Source: Morinoia aosen (taxonomy: Eukaryota; Arthropoda; Malacostraca; Amphipoda; Talitridae). Taken from it: DNA of 64,000 nucleotides. This document shows positions 1 through 64,000 of the stretch, in pieces. The stretch covers positions 29,875,422-29,939,421 of the forward strand of contig CM059570.1 in the NCBI GenBank assembly GCA_030386875.1, in the 5' to 3' direction. Under the pieces are notes generated by a model. That model was not told the DNA's origin. It saw nothing but the letters and a program-made list of their open reading frames with translations, and searched no databases. A program made the translations under genes and the position numbers. The stretch's first letter is position 1. The number at the start of each line of letters is the position of its first letter.

Positions 1-1430
1 TCCCCCCCCCCCCTCCCCCTCACTCCTTCCCTCTCCCCCTTCTCCGTCGCTCTGCCCCCCTCGCTCCTATCTGATTACCCCTCTCGCCCCATAAAAGGCT
101 TGTTTGCCTCGCCCTTGACTCTCATAACAAACTTATTTTTGCCTTTATCACTCCTCGGCCGGAAAATAAGGAAAGTCGTTTTCTTTCTCACGGCCTTACA
201 TTTCGCACGCAATAACGAATGGAAGAACTTGAGGTCGTAGAAGCTCTAGATAGGCTCCCGCCTTAAAAAATTAGTTTTCTATAGAGGCGCCGCGGCTTTA
301 ACGGCGGTGTCGTGTCTTTCTTTTATTTAATATAAACTCGGCGGGTGTTGCGAGCGGCCGCTGAAATAGGCATGACTGGCTGGACGTCACACCTTTGATG
401 CTGAAATTGGTTTTCTGAATTTCTGATTGCTTTAGGGCTTTTAAGGTTCTCTTTTAATGCTTTGAAATAAAGTTCTTTTCGATGCTTTGAAATAAAGTTC
501 TCTTTAAATGTTCTGAATTAAATTATCTTTCAAAACTTTGAAATAAAATTCTCTTTCAATACTTTGAAATAAAATTTTCATTTAATACTTTGAAATACTG
601 CTTTGAAATATTCTTTCAATGCTTCGAAGTAAAATTATCTTACAATGCTATGAAATTCGAAATGTTGATTTCAGAACAACTTGCATCACACGCATAGCAT
701 TATCGGCTGACTGACTATGCGAGAGCTAGTTTCTATGTAAAATAAATCAGGATTTTGAAACGGGTTTGAAAAGTTCTATTCGTGAAAGCATCCACACAAA
801 AAAAGTGTTCTATTCCGATCGAGAAATTCATACGAGACGAGCCCCTTTTGTGCGACTAGAAAATTGCGTATTAAAAACTTGTGACTCCAAAGTTGTTTGT
901 TAGCACCCATGAATCTCAGCTCCGACCCCGCTTCCATTTCAAACTATGTGCTTATTAAATATTTACCTGAATATTTTTTTTCAGAAGTCAAAATTCGGCG
1001 TGCTTCTAAAAATAGGGCGTTTGAGGTTAACTCAAATAAAAAAATGGCTAAGCCAAAACTCAGGTTTGAATTAGAAATGATTGATTTGTTTCACATTGCA
1101 ACGTGGAAATTAATTGTAAAATACGGACAACGAAAAATAGACAAATGTCAAGACTGAGAATACGCAACTTAAGACTTTACTGAATTAAAATTTACGCTTA
1201 AATTGTAAAAATTAAAATATGGGTCTCAAAATATTTCAAAGTCACATTTCCATAATGTCTCAGCTTCGTACCTCCGCGAATTTCGTGTAGCTCTGTCGGT
1301 AAAATGAATTGCTGGTTTGTCTTAACGAAATTGTGATTACACTTTTACCGAAAACGTACTGTCCTTCCAAAAGACTGTACTGCTTGTGAACTTAGGACTT
1401 CATGTTGCACCATGGCTAAAATCATACTAG
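1..1430. other. Non-coding DNA, presumed dpr intron
   Basis: The first ~60 bases are a C/T-rich tract and the rest is AT-rich single-copy-looking sequence. No exon with convincing splice sites or a recognisable protein segment was found. An 86-codon open frame at 897-1157 has no recognisable motif and is probably chance. Its position upstream of the first visible dpr exon suggests intron of that gene. Confidence 0.4.
425..665. repeat. Degenerate ~26-bp tandem repeat
   Basis: About eight imperfect copies of a unit with core CTTTGAAATAAARTTCTCTTT. Copies differ by several substitutions and small indels, so the array looks older than the long arrays further right. Confidence 0.6.
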
Positions 1431-1437
1431 ATCAACA

Positions 1438-1827
1438 CCCCTCAGGGGGATACAACTATTGTGTCTATGGGAATTAGCGCTCCCTGGGGGATACAACTAT
1501 TGTGTCTATGGGAATTAGCGCTCTCAGGGGGACTGTGTAAGGGCCTGAGCTAAAGGTTAGGTAGGCTTTCTTTTTGTTAAAATATAGATTTTTGTTTTGT
1601 TACGGACCATCTTTTTTCGGTTCACTGCTGTCCTGTTTTTCAGCACCTACTACTTTCTTCTTCAATTTTTTTTTGTTTCATGATCTTCTTTCACAACTTA
1701 CTGTTTCTATGCCTTTCTGCGTAGATTCCGAGTTTCCTTAGCTCCATACTAAATGGTGCCTTCCTTCCTCTCTTTGGATCGCATTTGTTGCTGGGTTGGG
1801 GGGCTAAAACTAACGACTAATCTAATC
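1438..1827 (+). mobile_element. SINE-like element, copy 1, with 11-bp target-site duplication
   Basis: The copy starts with the CCCCTCAGGGGGATACAACT head and ends with the ..AATCTAATC tail shared by the family. It is flanked by CTAGATCAACA at 1427-1437 and 1828-1838, a perfect 11-bp target-site duplication. The head segment (ATACAACTATTG to TTAGCGCTC) is present twice in tandem, which explains the length of 390 rather than ~361 bp. It has no coding capacity. Confidence 0.75.
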
Positions 1828-1838
1828 CTAGATCAACA

Positions 1839-2065
1839 TATAGAGTGCCCCCAAAAATGTACCCACTCTTTGACTGCTCAATACTCACGCACTTAGCTCT
1901 AGCGTGAGGGCTTAATGACAATGACGTAGGTACATGTTAAATCAAAGAAAAATAAGCAATTCGAGACAATAAAGAGTCATAACAGAAAACTGAGATGCAC
2001 CTGAAACAAAAACGAAAAGTAAACGAGTAATCGCCAGTAAAAAGACTAGTGCATGTTTTGAGCCA
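1839..2065. mobile_element. DNA-transposon remnant (terminal fragment)
   Basis: The segment begins AGTGCCCCCAAAAATGTACC followed by CACTCTTTGACTG. It resembles 17365-17480 (GTGTCTCAAAAAAAATATGT, TCCTCCTTTGACTG). Its right part, GCACCTGAAACAAAAACG, is the inverted counterpart of TTGTTTCAGGTG in that second copy. This suggests a short inverted-repeat element. Superfamily is unresolved, and no transposase is visible. Confidence 0.35.
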
Positions 2066-2075
2066 CCATGATGCG

Positions 2076-2407
2076 TCCCTCAAGGGGATTCAAGTATTGT
2101 AAGAATGGAAATTAGCGCTCATAGGGGGAATAAGTGAGGTCCTGAGCAAAAGGTTAGATAGGCATTTTTTTGTTGAAAGAGAATGGTTTTTTGTTTAGTT
2201 ACGGATCATCTTTCTTCGGTTCAATACTTTCCAGTTTTTCAGCAACTACAACTCTCTTCTTTAACTTTTATTTTTTTTCATAAACTTCTTTCTCAACTCA
2301 CTGTTTCTTTACCCGCGTTACATTATCTCCATTCTAAGTGGTGCCTTCTTCCCCTTCTCTTTGGAACACCTTTGTTTCGGTTAGGGAAGCTTAAATAGAA
2401 CCTAATA
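2076..2407 (+). mobile_element. SINE-like element, copy 2
   Basis: A diverged copy: head CCCTCAAGGGGATTCAAGTA, GGAAATTAGCGCTC, the central TTTTTCAGC segment and the tail GGTTAGGGAAGCTTAAAT. It is sense to the dpr gene. No clear target-site duplication was seen. Confidence 0.7.
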
Positions 2408-3535
2408 TTTTTATAAGACACTTTGTACTCCGCCTGTTATCGCAATGAGCTGTAATGAACCAGGCACTGTGCATCAAATTCTGCATCACACGTGATGCAA
2501 GCTATATATGTAAAAAAAAATTTACGTGGTACTATTTTTGCCTAATGAATCAGTTGTGGAAATTTTTCTCTTAAAAATACGCATTTCTCTACATGTCCAA
2601 ACTACAGTGAAACTGGTTATTAAATCACTGAAATCCCTAGAATATATGAACCTATATTCAAAGATAACAGAAATACCAATTACTAAGCTTGGATATTGAT
2701 GGAAAATAGCAATTAGCAGAGATAGGTTATTTTTTGGGAGTGAAATTTCCTTTTACATGTGGAAAATGTTAGCTCCGCAAAAAAATCAGTGCATAGGGAG
2801 TTTTCTCGCCTGGGTTTCTCCTTCATAAAAAATAAAAATAAAAATTATTCCTTTTTCATCATGATGAAGAATAAATAGGCGAGGAAATTCCCTTGACACG
2901 TGCTTTTTATAGGCAGAGCAAAAGAGGAACTTTTGATGAGGGAAGCTCGGCAAATTTTGCAGTCACTTTAAAAGACTAATTATAACATGGTACTCATTAT
3001 AATATCGGAAGCTAATATTGCCATGCTAGAAAACCCTTCTCTGTATGAAAATTTAAAAAAGTGGTTGCAAAAATTTTGTCCATGGGATTCGAAAAGACAC
3101 AAGCAAGCGCATAAATTTTGAAAAAGTTTCACACAAAATTTAATTTTCAACTATTTTAGTGGCCAAACAAATTTTCACAAGTTAAATGACCCCTTGTTTG
3201 AGTTATTATTCAATTTACGTAAAGTGCACTATCAAAACTGAACAGTTTGCATGATGCGTCTTAGCACGGGATTAACGCTCAATTCTTTTTGTTCTCAGCT
3301 CTTTTATTCACGTCTTGGTGTTAAGAAAAATATGGGCGAGGTAATTAATCGATGATCCTACCATTGAAGCAAGCTTTTTTTGAAAAAGCCATGCATCCTA
3401 CAGTCTCCCCTCTCATGTTAAAGGATACCACGGTACTTGTAAGTGTAAACTTCCGTGATTCAAGTGAGAAGACCATGGTACTGAATGGGTTAACTCTCGG
3501 GCCATAACATCGACGAGCTCTTCACGTTAATTACG
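2408..3535. other. AT-rich non-coding DNA
   Basis: No exon, RNA gene or repeat could be supported here. Presumed intron of the dpr gene. Confidence 0.4.
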
Positions 3536-3539
3536 ATGT

Positions 3540-5183
3540 TCTTTGCTGTTACCAGGTGATTATAGACCTTTTTCTGCTGTTGTCATGTGATTACAGAACT
3601 TTTTTCAACTGTTGTCATGTGATTACAGGACTTTTTCTACTGTTGTGTGATTACAGGACTGTTTCCTACTGTTATGTGATTACAGGACTGTTTCCTACTG
3701 TTATGTGATTACAGGACTTTTTCTACTGTTGTCATGTGATCACAGGACTTTTTCTACTGTTGTCATGTGATCACAGGACTTTTTCTACTGTTGTCGTGTG
3801 ATTACAGGACTGTTTTCTACTGTTTTCATGTGATTACAGGATTTTTTAACCGTTGTCGTGTGATTACAGGGCTGTTTTCTCCTATGAATATAAAATTACA
3901 GGGATGTTTTCTACCGTGATCATAAAATTACGGGGCTGTTTTCTACTGTGATTGTAAATTTACAGGGCTGTTTTCTACTGTGATTGTAAATTTACAGGGC
4001 TGTTTTCTCCTGTTACCACGTGACTGCAGGAATGTTTTCTGATGTTATCACTGGCTTGCAGGACTGTTTTTTTACAGTGACTAGTTAAGAACAGGACTGA
4101 TCTATAGGTTGGTATTTTTATAACTTGACTTTTTATCGTATGATTTGATTTTAAAACTGTTCTCCAGAAGGATTTTTTAATTACAAAACTGAGCTCCTGA
4201 ATAATTTTTTTAACTACGAAACTATTATCTGGAATAATATTATCATTCCAAAATAGTTATCCAGGATATTTTCTTATCACTAAAGCTATTCTCTAGAATT
4301 ATTTTTTGATTATTAGATAGTGTTATTTTGAATAAAAAATTGTTTCCACCATGATCTTTCGATTGCAGGATTGTTTATAGTTGTTTCCTTTGATTGAAGG
4401 ACTGTTTTCTGTTGCCATTCTTCAGTTGCAAGACTATTTTCTACTGTGATGACTCGACTGCCGGACAACTTGTATTGTGATGATTCGACTGCCGGACAAT
4501 TTGTATTATGATGACTCGACTGCTGGACAATTTCTACTGTGATGACTCGACTGCAGGACAATTTTCTATTGTGTTGCGACTGCCAGACAATTTCTATTGT
4601 GATGACTCGACTGCCGGACAATTTCTATTGTGATGACTCGACTGCCGGACTATTTTCTACTATGATGACTCGACTGCAGGACAATTTTCTATTGTGATGA
4701 CTCGACTGCAGGACAATTTTCTATTGTGATGACTCGACTGCCGGACAATTTCTATTGTGATGACTCGACTGCCGGACTATTTTCTACTGTGATGACTCGA
4801 CTGCAGGACAATTCTCTATTGTGATGAATCGACTGCCGGACTATTTTCTACTATGATGACTCGACTGCCGGACAATTTTCTACTGTGATGACTCGACTGC
4901 AGGACAATTTTCTATTGTGATGACTCGACTGCCGGACAATTTCTACTGTGATGACTCGACTGCCGGACAATTTCTGTTGTGATGACTCGACTGCCGGACT
5001 GTTTTCTACTGTGATGACTCGACTGCAGGAGAGCTATCGCAATCCTTCGATTTTTAAAACGTCCTCTATTGCTTTCATTGCAATGGCAAAGTACTGAATT
5101 ACTTCTTGAATTACGTACAGAACTGTTCTCCACAGTGATATATAAATCCAGGACGGTTCTCTACCATGATCCTTGGCTTACAG
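3540..5183 (+). repeat. ~30-32-bp array leading into the dpr exon acceptor
   Basis: There are more than 40 imperfect copies. The left part uses TGTGATTACAGGACTGTTTT; the right part uses TGATGACTCGACTGCCGGAC plus AATTTCTATTG. The last unit, CTTACAGGACTGTTCTCAAC at 5177-5196, is the sequence immediately in front of the first visible dpr exon. Most units carry an acceptor-like (T)RCAGGAC or CTGCAGGAC core, so the array looks like repeated copies of the acceptor region. Confidence 0.8.
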
Positions 5184-5204
5184 GACTGTTCTCAACGGTG
5201 ATAG

Positions 5205-5356
5205 TGGGCAAGGAGCAGCGGTACCTGCAGGCGGGCTCTCTGCTGTCGCTAGACTGCGTCGTGCGCCACACTAAGCACGCGCCGCCCGCTGTACTCTGGT
5301 ACAGGAACGGCCTTCCCCTCGACTACGACTCCCCTAGGGGAGGTATCGCTATCCAG
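5205..5356 (+). CDS. dpr: Dpr-family Ig protein, exon carrying the first half of Ig domain 2
   Basis: Dpr proteins (defective proboscis extension response) are two-Ig cell-surface proteins that bind DIP partners and help specify neuronal wiring. The exon reads ..VGKEQRYLQAGSLLSLDC, then a VLWYRNG segment with the invariant Ig tryptophan, then DYDSPRGGIAIQ. The Cys, the Trp and the (Y)DSxRGG motif are typical of Dpr Ig2. It ends CAG|GTGGGG in phase 0 and joins the exon at 18568 in frame. The acceptor is uncertain: ATAG|TG at 5205 is preferred, but TTACAG|GA at 5184 is also open. Both splice sites lie in or against minisatellites. Which dpr paralogue this is cannot be told. Confidence 0.85.
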
Positions 5357-7612
5357 GTGGGGAGGCATTGCTATCCAGGTGGGGAGGCATTGCTATCCAG
5401 GTGGGGAGGCATCGCTATCCAGCTGGGGAGGCATCGCTATCCAGGTGGGGAGGCATCGCTATCCAGGTGGGGAGGCATCGCTATCCAGGTGGGGAGGCAT
5501 CGCTAACCAGGTGGGGAGGCATCGCTATCCAGGTGGGGAGGCATCGCTATCCAGGTGGGGAGGCATCGGTATCCAGGTGGGGAGGCATCGCTATCCAGGT
5601 GGGGAGGCATCGCTATCCAGGTGGGGAGGCATCGCTATCCAGGTGGGGAGGCATCGCTATCCAGGTGGGGAGGCATCGCTATCCAGGTGGGGAGGCATCG
5701 CTATCCAGGTGGGGAGGCATCGGTATCCAGGTGGGGAGGCATCGGTATCCAGGTGGGGAGGCATCGCTATCCAGGTGGGGAGGCATCGGTATCCAGGTGG
5801 GGAGGCATCGGTATCCAGGTGGGGAGGCATCGCTATCCAGGTGGGGAGGCATTGCTATCCAGGTGGGGAGGCATCGCTATCCAGGTGGGGAGGCATTGCT
5901 ATCCAGGTGGGGAGGCATCGGTATCCAGGTGGGGAGGCATCGGCATCCAGGTGGGGAGGCATTGCTATCCAGGTGGGGAGGCATTGCTATCCAGGTGGGG
6001 AGGCATCGCTATCCAGGTGGGGAGGCATCGGTATCCAGGTGGGGAGGCATCGCTATCCAGGTGGGGAGGCATTGCTATCCAGGTGGGGAGGCATTGCTAT
6101 CCAGGTGGGGAGGCATTGCTATCCAGGTGGGGAGGCATTGCTATCCAGGTGGGGAGGCATCGCTATCCAGGTGGGGAGGCATCGGTATCCAGGTGGGGAG
6201 GCATCGCTATCCAGGTGGGGAGGCATTGCTATCCAGGTGGGGAGGCATTGCTATCCAGGTGGGGAGGCATCGCTATCCAGGTGGGGAGGCATTGCTATCC
6301 AGGTGGGGAGGCATCGCTATCCAGGTGGGGAGGCATCGGTATCCAGGTGGGGAGGCATCGCTATCCAGGTGGGGAGGCATCGGTATCCAGGTGGGGAGGC
6401 ATCGCTATCCAGGTGGGGAGGCATCGGTATCCAGGTGGGGAGGCATCGCTATCCAGGTGGGGAGGCATCGGTATCCAGGTGGGGAGGCATAGCTATCCAG
6501 GTGGGGAGGCATCGGTATCCAGGTGGGGAGGCATCGGTATCCAGGTGGGGAGGCATCGGTCTCCAGGTGGGGAGGCATCGGTATCCAGGTGGGGAGGCAT
6601 CGCTATCCAGGTGGGGAGGCATCGCTATCCAGGTGGGGAGGCATCGCTATCCAGGTGGGGAGGCATCGCTATCCAGGTGGGGAGGCATTGCTATCCAGGT
6701 GGGGAGGCATTGCTATCCAGGTAGGGAGGCATTGCTATCCAGGTGGGGAGGCATTGCTATCCAGGTGGGGAGGCATCGCTATCCAGGTGGGGAGGCATCG
6801 CTATCCAGGTGGGAAGGCATCGCTATCCAGGTGGGAAGGCATCGGTATCCAGGTGGGGAGGCATCGCTATCCAGGTGGGGAGGCATCGCTACCCAGGTGG
6901 GGAGGCATCGCTATCCAGGTGGGGAGGCATCGCTATCCAGGTGGGGAGGCATTGCTATCCAGGTGGGGAGGCATTGCTATCCAGGTGGGGAGGCATTGCT
7001 ATCCAGGTGGGGAGGCATCGCTATCCAGGTGGGGAGGCATCGCTATCCAGGTGGGAAGGCATCGGTATCCAGGTGGGGAGGCATCGCTATCCAGGTGGGG
7101 AGGCATCGCTACCCAGGTGGGGAGGCATCGCTATCCAGGTGGGGAGGCATCGCTATCCAGGTGGGGAGGCATGGCTATCCAGGTGGGGAGGCATGGCTAT
7201 CCAGGTGGGGAGGCATGGCTATCCAGGTGGGGAGGCATCGCTATCCAGGTGGGGAGGCATCGCTATCCAGGTGGGAAGGCATCGCTATCCAGGTGGGAAG
7301 GCATCGGTATCCAGGTGGGGAGGCATCGCTATCCAGGTGGGGAGGCATCGCTACCCAGGTGGGGAGGCATCGCTATCCAGGTGGGGAGGCATGGCTATCC
7401 AGGTGGGGAGGCATGGCTATCCAGGTGGGGAGGCATGGCTATCCAGGTGGGGAGGCATGGCTACCCAGGTGGGGAGGCATCGCTATCCAGGTGGGGAGGC
7501 ATCGCTATCCAGGTGGGGAGGCATGGCTATCCAGGTGGGAAGGCATCGCTATCCAGGTGGGGAGGCATCGCTATCCAGGTGGGGAGGCATCGCTATCCAG
7601 GTGGGGAGGTGG
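5357..7612 (+). repeat. 22-bp minisatellite (~102 copies) built from the exon 3' end and splice donor
   Basis: The unit has core GTGGGGAGGCATCGCTATCC then AG. It starts at the exact exon/intron boundary, and each copy repeats the exon end (ATCCAG) plus the donor (GTGGGG). Variants include ATTGCT, ATCGGT, ATGGCT and GTGGGAAGG, the last two grouped mainly in the right third. Since 22 is not a multiple of 3 and few stops occur, all three plus frames are open over long stretches; the resulting 300-767-codon frames are not taken as proteins. Confidence 0.95.
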
Positions 7613-9780
7613 AGATATGGATGTTCAGGTGGGGTCTCCAAGAGTGGGGGATAAGTGGAAGTATTTAGATCAATTGAATTGACCGAGGGGAAACAATCTA
7701 CAAAATTCGTTTTTTCCGATATAAGAAATTGTAAAAGTGGCCCTTCAGAAATTTTTTATTCCATGTAAACTTATTTTATGGGAGAAAATCGAGCCCCTTT
7801 CTTCATTTGGAAAGAAGTAGACAAATCATTTTCCGGCACCTGAATTATAGTAAAAGAATAACTTCAAGTGTAGGGAAAACAGGAAAAAGAAGTTAACGTT
7901 TCTAATACTGTTGTGGTAATAGAAGAAACCGCCATTTTAAATGCATCAGTAAGGAAAAAAAGAATAACCAAGTTTAATACTTCGCCACGAAATAGAAGGT
8001 AACCATGTTAAGTGTATCAAAAGGAAATGAATTAATCATTTAAACTGCAGCAATAATAAATAAAAACACTATGTTGAATGTGGTGGTCAAAAAGGGAAAT
8101 GAGCTCATGAAGTGAGATGGTGAGAAAAATGAAAAATACCCTGTAGAATACGGTGGTAAAAATGAAATGAAATTGTGATAAAATAGAAATTAAATCAACC
8201 ATTTTAACTGCACCAATAAGAAATGAAAACACCATGTTGAACGTGTGGTAAAAAACTTAAAAACACTTTAAATTAGATGGTGAAAGCAGACTTGTATTCC
8301 AAAGTCTTTTTAAAGCCTTGAGTTTGAACGTCTTATTAATAGCTTATGCTAGATTTCGACAACGACAGCAACCTCTTAACTTCTGACTATGGCTGTTATT
8401 CTTAAAATTTCCCCTAAGGAACCAAATTGTATGTTTTATGACAATTCAGGGTTTCACACGATTGCAAAGCATTAATGCGAGGGAACTAACTAACAAAGTA
8501 CTAAAAAGACTCCATCGCATCATGCGCTTACAAACGGGTCTTATTTATTATAACCCTAGTAATTAAGATTATCACTCAATAATTAAGAAAAATTCTTGAC
8601 GTTTATCTACTCAACTATGGAAATGGGATATGTTTTCCCTTTAAAATAAGGTTTTTTCTCCAAAAGTTTTCTCTAAGGTTTCTTTAGTATTGATCAGGAT
8701 TCTATAAAATTCTAATTGGCTTCTTAATTGCGTGGACTAAAGTTACCCCAAATGGTTTGGCCTTCCAATGAAAGGGCTGTCATTCATTTAACTAAGCCTA
8801 CGTAATTATTTAGATCAATTTTATTGTGTACTAGTAGTTAACAATGAAAAAATAAAGCCTTTCACTTTAAAATAGAATTTTCTTCTTCACTTCACTATGA
8901 TAGATGCGTCGGGAGAATTTTAATGCAAACTCATGAGTAGTTTCTGACCAGTGGAGTTTCAGTTTTGCTGAGTAACGCCTAAATTGCTTTGCTTTAGAAC
9001 GAAAGATAGCAGTAATTTTCCTTAAATTATGATCTTGATACTCAGTACGGTGTGAACTTGCCCTCGATGTATTAAGAATATAAAAATGAGGTAAGTGGTT
9101 TATTAATATCCTTCAGAAAGGACGTTGACCGATACTAGGTTCGAATTGAAAATTTCCGCTCTTTGTATGAGGCCGTGTGTTATGCGAAGGCTTGTGAGCT
9201 CTTTTAGGGTATATAGGGGAAAGGTTATATTGAGTGGCCGGAAAATCCTTTCCATTTTTCTGATATCGTATACAACACGCACCTTTTGGTACACTACATC
9301 AATAAACTACTCCTTGCTTGCCTTAATTTCCCATGTCTCAACTTCTAGCTGAACCATCGACTCAGCAGAACTCGAGTCGGAGCATTTGTTGAAATACAGG
9401 AGGGAAGGAATTTTTATTTTTACAAACACTTTAGGAGTAAACAATTCCAATAGATAAACTGCGCGCTCGAGCAGCAAAGTTTTCAAATGGCCCAGTAACT
9501 ATTTATGTAGTGTGCTTGTATTTTTTTACATTGAAAAAGCAAACTAATATATCTCTACCTGTAATACTCCCCTCATACAACTAAGTCTATCCCTCCAACT
9601 AGTTATTTTGCACCTATCTTATACATGTCAGTTCTATTGTAAATTATTGATGTTCTCTAGATTGTAACGATTACAAAGTTCATTGGTATCAAATGGAAAT
9701 ATTTCTAGCTGTATTACACCTTAAATAGAATAAAGTCTTTTCCTCCATCTAATTAAGTTTTGGGCTTCGCTAATTCATTT
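7613..9780. other. Intron DNA with a weak ~60-bp degenerate repeat
   Basis: Between about 7900 and 8290 several loose copies of AAACACYATGTTGAA..GTGGT and GGAAATGA..TTAATCATTT occur about 60 bp apart. The rest is AT-rich with no supported gene. GACTAAAGTTACCCCAAAT near 8739 is a stray piece of the ~80-90-bp satellite found at 10650 and 14300. Confidence 0.4.
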
Positions 9781-9789
9781 CAATTCTAT

Positions 9790-10170
9790 CGCGAGTTCAA
9801 CGAGAACGATTTGATGAACTGTTCTCTGCTGCTATTTGCCCTTTAAAACTAACTTGAAATATAGTTGAGGCGAAAACCGGATACTATGTTAATTGATTTG
9901 AGAAAAGGAAGAAAAATTGCTAGTGATATCCGTCGAGTCTTTCTAGGCTTCATTCACCTCCATGATAAAAGTAGTTGAAATCTATGGAGTAATATCCGTA
10001 GTGGGTTTGTAGTCTAAATTTCTGGCAAGAGAAGTAACTGAAATCTTAGGAGTAATATCCGTAGAGTGTTTGTAGACATCATTTAAAGTAACAAAAGTAA
10101 CTGAAATCTCAGGAGTTATTTCCGTAGAGTGTTGAAAGATTTTCATTGCAGGTAGAAGTAATTAGAATTT
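9790..10170 (+). repeat. Diverged copy of the segment at 16355-17010
   Basis: Two anchors recur in order in both segments. The first is AAAACTAACTT..AGTTGARGC.AAAACYGGAT; the second is GATATCCGTCG/AATATCCGTCG. Both then continue into tandem units of GTAACTGAAATCT.AGGAGT with TATCCGTAGAGTGT. This copy has about three units of roughly 66 bp. It looks like an old duplication inside the same intron. Confidence 0.6.
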
Positions 10171-10649
10171 TAGGAGTTTCGTGGGGTATTTTACATGCAC
10201 TAAACCAAGGAATATTAACTGTGACATTTTTTTCCTGTGTAACGGGGTTATGGCACTCGAAAGACTTGTTTCATTCAACTTCATCTCAAAAAGCTCATTT
10301 TATTTAATCAAATATATCAGATTAATGATGTCGTTATGGGAAAAAAATTACATATACTACGTGAGGCCATGCCGTTTTCACAGAAGTAGAGTCATTCTCC
10401 CTTAATCTAAATTCTATTAAAGCTAACTCAAGCAGAACTATTTACTGTGACTGCTATCCAGTCTTTATACAATTATTGTTATTCATATTGTGGTATCTCT
10501 GATTTTCCTTCTCATATCTGCTAGAAGCAGCATCGCTTAATGTAGAGCTTAACATTTTACGTTGCTTCTCATTTAATTTCTAACCGCATCTTTATTCTGC
10601 AAGCAATAAATTTTAGCGCATGAATAATCTTCCCCTCGCGAAGCCGAAG

Positions 10650-10915
10650 GCTATTTAGGGTAAATGTAAAGACTTGAGTTACCCTGAAAAATTGAAGTTG
10701 ATGCGCTGTAGAAAGAACTGCATGTAATAATAAGAAACAATAGAAACTGATAACACTTGCTAGTAAAGTCACCAGGCGGTTGGTTAGGGTAATCGTGTCC
10801 AAAGAAGTTACCCTGAAAAAGACGAATAAATGCCTATATAGCACTAAAAACAAGTGATGGTGGTTTGTATGGTAATTGCTGGGACTAAAGTTACACTAAA
10901 TTATATCGAATAATA
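10650..10915 (+). repeat. Left remnant of an ~80-90-bp satellite with GGGTAA..TTACCC hairpins
   Basis: AGGGTAAATGTAAAGACTTG+AGTTACCCT, AGGGTAATCGTGTCCAAAG+AAGTTACCCT and GGTAATTGCTGGGACTAAAG+TTACACT are three related units able to form short stem-loops. The last runs directly into ACGCACTAATGAC, the seed of the 13-bp array that follows. Confidence 0.65.
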
Positions 10916-13900
10916 CGCACCAGTGGCACGCACTAATGACACGCACTGATGGCTCGCACGAATGGCTCGCACTGATGGCTCGCACTGATGGCTCGCACGA
11001 ATGGCTCGCACTGATGGCTCGCACGAATGGCTCGCACTGATGGCTCGCACTGATGGCTCGCACGAATGGCTCGCACTGATGGCTTGCACTGATGGCTCGC
11101 ACTAATGGCTCGCACTGATGGCTCGCACTAATGGCTCGCACTGATGGCTCGCACTGATGGCTCGCACTGATGGCTCGCACTGATGGCTCGCACTGATGGC
11201 TCGCACTGATGGCTCGCACTGATGGCTCGCACTGATGGCTCGCACTGATGGCTCGCACTAATGGCTCGCACTGATGGCTCGCACTGATGGCTCGCACTGA
11301 TGGCTCGCACTGATGGCTCGCACTGATGGCTCGCACTGATGGCTCGCACTGATGGCTCGCACTGATGGCTCGCACTGATGGCTCGCACTGATGGCTCGCA
11401 CTGATGGCTCGCACTAATGGCTCGCACTGATGGCTCGCACTGATGGCTCGCACTGATGGCTCGCACTGATGGCTCGCACTGATGGCTCGCACTGATGGCT
11501 CGCACTGATGGCTCGCACTGATGGCTCGCACTGATGGCTCGCACTGATGGCTCGCACTAATGGCTCGCACTGATGGCTCGCACTGATGGCTCGCACTGAT
11601 GGCTCGCACTAATGGCTCGCACTGATGGCTCGCACTGATGGCTCGCACTAATGGCTCGCACTGATGGCTCGCACTAATGGCTCGCACTAATGGCTCGCAC
11701 TGATGGCTCGCACTGATGGCTCGCACTGATGGCTCGCACTGATGGCTCGCACTGATGGCTCGCACTGATGGCTCGCACTGATGGCTCGCACTAATGGCTC
11801 GCACTGATGGCTCGCACTGATGGCTCGCACTGATGGCTCGCACTGATGGCTCGCACTGATGGCTCGCACTGATGGCTCGCACTGATGGCTCGCACTGATG
11901 GCTCGCACTGATGGCTCGCACTGATGGCTCGCACTGATGGCTCGCACTAATGACACGCACTGATGGCTCGCACTAATGGCACGCACTGATGGCTCGCACT
12001 GATGGCTCGCACTGATGGCTCGCACTGATGGCTCGCACTGATGGCTCGCACTGATGGCTCGCACTGATGGCTCGCACTGATGGCTCGCACTGATGGCTCG
12101 CACTGATGGCTCGCACTGATGGCTCGCACTGATGGCTCGCACTGATGGCTCGCACTGATGGCTCGCACTGATGGCTCGCACTGATGGCTCGCACTGATGG
12201 CTCGCACTGATGGCTCGCACTGATGGCTCGCACTGATGGCTCGCACTGATGGCTCGCACTGATGGCTCGCACTGATGGCTCGCACTGATGGCTCGCACTG
12301 ATGGCTCGCACTGATGGCTCGCACTGATGGCTCGCACTGATGGCTCGCACTGATGACTCGCACTGATGGCTCGCACTGATGGCTCGCACTGATGGCTCGC
12401 ACTGATGGCTCGCACTGATGGCTCGCACTGATGGCTCGCACTGATGGCTCGCACGGATGGCTCGCACGGATGGCTCGCACGGATGGCTCGCACGGATGGC
12501 TCGCACGGATGGCTCGCACGAATGGCTCGCACGAATGGCTCGCACGAATGGCTCGCACGAATGGCTCGCACGAATGGCTCGCACGAATGGCTCGCACGAA
12601 TGGCTCGCACGAATGGCTCGCACGAATGGCTCGCACGAATGGCTCGCACGAATGGCTCGCACGAATGGCTCGCACCAATGGCTCGCACGAATGGCTCGCA
12701 CGAATGGCTCGCACGAATGGCTCGCACGAATGGCTCGCACTAATGGCTCGCACGAATGGCTCGCACGAATGGCTCGCACGAATGGCTCGCACGAATGGCT
12801 CGCACGAATGGCTCGCACTGATGGCTCGCACTGATGGCTCGCACTGATGGCTCGCACTGATGGCTCGCACTGATGGCTCGCACTGATGGCTCGCACTGAT
12901 GGCTCGCACTGATGGCTCGCACTGATGGCTCGCACTAATGGCTCGCACTGATGGCTCGCACTAATGACACGCACTGATGGCTCGCACTGATGGCTCGCAC
13001 TGATGGCTCGCACTGATGGCTCGCACTGATGGCTCGCACTGATGGCTCGCACTGATGGCTCGCACTGATGGCTCGCACTGATGGCTCGCACTGATGGCTC
13101 GCACTGATGGCTCGCACTGATGGCTCGCACTGATGGCTCGCACTGATGGCTCGCACTGATGGCTCGCACTGATGGCTCGCACGGATGGCTCGCACGAATG
13201 GCTCGCATGAATGGCTCGCACTGATGGCTCGCACTGATGGCTCGCACTGATGGCTCGCACTGATGGCTCGCACTGATGGCTCGCACTGATGGCTCGCACT
13301 GATGGCTCGCACTGATGGCTCGCACTAATGGCACGCACTGAAGGATCGCACTGATGGCTCGCACTGATGGCTCGCACTGATGGCTCGCACTGATGGCTCG
13401 CACTGATGGCTCGCACTGATGGCTCGCACTGATGGCTCGCACTGATGGCTCGCACTGATGGCTCGCACTGATGGCTCGCACTGATGGCTCGCACGAATGG
13501 CTCGCACGAATGGCTCGCACTGATGGCTCGCACTGATGGCTCGCACTGATGGCTCGCACTGATGGCTCGCACTGATGGCTCGCACTGATGGCTCGCACTG
13601 ATGGCTCGCACTGATGGCTCGCACTGATGGCTCGCACTGATGGCTCGCACTGATGGCTCGCACTGATGGCTCGCACTGATGGCTCGCACTGATGGCTCGC
13701 ACTGATGGCTCGCACTGATGGCTCGCACTGATGGCTCGCACTGATGGCTCGCACTGATGGCTCGCACTGATGGCTCGCACTGATGGCTCGCACTGATGGC
13801 TCGCACTGATGGCTCGCACTGATGGCTCGCACTGATGGCTCGCACTGATGGCTCGCACTGATGGCTCGCACTGATGGCTCGCACTGATGGCTCGCACGGA

Positions 13901-14287
13901 TGGCTCGCACGGAAGGCTCGCACGGATGGCTCGCACGAATGGCTCGCACGGATGGCTCGCACGGATGGCTCGCACGAATGGCTCGCACGAATGGCTCGCA
14001 CGAATGGCTCGCACGAATGGCTCGCACGGATGGCTCGCACGAATGGCTCGCACGAATGGCTCGCACGAATGGCTCGCACGAATGGCTCGCACGAATGGCT
14101 CGCACGAATGGCTCGCACGAATGGCTCGCACTGATGGCTCGCACTGATGGCTCGCACTGATGGCTCGCACTGATGGCTCGCACTGATGGCTCGCACTGAT
14201 GGCTCGCACTGATGGCTCGCACTGATGGCTCGCACGGATGGCTCGCACGAATGGCTCGCACGAATGGCTCGCACGAATGGCTCGCAC
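10916..14287. repeat. 13-bp minisatellite, ~260 copies
   Basis: The unit is CACTGATGGCTCG on the plus strand. Variants CACTAATGG, CACGAATGG and CACGGATGG occur in runs; CACGAATGG blocks lie at about 12520-12810 and 13970-14125. Both edges show the probable ancestral form, CACGCACTAATGA. Since 13 is not a multiple of 3 and stops are rare, minus-strand frames stay open for up to 762 codons in a fixed 13-residue pattern; these are not taken as genes. Confidence 0.95.
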
Positions 14288-14299
14288 CAGGGACAAGCT

Positions 14300-14575
14300 A
14301 GAGAATTGTTTAAGGTAATTGTGTAAACTAAAGTTACCTCAAATTATGTCGAATCACACGCACTAATGACACGTTCGGGGGTCGTTTAGGGCAATTGTAG
14401 TGACTAAAGTTACTCTAAATAATGATGAATCACACGCAAAAATAACACGCTTAGGGGATCGCTTAGGGTAATTGTTGTGACTAAAGTTACCCCAAACAAT
14501 GTCGAATAACACGCACTAATAACACGTTTTAGGGATCATTCAGGGTAATTAAGGACTAAAGTTACCCTAAGGACA
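14300..14575 (+). repeat. ~80-90-bp satellite, three to four units
   Basis: Units contain GGTAATTGTNGTGACTAAAG, TTACCCTAAA, ATGTCGAATAACACGCACTA, ATNACACG and TTAGGGGATCG. They match the left remnant ending at 10915. The 13-bp array is therefore an expansion inside one unit of this satellite. Confidence 0.75.
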
Positions 14576-14761
14576 GCATATGCCAAACCCCCTAACCCCT
14601 TCGGAACACCCCTGCCCCCCCCCCTTAATGCCGGAGCGACGGTCACTTGTAGGCAGTAATTGGCCGTAATTGCAGCCGTGATGCTTATCTTGCCTCTTAA
14701 TACGGGGCTGTCGGGGCTTTGCTAATTGCTAGTCCCTCCCATGACGGTGCTTGTCTACACG

Positions 14762-15500
14762 TGTTCTGCTGCTAGTGCTGCTTGTTGGTGCTAGTGCTGT
14801 GCTTGTCGGGGCTAGTGTTGTGCTTGTCGGGGCTAGTGCTGCTTGTCGGTGCTAGTGCTCTGCTTGTCGGTGCTAGTGCTCTGCTTGTTGGTGCTAGTGC
14901 TGTGCTTGTTGGTGCTAGTGCTGTGCTCTTCGGTGCTAGTGCTGTGCTCTTCGGTGCTAGTGCTGTGCTCTTCGGTGCTAGTGCTGTGCTCTTCGGTGCT
15001 AGTGCTGTGCTCTTCGGTGCTAGTGCTGTGCTCTTCGGTGCTAGTGCTGTGCTCTTCGGTGCTAGTGCTGTGCTCTTCGGTGCTAGTGCTGTGCTTTTCG
15101 GTGCTAGTGCTGTGCTTTTCGGTGCTAGTGCTGTGCTCTTCGGTGCTAGTGCTGTGCTCTTCGGTGCTAGTGCTGTGCTCTTCGGTGCTAGTGCTGTGCT
15201 CTTCGGTGCTAGTGCTGTGCTCTTCGGTGCTAGTGCTGTGCTCTTCGGTGCTAGTGCTGTGCTCTTCGGTGCTAGTGCTGTGCTCTTCGGTGCTAGTGCT
15301 GTGCTCTTCGGTGCTAGTGCTGTGCTTGTTGGTGCTAGTGTTGTGCTCTTCAGTACTAGTGCTGTGCTTGTTGGTGCTAGTGCTATGCTTGTTGGTGCTA
15401 GTGTTGTGCTTGTTGGTTCTAGTGTTGTGCTCTTCGATGCTAGTGCTGTGCTTGTCAGTGCTATTGCTGTGCTTGTCAGTGCTATTGCTGAGCTTGTTGG
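14762..15500 (+). repeat. 21-bp minisatellite, ~35 copies
   Basis: The unit core is TGCTGTGCTCTTCGGTGCTA. The central copies are nearly identical; both ends carry CTTGTCGG, CTTGTTGG or TTCAGTACTAG variants. Two plus frames are open, giving a hydrophobic heptad that could be mistaken for a membrane protein. There is no start context, splice signal or homology to support coding. Confidence 0.9.
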
Positions 15501-15652
15501 TGCTAGTGCTACGTGGTACTTGCCTGCTACTCGTTGGTGCTATTGCTCGTTGGTGCTGGTTTGTTTTAGTGCTAGACTGTAGTATGCTAGTTAGTTGTTG
15601 TGCTAGTCGATGCTAATGCTAGATTAAAAAGCGCTAGTAAGTGCTAGTGCTA

Positions 15653-16141
15653 CCCTCAGGAGAAGGATACAGCCATTGTCTTTTCGGGAATCAGCATTCC
15701 CCGAGATTATGTAAGGTCTTGAGCTAAAACTTAACTTAAAAGATTATGTAAGGTCTCGAGATTATGTAAGATTATGTAAGATTATGTAAGATTCCCCGAT
15801 TATGTAAGATTATGTAAGATTATGTAAGATTCCCCGAGATTATGTAAGGTCTCGAGCTAAAACTTGAGCATGAATTCTTTCTGAAGAACCATAATCAGTT
15901 CTTCATTCTGTGTCGGACTATCATTTTTGTATGTTCACTGTTGTCCTGTTTTTCAGCACCTGCTACTTCCATCTTCAACTTTCATCTTGCTTCATTAACT
16001 TATATCTCAACTTAGAGTTATTTGAATCCTGTGCATAGATTACGCTTTCCCTTCTTTCCTCACTCAAGTGTCAACCTCCTTGATCTCTTTGGAACGCATT
16101 TGTTTCGGTTAGGGATGCTCAAACTACCATTTAATCTAATC
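15653..16141 (+). mobile_element. SINE-like element, copy 3, with an internal GATTATGTAA expansion
   Basis: The head is CCCTCAGGAGAAGGATACAG and the tail ..GGTTAGGGATGCTCAAACTA. Just inside the head a short tandem expansion (15690-15860: GATTATGTAA and CCCCGAGATTATGTAAGG units) lengthens the copy to ~490 bp. Confidence 0.65.
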
Positions 16142-16147
16142 AGTTAG

Positions 16148-16345
16148 TTTAAGGACCATCTTTTTTCTTCACTGCACTCCTGTTTTTAAGCACAGTTGAC
16201 TTCTTCAACTTATATCTTGTTTCCTGCACATTCATTTTAATTTACAGTTTCTAAGTGCAGGAGATATTGAGTGAGAACACACATCATGCATAGATTTCCT
16301 GCTCTCTATTGTATATACTTATTAGTCCCTTTTCTTTGCTCTTTT
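16148..16345 (+). mobile_element. SINE-like element fragment, copy 4
   Basis: TTTAAGGACCATCTTTTTTC, TGCACTCCTGTTTTTAAGCA and CTTCAACTTATATCTTGTTT match the family's central part. Head and tail are missing or unrecognisable. Confidence 0.5.
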
Positions 16346-16354
16346 TAGAAATCT

Positions 16355-17010
16355 CTAGTTGTTGCTCGGAAGGATCGCTCTTCAAAACTAACTTTTAAGA
16401 GATTGGCAGTGTAATAGTTGAAGCAAAAACTGGATTGTCAATTATTTTAAAAAAGTAAAGTGAAGTTTTTAATAATATCCGTCGTATGTTTGTAGATTTT
16501 ATTCGTCTACGTGAGAGAAGTAACTGAAATCTTAGTGGTTTTATCAATAGAGTATTTGTGAACTGGAATAATGTTGCAGGCATAAGAAAAGAGACTGAAA
16601 TATTAGGAGTAATATACGTAGAGTGTCTAGACTCGATCATTCCAATGAGGGAAGTAACTGAAATCTTAGGAGTAATATCCGTAGAGTGTCTAGACTCGAT
16701 CATTCCTAATGAGGAAATTAACTGAAATCTTAGGAGTAGTATCCGTAGAGTGTCTAGACTCGATCATTCCTAATGAGGAAAGTAACTGAAATTTTAGGAG
16801 TAGTATCCGTAGAGTGTCTAGACTCGATCATTCCTAATGAAGAAAGTAACTGAAATCTTAGCAGTAGTATCCGTAGAGTGTCTAGACTCAATCATTCATA
16901 ATGAAGAAAGTAACTGAAATCTTAGGAGTAGTATCCGTAGAGTGTCTAGACTCGATCATTCATAATGAGGAAAGTAACTGAAATTTTGAGAGTCATCTCC
17001 ACAGTGTTTA
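16355..17010 (+). repeat. 64-bp tandem repeat, paralogous to 9790-10170
   Basis: GAGTGTCTAGACTCGATCAT recurs at 16621, 16684, 16748, 16812, 16876 and 16940, a period of 63-64 bp. The unit also contains GAAATCTTAGGAGTAGTATC. The left edge (16355-16500) matches the left edge of the 9790 segment. Confidence 0.8.
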
Positions 17011-17364
17011 TGAGTGTGGTATTCAAAGAGTACAAACACTATCATCAACAAGCTGAAGCATCGACCTAAGTAATGTGTAATATTTCTGTAATATTGTGTA
17101 ACTAGATTCATTCAGTGAGTGTGCAAATTGTGTGTAGGTTACATTACGACGCACAACATAACAGGATAAATTCTACAACTAAATTCATAGCTTTTTAACC
17201 TGAAAATTCTACAAATTTTTCACGCTTAGGTCCTAACTTCTTAAGATGACCTCGATTGCTTCATAGTTTCTGTGAGCTTTAATGTCATAAAATAAAATTT
17301 TTGACAATAAGCTCAAAAGGAAGAGGAATGGGAGGTATGAATGCTGATGTATAAATGAGACCAA

Positions 17365-17640
17365 ATGTAGGGTGTCTCAAAAAAAATATGTACTCCTCCT
17401 TTGACTGACGGTTATTCATGCATTTCTTGTGTTTGTTTCAGGTGTTATTGTTTTCCTCGTTGGTATTTAGTTTCCTTATGTTTGAAGTGTGGAGTGTGCA
17501 TTTTATTCTATCACTTTCTTTGGCAAACATGTTTCTAACAGGTTTCTTTAGAGTAAATTAAGGCAAATTTTTTTAAAGATATTTCGTCAAAACGTATAAC
17601 ATTTGTTGAAAGCGCTCAACGAAGAATGCAATCAAAATAA
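17365..17640 (+). mobile_element. DNA-transposon end, second copy
   Basis: It begins AGGGTGTCTCAAAAAAAATA and shares further motifs with 1839-2065 (TTTGACTG; inverted CACCTGAAACAAA). The adjoining 97-codon open frame at 17603-17896 has no motif I recognise; it could be eroded transposase or chance. Confidence 0.35.
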
Positions 17641-17899
17641 TAAAAAATACAGCAAATCGTTTTTGGATTATATACTTTGCATTTCGGGTTTCGCTATTCG
17701 TTGGACACCTGTGCAGCATTTTTTAATTACTACTATAATTAACTATCCTGTTACTTATACAATGATTATAAGATTAGGTTCCATGCCTGATTTTTCCCCA
17801 CATACAGAACGAGAACACTTAATAACTTTTTCTTTACAATGTTTCCCGCACGAGATTGAAGCTTGCTATTGGTTGTTCCTGGAAAATAAAGCATAGACG

Positions 17900-18530
17900 G
17901 TGATTACCAACGATTTAATAAGAAGCAGGCAAGCAAACCAACATAATACTCGTAATTAGAGTTCCATCATCACTGAAAGCAGATCATGGACGGTGAAAAG
18001 CAAGCAATCAAACCGACTAAATAACCAGTTCTGTGGAGCGGTGAGCTTCAGTGAATAGATTATTATACTAATCGGGGCTGAAAATAGCTCTAACAAATTG
18101 AGATTCCAAATTACTTGTACAAACTAAAGTTACAAATAGCATGAACAAGCTGCGATTATAAATAGCTTACAGAAAAAACTGACTGCTAATATGTTGTATG
18201 AACTGAATTGTAGAAACAGCGACTAGTAACTGACTGCACAAACTGAAGCTACAAATAGCTTGTACAAACTGAAGCACTAAATATTCGAAGAAGCACACTG
18301 AATCACTAAATATTTTGACGCATCACAAATTCTAACACACTGTATAGTTTGACGCATCACAAATTCTAACACACTGTATAGTTTGACGCATCACAAATTC
18401 TAAAACAATTCAAATTTTAACACGTTACATATTTCGACACACCACATATTTTGACCTGTTGCAAACATTCTGATTCATTCCAAACATTCTGACTCATTCC
18501 AATCATTCTGACGCACCACAAATTTCAATT
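17900..18530. repeat. Degenerate short repeats upstream of dpr Ig2b exon
   Basis: 17990-18290 has loose copies of ACAAACTGAAGYTACAAATA. 18310-18415 has three ~34-bp copies of GACGCATCACAAATTCTAAC plus ACACTGTATAGTTT. 18440-18520 has CATTCTGAYTCATTCCAA copies. All are intronic. Confidence 0.6.
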
Positions 18531-18567
18531 CCCCGCACATTTCCCCTGACGGTGTCCCGGTTTGCAG

Positions 18568-18697
18568 CTGGAGAAGACGGGTGCGCAGACGAGCTCACAC
18601 CTGCTGCTCTCCGCCGTGCGGGTCGCCGACTCCGGCAACTACACCTGCGCTCCTGTGGCTGCCCCGCCTGCCTCCGTCACCGTGCATGTCCACAGCG
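18568..18697 (+). CDS. dpr: Dpr-family Ig protein, exon carrying the second half of Ig domain 2
   Basis: The exon follows the acceptor CCGGTTTGCAG and opens with CTG in phase 0. It reads LEKTGAQTSSHLLLSAVRVA, then DSGNYTCAPV, then ASVTVHVHS. DSGNYTC holds the second Ig cysteine, and SVTVHV is the typical last strand of Dpr Ig2. It joins the 5356 donor without loss (RGGIAIQ-LEKTG), which fixes that donor. The exon ends AGCG|GTGGGT in phase 1. The third base is often G or C here, in contrast to the AT-rich intron around it. Confidence 0.9.
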
Positions 18698-18885
18698 GTG
18701 GGTGGTTGTTGGGGTGTGGGGCTGTGGTTGTTGGGTAGTGCGGGGCTGTGGTTGTTGGGTAGTGTGGGGCTGTGGTTGTGGCAGTGAGGTTGTTGGGTGG
18801 TGTGTGGCTGTTGGGTGGTGTGTGGTTTTTGGGTGGTGTGGTGTGGTGTGGGGGTGTGGTGTGGTTGGGGCGTTTGTGATGGGTA
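18698..18885 (+). repeat. GT-rich imperfect repeat starting at the splice donor
   Basis: From the first intron base the sequence is a G/T minisatellite with units such as GTGGTTGTTGGGTAGTG and TGTTGGGTGGTGTGTGG. These resemble the donor GTGGGTGGTTGTTGGG itself. No stop-free frame here has coding character. Confidence 0.75.
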
Positions 18886-18889
18886 TTGC

Positions 18890-19480
18890 TGTGGTGGTGG
18901 TGGTAGTAGAGTTTCTGTAGTGATTGTGGGTGTGCTTAAGGTGACACCCTTATGCAACCTGACAAAAAGATTTTGTACTCATAGCACTTTGTAGTTTAAT
19001 GCCAAAATCCGCTCATTCAAAAATACCCAAACTTAAAACAAAAATATTTTCAGGACAGTAACGACGAGAACTTCCGATAATAATCCTATAGATCACACAC
19101 GAAAGAATTCGCTATTGATATCTTCTAACACGTTCGCCGTCGCTGGACACACATGTGCGTCTAGCAGTTTCGTCTTAAGTAAGATTGTAAGGAGCAGAGT
19201 CTAGAAAACGACTTAACTGCTCTAAAAAAGATTTTATATTTCCTAAGAAGTGTGAAAATGTAATAGCAAGATGATATTTTACCTCGTATGCTTAAATATC
19301 TTAAAAAAGATGTTGAAATAATTGCAATTTTGTTGATTCAGACCGATACGAAATGAGCAATTTACCTAGAGGTACTCATATGCCCCAATAGGCACTCAAC
19401 GTTTCAAATGTAAAACTTGGATTAATTTGTAAAATAAATTTTTTATAGTTTCCACGTGAGACTTGGCCGATATACTACGG
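18890..19480. other. Intron DNA, nothing recognised
   Basis: AT-rich sequence with no exon, RNA gene or repeat that I can support. Confidence 0.4.
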
Positions 19481-19484
19481 CCCT

Positions 19485-19676
19485 CATTGTCAGCGCCTAC
19501 TTCTTTCTTTCTTCAACTTTTATTTCGTTTCATGAAATTTTTCCTCAATTTACTATTTAAATGCACCTTGTACATGAACTCCGCGTTCCCTTATCTCAAT
19601 ATTAAATGGTACCATCCATCTTTATCTCTTTGGAACGCCTTTGTTGCGGTGAGGAAGGCTTAAACTGGCATCTAAT
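19485..19676 (+). mobile_element. SINE-like element, 3' part only, copy 5
   Basis: It retains the family's CAGCGCCTACTTCTTTCTTT, ATTAAATGGTACCATC and GGAAGGCTTAAACT segments. The head is absent, as expected of a 5'-truncated insertion. Confidence 0.6.
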
Positions 19677-19759
19677 TATGTCAAAGATGTGTCGATGTTT
19701 TTTTTATCTGGGAGTACTTCAAGACTTAAAAGTAGTTGTAAAACTATTAGTTATAAGTA

Positions 19760-20120
19760 CCCCTCAGGGGGATTCAACTATTGTATCTATGGGAATTAGC
19801 GCTCCCAGGGGAAAAATGTGAGGGCCCGAGCTGAGAGTTAGGTAGGCCTTCTGTTTGTTGAAATAAAATGTTTTTTGTTATGTTAGGGACCAACTTTTTT
19901 CGGTTCACTACTGTCCTGTTTTTTCAGCACCTCTGACTTTCTTCTTCAACTTTTATCTTATTTCATGAAATTCTTTCCCATCTTACTGTTTCTATGCCCT
20001 TTCTGCATAGATTCCTCATTTTCTTATCTCCTTACTAATTGGTGCCTTCCTCCTTCCTCTCTTCGATACGCCCTATTTTTGCAGCGGTTGGGGAGGCTTA
20101 AACTAACTTATAATCTAATC
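19760..20120 (+). mobile_element. SINE-like element, full-length reference copy 6, 15-bp target-site duplication
   Basis: The 361-bp copy is bounded by a perfect duplication TATTAGTTATAAGTA at 19745-19759 and 20121-20135. The head is CCCCTCAGGGGGATTCAACT, a short C/G hairpin, followed by GGGAATTAGCGCTCCCAGGG. Mid-regions include TCGGTTCACTACTGTCCTG. The tail is TAATCTAATC rather than poly(A). Long target-site duplications of variable length plus truncated copies point to LINE-driven retroposition. No clear tRNA-type A and B boxes were found, so the promoter class is open. Confidence 0.8.
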
Positions 20121-20229
20121 TATTAGTTATAAGTAGAAGAAGCTAGAAACTAACCAGTACTTGTCATAGACAGAGCTTCTAAGCAATTCACGTAGTCGCA
20201 TTGGTGCAGCTCATAACTTACGTTCTTTT

Positions 20230-20560
20230 CAATGTACTTGCGCTACCAGCTTAGCGATAAGACGATATAAGTCGTTGAAAAATCCGGTGCGCAGCTCTTT
20301 TAGTTCTTTTTTTTAAGATGAAACGTTCTTAAGCCAGTTTATTAAGGCTTGTCTATCCTTTGTTATAAAATTATACAAGCTACTCTTACGTTTTTGATAA
20401 ATAATTTCGCATTATAGAAGTGTTAGAAATTCTCTGATTTCTCACTAGAAATGACATGAGAATTGGGAAGCGCAGTTTTAATGTTATTCTCATATTGTTT
20501 CGTCCACAGGGGATACTGTTAGGTACTTCAGCTGTAGAAGTGTCTTCGGTACCCCTATCT
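20230..20560 (+). repeat. Isolated monomer of the ~310-bp satellite at 26.6-27.7 kb
   Basis: AGAAATTCTCTGATTTCTCA, CTAGAAATGACATGAGAATT and GTTATTCTCATATTG..CAC match the diverged monomers further right. Confidence 0.55.
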
Positions 20561-21021
20561 TTCTACCCTATTTTGATTCTTTAAATTTTTAAGCCTTATC
20601 AATTCCTCATCTATGATTTCTTCATCCTCACTCGCTTCCTTAACTTGCTTTTTCTACTCGCATGGTATCTAGTTAGGTGATACACCACGGGCATAAATCC
20701 ACATTTTTCTTTAGTCCACGCTGTATGGTTCTTTAGTGTCATTGAAATGAGCTTTATATCAAAATAATTGTCAACGAATTCAAGGTAGCACAACAGCAAC
20801 ATTACATGGCGTTTCATCTTACATTTTGTGAATAGTTCAAGTTTAGTCAATAAACTTTTTAAAGATGCAAGATCAGCTAAATTATGAAACGTTGTTGTTT
20901 CAAAATATCTCTATACGTAGTAACTCATGAGTGCGTCTCCGAGAAATTAATATACGCTTTTTATGTACTCCTCGTCACCTACAGTTCATATTTTCATTAT
21001 TTATCGTATTGTTATATGGGA

Positions 21022-21150
21022 AGTTATGATTGTGCCACCACTTACTGTACACAATCAGGATTGTGCCACCACTTACTGTGCACAATCAGGATTGTGCCAC
21101 CACTTACTGTACACAATCAGGATTGTGCCACCACTTGCTACTCAGAAAAT
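21022..21150 (+). repeat. 31-bp tandem repeat, four copies
   Basis: The unit contains ATTGTGCCACCACTTACTGT then ACACAATCAGG. It lies just before the 20-bp array and shares the CACTTAC word with it, so the two may be related. Confidence 0.8.
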
Positions 21151-21254
21151 CATGATTTTCTTCCCACTTATTGCATGGAATTTCATCGTATCACCACTCA
21201 CTACACAAAAAGTCATTATGTCACCACTTGGTGACTGTAAAGCTAAGACCACGT

Positions 21255-22185
21255 CACTACGCCAGTGTATCAGTCCGTACGTTAGCGTATCAGCTATTAC
21301 GCCAGTGTACCAGCCCTTACGCCAGTGTACCAGCACTTACGCCAGTGCACCAGCACTTACGCCAGTGCACCAGCACTTACGCCAGTGCACCAGCACTTAC
21401 GCCAGTGTACCAGCACTTACGCCAGTGTACCAGCACTTACGCCAGTGTACCAGCACTTACGCCAGTGTACCAGCACTTACGCCAGTGTACCAGCACTTAC
21501 GCCAGTGTACCAGCACTTACGCCAGTGTACCAGCACTTACGCCAGTGTATCAGCACTTACGCCAGTGCACCAGCACTTACGCCAGTGCACCAGCACTTAC
21601 GCCAGTGCACCAGCACTTACGCCAGTGTACCAGCACTTACGCCAGTGTACCAGCACTTACGCCAGTGTACCAGCACTTACGCCAGTGTACCAGCACTTAC
21701 ACCAGTGTACCAGCACTTACGCCAGTGTACCAGCACTTACGCCAGTGTACCAGCACTTACGCCAGTGTACCAGCACTTACGCCAGTGTACCAGCACTTAC
21801 GCCAGTGTACCAGCACTTACGCCAGTGTACCAGCACTTACGCCAGTGTACCAGCACTTACGCCAGTGTACCAGCACTTACGCCAGTGTACCAGCACTTAC
21901 GCCAGTGTACCAGCACTTACGCCAGTGTACCAGCACTTACGCCAGTGTACCAGCACTTACGCCAGTGTACCAGCACTTACGCCAGTGTACCAGCACTTAC
22001 GCCAGTGTACCAGCACTTACGCCAGTGTACCAGCACTTACGCCAGTGTACCAGCACTTACGCCAGTGTACCAGCACTTACGCCAGTGTACCAGCACTTAC
22101 GCCAGTGTACCAGCACTTACGCCAGTGTACCAGCACTTACGCCAGTGCACCAGCATTTACGCCAGTGTACCAACACTTACGCCGT
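21255..22185 (+). repeat. 20-bp minisatellite (~46 copies) ending at the dpr last-exon acceptor
   Basis: The unit CCAGTGTACCAGCACTTACG + C repeats with hardly any change; CCAGTGCACC variants cluster near 21345-21400 and 21560-21610. The array ends ~12 bp before the acceptor AATTTCAG at 22196. The final degenerate unit, CACTTACGCCGTCGTAATTT, contains the acceptor's upstream tract. All three plus frames are open; these are not taken as coding. Confidence 0.95.
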
Positions 22186-22196
22186 CGTAATTTCAG

Positions 22197-22333
22197 ACGA
22201 GGTGCGCGCTGCAGTTCAGCAAGACGGGGTCAGGAGCGGCGGCAGTCGGCTGCTGGGTGCTGCCTTTCTGACGTCAGTGCTGACGCTGCTTCTGCTGGTG
22301 CTGACGTCCGTATTTCACGTCGACAACTCCTGA
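22197..22333 (+). CDS. dpr: Dpr-family Ig protein, last exon (stalk and C-terminal anchor)
   Basis: The exon follows GTCGTAATTTCAG. The phase-1 G of the previous exon plus AC gives Asp, so the join reads VHS-DEVRAAVQQDG. Known Dpr proteins have a comparable HxxNGEHPAAMQ-like segment here. The exon continues to a hydrophobic stretch LLGAAFLTSVLTLLLLVLTS and ends DNS-stop (TGA 22331-22333). A hydrophobic C-terminus with almost no tail fits a GPI-signal or a single membrane anchor. The three exons total 138 residues plus stop, in phase throughout. Confidence 0.85.
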
Positions 22334-22611
22334 TAGCGAGTGAGTTTCTTGGATCGTCGTCCCCACAGGTCTGGTGTAGTGATGGTCATGCGAGTGTGTT
22401 TGCATTTGTTTAGGTGAGTGTGCGAGTCATATTTCCTTGGAAAATATTGCAATTTTGCTTCAAGGAAATTCTGAAAAAATTGCAGTTTCATCATTTTCTA
22501 TACCACGTAAAGTGCGTTTAATTGGCTTAAGAATTTCCAAAAATTTATTTGCCAAAAGAAATACGGTAATAAATTTTGTCCGAAGTTTAGTGCAACGGAA
22601 ACACTTTAATA
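22334..22611. other. dpr 3' untranslated/flanking region
   Basis: AT-rich sequence. No clear AATAAA signal was identified before the Tc1 element at 22614, so the dpr polyadenylation site is not placed. Confidence 0.3.
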
Positions 22612-22613
22612 TA

Positions 22614-24198
22614 CAGTGGGGGCAAAATAATGCAACATATTGATTAAATCGCCAGATTCCATATTTCTAAACCGCGTACAGGTATGAAAATTGAACAATA
22701 AATAAAAAATATCGTGAAAAGGTTCATAATATATCTAAGACCCACATATATTTAACAGAAAGAATGTATATGAACATGTAAAATAAATACTTCAACAAAA
22801 GTTCACAACACATTTCCAGATACACAGACAACTTCCCTGCATAGCCGTTATTATTAATTATGGTTTCGAGACGTTTAGACTAGTTCACTACTATCCTTTT
22901 ACAAGCTTCTGTTGTAATCTTATTCCATTCTTCGATGCAAATTTATTGAGTTCAGTGATGTTCTTTGGATCTCTTTTCTGAGTCTTCAATTTCAATTCCC
23001 TCCACAAGTTTTCGATCGGATTCATGTCCGGGAATTGACTTGGCCATTCTAAAATGTTTATCTTCTTCATCCCCAACCATTCCTTGGTTTCGTTTGCAGT
23101 ATGCTTTGGATCGTTGTCTTGTTAGAAGCTCCATCCGCGCTTCAATTTTAACGAACGAGCTGGAGGTAGGAGTTGTTCTTTCAATATTTCACAACATTTC
23201 CTGTCATTCATGGTTCCTTCAATGATGTGAATTTTACCTTCCCCTGATGAACTGAAACATCCCCACGCCGTGATTGAGCCACCTATAAACTTAACAGTGA
23301 GTATGGTGCACTTTGGTGTTTCCTCATCGTTTTGTTACCTCCAAACATGGTTTGTGCTGTTTCTCCCAAATAGTCTGATTTTGGTTTTATCTGACCACAG
23401 TACTGAGTTCCACAACATTGCTGGCTTGTTCAAATGGTCATTGACACACTTCAGCCTAGCCTTGATGTTACGTTTCTGGAGAAGAGGTGTCCTACGAGGG
23501 GTAAGGGAGCGAAGACCTTCACGGCGTAGTACCGTGCTGATCTTGTGTTTGCTGGCTTTGATCCCAGATGCCTTGAGATCATCTTTCAGTTCTTTACGAG
23601 TAGCTTGAGGCCTCTGTACTATTGTTTGGGCCCATTTTCGAACAACACGGTCGTTAATCTCCCGTGGACGGCCAGTTTAAGGCTTGCTGAAAATCGTATC
23701 CCAGCATTTCCACTCACGGATTATGGTTCCAACCGAGGCTATAGGAACACAGTTGTGCACATATCTTCCGAAATACAAAACCTTCATTATGGAGCTCCAC
23801 AATACATTCGCGAAGGTCTTGGCTGAGGTCCTAATTCTTACCAGTGCTTACGACAATTCAGAACGAGAGAGCTGTTGTACCAATGGCACATTATTGGAGA
23901 TAAATGCTGACGAAAGATCGGTTGCTAAATAGGAAAATGTATTAAAACATTTTGGAATAATCATACAATAATTTGAATGCATTATATTGAGAAAACGTTG
24001 GGTGTTGTGAACTTTTGTTCCCGTATTTATTATACACATTCTTGAACATTTTTCTATTAAATATTTGGTGATTTTTAGATATATTATCAACCTTTTCATG
24101 CTATTTTTTATATATAGTTCAATTTTGTAATTTTACGTGATCTATAAATGTGTAATCCGGCAATTTCATCTAGGTGTTGTATTATTTTGCACCCACTC
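22614..24198 (-). mobile_element. Tc1-like transposon, 1585 bp, with TA target duplication
   Basis: The terminal inverted repeats are CAGTGGGGGCAAAATAATGC at the left and, read inward from the right, GAGTGGGTGCAAAATAATAC. Both ends are flanked by TA (22612-22613 and 24199-24200). The length of ~1.6 kb and the TA duplication are standard for Tc1. The transposase lies on the minus strand and is broken. It sits just beyond the dpr stop codon. Confidence 0.9.
22888..23830 (-). pseudogene. Tc1-like transposase, broken
   Basis: On the minus strand, in changing frames, the DDE catalytic core is readable: WGCFS (~23260), [12 protein letters not shown] (~23095-23125, second catalytic Asp) and [19 protein letters not shown] (~22990-23045, third acidic position in NPIENLW). 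An in-frame stop precedes QDNDPKHTA, and further frame breaks lie around 23190-23330. The enzyme cannot be active from this copy. Confidence 0.85.
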
Positions 24199-24599
24199 TA
24201 GCTACTTGTGGGCCCAAATAAGTTGTGACTTTTAAGGCATCCTATAATCAACACTATTTTAAGGTGTACCGTTATGTTTAACCTAATTGACTTAACATAG
24301 GGGCATGCTAGACTGATAAATAAATTAGATCTCTCTCAATTTGATGCTTAATTTTTACAAAAATAGTTAATATAGGCTAAATGGGAACAGTATATTACAA
24401 ACAACTATTAGGAGTACACAAACGATTCGTCATTGATCATGGCAAATTCTCTTATCAAGATAAGTCGTAGAAGAGAAAAAAATTGAAATGATTACTTTCT
24501 GTGATTATTATTTCGATGGGAAGAGGGATTCAACATTCGTTTTGAAAGCTTTGTAAGAACTTTTTCCTCGCATCGCACCAGGGTTCGCATTCCAATTCT

Positions 24600-26420
24600 T
24601 AGTTCCAATAAAGAAGATATAGACAAGGCTTCCAAAATCTCTGTTGTGACAGATTTTGACTCATATGGATGTTAGAGGTTATTTATATTTCAGGTTATAT
24701 TATAATGATGGGCCAGTTTGTGCAGTTAATAACTGTTTGATCTCTCTGTCGTCATCATCTGCTATTGTTTTGTACATGAAATTACATATGGAGAGTTTTT
24801 AGAGATCCAAAAGCGTAAGTAGTTTTATACTTTTGAATGAATCATTTGTGTAAGTATTACAATCTAATTTTTTTACTGCTTTAATGATTCTTTTATGTAG
24901 CCCGGATAGCAAGTTGGTTTAATTTTTGTCAATTCCGTGCCAGGCTTCTATTCCGTGTTGTAGACAAGGTGAAATGATCTTTCGATGAAGTAATTCTTCG
25001 GGCAGTGTAATTTTTACTTTATTTAGGATTCCAGCGGCTTTTGATAATTTAGTGCTGATACATGCAATATGCTATTTGAATTTCAGATGTATACAACTCT
25101 TTTAGTAATGGGAATTAGCACTCCCAGGGAGAAAATGTGAGGGCCCGAGCTGAAAGTTAGGTAGGCGTACTTTTTGTTGAAATAAAATGTTTTTTGTTAT
25201 GTTAAGGACCATCTTTTTTCAGTTCACTGCTGTCCTGTTTTTCAGCACCTACCACTTTCTTCTTCAACTTTGATCTTGTTTCTTAATCGTCTTTCTCAAC
25301 TTACTGTTTCTATGCTCTTTCTACATAAATTCCGCGTTCCCTCAACTCCATACTAAATTGTGCCTTTCTCCTTCCTGTCTTTGGATCTCACTTGTTGCTG
25401 ATAGGGAGGCTCAAACTAACTAATAATCTAATAATCTTCAGATTTTTATCTAATATAATGCCCCGGAACTTGCAAGAGTAGGTTTCTTCTATTTAACCAT
25501 CACCAATTGTAATGCTTGGAAGAGACACATTTCTCTTTTATAAGAAATAGTGTATTTTGTATCATCGATATTTAGACATTTTATTAGCTCCAAGTCACAT
25601 TGAAACCTTTTACAACTCATTATTTACGACTCCGCAATTAAAATTTGATTGTCATTTGGAAGAGCCACAGAGAGCGTGCTGTCTTCGGCAAAAAGTATGA
25701 ATTTAAAAAATGAAGTGGATTTAACTATATCGCTGGTAAAGATCAAAAAGAGGAGAGGCCCAAGGACAGACCCTTGTGGAACTCCATGGCTGATTGTCAG
25801 TAATTCCGACTGTGTGCATCGTCAATGCCAACATATTGCTTTCGATTTGTTATGTATGACTTGACACTCTTATGGAATGTCTAACTCTTCTAATGCCATA
25901 ACAGGGTACATAGTTTCGAAAGTAAAATGTTATTGTTCACGCAATCGAATGCTTTTCGGAAGTCGAGAAACACGGAGAAAACATCTTTCCATCATCTATA
26001 CTCGAGTGAAGGTATTGTAAATGATTTAATACAGCCTATATTGATGATTTTTTTAAAAAGAAAAATTTTTTGTTTATTGGAGAGAAAATATTTTTGTTCA
26101 AAATAAGAATACACTTTTTCAAACACAATTTTCTCGAATATTTGCCAATGATTGTTAGTAAAATGACAGGTCTGTAATTATTAATGTAAGTCTTATCACT
26201 CATTTTAAAATCGATGTCATTCTGGCAATTTTGAGAGAGTTTAGGAAAATACTCTGAAAAAGTAACTGGTTAATAATATTAGATATGAACGATGCTACCA
26301 CATGAGCAATAGCTTTATGAACTTTAGACGAGAACGTTTTTATTCTACTTGATGTATTTTTCAAGTTGTTTATGCATGCACTTACATCGGATGAATCAGT
26401 TCGCGTGAAGAAAAAGAATC
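24600..26420 (-). pseudogene. Non-LTR retrotransposon, reverse-transcriptase remnant
   Basis: Minus-strand pieces in order from 26400 down: SDKTYINNYRPVILLT (~26170-26205), FEKIVFEKVYSYFEQKYFLS (~26080-26145), VFLDFRKAFDCVNNNILLSK (~25920-25980), SHGVPQGSVLGPLLFLIF (~25750-25800) and FAEDST (~25680, where FADDT is usual). These are the conserved RT blocks of Jockey/CR1-type elements. C-terminal pieces (KAAGILNKVKITLPEELLHR ~25000-25060, YTNDSFKSIKLLTLLDL ~24800-24850) continue beyond a SINE insertion. Stops and frameshifts show it is dead. Confidence 0.85.
25090..25434 (+). mobile_element. SINE-like element, copy 7, inside the non-LTR remnant
   Basis: ATACAACTCTTTTAGTAATG, GGAATTAGCACTCCCAGGGA and the tail CTAACTAATAATCTAATAAT. 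The head hairpin is missing. TTCAGAT flanks both sides (~25083 and ~25437), a likely short target duplication. It separates two parts of the RT pseudogene, so it is younger than that insertion. Confidence 0.7.
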
Positions 26421-26629
26421 GTGTTCACGGATATGGTCAATTTAATCCATATGGTCAGTGGTTCACTAGAAATGCTATCGGCTATATTTTTGCCTATATA
26501 TACAAAAAAGTTGTAACCCACTGTTGCAATATCTTTTGGTCTTGTGATATTTTACATTATCTTGAACAATGGTGGCAATTTTCTTCGTAACATTATTATT
26601 TGGTTTATAAAAAATCGAAAATAATTTGC

Positions 26630-27700
26630 TTTAACATGAATGATAAGAAATTTTGAATATTTTTCACTCTGATTTTTTGGTGTAAAGAACCTAAGGGTAC
26701 CCCACTTATGGATACTTAGGCTTTAAAGTAAATGTCTAAAAATTTTCCCGATGCACAAGCAGTAATTGAAGCTCTTAAAAAGTTTTATCGCTTATGAAAA
26801 CATTGAATGATATATTGTAAAAATGTTGTAAGGCCCTAACGATTTTGAAAAAAAAATTAGGCATGATAAAAATGCTTGAAATTCATCAATTTCTTACTAA
26901 AAATCACGTGATGATGAGAAAACGCGGTTTTAAACGTGTTCTCAGATTGATTCACCCATGGAAAACACTGAAATTCAAATAGAGGATTTGGACCTAACCC
27001 TAAAAAGATTTCAGATACTTATAAAAATTTCTAGTCAAAGAGTTAGTTTTTCTTGATGTAAAGCCGAGTGTTGAACTTATTGAAAAGTTTCATCGCTTAT
27101 GGAAACAGTGATAACGTACAAAAATATTGTAAGACAATGCCCTGACATCTCTGACGAAAAATTTTGAATAATAAAATATTAGAAATTGTTTGATTTTTCA
27201 CTTGAAATAACTTGAGAATTTGAGGATTTAAAGTTATTCATATGTTGATTTCCTCTCGGAAACACTCAAAATTCATTTTGTGAATTTGAACCTTTTTCTA
27301 ACAGAAGATCATAAATACCGTATGAGATATTTAGAATAATTTCTGGTCACAAAATTTGTTTTCTTTCGTGTACAAACAAGTACTGAAGTCAGTCAGAAAG
27401 TTTTACCATTTTAGGAAACATTGAATGATGTGAAGAAATATTGCGAGGCTATACCCATACTGTTTTCACCAATAAATTCGCATATTATGTGCGAAATTCA
27501 ATGTTTCCATTAATTCGTGTGAACAGGAGTGAAACAATTGTTGAACATATTTACAGCGATTTTTTGTAAAAAAGTTGGAAGGGTATCCCCTTGTGGAACT
27601 TTAGGCTTGAAGATAAACATCTAGAAATTAAATGGAATTTTGTCCGTGAATAAATATTAAACAAGTTGTCAGAAAACTCATCAATTCCGAGAATTTCGTT
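26630..27700 (+). repeat. Diverged ~310-bp satellite, about three monomers
   Basis: Words recur at ~310-bp spacing: AAAAAGTTTTATCGCTTATG / AAAAGTTTCATCGCTTATGG / AAAGTTTTACCATTTTAGGA, then TGYAAAAATRTTGTAAG, then GAAATTNNTTGATTTNTCAC and CCCATGGAAAACACT / TCTCGGAAACACTC. A fourth monomer lies at 20230-20560. The low similarity points to an old array. Confidence 0.6.
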
Positions 27701-28009
27701 GAAAATTGTGCCTGAGCAAACTATTTCACCACGTAGATAATAAGACCTGAAGTTATGTTACATTTTTGGTGTTGCAATATTTATACGCTTTTTTAATAGG
27801 AGCTTAACCATTAGCAAAACATTGCCTCTGTTCAAAAGATTTTCAGTGTTTATGCTTGAATTTTTTTCTTCTGTAATGTCATAACCGCCGCACAAATTGA
27901 GAAGCATTCGTAGAGTTAGTTACATAGCCTTCCATTGATATATTAATTAGTATGGGATCATTCATTTGAAAAAAAAAGGCGAGGCAAAATACGAGTTTGA
28001 CGAAAATAA

Positions 28010-28015
28010 TTTATT
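28010..28015 (-). promoter_or_regulatory. Candidate polyadenylation signal AATAAA
   Basis: AATAAA reads on the minus strand 68-73 bases after the stop codon of the candidate exon at 28083-28193. Such hexamers are frequent by chance in AT-rich DNA. Confidence 0.3.
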
Positions 28016-28082
28016 AAAATAATTATAAAAATACGATTATAACTTGGAAATCTAATACATATTTGTTTTCAGAACAGGAAGC

Positions 28083-28193
28083 CTACAATGCAGAGGCTGC
28101 TGCGAGAGGCTTAACAGCGACGTCATTTAGCTCGAAGACTTCTTTTCCGTTTGAAGGCGATCTACTCTTCAAATATTCTTCATCTTCTTCCAT
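28083..28193 (-). CDS. Possible terminal exon of an unidentified gene
   Basis: A minus-strand frame follows a fair acceptor (GATGCTTGCTTTAG|ATG). It reads MEEDEEYLKSRSPSNGKEVF, then ELNDVAVKPLAAASAL and stop: an acidic, polar 36-residue tail with a balanced codon mix. AATAAA lies 68-73 bases beyond the stop on the same strand. The only open phase is 0, which does not follow transporter exon 6 (phase 2). The plus strand is also open (acceptor TTTTCAG at 28073), so the strand is not certain. No family is recognised. Confidence 0.4.
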   Translation of the reverse strand: MEEDEEYLKSRSPSNGKEVFELNDVAVKPLAAASAL

Positions 28194-28738
28194 CTAAAGC
28201 AAGCATCTGCACCCGAATGAACTCTTCTAATTTAATGTCATGTTTGTATTAGAAAAGCATTTAATAAGGTATATAACCCAACAGTAATTCATTCTAGAAT
28301 AGTATAAGTACTCTATTTTTGTAAATCCTATTGCTGTGAGAATGGAAATAAATATATAATTCGTCGTAGGTATAGGCTGGTCAATGTTGATAGACTGCAA
28401 ATCATATTAACTACAGTCCACATCAGAATTCAATATTGTGTTAAGCATCAGGTGGCCGTTTTACAACTCAAAGTATAACCTAAATCCGGGCTCTAAATTT
28501 TCGACTCCAAATGCTCCGAATTATTACCCCGAAATGGGTTGATGGAAAAAAAAGCAGCCAACGCTGCGAGTGAAACCGATTTTTACAGATATGAATAAGT
28601 GCGCCCGTACACTAAAATGTAATTAGTCGTTCATTGTACATAACTCCATTCATCATGTTCTATTAAAAAAACATGATTTTTGCTACCTTGGACATATTAA
28701 CTTGGACATAAAGGTTGATCAGGCACAAGCTATCGTTA

Positions 28739-31700
28739 CCACAGAGTCGGGGATACGGAGTCGGGGATACGGAGTCGGGGATACGGAGTCGGGGATACGG
28801 AGTCGGGGATACGGAGTCGGGGATACGGAGTCGGGGATACGGAGTCGGGGATACGGAGTCGGGGATACGGAGTCGGGGATACGGAGTCGGGGATACGGAG
28901 TCGGGGATACGGAGTCGGGGATACGGAGTCGGGGATACGGAGTCGGGGATACGGAGTCGGGGATACGGAGTCGGGGATACGGAGTCGGGGATACGGAGTC
29001 GGGGATGCGGAGTCGGGGATGCGGAGTCGGGGATGCGGAGTCGGGGATGCGGAGTCGGGGATGCGGAGTCGGGGATGCGGAGTCGGGGATGCGGAGTCGG
29101 GGATGCGGAGTCGGGGATGCGGAGTCGGGGATGCGGAGTCGGGGATGCGGAGTCGGGGATGCGGAGTCGGGGATGCGGAGTCGGGGATGCGGAGTCGGGG
29201 ATGCGGAGTCGGGGATGCGGAGTCGGGGATGCGGAGTCGGGGATGCGGAGTCGGGGATGCGGAGTCGGGGATGCGGAGTCGGGGATGCGGAGTCGGGGAT
29301 GCGGAGTCGGGGATGCGGAGTCGGGGATGCGGAGTCGGGGATGCGGAGTCGGGGATGCGGAGTCGGGGATGCGGAGTCGGGGATGCGGAGTCGGGGATGC
29401 GGAGTCGGGGATGCGGAGTCGGGGATGCGGAGTCGGGGATGCGGAGTCGGGGATGCGGAGTCGGGGATGCGGAGTCGGGGATGCGGAGTCGGGGATGCGG
29501 AGTCGGGGATGCGGAGTCGGGGATGCGGAGTCGGGGATGCGGAGTCGGGGATGCGGAGTCGGGGATGCGGAGTCGGGGATGCGGAGTCGGGGTTGCGGAG
29601 TCGGGGTTGCGGAGTCGGGGTTGCGGAGTCGGGGTTGCGGAGTCGGGGTTGCGGAGTCGGGGTTGCGGAGTCGGGGTTGCGGAGTCGGGGTTGCGGAGTC
29701 GGGGTTGCGGAGTCGGGGTTGCGGAGTCGGGGTTGCGGAGTCGGGGTTGCGGAGTCGGGGTTGCGGAGTCGGGGTTGCGGAGTCGGGGTTGCGGAGTCGG
29801 GGTTGCGGAGTCGGGGTTGCGGAGTCGGGGTTGCGGAGTCGGGGTTGCGGAGTCGGGGTTGCGGAGTCGGGGTTACGGAGTCGGGGTTACGGAGTCGGGG
29901 TTACGGAGTCGGGGTTACGGAGTCGGGGTTACGGAGTCGGGGTTACGGAGTCGGGGTTACGGAGTCGGGGTTACGGAGTCGGGGTTACGGAGTCGGGGTT
30001 ACGGAGTCGGGGTTACGGAGTCGGGGTTACGGAGTCGGGGTTACGGAGTCGGGGTTACGGAGTCGGGTTACGGAGTCGGGATTACGGAGTCGGGATTACG
30101 GAGTCGGGATTACGGAGTCGGGATTACGGAGTCGGGATTACGGAGTCGGGATTACGGAGTCGGGATTACGGAGTCGGGATTACGGAGTCGGGATTACGGA
30201 GTCGGGATTACGGAGTCGGGATTACGGAGTCGGGATTACGGAGTCGGGATTACGGAGTCGGGATTACGGAGTCGGGATTACGGAGTCGGGATTACGGAGT
30301 CGGGATTACGGAGTCGGGATTACGGAGTCGGGATTACGGAGTCGGGATTACGGAGTCGGGATTACGGAGTCGGGATTACGGAGTCGGGATTACGGAGTCG
30401 GGATTACGGAGTCGGGATTACGGAGTCGGGATTACGGAGTCGGGATTACGGAGTCGGGATTACGGAGTCGGGATTACGGAGTCGGGATTACGGAGTCGGG
30501 ATTACGGAGTCGGGATTACGGAGTCGGGATTACGGAGTCGGGATTACGGAGTCGGGATTACGGAGTCGGGATTACGGAGTCGGGATTACGGAGTCGGGAT
30601 TACGGAGTCGGGATTACGGAGTCGGGATTACGGAGTCGGGATTACGGAGTCGGGATTACGGAGTCGGGATTACGGAGTCGGGATTACGGAGTCGGGATTA
30701 CGGAGTCGGGATTACGGAGTCGGGATTACGGAGTCGGGATTACGGAGTCGGGATTACGGAGTCGGGATTACGGAGTCGGGATTACGGAGTCGGGATTACG
30801 GAGTCGGGATTACGGAGTCGGGATTACGGAGTCGGGATTACGGAGTCGGGATTACGGAGTCGGGATTACGGAGTCGGGATTACGGAGTCGGGATTACGGA
30901 GTCGGGATTACGGAGTCGGGATTACGGAGTCGGGATTACGGAGTCGGGATTACGGAGTCGGGATTACGGAGTCGGGATTACGGAGTCGGGATTACGGAGT
31001 CGGGATTACGGAGTCGGGATTACGGAGTCGGGATTACGGAGTCGGGATTACGGAGTCGGGATTACGGAGTCGGGATTACGGAGTCGGGATTACGGAGTCG
31101 GGATTACGGAGTCGGGATTACGGAGTCGGGATTACGGAGTCGGGATTACGGAGTCGGGATTACGGAGTCGGGATTACGGAGTCGGGATTACGGAGTAGGG
31201 ATTACGGAGTAGGGATTACGGAGTAGGGATTACGGAGTAGGGATTACGGAGTAGGGATTACGGAGTAGGGATTACGGAGTCGGGATTACGGAGTCGGGAT
31301 TACGGAGTCGGGATTACGGAGTCGGGATTACGGAGTCGGGATTACGGAGTCGGGATTACGGAGTCGGGATTACGGAGTCGGGATTACGGAGTCGGGATTA
31401 CGGAGTCGGGATTACGGAGTCGGGATTACGGAGTCGGGATTACGGAGTCGGGATTACGGAGTCGGGATTACGGAGTCGGGATTACGGAGTCGGGATTACG
31501 GAGTCGGGATTACGGAGTCGGGATTACGGAGTCGGGATTACGGAGTCGGGATTACGGAGTCGGGATTACGGAGTCGGGATTACGGAGTCGGGATTACGGA
31601 GTCGGGATTACGGAGTCGGGATTACGGAGTCGGGATTACGGAGTCGGGATTACGGAGTCGGGATTACGGAGTCGGGATTACGGAGTCGGGATTACGGAGT

Positions 31701-32627
31701 CGGGATTACGGAGTCGGGATTACGGAGTCGGGATTACGGAGTCGGGATTACGGAGTCGGGATTACGGAGTCGGGATTACGGAGTCGGGATTACGGAGTCG
31801 GGATTACGGAGTCGGGATTACGGAGTCGGGATTACGGAGTCGGGATTACGGAGTCGGGATTACGGAGTCGGGATTACGGAGTCGGGATTACGGAGTCGGG
31901 ATTACGGAGTCGGGATTACGGAGTCGGGATTACGGAGTCGGGATTACGGAGTCGGGATTACGGAGTCGGGATTACGGAGTCGGGATTACGGAGTCGGGAT
32001 TACGGAGTCGGGATTACGGAGTCGGGATTACGGAGTCGGGATTACGGAGTCGGGATTACGGAGTCGGGATTACGGAGTCGGGATTACGGAGTCGGGATTA
32101 CGGAGTCGGGATTACGGAGTCGGGATTACGGAGTCGGGATTACGGAGTCGGGATTACGGAGTCGGGATTACGGAGTCGGGATTACGGAGTCGGGATTACG
32201 GAGTCGGGATTACGGAGTCGGGATTACGGAGTCGGGATTACGGAGTCGGGATTACGGAGTCGGGATTACGGAGTCGGGATTACGGAGTCGGGATTACGGA
32301 GTCGGGATTACGGAGTCGGGATTACGGAGTCGGGATTACGGAGTCGGGATTACGGAGTCGGGATTACGGAGTCGGGATTACGGAGTCGGGATTACGGAGT
32401 CGGGATTACGGAGTCGGGATTACGGAGTCGGGATTACGGAGTCGGGATTACGGAGTCGGGATTACGGAGTCGGGATTACGGAGTCGGGATTACGGAGTCG
32501 GGATTACGGAGTCGGGATTACGGAGTCGGGATTACGGAGTCGGGATTACGGAGTCGGGATTACGGAGTCGGGATTACGGAGTCGGGATTACGGAGTCGGG
32601 ATTACGGAGTCGGGATTACGGAGTCGG
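28739..32627 (+). repeat. 14-bp minisatellite, ~278 copies, in ordered variant blocks
   Basis: The unit is GGAGTCGGGGATAC. Blocks run in order: GGGGATAC (28740-29003), GGGGATGC (29004-29583), GGGGTTGC (29585-29868), GGGGTTAC (29870-30060), then GGGATTAC (30070-32627). A run of six GGAGTAGGGATTAC units lies at 31190-31275. One 13-bp unit (one G lost) sits at the fourth/fifth block boundary. The frames of up to 836 codons come from the period not being a multiple of 3 and from the lack of stops. Confidence 0.97.
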
Positions 32628-33450
32628 GCCAATTTGGGGTATGTTAACATGCAGGAAATTTTCATGAAGCAGGGCAGATGAACAAGTTATGAGTTTATAA
32701 CCATATGTAAATTGTGAATGGTAATCGAAATATGTATGTTATGTCTATAGCGGATAAAGCCGCCGTCTTAATAAGCAATTTATTAATTAAAAGAATAAAA
32801 TGTACGAATTATGAGGTTTCACTATGTATTTCGTTAATAAACTATTTCAAAAAGTATTTATCGGAATAACATGAATACTAGAAAAAAATGGTTACTGGCG
32901 TTTTCAGTACGAACAAATGCACGTGTGAGACGCGTTCTGCAGGTTCGCCTGCGCGTTGTGTACTCCGTGAATAAGAACTCGTCTCCATTAACTAATATGC
33001 TTAACTCGACTGATAACACTGAAAAAAAATTCATCTACCGAAAGAAATTCCAATTCCAATAAATTCGTCCATATAATATATTGAGTTCACCGTTATCACG
33101 TCATGTAATTACCGAAGAGATTGTAAGTGATCTTACCTTACTAAAAAAAAAAAGCTTAAAAGAGGAATACGAGAGTAGAACTCTACAAATTACCAAGATC
33201 TGTGTTACACTCGCGCAAAACGTTGCTGACGGTCTACGGGAATTATACATAATATTTAAATGCGTCATATGATGGCGCACACGTCGATTGCATTGAAGAA
33301 ACAATTGAGCAAAAGTAGTATTTAATAGGTTGCTTTGGAAACCTGCATTGTAATTCAGAATGAAATTCTGATTGACATACATTACAGAATATTTGAGTCT
33401 TTAGTGGAATTCAAATTGAAAGTGAGAAACTCGAGCTATGTCTTTCATAT
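32628..33450. other. AT-rich DNA, nothing recognised
   Basis: Short open frames of about 60 codons occur on both strands, without motif, splice context or homology that I can name. Confidence 0.35.
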
Positions 33451-33454
33451 TAGA

Positions 33455-33776
33455 TTATATTTTAGTTCAAGTCTCCCTACCACAAAAAAAAAGAGCGTAT
33501 CTAAGAGAGGAAGGCACCATTCAGTATGGAGATAAGGGAATACGGAATCTATGCAGAAGGAGCATAGAAACAGTAAGTTGAGAAAGAAGTTCATAAAACG
33601 AGATACAAGTTGAAGAAGAAAATAGTGTGTACTGAAAAGCAGGACAGCAGTCAAACGAAAAAGGTGATCCTTAACATAGCAAAATAATACATTTCAACAA
33701 AAAGAAGGAAACCTAACTCTCAGCTCGGGCCCTCACACATTTCCCCCCTGGGAGCGCTAATTCCCATAGATACTCG
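33455..33776 (-). mobile_element. SINE-like element, copy 8
   Basis: The minus-strand head GGGAATTAGCGCTCCCAGGG lies near 33770 and the tail GGGAGACTTGAACTAAAATA near 33475. It is in the sense direction of the transporter gene. Confidence 0.7.
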
Positions 33777-35310
33777 AGCTATATCACGTACGATAGTAAT
33801 TATTAGAGTAGTGGCCTTATTGCATCTCCTCGCTCTGAAGTCAAACATGATAAATTAAGTTAAAAAGAAGGTTATTACAACGCTCAATGCAATAATTCAT
33901 GCGTTAAATTGACTATGACCTTTTACTCGACTTTCGATGCATGAAAAAAAATTTTCATTCCATGTGAAAAAGTATTTTCATGGTTATACAAAGCATTTTT
34001 GTGAATCGTCATCGGAACTCAACCTCTCCCATCCGGCAACATTTACTCGACTGATTATGGCAAGTTACGATAACGTGCAAAGTTTTTTGAAAATACATCA
34101 GCTACTTCTGAAAATACACAAAAATGGGAGAAAACATTCCACGTCTGATGGCTATATTATACCTGATGATAAAACCTAAGCTAGTGCATACTCCGTATGC
34201 TCCATTATTCGCAAGAATGATAGCAAAAAAACCTAACCTTAGTTTGTGTTACTAAGCAGCAGAGGCGCATGTTTTTTATAAACTTTTAGCATTAACAAAT
34301 TATTTTCCTGAACGAATTATAACAAAGAAGCGTGAAGAACGTTCGAGGTTTATTATTAGTGCTTCAATTATTTCCCAACGCCAGTGTAGCTGTTTTACTT
34401 TAGTGTTCATTTATAGCGGTGAAAGTCGTTTACTGTGGCCGAGTCACGTGCACGGTAGAAGAAACGAGGTCGAGTCATTTCAATGGGAGAAATTACACCT
34501 GCTCATGTTCGGCTAGCCAATAGAAAGGCTTTATTTCAAACAAACTTCATGACGTCCCCAAAACGCCATGTCGTTAGGCCAATAGTGGAGCCAGATTTGG
34601 GGATAGCAGTGCTACCAGATGCAATATGAGCGCTGTTATTGGTTCGTTTCCGTGACGTCAGCAAACCCACGCAGTAGACGAAAAAACGACAGGTTTGAAC
34701 CTACCTTGTTTGCTCAACCGTGGTCACGTGACCCTGCTCTGATGAGCAATTCCTTACGCCAACACAACGCAACAAAATGCGGAGAACCGCTCTGAAACTT
34801 TCCGCCTAGCACATGCATTTAAATAACATAACAATTTGCTTCAGATCAATACCCGTATAATGAACTGAAATTCCTAGGTAGCCTACAATTGATCAAGACC
34901 CTCAACAGCGAAAAAGTATGGCAGATTTGACCAAAAACGGCTGGGCTCGAAAGAAGGTAGCGATAGGGGCTGTAGAGTGATATTCTTCTAACGACACATT
35001 GCATTTACGAAAATTAATGCAGCTTCAATTTCAGATATAAAAGTTTTGTAATTCGTGAGATACACACTTGTTGTAAACTGCGTGTAAAATTCCAGTATGT
35101 GATCAATATGCTCATTACAAGTACTCTTCTTTTCACCATAACTTTCGTTTGAATAACGCAATTTGCATTATGATTGTACATTTGGTATCAGAATATGATA
35201 AATATTGCAAAGCGCACAGTCGTACGTACTTTCAATAATCTGCGCTACATATGGATCTGCCACATTCTGCCATACTTTGTCGCTCTCGAAGGTCTTAAAA
35301 TAAAGTAGTT
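33777..35310. other. Intergenic DNA with a promoter-like core
   Basis: Between the convergent genes. No coding exon is supported. The part from 34440 to 34735 is more GC-rich than its surroundings and carries the motif cluster listed separately. Confidence 0.4.
34441..34735. promoter_or_regulatory. Cluster of CCAAT, CRE and E-box motifs
   Basis: CACGTG at 34445-34450, CCAAT at 34517-34521, TGACGTC at 34550-34556, CCAAT at 34579-34583, ATTGG (inverted CCAAT) at 34638-34642, a full CRE TGACGTCA at 34653-34660 and the palindrome GTCACGTGAC at 34723-34732. Seven such sites in 290 bp, in a locally GC-richer island, look like a promoter or enhancer. No transcript start or gene is attached to it. 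Confidence 0.4.
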
Positions 35311-35314
35311 CAAG

Positions 35315-35632
35315 CCCGTCTGACTACAACAAAGGTGCTCCCAAGAGACAGCAGCAAGCACCATTTAGTATGGAAGTAAGGGAACGAAGAATCTAAGAGC
35401 TAAGTGTGACATTACACTTGACATTCAAATGGCACGATGAAAAAAAACTAATGAAGCACGAAACGAGTCACTGGGGATGAAAAAAATTCAATAACTAAAA
35501 AATAGCAGTCCGGAACAAAAACCCTACATATTCAATTCCAATAAGAGAAAGACCTACCCAGTATAGAGACCTCACATTTTCCTCCTAGGAGTGTTAATTT
35601 CAATAGATACGGCAGTGGCTTTCCCTGAGGAA
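35315..35632 (-). mobile_element. SINE-like element, copy 9
   Basis: A diverged minus-strand copy: head CCTCAGGGAAAGCCAC.. near 35630, GAAATTAACACTCCTAGGAG near 35600 and CACCATTTAGTATGGAAGTA near 35365 (plus strand). Confidence 0.65.
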
Positions 35633-35642
35633 TACGATCACC

Positions 35643-35739
35643 GGTATTATTATTACTATATAAAATAATATCAGCCTCCCTTTACCACGATAAAGATTTT
35701 CAGAGAGAGGAAGGAGGAAGGCACCATTTAGTATGGAGT
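35643..35739 (-). mobile_element. 5'-truncated SINE-like copy 10 with 10-bp target duplication
   Basis: Only the 3' ~97 bp of the family is present (CACCATTTAGTATGGAGT to the tail). It is flanked by TACGATCACC at 35633-35642 and 35740-35749. 5' truncation with a perfect target duplication is the signature of target-primed reverse transcription. Confidence 0.75.
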
Positions 35740-35894
35740 TACGATCACCTGTAATTAAGGTCATTTTTAAGCCATTGTGGGATATTAAATATTTTTTGGC
35801 GACTCCACATTCTTTTCAGTGTGTATATAAGCCCTGCTCCTGAGTTAATTGTGAGCCCTCTCTTACCTAACATTATGATTACTAAACATTTCAC

Positions 35895-36610
35895 ATAAAC
35901 GATCGAGTTAACCGGTAATAAATCATTAGTAGGGAACGCCTGAATTGAAAGAACGAGTTAATCATTAACTTAACGTCCTAAAATCGAACACTTGTGATGG
36001 AAGCTTGAGTTATACGTTAATGCATCACAAACAAGGAACACTTTGAATGGAAGCTTGAGTTTATCGTTAATATATCACAAACAAGGAACACTTTGAATGG
36101 AAGCTCGAGTTTATCGTTAATATATCACAAATATCTAATTCTTGGATTGATTGATAAGGTTTTAGCTTCTCTTCACCACAACAAAGATGTTCAAAGAAAG
36201 GAAGGACGAAGGCACCATTCAGTATGGAGTTAAGGAAGCGCGAAATCTACGCACAAGGTGAATAAAACCAGTACGCTAAGAAAGAAGTTCATGAAACAAA
36301 ATAAAATTAAAAATGAAAGAAGTTAGTGCTGAAAAACAGGACAGCAGTGAACTGAAAACGATGGTACGTAACAAAACAAAAAGCCCATTCTATTAAAAAA
36401 AAAGGAAGCCTACCTAACCTTTAGCTCGGGACACCACATAAATCCCCTGGGAGCGCTAATTCCCTTATAGATACTATATTTGTATCCCCCTGAGGGGTAT
36501 ACCATTTGGAATGAAAGCTAAAGTTCATCGTTAATGTATCATAGGTATGGAACACTTGGAAAGGAAGCTTGAGGTTACATATATGAACAATTTCAAGTTA
36601 AAAGTTCTAT
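35895..36610. repeat. ~49-bp tandem repeat interrupted by a SINE copy
   Basis: The unit contains GGAACACTTTGAATGGAAGC, TTGAGTTTATCGTTAATATA and TCACAAACAA. About five copies lie left of 36140, and two more diverged ones (GGAACACTTGGAAAGGAAGC) lie right of 36497. The SINE copy at 36150-36497 split the array. Confidence 0.75.
36150..36497 (-). mobile_element. SINE-like element, copy 11
   Basis: A near full-length minus-strand copy. CCCCCTGAGGGG ends it at 36497, and GGAGCGCTAATTCCC, GAAAAACAGGACAGCAGTGA and GGCACCATTCAGTATGGAGT are present on the plus strand. The left edge is approximate. Confidence 0.75.
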
Positions 36611-37587
36611 TCAACCGCTAATGTGTTCTCTTTTGGATGTTAGGATTAATAAATATTTGAAGTAAACGCTACCAAATCAATCAGAACTCATTAAAATATT
36701 AATTTTTCTAATTTTCTTAATCTTGCAACGTAAATTTAAAATATTAATGTTTTACAGTTGTTGCTTGGCGCGTGTGTCTGTGACGCTCACAAGGACGCCC
36801 AATGACCGTATCTGTGATACGAGTTTCACCAGTGCACAAGTACAAGAATATTTTGATGGTGGGTACTGTTGGGATGGATATATTTGTTGGGCATCCGCAT
36901 AAATAGGATTTAAATTATGAGCAAAATTTCGAATTACCATCATTTTTGACGGGCCGTGTTCTCTAGTATACCTCAATTCATAGCCATTTTAACTAACTGA
37001 TCGAGTTCTGCAAAATGCATGAAAAGAGAAAATAACATTTTACAGAGCCCGATATACGGACCTAGCTTCATTTGAACCTCCTCACCAGCGCTCGTGAAGC
37101 TATTGTAATCCTTAAATAAAAATGTTCAAATGCGTTACTTTAATTCTGATTATTACGAGTAGTAGCTTAATGTACGCTAAATTTAGAGCAAAAACGATCT
37201 AATTAGAAATATTTCAGTTTCCCTGATCCATTTTCTCAATACCTCTACGGGCAAACATTTCTTCACTTGAACGGGAATTTGTACTCACGCGAGTACACTT
37301 TTTTTGAATGAATCATTCTAGGCTACTGAACACTTTTAAAATAACCTAAATACACGCTATGGTAACTCCATGCATACGCAATCTCAAAAATACTTTCACT
37401 ATCTACGATTATAAATAAAATATTGAAAGTGGTCAACGTTTCGTGAAATTGCTTCAAATATTCCTTAGAGACGTTCACCACATCTCAATATTGAACAAAG
37501 AATTTTAAATACATCAATATTTTAATATTCAGCAAATGAATTTTTAATACTTACTACCTCAATATTGAATTTTCAGTACTTAATCCT
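36611..37587. other. 3' flank of the transporter gene
   Basis: AT-rich. The transporter 3' untranslated region should begin at 37587 and run leftwards. No polyadenylation signal was singled out. Confidence 0.35.
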
Positions 37588-37807
37588 TCAACATTTTTCA
37601 GTGGCATGAGCAGGAGCTTCAGATTTTTTCTCACGATTTTCAGTCGCATTTGTAACATCAAACTTGGAGACCGGCTTCTCGATGGTTACACCAGTTTGTA
37701 GCGTCTTGGTTGCTTCGATTTTTGGGTTTGGTTGACCTGCTTCAATTTTTTCTTCGTCATCCAGCGTCTCTGGGGCACACCACGGGCAGAAGCACCACGG
37801 CTGGTCT
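37588..37807 (-). CDS. SLC22-like transporter, exon 7 (cytoplasmic C-terminal tail)
   Basis: The exon follows the acceptor CTTCATCACTGCAG. One base (A) completes the Ala codon split from exon 6, giving MGA-DQPWCFCPWCAPETL. It continues as a charged tail (DDEEKIEAGQPNPK ... REKKSEAPAHATEKC) to TGA at 37588-37590, 72 residues. Splice phase and the GTGAGT donor of exon 6 support the join. The tail holds an unusual CFCPWC cluster and is otherwise hydrophilic, as expected after the last transmembrane helix. If exon 6 is not spliced, the protein stops earlier at 40742. Confidence 0.7.
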
Positions 37808-37955
37808 CTGCAGTGATGAAGGAAACGCTTTATTTACCAATAATAAAATGGTCTTTGCAATGATAAAGAAAACGCTGCAATTACCAAAAATGTTAAAATA
37901 AGGAAATGGTATCCGCAGTGGTGGAGAAATGCCGCTTCTGCCAATAATAATAAAA
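37803..37955 (-). repeat. Three ~50-bp copies of the exon 7 acceptor region
   Basis: On the plus strand TGGTCTCTGCAGTGATGAAG, TGGTCTTTGCAATGATAAAG and TGGTATCCGCAGTGGTGGAG lie about 47-57 bp apart, each followed by GAAAACGC- or AAATGCCGC-type sequence and CCAATAATAAAAT-like words. Only the first copy keeps the acceptor CTGCAG in the right setting; the others read CATTGCAAAG and CACTGCGGAT on the minus strand. Confidence 0.7.
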
Positions 37956-38224
37956 TAGGAATAAATACTTGTTACTTACACCAATAAACCGGCAACACGT
38001 TACAAACACATAAAAATTCAGGTTTGACGAGAATGAACCTTGAGAAAAGAAAAGGATCAAACATCGCTCACTAATTTCTAGCTTACTATAGAAATTATCA
38101 TTATGGTATGCGAGACATGCCTAGTTTTGATGGGTCAAAATTAAAATTGAAAGGTGAAAAATCGATTCGGGCAAGCACTCTCGAGGCAGATTTTTCATAG
38201 AGCGCAGTTACATTTCAGCACACT

Positions 38225-38640
38225 CTTTCCAGCAGACCGTACATACGTTTTCAAGCACAATATACCAACGTTTTCGAGCACAATATACCTACGTTTTCGA
38301 GCACAATATACCAACGTTTTCGAGCACAATATACCTACGTTTTCGAGCACAATATACCTACGTTTTCAAGCACAATATACCTACGTTTTCGAGCACAATA
38401 TACCTACGTTTTCGAGCACACCATACCTACGTTTTCGAGCACACCATACCTACGTTTTCGAGCACACCATACCTACGTTTTCGAACACAATATACCTACG
38501 TTTTCGAGCACACCATACCTACGTTTTCGAGCACACCATACCTACGTTTTCGAGCACAATATACCTACGTTTTCGAGCACAATATACCTACGTTTTCGAG
38601 CACAATGTACCTATTTTTTCCAGCACAAAATACTTTTTCT
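38225..38640. repeat. 24-bp minisatellite, ~17 copies, in transporter intron 6
   Basis: The unit core is ACGTTTTCGAGCACAATATA followed by CCTA; ACACCATACC variants are grouped in the middle. The period is a multiple of 3, which leaves one long plus frame, but there is no gene context on that strand. Confidence 0.85.
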
Positions 38641-38975
38641 AGTACAATAACTACTTATTTGAGCACCATATTATTTCCATGAAAGTACGATTCTAAAAAT
38701 ATTAGAAATAAAGTAAAAATATTAGTTACTTACACACATAAAATAAATATTTATCATGCTCAAAATAATTATAAAATGTTATGCACTGCAGGTCTGAATA
38801 AACACGTCTAGTTCGTTGAAATTAGCAATGGAGGACATAGCAGGTTAGTTATCTAGCAACAATGAAATAATAACCTGTAAAAAAAAGTAAAAATGGATTT
38901 TAACCTAATTAATTCTTTTCTTATTCCTGCTGGAAAAATTATCTATCAGCACTGAACCCGAAGTGAAAAACAGAT

Positions 38976-39338
38976 TATTATTATTATATAATAAAGTTTT
39001 AGCGTCTCTTAACCACGACAAAGATGTTCTAAGAGAGGAAGGAGGAAGGCACCATTTAGTATGAAGTTGAGGGAGAGGGAACGCGGAATCTGTGCACAAG
39101 GGGCAAAGAAACAGGAAGCTGAGAAAGAAGTTCATGAAACAAGAAAAAATTGAAGAAGAAAATAGTAGGTGCTGAAAAACAGGACAGCAGTGAACCGAAA
39201 AACGATGGTCCGTAACAAAAGAAAAACCCATTCTATATTAACAAAAAGGAAGCCTACCTTACCTTTAGCTCGGGCCCTCACATAGTCCCCCTGGGAGCGC
39301 TAATTCCCGTAGATACAATGGTTGTTTCCCCCTGAGGG
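38976..39338 (-). mobile_element. SINE-like element, copy 12, 13-bp target duplication
   Basis: A full-length 363-bp copy between two GTGAAAAACAGAT repeats (38963-38975 and 39339-39351). It is minus-strand, so sense to the transporter gene. Confidence 0.8.
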
Positions 39339-39351
39339 GTGAAAAACAGAT

Positions 39352-40745
39352 AAACCCTTTCGCAAGTGCATGACATAAGACGTAAGGAACTCAAAAACAA
39401 GAAACACTCATCGCCCAGGATTTTTGAAGATAATTATTCACATAGCTCCATAGTACATCTATGAGAAGACAAATAACTTACCCGCCCTGTTGGTATGTTA
39501 TCAACAAACAACGGCATCTACGGATGCTTTGTTTCTAATTTTAAGCCTGATGCATATCACATTGTACATGGGTTTTTCAAATGCCTTATAACTAACACCA
39601 GGACGCCATGACGCTTTCCTCCGGTCAAGACCTGTACCCATTTCAGACACCTGGGTAGAGTGGGGTATTGTGCTTGGAATTTTTCCCATCGGAATAGAAG
39701 ATCGAGTCGAAAAGAAATTATGAATGCTAGAGGCAAGGAGACAGTCAAATTCGTAATGATTGTCAGTGGCTATGAATGTTTCTTTGTAACCATAAATTTC
39801 ACCCTATGCAAACAGTAATCTAAAGTGATCAATGGTTCCCGTTCATGTATTAAACAAAAAGTTATTATCTGAACCAACAAACCAACATAAATATGGGTCG
39901 TTTATGTATGCATGACAACAAAAATAATTCATCTACAAACGGTCGGTTTTCCACATGATTGAAGGCCGTGTTTTTGACACGCAAATCTCAGTATGAAATT
40001 GCACACCGAGAAATGTGAAGTAAACCTAACTCGTTAATACAGCTCAAGACACGTATTGAAACTTTCGGAAGCAAGCGAGGAGAGAATGAGCTAGAGAATT
40101 GTACCGAAACAAAGCTTAAAGACAACGTTATAAAGTTGCAATGAATGCAATTCCAAAGGATCTTTGAACCCTAATAAAACAATACCCGTGGAAATTCAAC
40201 GAACGGTTTTAAACTATCGTTCAAGAATTGACTAATATATTCAAATGTCAATTTCAGCTAGATTAAAAAACCGAAAGTGAATCTTCTTTCCAAAAATACA
40301 CGTCTGTCACACTAATAGTATTGATAGAATTTCTAACTGAGGAAATTGATGAATCTACGTCACTCATAACAATGTTCATTACAACTTGCAAAGATTGTCG
40401 CGCAATATTCATAGAAGAAATGAGATTTGCGTGTACCGAACAACTTACAATACGTTCCCAGCGAATCAAAATTCAGGTTTCATGGAAAAGAACTTTGAAA
40501 GGAAAAAAGGAAAAGGATCGAACATCCCGAGTCCATTGCAGGCTTACTATTTAAATTATTGAAATACATGTACCATTATAAAAATGTACACTTTAACATT
40601 TCTTCTCCTGTTCTTCTTTCGCGTGAGATTCCCTGAGACTCAACACGTTGGAAAAATAAAAATAATAGTATATAATACGAGCCCAAAATTTCGGACATAA
40701 AAGCAAGAAATTAACAAAAAAAATCAAGAACTTTGGGCGACTCAC
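39352..40745. other. Transporter intron 6 (right part), nothing recognised
   Basis: AT-rich sequence. Small open frames near 39500-39750 and 40260-40550 carry no motif I recognise. Confidence 0.4.
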
Positions 40746-40882
40746 GCTCCCATCTGCTCGCTCTCGTTGAGCGTCTGCGTGAGGCGGCAGCCCGTCGTCT
40801 CCGGTAGGAATAACATTGCGACCGACGCCACCAGAGCGAGTGTTCCGAACACCAGTAGAGGCAGCGCTGGGTCGGTTTTACC
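40746..40882 (-). CDS. SLC22-like transporter, exon 6 (last transmembrane helix)
   Basis: The exon follows AATATTGCAG in phase 0. It reads GKTDPALPLLVFGTLALVAS, then VAMLFLPETTGCRLTQTL and NESEQMG. This is the twelfth helix followed by the LPET motif typical of SLC22 C-termini. The exon ends GGAGC|GTGAGT, a near-ideal donor, in phase 2. Without splicing, the frame meets TGA inside the donor (stop 40742-40744). The model here uses the donor because exon 7 begins in the matching phase. Confidence 0.85.
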
Positions 40883-40999
40883 CTGCAATATTGGCGTAGG
40901 AGTTACACGTCGTCGCTAGCCGGCATGACTTAGTTTAGGCATCCTTTGCCACAGTAAAAGTTGACTTAAAGAGTTGGAAGGACGAAAATACCAAAAGAT

Positions 41000-41344
41000 T
41001 ATTTGTTAGTGTAAGCATCCCTAATTGCAAAAAATGGCTTTCCAAAGAGAGGAAGGGAAAGGCATAAGTTAAACTGGACTTGATGAGAACCCGGAATCTA
41101 AGCACAAAGTGCATAGAAAAAGGAAGTAAGAAAAGAAGTGTATGACACAAGGTAAAAGTTGAAGGCGAAAGTAGTAGGTGCTGAAAAACAGAACAGTGAA
41201 CCGAAATAGATGGTTCTTTAACATAACACTAAAAAAAACATTTTATTTCAACATAAAGTAGGCGTACCTCCCAGCTCGGAGCCTCACATTTTCCCTGGGA
41301 GCGCTAATTCACATAGGTACGATAGTTGTATCCGTCTGAGGGGA
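41000..41344 (-). mobile_element. SINE-like element, copy 13, in transporter intron 5
   Basis: Minus-strand copy: CCGTCTGAGGGG at its head end (41344), GGGAGCGCTAATTCACATAG and AAAAACAGAACAGTGAACCG (plus strand). The tail near 41005 is diverged. Confidence 0.7.
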
Positions 41345-41429
41345 ATTACACTGAGGAACACCATTTTTGTTTGGTTAGGGCTGACAGTTGTTTTCATGTA
41401 GTTTTGGGTGCTGTATCCAGATTTGATCA

Positions 41430-41774
41430 TCAGTTAGTTTGAGCCTCCCTATCTGCAACACAGGCGATCCAAAGAGAGGAAGGAAGAAGGCACCATTTAG
41501 TATACAGTTTAGGGAACGCGGAATCTATGCAGAAAGGGCACAGAAACAGTAAGATGAGAAAGAAGTACATGAAACAAGATCGAAGTTGAAGAAGAAAGTA
41601 ATAGGTTCGGAAAAAACGGACAGCAGTGACCCGAAAAAGATGGTCCGTAACAAAACAAAAACCTATTCTATTTTAACAAAAAGAAAACCTACCTAGCTCT
41701 CAGCTCGGGCCCTCACATAGTCCCCCTGGGAGCGCTAATTCCCATAGATACAATAATTGTATCCCCCTGAAGGG
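41430..41774 (-). mobile_element. SINE-like element, copy 14, in transporter intron 5
   Basis: Minus-strand, near full-length. TAGTTTGAGCCTCCCTATCT at the tail and GTATCCCCCTGAAGGG at the head (plus-strand reading). Confidence 0.75.
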
Positions 41775-41894
41775 TGAATGCCTAGGAAACTTTGCGTTGT
41801 AGCCATCAAAAATGAATGCTCGTCCGATGCTTGTATTCCGTTTACATGTTTCAATAGCAGTCAGAACTCTTTAGAGGATATATTAACAGGATTA

Positions 41895-42265
41895 ATAATA
41901 AATTAGTTTAGGTTACCTTACAACAACAAAGATATTAAAACAGAGGAAGAAAGAAGGCACCGTTTTGTATGGAGTTAAGGGAACGTGGTATCTACGAAAC
42001 AAGATGTGTTCCACCCCGGATCCCGTAGCCATAGAAACAGCCAGCTAAAAAGGAAGGCTGTGAAACAAGATAAATATTAAAGAAGAAAGTCAAGTTAGAG
42101 GAGCTGAAAAACAACAGTGAACCGAAAAAAAGATGGTCTTTATCATAAAAATTAAAAAACATTTTATTTCAAAGAAGGCCTCCCTAAATCTCAGTTAAGG
42201 ACCACACACTTTCCCCCATGGAAGCGCTAATTCCCATTGATAGGATAGTTGTATCCCTTGAGGGG
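41895..42265 (-). mobile_element. SINE-like element, copy 15, in transporter intron 5
   Basis: Minus-strand, diverged. AGAAGGCACCGTTTTGTATG, a ~20-bp insertion near 42005, CATGGAAGCGCTAATTCCCA and TTGTATCCCTTGAGGGG. This is the third copy in tandem-like spacing within 1.3 kb, all in one orientation. Confidence 0.7.
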
Positions 42266-42554
42266 TAGTAAAATTATATAAGCCTCACAGCACAATAAAC
42301 AAGCAGCAAAAAACAGAAGGATCTTTTGGATTGCTTAATATAAGTATAATAGTGCAGTAGTCGCTGGAGAAATGTCGCTACAACGAAACGAATATTTCTA
42401 GAGCAAATAAGAGATGGGATCGGTAATACCGTCACAGTGACTTGATATTGCACACAAGCTGGGCAAATGACAAGCCCAGAGCTACAAAAAGACTACAGAG
42501 CTCTAAAAGCACATGCTCCAAAAAAAGAAGGTGATAAAATATCACGAATCCATC

Positions 42555-42888
42555 ACACAACACGCCCTACCACACAAAACGACCTACCACACAACACGCC
42601 CTACCAAACAAAACGACCTACCACACAACACGCCCTACCACACAACACGCCCTACCACACAACGCGCCCTACCACACAACGCCACACAACACGCCCTACC
42701 ACACAACGCCACACAACACGCCCTACCACACAACGCCACACAACACGCCCTACCACACAACGCCACACAACACGCCCTACCACACAACGCCACACAACAC
42801 GCCCTACCACACAACGCCACACAACACGCCCGACCACACAACGCCACACAACACGCCCTACCACACAACGCCAAACAACACACCCTAC
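42555..42888 (-). repeat. 27-bp (and ~17-bp) minisatellite beginning exactly at the exon 5 splice donor
   Basis: Read on the minus strand from 42888, the intron starts GTAGGGTGTGTTGTTTGG. It continues with units starting GTAGGGCGTGTTGTGTGGCG, about eight of 27 bp, followed by ~17-bp derivatives (ACAACACGCCCTACCAC on the plus strand). The donor hexamer GTAGGG is thus the first six bases of the unit. Confidence 0.9.
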
Positions 42889-43070
42889 CAGCAGAGCGAC
42901 GACGGGCGCCACGATGCCCGACACCCTGGAGAACATGGAGCAGCAGCCTAGCCCGGTGCTGCGGTGGGAGGTGGGGTAGAGCTCGCTGGAGTACACGTAC
43001 AGAGCACCGAACACCGCAGCCCCGCCGAACTTGCCTATCAGACTCAGCACCACGATCGCCGACGCCTCTT
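42889..43070 (-). CDS. SLC22-like transporter, exon 5 (helices 10-11)
   Basis: The exon follows CCCACTCCACAG. Two bases complete the Glu split from exon 4. It reads [20 protein letters not shown], then [20 protein letters not shown], then [33 protein letters not shown] matches the SLC22 signature (YxYTxELxPTxxRN) after helix 10, and [12 protein letters not shown] begins helix 11. The exon is 182 bp and ends CTG|GTAGGG in phase 0. It is flanked on both sides by minisatellites, 23 bp away on the acceptor side and 0 bp on the donor side. Confidence 0.9.
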
Positions 43071-43093
43071 CTGTGGAGTGGGAGTTCGTTAAG

Positions 43094-44521
43094 AGATGTC
43101 CAACATGCTATGGGAGTGTCCAGGGGGCCATGGGAGTGTCCAGGGGGCCATGGGAGTGTCCAGGGGGCCATGGGAGTGTCCAGGGGGCCATGGGAGTGTC
43201 CAGGGGGCCATGGGAGTGTCCAGGGGGCCATGGGAGTGTCCAGGGGGCCATGGGAGTGTCCAGGGGGCCATGGGAGTGTCCAGGGGGCCATGGGAGTGTC
43301 CAGGGGGCCATGGGAGTGTCCAGGGGGCCATGGGAGTGTCCAGGGGGCCATGGGAGTGTCCAAGGCGCAATGGGAGTGTCCAAGGCGCAATGGGAGTGTC
43401 CAAGGCGCAATGGGAGTGTCCAAGGCGCAATGGGAGTGTCCAAGGCGCAATGGGAGTGTCCAAGGCGCAATGGGAGTGTCCAAGGCGCTGTGGGAGTGTC
43501 CAAGGCGCCATGGGAGTGTCCAAGGCGCCATGGGAGTGTCCAAGGCGCCATGGGAGTGTCCAAGGCGCCATGGGAGTGTCCAAGGCGCCATGGGAGTGTC
43601 CAAGGCGCCATGGGAGTGTCCAAGGCGCCATGAGAGTGTCCAAGGCGCCATGGGAGTGTCCAAGGCGCCATGGGAGTGTCCAAGGCGCCATGGGAGTGTC
43701 CAAGGCGCCATGGGAGTGTCCAAGGCGCCATGGGAGTGTCCAAGGCGCCATGGGAGTGTCCAAGGCGCCATGGGAGTGTCCAAGGCGCCATGGGAGTGTC
43801 CAAGGCGCCATGGGAGTGTCCAAGGCGCCATGGGAGTGTCCAAGGCGCCATGGGAGTGTCCAAGGCGCCATGGGAGTGTCCAAGGCGCCATGGGAGTGTC
43901 CAAGGCGCCATGGGAGTGTCCAAGGCGCCATGGGAGTGTCCAAGGCGCCATGGGAGTGTCCAAGGCGCTATGGGAGTGTCCAAGGCGCTATGGGAGTGTC
44001 CAAGGCGCTATGGGAGTGTCCAAGGCGCTATGGGAGTGTCCAAGGCGCTATGGGAGTGTCCAAGGCGCTATGGGAGTGTCCAAGGCGCTATGGGAGTGTC
44101 CAAGGCGCTATGGGAGTGTCCAAGGCGCTATGGGAGTGTCCAAGGCGCTATGGGAGTGTCCAAGGCGCTATGGGAGTGTCCAAGGCGCTATGGGAGTGTC
44201 CAAGGCGCTATGGTAGTGTCCAAGGCGCTATGGGAGTGTCCAAGGCGCTATGGGAGTGTCCAAGGCGCTATGGGAGTGTCCAAGGCGCTATGGGAGTGTC
44301 CAAGGCGCTGTAGGAGTGTCCAAGGCGCTGTAGGAGTGTCCAAAGCGCTGTAGGAGTGTCCAAAGCGCTATAGGAGTGTCCAAGGCGCTATAGGAGTGTC
44401 CAAGGTGCTATAGGAGTGTCCAAGGCGCTATTGGAGTGTCCAAGACGCTATTGGAGTGTCCAAGGCGCTATTGGAGTGTCCAAGGCGCTATTGGAGTGTC
44501 CAAGGCGCTATTGGAGTGTCC
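43094..44521. repeat. 20-bp minisatellite (~71 copies) in ordered blocks, 23 bp from the exon 5 acceptor
   Basis: The unit is TGGGAGTGTCCAAGGCGCCA. From the exon outward the blocks are CCAGGGGGCCA (~12), CCAAGGCGCAA (~6), one CTG, CCAAGGCGCCA (~24), CCAAGGCGCTA (~16), then TAGGAG and TTGGAG variants. Each block differs from the next by one or two bases. Open frames of up to 442 codons cross it on both strands; only the exon 5 part is real. Confidence 0.95.
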
Positions 44522-44621
44522 ACAAAATTGCTCTGATGTCCACCGTGTCATTGCTTAATGTCAGCAGAATCATAGAGTTCGCAGAGCCGTTAGCGCAATT
44601 CGATAGCCGTCATTATGGCGG

Positions 44622-44893
44622 CAAAGCTGTCATTATGGCGGTAAAGCTGTCATTACGGCGGTAAAGCTGTCATTACGGCGGTAAAGCTGTCATTACGGCG
44701 GTAAAGCTGTCATTACGGCGGTAAAGCTGTCATTACGGCGGTAAAGCTGTCATTACGGCGGTAAAGCTGTCATTACGGCGGTAAAGCTGTCATTACGGCG
44801 GTAAAGCTGTCATTACGGCGGTAAAGCTGTCATTATGGCGGTAAAGCTGTCATTATGGCGGTAAAGCTGTCATTATGGCGGTAAAGCTGTCAT
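44622..44893. repeat. 20-bp minisatellite, ~13 copies
   Basis: The unit is GTAAAGCTGTCATTACGGCG, with CATTATGGCG variants at both ends. It lies next to, but is unrelated in sequence to, the preceding 20-bp array. Confidence 0.9.
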
Positions 44894-45118
44894 TATAACA
44901 GTGCTATTTGAACGGCTTAAAGATGTAGCGGTGCCATGCTCTGAATGTTTCTGTGGTCACTTTGTCGTCCCTGACGTGTGTTAGTGCCCATTGAAGAGTC
45001 CATTTTTGTTCAACATCAATTGAAGAGTCCATTTTAAATAAATTTTAATTTAAAAGTCATTAGCCAATTAATATCAATTACTGCATAGTTTAAATTTACT
45101 TAAATAAACAGCACACAC

Positions 45119-45198
45119 CTGACGGTATGAAAGCGGTCGCTGTACAGGAGACTCCAGCTATCAGCATGGCGACCACCAGACTGACTTTGTGCCCCGCT
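45119..45198 (-). CDS. SLC22-like transporter, exon 4 (helix 9)
   Basis: The exon follows TGCGCCCAACAG. One base completes the Arg split from exon 3, so the join reads DR-AGHKVSLVVAM, the MFS D-R-x-G-R/H-K loop motif between helices 8 and 9. Helix 9 follows (LIAGVSCTATAFIPS). The exon is 80 bp and ends TCAG|GTGTGT in phase 1. It is the one internal donor of this gene with no minisatellite in the first ~200 bp of the following intron. Confidence 0.88.
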
Positions 45199-45232
45199 CT
45201 GTTGGGCGCAGCACGGTGTTATTGCGGGCCAC

Positions 45233-45603
45233 AGGGCGTCATCAGTGATGCCAAGGCGTCAGCATCAGCGGTGATGCCAAGGCGTCAGCATCAGCGGTGA
45301 TGCAAAGGCGTCAGCATCAGCGGTGATGCAAAGGCGTCAGCATCAGCGGTGATGCAAAGGCGTCAGCATCAGCGGTGATGCAAAGGCGTCAGCATCAGCG
45401 GTGATGCAAAGGCGTCAGCATCAGCGGTGATGCAAAGGCGTCAGCATCAGCGGTGATGCAAAGGCGTCAGCATCAGCGGTGATGCCAAGGCGTCATCATT
45501 AGCGGTGATGCCAAGGCGTCAGCATTAGCGGTGATGCCAAGGCGTCAGCATTAGCGGTGATGCCAAGGCGTCAGCATCAGCGGTGATGCCAAGGTGTCAG
45601 CAT
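45233..45603. repeat. 26-bp minisatellite (~14 copies), ~34 bp upstream of the exon 4 acceptor
   Basis: The unit contains GATGCAAAGGCGTCAGCATC then AGCGGT; GATGCCAAGG and CATTAGCGG variants lie at the two ends. The exon-proximal sequence CACAGGGCGTCATCAGTGAT is a degenerate unit. Confidence 0.9.
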
Positions 45604-45769
45604 AACGGCTTGTAATTGAATACTAACCGAACTTTAATAGAACTTCACCGATTTAAAAAAATATTCGCATAGCAATTAATTAAACTCTAAAAAATTCATC
45701 GAAGTTTTCCAGTTTTTAACCATTTTAAAATTTCTCCCTAGCTAAAGCTGAAAATATTCAACCTAAGCT

Positions 45770-46030
45770 AAACTGGAAATTTTTCAATGTTAAAAGTGAA
45801 AATTTTTCAACCTAAGCTAAAATGAAAATTTTTCAACCTAAGCTAAGTGAAAATTTTTCAACCTAAGCTAAGTGAAAATTTTTCAACCTAAGCTAAGTGA
45901 AAATTTTTCAACCTAAGCTAAAGTGAAAATTTTTCAACCTAAGCTAAAGGGGAAATTTTTCAACCTAAGCTAAAGGGGAAATTTTTGAACCTGGGCTTCA
46001 GCGAAAAATATTTAACCTAAGGCACCAGGG
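45770..46030. repeat. ~24-27-bp tandem repeat, ~10 copies
   Basis: The unit is GTGAAAATTTTTCAACCTAAGCTAA with length variation at the AAGTG/AGTG join. Confidence 0.8.
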
Positions 46031-46139
46031 GAAAAATTCTACATAGCGTCAAACGGAAAAATTATTAAATTATTAAATGCTCCGATTCGGGTAAAATTTT
46101 TCTTCAATAACACAATTTACCCTAACCTCACGGAGATAT

Positions 46140-46790
46140 TGTCTGTAATACAGACAAGAAAATGTAAGCGCAAACAAGCTTAAATTTTCTTGCAAAATTC
46201 ATCAAGGTTGAGCATTCTACAACCACTGTAAATGTCACTGGTATACATCCGGTAACTTCACGCGATCTCTAAAGCCTGACTGATCAATTTCGTCAAATTC
46301 TACAAGAAATTTTCATTTTAACAAAAATAATGGATGTGAAACGTAAGTGTGGACACTTCACCGGGGATTCCAAAGACCGAGTGGTTTGTTTCGTCAAATT
46401 CTAAAATCAAGAACCCATATTTGAAGAATTTAATCCTACAAACGCTGGTGAAGTCCTATCACACCAAGCAGCCCTTATTTGAAGAAATTGTAAGAAATTT
46501 GAATTTAAAATGTTTTTTTTTTTAAAAGTCGCTAATTTTCTTGAAGAGAAACCTCGCTTAAGTTGCGGCTTGTGGCAACACTAACCTCGACAGGTGCCTT
46601 GTGTGTGACAAATGAGATTGAATTGAACCGCGCTGTGAGGAGGTTCTTGGCCTCTTGTGCGTAGCACCTGTCAGGGAGTATGTGTACGCCTTGTCTTTAC
46701 TATTTTAATTTGTGATTGCAATCGCGTTTCTGTTCTTTTTGTTCAGTTATTTATCTTGCATGTTCGCAACCTCTTTTCTATCCGTCTTAA
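46140..46790. other. Intron 3 DNA with relics of the exon 3 donor-flank repeat
   Basis: CCTACAAACGCTGGTGAAGT and CCTATCACACCAAGCAGCCC at 46436-46475 resemble 56885-56945 (CTCTCACATCAAGCAGCC, CCTATAGACGCTGATTAAGT). No exon was found. An open frame at 46712-46912 is mostly the next array. Confidence 0.45.
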
Positions 46791-46794
46791 ACTA

Positions 46795-49512
46795 CGCGGT
46801 CCTTGTGACTCTTAACTTCTTGGTCCTTGTGACTCTTAACTTCTTGGTCCTTGTGACTCTTAACTTCTTGGTCCTTGTGACTCTCAAACTACTTGGTCCT
46901 TGTGACTCTTAACTTCTTGGTCCTTGTGACTCTCAAACTACTTGGTCCTTGTGACTCTCAAACTACTTGGTCCTTGTGACTCTCAAACTACTTGGTCCTT
47001 GTGACTCTCAAACTACTTGGTCCTTGTGACTCTCAAACTACTTGGTCCTTGTGACTCTCAAACTACTTGGTCCTTGTGACTCTTAACTTCTTGGTCCTTG
47101 TGACTCTTAACTTCTTGGTCCTTGTGACTCTCAAACTACTTGGTCCTTGTGACTCTCAAACTACTTGGTCCTTGTGACTCTTAACTTCTTGGTCCTTGTG
47201 ACTCTTAACTTCTTGGTCCTTGTGACTCTCAAACTACTTGGTCCTTGTGACTCTCAAACTACTTGGTCCTTGTGACTCTTAACTTCTTGGTCCTTGTGAC
47301 TCTTAACTTCTTGGTCCTTGTGACTCTTAACTTCTTGGTCCTTGTGACTCTTAACTTCTTGGTCCTTGTGACTCTTAACTTCTTGGTCCTTGTGACTCTT
47401 AACTTCTTGGTCCTTGTGACTCTCAAACTACTTGGTCCTTGTGACTCTCAAACTTCTTGGTCCTTGTGACTCTTAACTACTTGGTCCTTGTGACTCTTAA
47501 CTACTTGGTCCTTGTGACTCTTAACTTCTTGGTCCTTGTGACTCTCAAACTTCTTGGTCCTTGTGACTCTTAACTTCTTGGTCCTTGTGACTCTTAACTT
47601 CTTGGTCCTTGTGACTCTCAAACTTCTTGGTCCTTGTGACTCTTAACTTCTTGGTCCTTGTGACTCTTAACTTCTTGGTCCTTGTGACTCTTAACTTCTT
47701 GGTCCTTGTGACTCTCAAACTACTTGGTCCTTGTGACTCTTAACTTCTTGGTCCTTGTGACTCTTAACTTCTTGGTCCTTGTGACTCTTAACTTCTTGGT
47801 CCTTGTGACTCTCAAACTACTTGGTCCTTGTGACTCTCAAACTACTTGGTCCTTGTGACTCTCAAACTACTTGGTCCTTGTGACTCTCAAACTACTTGGT
47901 CCTTGTGACTCTCAAACTACTTGGTCCTTGTGACTCTCAAACTACTTGGTCCTTGTGACTCTCAAACTACTTGGTCCTTGTGACTCTCAAACTACTTGGT
48001 CCTTGTGACTCTCAAACTACTTGGTCCTTGTGACTCTCAAACTACTTGGTCCTTGTGACTCTCAAACTACTTGGTCCTTGTGACTCTCAAACTACTTGGT
48101 CCTTGTGACTCTCAAACTACTTGGTCCTTGTGACTCTCAAACTTCTTGGTCCTTGTGACTCTTAAACTACTTGGTCCTTGTGACTCTTAAACTACTTGGT
48201 CCTTGTGACTCTTAAACTACTTGGTCCTTGTGACTCTTAAACTACTTGGTCCTTGTGACTCTTAAACTACTTGGTCCTTGTGACTCTTAACTACTTGGTC
48301 CTTGTGACTCTTAACTACTTGGTCCTTGTGACTCTTAACTTCTTGGTCCTTGTGACTCTTAACTTCTTGGTCCTTGTGACTCTTAACTTCTTGGTCCTTG
48401 TGACTCTCAAACTACTTGGTCCTTGTGACTCTTAACTTCTTGGTCCTTGTGACTCTTAACTTCTTGGTCCTTGTGACTCTCAAACTACTTGGTCCTTGTG
48501 ACTCTCAAACTACTTGGTCCTTGTGACTCTCAAACTACTTGGTCCTTGTGACTCTCAAACTACTTGGTCCTTGTGACTCTCAAACTACTTGGTCCTTGTG
48601 ACTCTCAAACTTCTTGGTCCTTGTGACTCTCAAACTACTTGGTCCTTGTGACTCTCAAACTACTTGGTCCTTGTGACTCTCAAACTTCTTGGTCCTTGTG
48701 ACTCTCAAACTTCTTGGTCCTTGTGACTCTCAAACTACTTGGTCCTTGTGACTCTCAAACTACTTGGTCCTTGTGACTCTCAAACTACTTGGTCCTTGTG
48801 ACTCTCAAACTACTTGGTCCTTGTGACTCTCAAACTTCTTGGTCCTTGTGACTCTCAAACTTCTTGGTCCTTGTGACTCTCAAACTTCTTGGTCCTTGTG
48901 ACTCTTAACTTCTTGGTCCTTGTGACTCTTAACTTCTTGGTCCTTGTGACTCTTAACTTCTTGGTCCTTGTGACTCTTAACTTCTTGGTCCTTGTGACTC
49001 TTAACTTCTTGGTCCTTGTGACTCTTAACTTCTTGGTCCTTGTGACTCTTAACTTCTTGGTCCTTGTGACTCTTAACTACTTGGTCCTTGTGACTATTAA
49101 CTACTTGGTCCTTGTGACTCTTAACTATTTGGTCCTTGTGACTCTTAACTTCTTGGTCCTTGTGACTCTTAACTTCTTGGTCCTTGTGACTCTTAACTTC
49201 TTGGTCCTTGTGACTCTTAACTACTTGGTCCTTGTGACTCTTAACTTCTTGGTCCTTGTGACTCTTAACTACTTGGTCCTTGTGACTCTTAACTTCTTGG
49301 TCCTTGTGACTCTTAACTTCTTGGTCCTTGTGACTCTTAACTTCTTGGTCCTTGTGACTCTTAACTTCTTGGTCCTTGTGACTCATAACTACTTGGTCCT
49401 TGTGACTCTTAACTACTTGGTCCTTGTGACTCTCAAACTACTTGGTCCTTGTGACTCTCAAACTACTTGGTCCTTGTGACTCTTAAACTACTTGGTCCTT
49501 GTGACTCTTAAC
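46795..49512. repeat. Minisatellite of two unit types, 24 and 25 bp, ~110 copies
   Basis: Type A is CTTGTGACTCTTAACTTC+TTGGTC (24 bp). Type B is CTTGTGACTCTCAAACTAC+TTGGTC (25 bp). Mixed forms (CTCAAACTTC, CTTAAACTAC, CTTAACTAC) also occur. Runs of A and B alternate irregularly. Frames stay open only through pure A runs (for example 48889-49440), since each B unit shifts the frame. Confidence 0.95.
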
Positions 49513-49514
49513 AC

Positions 49515-50400
49515 TTTAACCGCAACTACTAAATATTAAGTTCAACACCAAACTCAAATTAAAAGTCAACTGCAGCGCGCAATGTTGAAAATAGCAAACA
49601 TGAACTGGATCGTGCCTTCATTTAGCTTTGATTAAGTATTTATGGAAATTGTGTTTGTGACTACTGGTCGGTCTGCAGCGTTGTGAAAATTACCTCCGTG
49701 TACCACCGGTGGGTCACGCTGCGGTCAAAGTGTTAAACTATTTTCACTATCATACTACCCGTGGCTCTACGGTGCCCTCTTGAAATCATAAGTGGTTTAG
49801 GCACTATTCCAAGGTGAGCCGGTGGTCATATGAGATTTCCTATATACGCGAAACGTGAAAAGGTTCTAGTTTTCTGTTGTGGCTTTTTGTTCTCCCTCAG
49901 AATCCTTTGGCGAGCGAGATCTGGATGGGATGCTCCTTTAAGAGGCCACTTTTTTGGGTTTACCAAACCTAAATTCTCTTCTCCAGCGTGTGTTTCATCT
50001 CCAAATTTAATTTCTTCGATTCTGGGTATGCCTAGGTTCGTATGTGAATACAAATGAAACTTTCTAATAATGAAGTCAAAGTGTTATATGATCTGACGCG
50101 GTGGTACCTCATTTAAATCACTAATTCATTCCTCCTTATTAAATTGAAGTTCTGTGTTGGGCTGGGAGGTGCCGGAACTATAATGGCCTCCAGTTCTTGT
50201 TAAACGTCATGACGTAACAAGATACGCCGTAAAACTCGTTAGGTCTCCTGCCACTATGAAGACCATTTAATTCTGTGAATTCTCCCAAGTGAGAAGTTTA
50301 ACGTCGACAATTTTGTCGTGTTTTAAAAGTTTGAATTATTAAAAGTTCGAGTTCTTCTGTGCGTTATTTCCTGTGTTCCGGTTAAAAAACCCTACAAAAT
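49515..50400. other. Intron 3 DNA, nothing recognised
   Basis: AT-rich, with overlapping open frames of 75 codons on both strands at 49826-50057 that show no known motif. Confidence 0.35.
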
Positions 50401-50401
50401 A

Positions 50402-50483
50402 AACCCTACAGACGCTGATTAAGTCCTCTCACCTGTCAAACTCGAGAAGAATTGAACCCTACAGATGCTGATTAAGTCCTCTC
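50402..50483 (-). repeat. Second-hand copies of the exon 3 end and donor
   Basis: On the minus strand the segment around 50415-50450 reads CTCGAGTTTGACAG|GTGAGA followed by GGACTTAATCAGCGTCTGTA. The real junction at 56950 reads CTCGTGTTCGACAG|GTGAAA followed by GGACTTAATCAGCGTCTATA. A further partial copy (CAGATGCTGATTAAGTCCTC) follows at 50462. This is a decoy donor 6.5 kb into the same intron. Confidence 0.75.
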
Positions 50484-50507
50484 TATAGACCGACCGGGGT
50501 TAAAATT

Positions 50508-50704
50508 TTGGCCGGGGCCGGGGCCGGGGCCGGGGTCAAAAAATTTGTCATGGCCGGGGCCGGGGTTATCGAATTTACCATGGCCGGGGCCGGGGTTATC
50601 GAATTTACCATGGCCGGGGCCGGGGCCGGGGTTATCGAATTTACCATGGCCGGGGCCGGGGCCGGGGTTATCGAATTTACCATGGCCGGGGCCGGGGCCG
50701 GGGT
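50508..50704 (+). repeat. GGGGCC-rich left subterminal repeats of the hAT element
   Basis: GGCCGGGGCCGGGGCCGGGG tracts alternate with TTATCGAATTTACCATGG in about five ~32-38-bp units. Runs of four Gs spaced by CC could form G-quadruplexes. Confidence 0.8.
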
Positions 50705-50876
50705 TCAGACCGTGTCAGGACGTGTCACGTCGACGTAATGCAAAACGCCGGTTAGTGGCTCAATGCATGTTGCGGTTGGGTGCTTAATTATGTCAAATCA
50801 CTAAAGTTTTGTAGACTTGCGGTTGCTGTGTTTGTTGAATTAATTAATACAGAAGCAGTTTTAGTAATTAAATATA

Positions 50877-51627
50877 CCGTGTGTTCCACAAAAATGGCCA
50901 CGACTTTTTAATTGATTCTATCTCCGCTTTAGATTGACATATTTTAATTGTCTTTTTTCACAATGTGGTATGTTTTGTTTCCTTTTCGAATAATTTGAGT
51001 TTTTGAAAATCGTTTAATAAGCATTTTCCAGAGATCGATTTGCTGAAAGAGGCAGAAAAATTAATTGTTCAACGGAAAAGTTTCAAAAACAACTATTGTT
51101 CTTCTTCTTTATTTCTCTATACCTACTGTAAAGGAACGCAATTTCAAAACATCACCTCCATCATTAATAGTTCTTCGACAACGAATTGAAGAAGTGTTTC
51201 AAGAACTAAAGGAAAAGAGTGAAATAATCCGAAAACTCTTCGTTCAGTGGTGGCTAGAAGTAGTACTTGCTTTGAGAGAAATGGAGGGTATGTCGAAGAA
51301 TACTCAGTTACTTTAGTTATCTAAACAATATTTAAGGTAATGTTTTGTTGCACTTTTAAATTTTTGTTTGTTCGTTGATTTGGAAAGTACAAAATAAGGA
51401 AGAATATCAACATTATTTTAAACGCTTTTCCTTTGAACAATTAATTTTTCTACCCCTGTCAGTAAATCCAGCAATGTAAAGTGGTTATTAAACGATTTTC
51501 AAAAACAGATTATTCTAAAAGAAAATAAAATTTACTACATTGTGAAAAAAGACAACTAAAAAATGTTAATTTAACACGGAAATATAATCAATTAAAAAGT
51601 CTGGGACATTTTTGTGGGACACCAGGC
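50877..51627 (+). mobile_element. Deleted mariner-like element with ~150-bp inverted repeats
   Basis: The left end is CCGTGTGTTCCACAAAAATG and the right end, inward, CTGGTGTCCCACAAAAATG. Similarity continues for ~150 bp (CGACTTTTTAATTGATT, GTCTTTTTTCACAATGTRGT, TTTTGAAAATCGTTTAATAA in both arms). ATA flanks both ends. The interior keeps a frame at 51065-51316 reading LRQRIEEVFQELKEKSEIIR, like the C-terminal end of mariner-type transposases. No catalytic core remains. Confidence 0.65.
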
Positions 51628-51633
51628 ATAATG

Positions 51634-52720
51634 ACTAAAATCAGTGCATCAGCAGTATGGGATTACTTTTATATGTCGGTGAAGAGTGTAGGAATTGCAG
51701 TGTGCACCATTTGTGAAGCAAATATACGATAAGGAACGGCTTTTGCATCTCAGAAAACTTTTTCAACTAAATCTTCATGGGGCCATCTAAAATCAACACA
51801 AAATGATCAATTCCTGGAAGCTAAAGAAAAACCAAACAAAGATTAAGATTATAAGTTAGTTTAAGCCTCCCTAACCGCTAAAAAAATAGAGCGCATCGAA
51901 GAGAGGAAGGAGCAAGGCACCATTTAGTATGGAGATAAGAAAATGAGGAATCTATGCAGAAAGGGCATAGAAACAGTAAGATGGGAAAGAAGTTCATGAA
52001 ATAAGATAAAAGTTGAAGAAGAAAGTGAGAGGTGCTGAAAAACAGGACAGCAGTGAACCGAAAAAAGGTGGTCCTTAACATAACAAAAATAACTTTTATT
52101 TGAACAAAAAGGAAGGCCTACCTAACTCTCAGCTCGGGCCCTCACATTTTTCCCCTGGGAGCGCTAATTCCCATAGATACAATAGTTGTATCCCCCTGAG
52201 GGGAAACCAAACAAAGAAAGAGAATTGAAAAATAAAAACAAAATGAAGAAGAAAAACTAAATGTCGAAGTATTGAAAGCAAAGCCAGTTTAGTTTGCAGC
52301 AGTGGCAAAACAGCCGATAGTAGCACGCTGTCTTCGTCTACTGGCAAACAGCAAAAGAAACATTTACTCAATCCAAAAACTGGGTGCCTAATAATACTGA
52401 CCAAATACATGGAGAGAAATTGTTAATTTACTGGATTTGTGACGCGCTCAGTCCTTATCACCCTGGGGAAAAGGAAACTTTTTGAACTTTATAGAGTTTT
52501 TGAATAATTCCATCAGAGAAGGTAATTAGGACGAGACTAATTCCAAACCTCAGTATCCAAATTCAGTGTGCCATTTCAGAGGAAATACAGAAGCAAGTAA
52601 ACGAAAATAGCGTCTTCTCATGAGCTACTGATGTTTCGATCTTTCAAGTCGAGATTCTTTCATGTCAATAACTGCGCCCTGGATTATAATTACACTGGAT
52701 GGTAGTATACACACTGCTTT
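51634..52720 (+). pseudogene. hAT transposase remnant with BED zinc finger
   Basis: At 51634-51845 the plus strand reads SAVWDYFYMSVKSVGIAVCT, ICEANIR-stop, then STKSSWGHLKSTQNDQFLEA. This is the BED-finger pattern with CxxC and an H-x(4)-H-like end; the second H is Q here. After the SINE insertion, FDLSSRDSFMSITAPWI near 52635-52690 resembles the TDIWSSRxxxSFMSxTAHWI block of hAT transposases. Stops and frameshifts are present, and the C-terminal dimerisation region was not found. Confidence 0.65.
51842..52203 (-). mobile_element. SINE-like element, copy 16, 13-bp target duplication, inside the hAT transposase
   Basis: A full-length 362-bp copy between AAACCAAACAAAG repeats at 51829-51841 and 52204-52216. 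It splits the hAT transposase remnant, so it is younger than the hAT insertion. Confidence 0.85.
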
Positions 52721-52867
52721 TTTTCACTTAGTGACTCCATGTTCTTCAGGATTGCGATGAAGTCGTAAATCTCTCGAATTACCATTTTAAGTTTGATTAA
52801 AATACACGTGAATTTTGCACGTACGGTTTGCCGAGCACACAACACCTTTTTCACTCCAAATAAATCC

Positions 52868-53075
52868 AAGTCAAGGTAAATTTAATCCAAGTCAAGTTCA
52901 ATTTAATTCAAGTCAAGTTCAAATTAATCCAAGTCAAGTTCAAATCAATCCAAGTCAAGTTCAAACCAAGTCAAGTTCAATTTAATCCAAGTCAAGTTCA
53001 ATTTAATTCAAGTCAAGTTCAAATTAATCCAAGTCAAGTTCAAATTAATCCAAGTCAAGTTCAAATTAATCCAAC
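52868..53075 (+). repeat. 21-bp array, left arm, ~10 copies
   Basis: Unit AATCCAAGTCAAGTTCAAAT+T with one shortened copy. It is the exact reverse complement of the unit in the right arm. Confidence 0.9.
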
Positions 53076-54529
53076 CCTCAGTTGAGTTAAAAATTGACAT
53101 ACTAACACGTTAATTTGAGCGGTTTTTGTGAACATGTCTCTATTGGAGGTAAATATGTATATATTGCATGTGATGAGCGAGACAATCGTTTTTTCTTTAC
53201 GCAAGGAATACATAAAATTTCCGCCAGTGTTGCAATCTATGGAAAGACGAGCTCTCGTAAATGTGCTAGGTATATATTATCAGGAGGTAGCGTGTGATTC
53301 AGATTTTTGACCGGCGTAAAAGTTGCAAGTCAGTTAAAAAAAACTTAGCATTATACTACTCATTAATGTTGCTTTGAAATTCTACATTGATGGCAGTGTT
53401 CAAACATCCAAATATTTATGTTCAAAAGGTAATTTTATGTTACACTTACACATAGTAGTTTCGAAGATTTATTTACTCATAGATCTTACATCGATCCTGA
53501 AATTCCACTTCATCATATATACATGAAATCATATACATACAAATACAAAAGATTGCTACCGGACGATACGCAGAATTAATCTTTAAAAGAAATAGACAAA
53601 TGGGATTCACTGAGTACTAATGTACTATTCCGTAATCCGTGTGAGTCGATGTGACGAAATGTACATAGAATCCTCTTACAATATACAATAATAATACAAG
53701 TAACAATGATTCGTATTCAATGCGTATTTTATATGTATGTGTATATAATTCAATATATAATATAATATCAAGACTCAAATAACTTTTATGATAGTCATTT
53801 AATGAATATTGTCACCCATATCAAGATATATTGAATATATTCACGAGCATATATTGAATTGTATACACATACATATAAAATACGCATTGAGTCAGAAACA
53901 TTGTAACTTGTATTATTATAGTCAGAGCATCCTACATTTCTTCACATTTGTGTAGTACTCATATAAACTGTAATCAAACGGAATCGTACATTAGTACTCT
54001 GTGAATCTCATTTGTATATTACTTTTAAAGATTAAATCTACGTATCGTCCGGTGGTAATATTTTGAATTTGCATGTATATGATTTCATATATATGTGATC
54101 AAGTGAAATTTCACGCATATAAATATTTATGAGTGTAAATAAATCCCCGAAACTACTACGTGTATGTTAAAAATAAAATTACCTTTAGAACATAAATATT
54201 TGAATGTTTGAACACTGCCATCAATGTTGAATTTTAAAGCAACATTAATGAGTAGTATAATGCTAAGTTTTTATAATTGACTCGCTTCTTTTACGCCGGT
54301 CAAAGATTTGAATCACACTCAGCCTCCTGATGCTGGACGCTTGGCAGATTTAGCACATTTTACGACAGCTTGTTTTATAGAGATTGCAACACTGGCGGAA
54401 ATTTTATGTATTCCTTGCTTAAAGGAAAACGAGTGTCTCGCTCACCACATCCAATAGATACATATTTAACACAAAACCGCTCAAATTAACGTGTAATTAT
54501 GTCAATTTTCATCAAAACTTGGGGTTAGA

Positions 54530-56672
54530 TCAATTTAAATTTGACTTGGATTGGTTTGAACTCGACTTGGATTGGTTTGAACTCGACTTGGATTGGTTTG
54601 AACTCGACTTGGATTGGTTTGAACTCGACTTGGATTGATTTGAACTCGACTTGGATTGATTTGAACTCGACTTGGATTGATTTGAACTCGACTTGGATTG
54701 ATTTGAACTCGACTTGGATTGATTTGAACTCGACTTGGATTGATTTGAACTCGACTTGGATTGATTTGAACTCGACTTGGATTGATTTGAACTCGACTTG
54801 GATTGATTTGAACTCGACTTGGATTGATTTGAACTCGACTTGGATTGATTTGAACTCGACTTGGATTGATTTGAACTCGACTTGGATTGATTTGAACTCG
54901 ACTTGGATTGATTTGAACTCGACTTGGATTGATTTGAACTCGACTTGGATTGATTTGAACTCGACTTGGATTGATTTGAACTCGACTTGGATTGATTTGA
55001 ACTCGACTTGGATTGATTTGAACTCGACTTGGATTGATTTGAACTCGACTTGGATTGATTTGAACTCGACTTGGATTGATTTGAACTCGACTTGGATTGA
55101 TTTGAACTCGACTTGGATTGATTTGAACTCGACTTGGATTGATTTGAACTCGACTTGGATTGATTTGAACTCGACTTGGATTGATTTGAACTCGACTTGG
55201 ATTGATTTGAACTCGACTTGGATTGATTTGAACTCGACTTGGATTGATTTGAACTCGACTTGGATTGATTTGAACTCGACTTGGATTGATTTGAACTCGA
55301 CTTGGATTGATTTGAACTCGACTTGGATTGATTTGAACTCGACTTGGATTGATTTGAACTCGACTTGGATTGATTTGAACTCGACTTGGATTGATTTGAA
55401 CTCGACTTGGATTGATTTGAACTCGACTTGGATTGATTTGAACTTGACTTGGATTGATTTGAACTTGACTTGGATTGATTTGAACTTGACTTGGATTGAT
55501 TTGAACTTGACTTGGATTGATTTGAACTTGACTTGGATTGATTTGAACTTGACTTGGATTGATTTGAACTTGACTTGGATTGATTTGAACTTGACTTGGA
55601 TTGATTTGAACTTGACTTGGATTGATTTGAACTTGACTTGGATTGATTTGAACTTGACTTGGATTGATTTGAACTTGACTTGGATTGATTTGAACTTGAC
55701 TTGGATTGATTTGAACTTGACTTGGATTGATTTGAACTTGACTTGGATTGATTTGAACTTGACTTGGATTGATTTGAACTTGACTTGGATTGATTTGAAC
55801 TTGACTTGGATTGATTTGATCTTGACTTGGATTGATTTGATCTTGACTTGGATTGATTTGATCTTGACTTGGATTGATTTGATCTTGACTTGGATTGATT
55901 TGATCTTGACTTGGATTGATTTGATCTTGACTTGGATTGATTTGAACTTGACTTGGATTGATTTGAACTTGACTTGGATTGATTTGAACTTGACTTGGAT
56001 TGATTTGAACTTGACTTGGATTGATTTGAACTTGACTTGGATTAATTTGAACTTGACTTGGATTAATTTGAACTTGACTTGGATTAATTTGAACTTGACT
56101 TGGATTAATTTGAACTTGACTTGGATTAATTTGAACTTGACTTGGATTAATTTGAACTTGACTTGGATTAATTTGAACTTGACTTGGATTAATTTGAACT
56201 TGACTTGGATTAATTTGAACTTGACTTGGATTAATTTGAACTTGACTTGGATTAATTTGAACTTGACTTGGATTAATTTGAACTTGACTTGGATTAATTT
56301 GAACTTGACTTGGATTAATTTGAACTTGACTTGGATTAATTTGAACTTGACTTGGATTAAATTGAACTTGACTTGGATTAATTTGAACTTGACTTGGATT
56401 AATTTGAACTTGACTTGGATTAATTTGAACTTGACTTGGATTAATTTGAACTTGACTTGGATTAATTTGAACTTGACTTGGATTAATTTGAACTTGACTT
56501 GGATTAATTTGAACTTGACTTGGATTAATTTGAACTTGACTTGGATTAATTTGAACTTGACTTGGATTAATTTGAACTTGACTTGGATTAATTTGATCTT
56601 GACTTGGATTAATTTGAACTTGACTTGAATTAATTTGAACTTGACTTGAATTAATTTGAACTTGACTTGGAT
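54530..56672 (-). repeat. 21-bp array, right arm, ~102 copies in ordered blocks
   Basis: From the centre outward on the plus strand: GGATTGGTTTGAACTCGACT (~4), GGATTGATTTGAACTCGACT (~38), GGATTGATTTGAACTTGACT (~17), GGATTGATTTGATCTTGACT (6), GATTGATTTGAACTTG again (5), GGATTAATTTGAACTTGACT (~30). The outermost block matches the left arm. The period of 21 leaves frames of ~700 codons open on both strands; these are not genes. Confidence 0.95.
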
Positions 56673-56734
56673 TAATTTGATGTAAAAAAGGTGTAGTAAA
56701 ATACTAAAAACCCCGGCCAAAACCCCGGTTTAGG

Positions 56735-56872
56735 GCACTATTCTGCCGGGGCCGGGGCCGGGGCCGGGGTGGGCAAAAATTTTCGGGGCTTGCCGGGGCC
56801 GGGGCCGGGGCCGGGGTCGGGGCCGGGGTCAGCAAAAATGGCCAGGGCCGGGGCCAGGGCCGGGGCCCCGGT
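56735..56872 (+). repeat. GGGGCC-rich right subterminal region of the hAT element
   Basis: Tracts of GCCGGGGCCGGGGCCGGGGT alternate with GGGCAAAAATTTTC and CAGCAAAAATGGCC. It mirrors the left subterminal region in composition. Confidence 0.8.
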
Positions 56873-56949
56873 CGGTCCATACTCCTCTCACATCAAGCAG
56901 CCTTTATTTAAAGAATTGAGCCCTATAGACGCTGATTAAGTCCTTTCAC

Positions 56950-57084
56950 CTGTCGAACACGAGCGCTATGAGCAGGTAGGAGGGGATCTCGATGAGCATC
57001 GTCGCGATGAAGTTAACGAAGATGTTCCCTGCTAAGTTGCCCGTGTTCTGGGAGATGCCGTAGTACACCATCGATGCTGTGAAC
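56950..57084 (-). CDS. SLC22-like transporter, exon 3 (helices 7-8)
   Basis: The exon follows CTTTCGTTGTGCAG. One G completes Trp split from exon 2 (FFTW-FTASMVYYG). It reads FTASMVYYGISQNTGNLAGN, then IFVNFIATMLIEIPSYLLIA, then LVFD. YYGxSxNTGNLxGN(I/P)xxNF is the helix 7-8 signature of SLC22 organic cation transporters, which makes the family call secure. The exon is 135 bp and ends GACAG|GTGAAA in phase 2. Confidence 0.92.
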
Positions 57085-57104
57085 CTGCACAACGAAAGAC
57101 CGCT

Positions 57105-57592
57105 TAAAGTGGGCACGAAAGACCAAAGTGGGCACGAAAGACCAAAGTGGGCACGAAAGACCAAAGTGGGCACGAAAGACCAAAGTGGGCACGAAAGACC
57201 AAAGTGGGCACGAAAGACCAAAGTGGGCACGAAAGACCAAAGTGGGCACGAAAGACCAAAGTGGGCACGAAAGACCAAAGTGGGCACGAAAGACCAAAGT
57301 GGGCACGAAAGACCAAAGTGGGCACGAAAGACCAAAGTGGGCACGAAAGACCAAAGTGGGCACGAAAGACCAAAGTGGGCACGAAAGACCAAAGTGGGCA
57401 CGAAAGACCAAAGTGGGCACGAAAGACCAAAGTGGGCACGAAAGACCAAAGTGGGCACGAAAGACCAAAGTGGGCACGAAAGACCAAAGTGGGCACGAAA
57501 GACCAAAGTGGGCACGAAAGACCAAAGTGGGCACGAAAGACCAAAGTGGGCACGAAAGACCAAAGTGGGCACGAAAGACCAAAGTGTGCACG
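57105..57592 (-). repeat. 19-bp minisatellite (~25 copies) upstream of the exon 3 acceptor
   Basis: The minus-strand unit GGTCTTTCGTGCCCACTTT is almost unchanged throughout. The acceptor itself reads GGTCTTTCGTTGTGCAG, so the first ~10 bases of the unit are the acceptor's pyrimidine tract. A period of 19 leaves all frames open; these are not coding. Confidence 0.95.
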
Positions 57593-57657
57593 AGGGATCT
57601 CACAGTATCCCCCAGGGGGTGAAAGTCCCCATAACAAAGGATAGACAAATCATACGA

Positions 57658-58000
57658 GATTAGGTTAGTATAAGCCTCCATATTCGCAACAGAGGCGATC
57701 CGAAGAGAGATAAGAGGAAGACGCCATTTAATGTGGGGATAAGAGAACGCGGAATATATGCACAAGGAACATAGAAACAGTAAGTTGAGAAAGATGTTCA
57801 TGGAATAAGATAAAAGTTAAAGAAAAACATAGGTGTTGAAAAACAAGACAGCAGTGAACCAAAAAAAAAATGGTCTTCAACACAAGAAACACATTTTACA
57901 TGAACAAAAAGAAAGGCCTAACAAACTCAGTTCGGGACCTCATTTTTTTTCCCAGGGATTGCTAATTCCCACAGATACAATAGTTGTATCCCCTGTGGGG
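57658..58000 (-). mobile_element. SINE-like element, copy 17, in transporter intron 2
   Basis: Minus-strand copy: TTAGTATAAGCCTCCATATT at the tail, AACAAGACAGCAGTGAACCA in the middle and TTGTATCCCCTGTGGGG at the head (plus-strand reading). Confidence 0.75.
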
Positions 58001-58375
58001 ACCTATCAACACTTGAATAGATTAGATTAAAAGTTGATTGGATTAAGTCTTAACACGTTGACAACTATCATGACAAATGAGTACCACTAGGTGTATTGCT
58101 CAATTACGTGCCAATGTAAAAGAATAACATTTTACCCATTTTACGACCTTTTTCAAAGTAATTTCATGGTTCGAGGTTAATATTAACATGCTCTTATATT
58201 TTGTACATTTCTTATAAAGGATGAAACTTATTTGAGCAGAGGAGTCGACTTTCAAATTTCATTTGTTATAACCTACCCAAATCAACCGCACGATCCCAAC
58301 ACGTCGACTACACCACAGGCGCCATCTTTTTTAAATGAAGGAAATGAGGAATCTATGCACACCCACTTGCCTCAC

Positions 58376-58785
58376 CATGTGAAGAAGAGTATGAGGGAGC
58401 GGCGCCGCATGTTGGGGTACGTCATGAGGTCCCATGCCCTGCTGCGCTTCTCGCCATGAGGCTCCTGCCCCTCGCTATGTGTGGGTTGCACCTCGCCATG
58501 AGGCACCTGCCCCTCGCCATGAGGCACCTGCCCCTCGCCATGAGGCCCCTGCCCCTCGCCATGAGGCCCCTGCCCCTCGCCATGAGGGACCTGCCCCTCG
58601 CCATGAGGGACCTGCCCCTCGCCATGAGGGACCTGCCCCTCGCCATGAGGGACCTGCCCCTCGCCATGAGGGACTTGCCCCTCGCCATGAGGGACTTGCC
58701 CCTCGCCATGAGGGACTTGCCCCTCGCCATGAGGGACTTGCCCCTCGCCAAGAGGCGGTTGCCCCACACTATCTTGTCCTTGCGT
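58376..58785 (-). CDS. SLC22-like transporter, exon 2 with an in-frame heptapeptide repeat
   Basis: A strong acceptor (TTCTGCTTGCTTGCAG) opens the exon in phase 0, matching the phase-0 end of exon 1. It reads TQGQDSVGQPPL, then about 14 heptads of the GEGQVPH type (with QGPH, VQPTH and SEGQEPH variants), then GEKRSRAWDLMTYPNMRRRS and LILFFTW. WDLMTYPNMRRRSLILFFxW is the typical SLC22 end of the helix 6-7 loop. The frame stays open through the 21-bp array. The alternative is that the array is intronic, with a weak phase-0 acceptor GAGAAG|CGC at ~58450. The exon ends ACATG|GTGAGG in phase 2. Confidence 0.72.
58447..58758 (-). repeat. 21-bp minisatellite, ~14 copies, probably coding
   Basis: On the plus strand the unit is CTCGCCATGAGGGACCTGCC + C. 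From right to left the blocks are GACTTG, GACCTG, CCCCTG and CACCTG. The unit encodes Gly-Glu-Gly-Gln-Val-Pro-His on the minus strand. The period of 21 preserves the transporter frame. Confidence 0.85.
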
Positions 58786-59044
58786 CTGCAAGCAAGCAGA
58801 ATAATCAAACGTGATACAAACTCTGGCATGATGGTTTTCCTACCCAAGCTAGCGGTGGAGTGTCTGCAAGAAGTGATAGTACAGTTACTGTGGTGATATA
58901 AGTATTGGTCTTTTGAGTAGCTGTTGAGTTCAGCGGGTGCGCAAACGAAGTGAAATACCAGGATCTCCTCCGCATAAAACTAAACATATAAACCACAGAA
59001 GAACACACGAGTTTCTTCCGCAAAAAAGTTACCCTTTCACAACG

Positions 59045-60078
59045 CGAATAATACACATCTCCACCGCATGTACACACGCACCTCCAACGCATGTTCACAC
59101 ACACACACACACACCTCCACCGCATTTACACACACACACGCATCTCCACCGCATGTACACACACACGCATCTCCACCGCATGTACACACACACGCATCTC
59201 CACCGCATGTACACACACACGCATCTCCACCGCATGTACACACACGCATCTCCACCGCATGTACACACACGCATCTCCACCGCATCTACACACGCATCTC
59301 CACCGCATCTACACACGCATCTCCACCGCATCTACACACGCACCTCCACCGCATCTACACACGCACCTCCACCGCATCTACACACACATCTCCACCGCAT
59401 CTACACACACATCTCCACCGCATCTACACACACATCTCCACCACATCTACACACACATCTCCACCGCATCTACACACACATCTCCACCACATGTACACAC
59501 ACATCTCCACCACATGTACACACACATCTCCACCGCATGTACACACACATCTCCACCGCATGTACACACACATCTCCACCGCATGTACACACACATCTCC
59601 ACCGCATGTACACACACATCTCCACCGCATGTACACACACATCTCCACCGCATGTACACACACATCTCCACCGCATGTACACACACATCTCCACCGCATG
59701 TACACACACATCTCCACCGCATGTACACACACATCTCCACCGCATGTACACACACATCTCCACCGCATGTACACACACATCTCCACCGCATGTACACACA
59801 CATCTCCACCGCATGTACACACACATCTCCACCGCATGTACACACATCTCCACCGCATGTACACACATCTCCACCGCATGTACACACATCTCCACCGCAT
59901 GTACACACATCTCCACCGCATGTACACACATCTCCACCGCATGTACACACATCTCCACCGCATGTACACACATCTCAACTGCATGTACACACATCTCCAC
60001 CGCATGTACACACATCTCCACCGCATGTACACGCATCTCCACCGCATGTACACACATCTCCACCGCATATAAATACAC
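59045..60078 (-). repeat. Minisatellite of graded unit length (25, 23, 21 bp) in transporter intron 1
   Basis: The core CATCTCCACCGCATGTACAC is joined by a (CA)n linker. Units are longest near 59100-59220 (extra CACA and an ACGCATC variant), then 23 bp over 59520-59830, then 21 bp over 59840-60060. CATCTACACACGC (missing GT) variants occupy 59280-59480. Open frames of up to 403 codons occur on both strands and are not taken as genes. Confidence 0.93.
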
Positions 60079-60374
60079 ATCTGTACTGTATAAAAATACA
60101 CATCTGTACCGGAAAACATTGCACACCTCTCCTGCAAAACAATCATAGATCCCCGCTGCAAAAAGGATCTGTTGCAACAAGAAAACATCACTCAAAAAGC
60201 ACAAAAACGAAAAATAGTCTCCGTCTGGAAAAATGAACAATCGAGTTGGAAAAACTTCAAATACGAAAAAGAACCAAACTCTGAAAAAAAAGTTAACTTG
60301 GTAAATTAATTTGCACGACGATCACAAATCCACGCATTCTTCAACTAGAACTCAGAACTCGGTAACTCAGACGC

Positions 60375-60850
60375 AAAATGTCCAGCATCTTGGGTGAAAA
60401 ATCTCCAGCATCTTGGGTATAAAATCTCCAGCATCTTGGGTATAAAATCTCCAGCATCTTGGGTATAAAATCTCCAGCATCTTGGGTATAAAATCTCCAG
60501 CATCTTGGGTATAAAATCTCCAGCATCTTGGGTATAAAATCTCCAGCATCTTGGGTATAAAATCTCCAGCATCTTGGGTATAAAATCTCCAGCATCTTGG
60601 GTATAAAATCTCCAGCATCTTGGGTATAAAATCTCCAGCATCTTGGGTATAAAATCTCCAACACCTTGGGTATAAAATCTCCAACATCTTGGGTATGAAA
60701 TCTCCAACATCTTGGGTATGAAATCTCCAACATCTTGGGTATAAAAACTCCAGCATCTTGGGTATAAAATCTCCAGCATCTTGGGTATAAAATCTCCAGC
60801 ATCTTGGGTATAAAATCTCCAACATCTTGGGTATAAAATCTCCAACTCAC
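60375..60850 (-). repeat. 23-bp minisatellite (~20 copies) ending in a decoy copy of the exon 1 donor
   Basis: The minus-strand unit is CCCAAGATGTTGGAGATTTT + ATA; CCCAAGATGCTGGAG is the main form in the exon-distal part. The exon-proximal edge reads TCCAAG|GTGAGTTGGAGATT at 60851, like the true donor TACAAG|GTGAGCTGGAGATT at 60938. In the array the GTGAG has become ATG, except one unit near 60665 reading CCCAAGGTGTTGGAG. Confidence 0.9.
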
Positions 60851-60937
60851 CTTGGACAAAATTCCTAGTTCGCTGAATATACACTCAACTCTTTGGGAGC
60901 GCAATCTCCAACTCCCCGCGCCCAATCTCCAGCTCAC

Positions 60938-61055
60938 CTTGTACACAAAGACGGGCTCGGGTGCCCGGTTCACTCTGGCCATGCGCCGGAGGATGACCTG
61001 CGCCTCCTCGTCCCGGCCTTCGCTGCACAGCCACCGCACGCTCTCCGGCATGATC
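60938..61055 (-). CDS. SLC22-like transporter, exon 1 of the visible part (after helix 6)
   Basis: The protein is a polytopic plasma-membrane transporter of the major facilitator superfamily; insect members are annotated as organic cation or carnitine transporters, and the substrate cannot be read from sequence. This exon follows AACATGTCCGCAG and reads IMPESVRWLCSEGRDEEAQV, then ILRRMARVNRAPEPVFVYK. PESxRWL followed by G-x-x-x-EA-x-x-IL-R-x-A-x-VN is the standard SLC22 loop after helix 6. It is 118 bp and ends TACAAG|GTGAGC in phase 0. Upstream exons coding helices 1-6 lie beyond 64000. Confidence 0.9.
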
Positions 61056-61065
61056 CTGCGGACAT

Positions 61066-61995
61066 GTTTTTGTGGTGACGTTTGGTGGTTTTGTGGTGTG
61101 ACGTTTGGTGGTTTTGTGGTGTGACGTTTGGTGCTTTTGTGGTGTGACGTTTGGTGCTTTTGTGGTAAGACGTTTGGTGCTTTTGTGGTAAGACGTTTGG
61201 TGCTTTTGTGGTGAGACGTTTGGTGCTTTTGTGGTGTGACGTTTGGTGCTTTTGTGGCGAGACGTTTGGTGCTTTTGTGGTGTGACGTTTGGTGCTGTTG
61301 TGGTGTGACGTTTGGTGCTTTTGTGGTGTGACGTTTGGTGCTTTTGTGGTGTGACGTTTGGTGCTTTTGTGGTGTGACGTTTGGTGCTTTTGTGGTGTGA
61401 CGTTTGGTGCTTTTGTGGTGTGACGTTTGGTGCTTTTGTGGTGTGACGTTTGGTGCTTTTGTGGTGTGACGTTTGGTGCTTTTGTGGTGTGACGTTTGGT
61501 GCTTTTGTGGTGTGACGTTTGGTGCTTTTGTGGTGTGACGTTTGGTGCTTTTGTGGTGTGACGTTTGGTGCTTTTGTGGTGTGACGTTTGGTGCTTTTGT
61601 GGTGTGACGTTTGGTGCTTTTGTGGTGTGACGTTTGGTGCTTTTGTGGTGTGACGTTTGGTGCTTTTGTGGTGTGACGTTTGGTGCTTTTGTGGTGTGAC
61701 GTTTGGTGCTTTTGTGGTGTGACGTTTGGTGCTTTTGTGGTGTGACGTTTGGTGCTTTTATGGTGTGACGTTTGGTGCTTTTGTGGTGTGACGTTTGGTG
61801 CTTTTGTGGTGTGACGTTTGGTGCTTTTGTGGTGTGACGTTTGGTGCTTTTGTGGTGTGACGTTTGGTGCTTTTGTGGTGTGACGTTTGGTTTTTTTGTG
61901 GTGTGACGTTTGGTGTTTTTGTGGCGTGACGTTTGGTGTTTTTGTGGCGTGACGTTTGGTGTTTTTGTGGTGTGACGTTTGGTGTTTTGTGTTGA
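61066..61995 (-). repeat. 23-bp minisatellite (~40 copies) beginning ~10 bp upstream of the exon 1 acceptor
   Basis: The plus-strand unit is GTGGTGTGACGTTTGGTGCT + TTT, very uniform, with GTAAGACG, GTGGCGAGACG and TGGTTTTGT variants near both ends. On the minus strand it runs ..ACCACAAAAACATGTCCGCAG into the exon. Confidence 0.95.
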
Positions 61996-62630
61996 CATTT
62001 GGTGTTTTTAAAAGTTGAGGTGCACGGATATACGTATGCAGTCTGTTAGTGAATTGAGTTGGATCACCTATTAGGTAAATTATTGTAAATCGGATGAGAA
62101 TATTCCCCAGTTTCTAACATGAAAATGAATGCTAATTGTTGATTCGTTAGTTTCCTTGAGTTGAACGAAAGGTCAGCTTCAAGTCGAATTCAACTCCACT
62201 TCAATATGTAACGTTAATACTAATACCAATAAATGGCAATTCAGTTGCGTTGGATTGAGCTTGAAACCAGTTCCAATGCAAATTTAACTAAACATCAAAT
62301 TGAACAAACATAGGAGGGTATAATGTCAAGAAACTAGTCTTTTTTTCCACTCAGCAGATATAACGATGATACCAACCCGCAAATCAACTTCAACCCTTAT
62401 GTGTAATACACAAAGATGTCCTAAGCCTGGTGTTTACATGTTGCTCAACCTGTTTTCGTATTTTTAACCACATTGGTACCTTGTGAGGTTATTAAACATA
62501 GCTCAGCCTAAAGTTCGTTGTACTCTTGATGGTTATGAAGGAGACTACACATCAAAGCGACGGTGATTAATTACGTTAGTTTTCCTGTGACGATAAGCCT
62601 GTAAAATGATCTCGGAAAAGTTTTTTTTAC
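61996..62630. other. Transporter intron DNA, nothing recognised
   Basis: AT-rich sequence with no exon or RNA gene I can support. Confidence 0.4.
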
Positions 62631-62631
62631 A

Positions 62632-64000
62632 TCCCTAATTAGTTGCCCTACATCCCTAATTAGTTGCCCTACATCCCTAATTAGTTGCCCTACATCCCTA
62701 ATTAGTTGCCCTACATCCCTAATTAGTTGCCCTACACCCCTAATTTATTACTCTACACCCCTAATTAATTACTCTACGCCCCTAATTAATTACTCTACGC
62801 CCCTAATTAATTACTCTACACCCCTAATTAATTACTCTACACCCCTAATTAATTACTCTACACCCCTAATTAATTACTCTACACCCCTAATTAATTACTC
62901 TACACCCCTAATTAATTACTCTACACCCCTAATTAATTACTCTACACCCCTAATTAATTACTCTACACCCCTAATTAATTACTCTACACCCCTAATTAAT
63001 TACTCTACACCCCTAATTAATTACTCTACACCCCTAATTAATTACTCTACACCCCTAATTAATTACTCTACACCCCTAATTAATTACTCCACACCCCTAA
63101 TTAATTACTCCACACCCCTAATTAATTACTCCACACCCCTAATTAATTACTCCACACCCCTAATAAATTACTCCACACCCCTAATTAATTACTCCACACC
63201 CCTAATTAATTACTCCACACCCCTAATTAATTACTCCACACCCCTAATTAATTACTCCACACCCCTAATTAATTACTCCACACCCCTAATTAATTACTCC
63301 ACACCCCTAATTAATTACTCCACACCCCTAATTAATTACTCCACACCCCTAATTAATTACTCCACACCCCTAATTAATTACTCCACACCCCTAATTAATT
63401 ACTCCACACCCCTAATTAATTACTCCACACCCCTAATTAATTACTCCACACCCCTAATTAATTACTCCACACCCTAATTAATTACTCCACACCCCTAATT
63501 AATTACTCCACACCCCTAATTAATTACTCTACACCCCTAATTAATTACTCTACACCCCTAATTAATTACTCTACACCCCTAATTAATTACTCTACACCCC
63601 TAATTAATTACTCTACACCCCTAATTAATTACTCTACACCCCTAATTAATTACTCTACACCCCTAATTAATTACTCTACACCCCTAATTAATTACTCTAC
63701 ACCCCTAATTAATTACTCTACACCCCTAATTAATTACTCTACACCCCTAATTAATTACTCTACACCCCTAATTAATTACTCTACACCCCTAATTAATTAC
63801 TCTACACCCCTAATTAATTACTCTACACCCCTAATCAATTACTCTACACCCCTAATCAATTACCTCTACACCCCTAATCAATTACTCTACACCCCTAATC
63901 AATTACTCTACACCCCTAATCAATTACTCTACACCCCTTATTAATTACTCTACACCCCTAATTAATTACTCTACACCCCTAATTAATTACTCTACACCCC
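62632..64000. repeat. 21-bp minisatellite (~65 copies) running off the window end
   Basis: The first six units are TACATCCCTAATTAGTTGCC + C. The rest are CACCCCTAATTAATTACTCT + A, with a CTCC block at about 63090-63510, a CTCT block after it and an AATCAATT block at 63830-63930. One unit near 63470 has lost a C and one near 63860 gained a C. The true right end is outside the window. Confidence 0.95.

Follow-up and report, generated by a model that had tools for sequence, protein, structure and literature searches.

The exon, its intron and the Dpr paralogs

The window analysed here, 64,000 nucleotides of the talitrid amphipod Morinoia aosen, contains on its + strand a Dpr-type exon (5184–5356, 173 nt), which profile and PDB matches together with paralogs identify as the first half of a second immunoglobulin domain, Ig2 (VIVGKEQRYLQAGSLLSLDCVV...DYDSPRGGIAIQ). 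Its probable start at 5184 is placed from the acceptor motif and the paralog exon L017, while the authentic donor GT (5357–5358, + strand, phase 0; CAG/GTGGGG, where the slash marks the junction) follows from the exon translation and the paralogs. The next exon, recognised by translation at 18568–18697 of the + strand behind the acceptor TTTGCAG, supplies the second half of Ig2 (LEKTGAQTSSHLLLSAVRVADSGNYTCAPVAAPPASVTVHVHS, encoding LEKTG...HVHS in phase 0). The intron between 5356 and 18568 is thus in phase 0 and 13.2 kb long.

The two exons jointly encode one Ig domain. Its best PDB match is Defective proboscis extension response 4 (6eg0, E 2.1e-15), followed by Defective proboscis extension response 2 (6eg1, E 2.4e-07), and Pfam Ig_3 scores 37.4 bits against a cut-off of 30. 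RGGIAIQ/LEKT, read across the junction, aligns with RGGINVITERS of 6eg0. By these PDB and Pfam matches the second Ig domain is Dpr-like, and the genome has many dpr/DIP-like exons, as expected of an arthropod. The first Ig domain was sought in the genome with a V-set family search, in which none of the 13 matches listed is on contig C15. The next donor (GCG/GTGGGT) and its adjoining repeats, found from sequence and TRF, cover 18698–18870 on the + strand; these are GT-rich degenerate tandem repeats that start at 18702, and their unit contains no exon sequence. The whole window has 23 arrays longer than 250 bp, the longest being 3.9 kb (28744–32628, 14-bp unit).

Four Dpr-type paralog exons stop at the same residue and in the same phase 0, and none of them has the 22-bp array that follows the exon in the window. 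Their tails read SPRGGISLQ (L017), SPRGGVSVQ (L020), SPRGGVNLK (L035) and SPRGGVQLQ (L039), so that the coding exon tail follows a conserved pattern among the paralogs, SPRGG-I/V-xx-Q/K. In L035 another, different GT-rich repeat begins at the donor. An earlier, sequence-only reading of this DNA had located the junction independently of the array, and this placement holds, both from the phase-0 start of LEKTG...HVHS in the next exon and from the shared residue and phase of the four paralog exons. Because the paralogs share the phase-0 intron position without the array, the comparison argues that the junction existed before the array did. Thus, on the evidence of the paralogs, the array is derived from the exon at an ancestral junction, and not vice versa; the presence of the same intron in four array-free paralogs also speaks against an origin in which the intron was absent before the duplication.

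Arrays at both edges of the exon

The donor-side array occupies 5337–7609 on the + strand and was found by TRF with a period of 22, 103.3 copies and 96% matches. It contains 103 full units. Unit 1 (5337–5358), GGGGAGGTATCGCTATCCAG/GT, joins the final 20 nt of the exon (last base 5356) to the donor GT, and it is followed in the intron by 102 full units up to 7602 and a 7-nt partial one. The exact consensus is present in 45 of the 103 units, and one position separates the exon's own unit (T) from all 102 copies (C). The copies are thus homogenised for a shared C with the boundary unit excluded, which is the turnover expected of a mirage, the name given to tandem repeats at exon-intron boundaries in amphioxus (see below). 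Adjacent units are also more alike than shuffled ones (0.33 vs 0.25, p 0.018), as in minisatellite turnover. Selection on the donor bases within the array was considered and set aside, as variable sites (3/9 in the donor 9-mer vs 6/13 outside, one of these six varying solely in the exon's own unit) are too few to tell. The 7-bp sequence GGGGAGG opens the exon unit and recurs at the right edge of the array, although this repeat may itself be array sequence.

The genome was searched with the exon and array as query, scoring the best candidates and skipping very common words. The array locus itself matched a single place in the assembly. Elsewhere, among the best-scored candidates, five places at 73–76% identity were found, all in a single array with a 22-bp unit on contig C14. 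At this identity we regard the C14 array as a chance or remote similarity; no exon was noticed beside it, in a spot where no protein-family search was made.

The sequence-only reading had described a true Dpr-type Ig2 junction multiplied about 100-fold, and the array units and paralog tails bear this out. Its count of about 102 near-identical donors needs a small correction: GT is intact in 101 of the 102 downstream copies, and the copy at 5423 reads CT. The donor 9-mer CAG/GTGGGG (CAGGTGGGG) is intact in 95 of the 103 array donors, so that the donor itself gives the first one no mark. The predicted U1 duplex is -11.1 kcal/mol per array unit (a perfect site gives -14.3), and a value of -7 or better is predicted for 99% of 30-nt windows within the array, against 3% of those elsewhere in the intron. 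Each unit is thus a good predicted U1 site and donor strength cannot explain a unique choice, which would have to rest on position or exon definition. We infer that the first donor, at 5356, is the one chosen.

The consequences of using another donor can be read from the frame. The earlier claim that every third donor, in 66-bp steps, is in frame is arithmetically right (22 mod 3 = 1), but the donor at +66 is the dead CT copy. The TAA that this reading had noted at about 5504 in the exon frame is there (5504–5506, + strand, read from the array sequence), and it does limit the useful donors; however, it leaves a single in-frame alternative and not the first few. Since the donor at +66 (5423) is lost, this alternative is the donor at 5489–5490 on the + strand, +132 nt from the authentic one. 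Use of the copy at +22 or +44 would change the frame, and all donors from unit 8 onward would put the TAA at 5504 into the mRNA. The same stop at 5504, met when the array is read in the exon frame, led us to reject the array as a coding repeat.

A second set of repeats, absent from the first reading and newly recognised here, lies at the acceptor of the same exon. These are degenerate 31–32 bp repeats at 3556–5183 on the + strand, located by TRF and motif scoring, whose unit resembles TTACAG/GACTGTTCTCAACGGTGAT, i.e., the acceptor and the first ~20 nt of the exon. TRF reports arrays at 3556–4070 and 4427–5030, followed by single copies at 5115 and 5146; the repeats are discontinuous, as 4071–4426 and 5031–5114 are outside the arrays. 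The two single copies run in register, at a spacing of 31–32 nt, into the true acceptor at 5178. At a score of at least 19/27 there are 11 copies plus the true acceptor in 3500–5187 and none elsewhere in the window, while at 18/27 or better this region contains 17, counting the true site, vs 17 in the rest of the window. As judged from these motifs, both splice sites of the 173-nt exon are multiplied, the acceptor side being far more diverged.

Copied junctions at other exons

The recurrence of such copies was examined in 80 loci (L012–L091), from which 45 donors (26 Ig and 19 kinase exons) and 44 acceptors (22 Ig and 22 kinase exons) were used. Splice sites were assigned from translations and a splice-site weight table rather than from transcript evidence. 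For each junction, the 24-mer across it was compared with 480 nt of the same exon's neighbouring intron, and a match of at least 18/24 was taken as a copy. The near-identical twins L023, L025, L029 and L037 were left out, as were L072 and L073, being repeats of L065 and L067, and 24 kinase loci whose matches exceeded 430 nt. Donors of L057, L059, L065, L067 and L076, and acceptors of L026, L028, L030, L041, L057 and L059, could not be placed and were also left out. The twins belong to near-identical locus pairs on the same contig, 0.9–15 Mb apart (L022/L023 on C2, L024/L025 on C6, L028/L029 on C19 and L036/L037 on C12), which suggests retained haplotypes or recent duplications.

A copy of the exon's own junction was found downstream of 9 of 45 donors (5/26 Ig, 4/19 kinase), which is not an unbiased genome rate, since the 26 Ig exons were found by similarity to the dpr exon and the remaining 19 are kinase exons. 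With the exon of the window excluded, 8 of 44 donors have one. Upstream, own-junction copies are present at 5 of 44 acceptors; the acceptor in the window scores only 18 within its 480-nt flank, a value matched by 1 of 300 shuffles. Junctions compared with the introns of other exons gave no match of 18 or more (best 17), and exon-interior 24-mers at -40, -60, +40 and +60 gave no copies at this level, although in one of these four controls a single exon of 44 beats all others with a score below 18. Among dinucleotide shuffles, 17 of 13,500 for donors and 3 of 13,200 for acceptors reach 18.

The position of the copies relative to the exon edge was also followed. Local self-copies are at 0 from -140 to -50, at 0.22 at the donor, at 0.38 at +40 and at 0.18–0.22 from +200 to +350. 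They emerge within about 40 nt of the exon edge, and the intron level is attained at the junction. Tandem-repeat coverage over the 45 donors is 29% at +20 to +120 vs 15% at +220 to +450 (Wilcoxon p 0.022), while the acceptor-side enrichment is not significant (p 0.18).

On inspection, the strong donor cases are L012, L015, L018, L026, L040 and L085, and the strong acceptor cases L022, L033, L075 and L081. Among the nine donor cases, long arrays that include the exon tail are limited to L012 and L018 (31 bp x 19). In L015 the duplication covers about 36 nt of exon and the beginning of the intron, and L026 has a 55-bp tandem pair. The best copies of L015, L040 and L091 are 261–399 nt from the junction. 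On extension the matches of L082, L083 and L091 prove weak, with GC in place of GT in the L091 copy and AT in the closest L082 copy; L078, at 17/24, is also weak and, being under the line of 18, is not among the nine. By this comparison, copied junctions recur at a minority of the other sampled exons.

Locus L011 contains a 31-bp array (4190–4489) whose unit holds a near-perfect donor, TAG/GTGAGT. The three + strand frames upstream show no recognisable exon, and it was therefore not counted as a junction array. The sampled introns (45 donors, 44 acceptors) also have, on the sense strand, more G than C and more T than A in their first ~150 nt, and more C than G in their last ~200 nt.

Origin of the arrays and relation to mirages

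Tandem repeats at exon-intron boundaries of amphioxus Adh3 and the globins BflGb6 and BflGb9 have been named mirages (PMC3087553). According to this source, their units are at donors or acceptors, many with AG/GT, and regular splicing is reportedly undisturbed; BflGb6 haplotypes have 6 and 3 units of 150–160 bp, and Adh3 units are 10–72 bp. The dpr array is similar in that its unit spans the boundary, with the real junction being one of the units, and in that the AG/GT signals are kept (GT in 101 of 102 intronic copies). It therefore fits the structural definition of a mirage, as far as sequence can decide, and the kind is known but obscure. However, amphioxus is a cephalochordate, while this case is in an arthropod, has 103 units of 22 bp, affects both edges of one exon and recurs across a sample of junctions.

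Two other systems are related. In potato RdRp, a tandem duplication crosses an intron-exon boundary (PMC4974935), as the dpr array does, but here there is no new intron and the intron position is common to the paralogs. In human segmental duplications, internal tandem repeats at exon-intron boundaries, where the dpr array also sits, can change splicing (PMC2812944); those are read as novel introns or variable amino acid repeats, while the dpr copies are within an old intron. Literature searches on boundary minisatellites and on arthropod or crustacean cases gave no arthropod junction array among the matches listed, and in a paper on crustacean repeats (PMC3152781) the terms "splice" and "exon-intron" are absent from the main text. 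To judge by these searches, four features are new: the host, the scale, copies on both sides of one exon, and their recurrence among the sampled junctions.

We suggest, and consider it highly probable, that the array is a splice-junction minisatellite, or mirage, that was born neutrally at the exon edge and is tolerated through use of the outermost junction. In an already existing intron, a segment across the junction (20 nt of exon plus GT) would have been tandemly duplicated, the first duplication probably seeded by the direct repeat GGGGAGG, and ordinary minisatellite turnover by slippage or unequal exchange would then have expanded it to 102 intronic copies. A parallel, more diverged process would have taken place at the acceptor. 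Tandem repeats make up ~43% of the window and 9% of the exon loci, in keeping with DNA in which minisatellites would be made freely; purifying selection would clear them from exon interiors. Duplications that straddle an edge would survive because the outermost junction, if chosen, still yields the correct mRNA. At the dpr exon, transcripts from all other donors but one would shift the frame or add a stop and be removed by surveillance. No function of the array is needed.

It is unlikely, in our view, that several array donors are used appreciably and produce variable or truncated Dpr isoforms. The 95 of 103 identical donor 9-mers would favour such splice noise, but a single alternative stays in frame before the stop, and a conserved gene would presumably suffer from heavy misuse. 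A functional array, in which some 100 binding sites for U1 influence the nascent transcript, for example by holding U1 snRNP over the 13-kb intron against premature polyadenylation or by pacing splicing, seems more improbable still. The predicted duplex of each unit, the 99% vs 3% of windows and the nearly invariant donor cores are in line with it; however, copying a donor automatically brings U1 pairing, array homogeneity can account for the intact donors, and four paralogs with the same intron manage without this array.

The remaining two possibilities have very little in their favour. The array could have made the intron by duplicating AG/GT, which is present in each unit, and such cases have been published (PMC4974935, PMC3087553). 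Yet an intron of identical position and phase is found in four paralogs that lack the 22-bp array, and the acceptor at 18567 stands 11 kb beyond it, so we find this origin extremely improbable. We grant equally little to an assembly artefact or a chance minisatellite beside an exon: the array is known here from the assembly and 43% of the window is already tandem repeat, but the differences between units are ordered, the array unit is the exon tail itself and the pattern is found again at other junctions.

It can be speculated, as a rather doubtful generalisation of the mirage origin, that exon edges are birthplaces of minisatellites, since junction duplications survive selection while interior ones are removed, and that the largest arrays come to offer ~100 U1 snRNP sites. 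If so, a run of ~100 such sites at the start of an intron could affect splicing or premature polyadenylation. The results suggest that the amphioxus phenomenon extends to a second phylum and affects a considerable minority of junctions there; they bear on how minisatellites are born and on how edge duplications feed alternative splicing or intron gain. The dpr array is also a natural experiment in which the spliceosome is confronted with about 100 near-identical donors and has to select one.

A separate observation from the genome concerns COX1. Copies of the mitochondrial kind, with eight in-frame TGA and readable in the invertebrate mitochondrial code, are present on three contigs: C28 has two of them at a distance of 18.4 kb, C29 (62.9 kb) has one and C26 has at least two. 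Unlike these, the many COX1 matches at 55–72 Mb of C27 contain in-frame TGA rarely or not at all, a pattern that points to bacterial sequence having been joined into a large contig.
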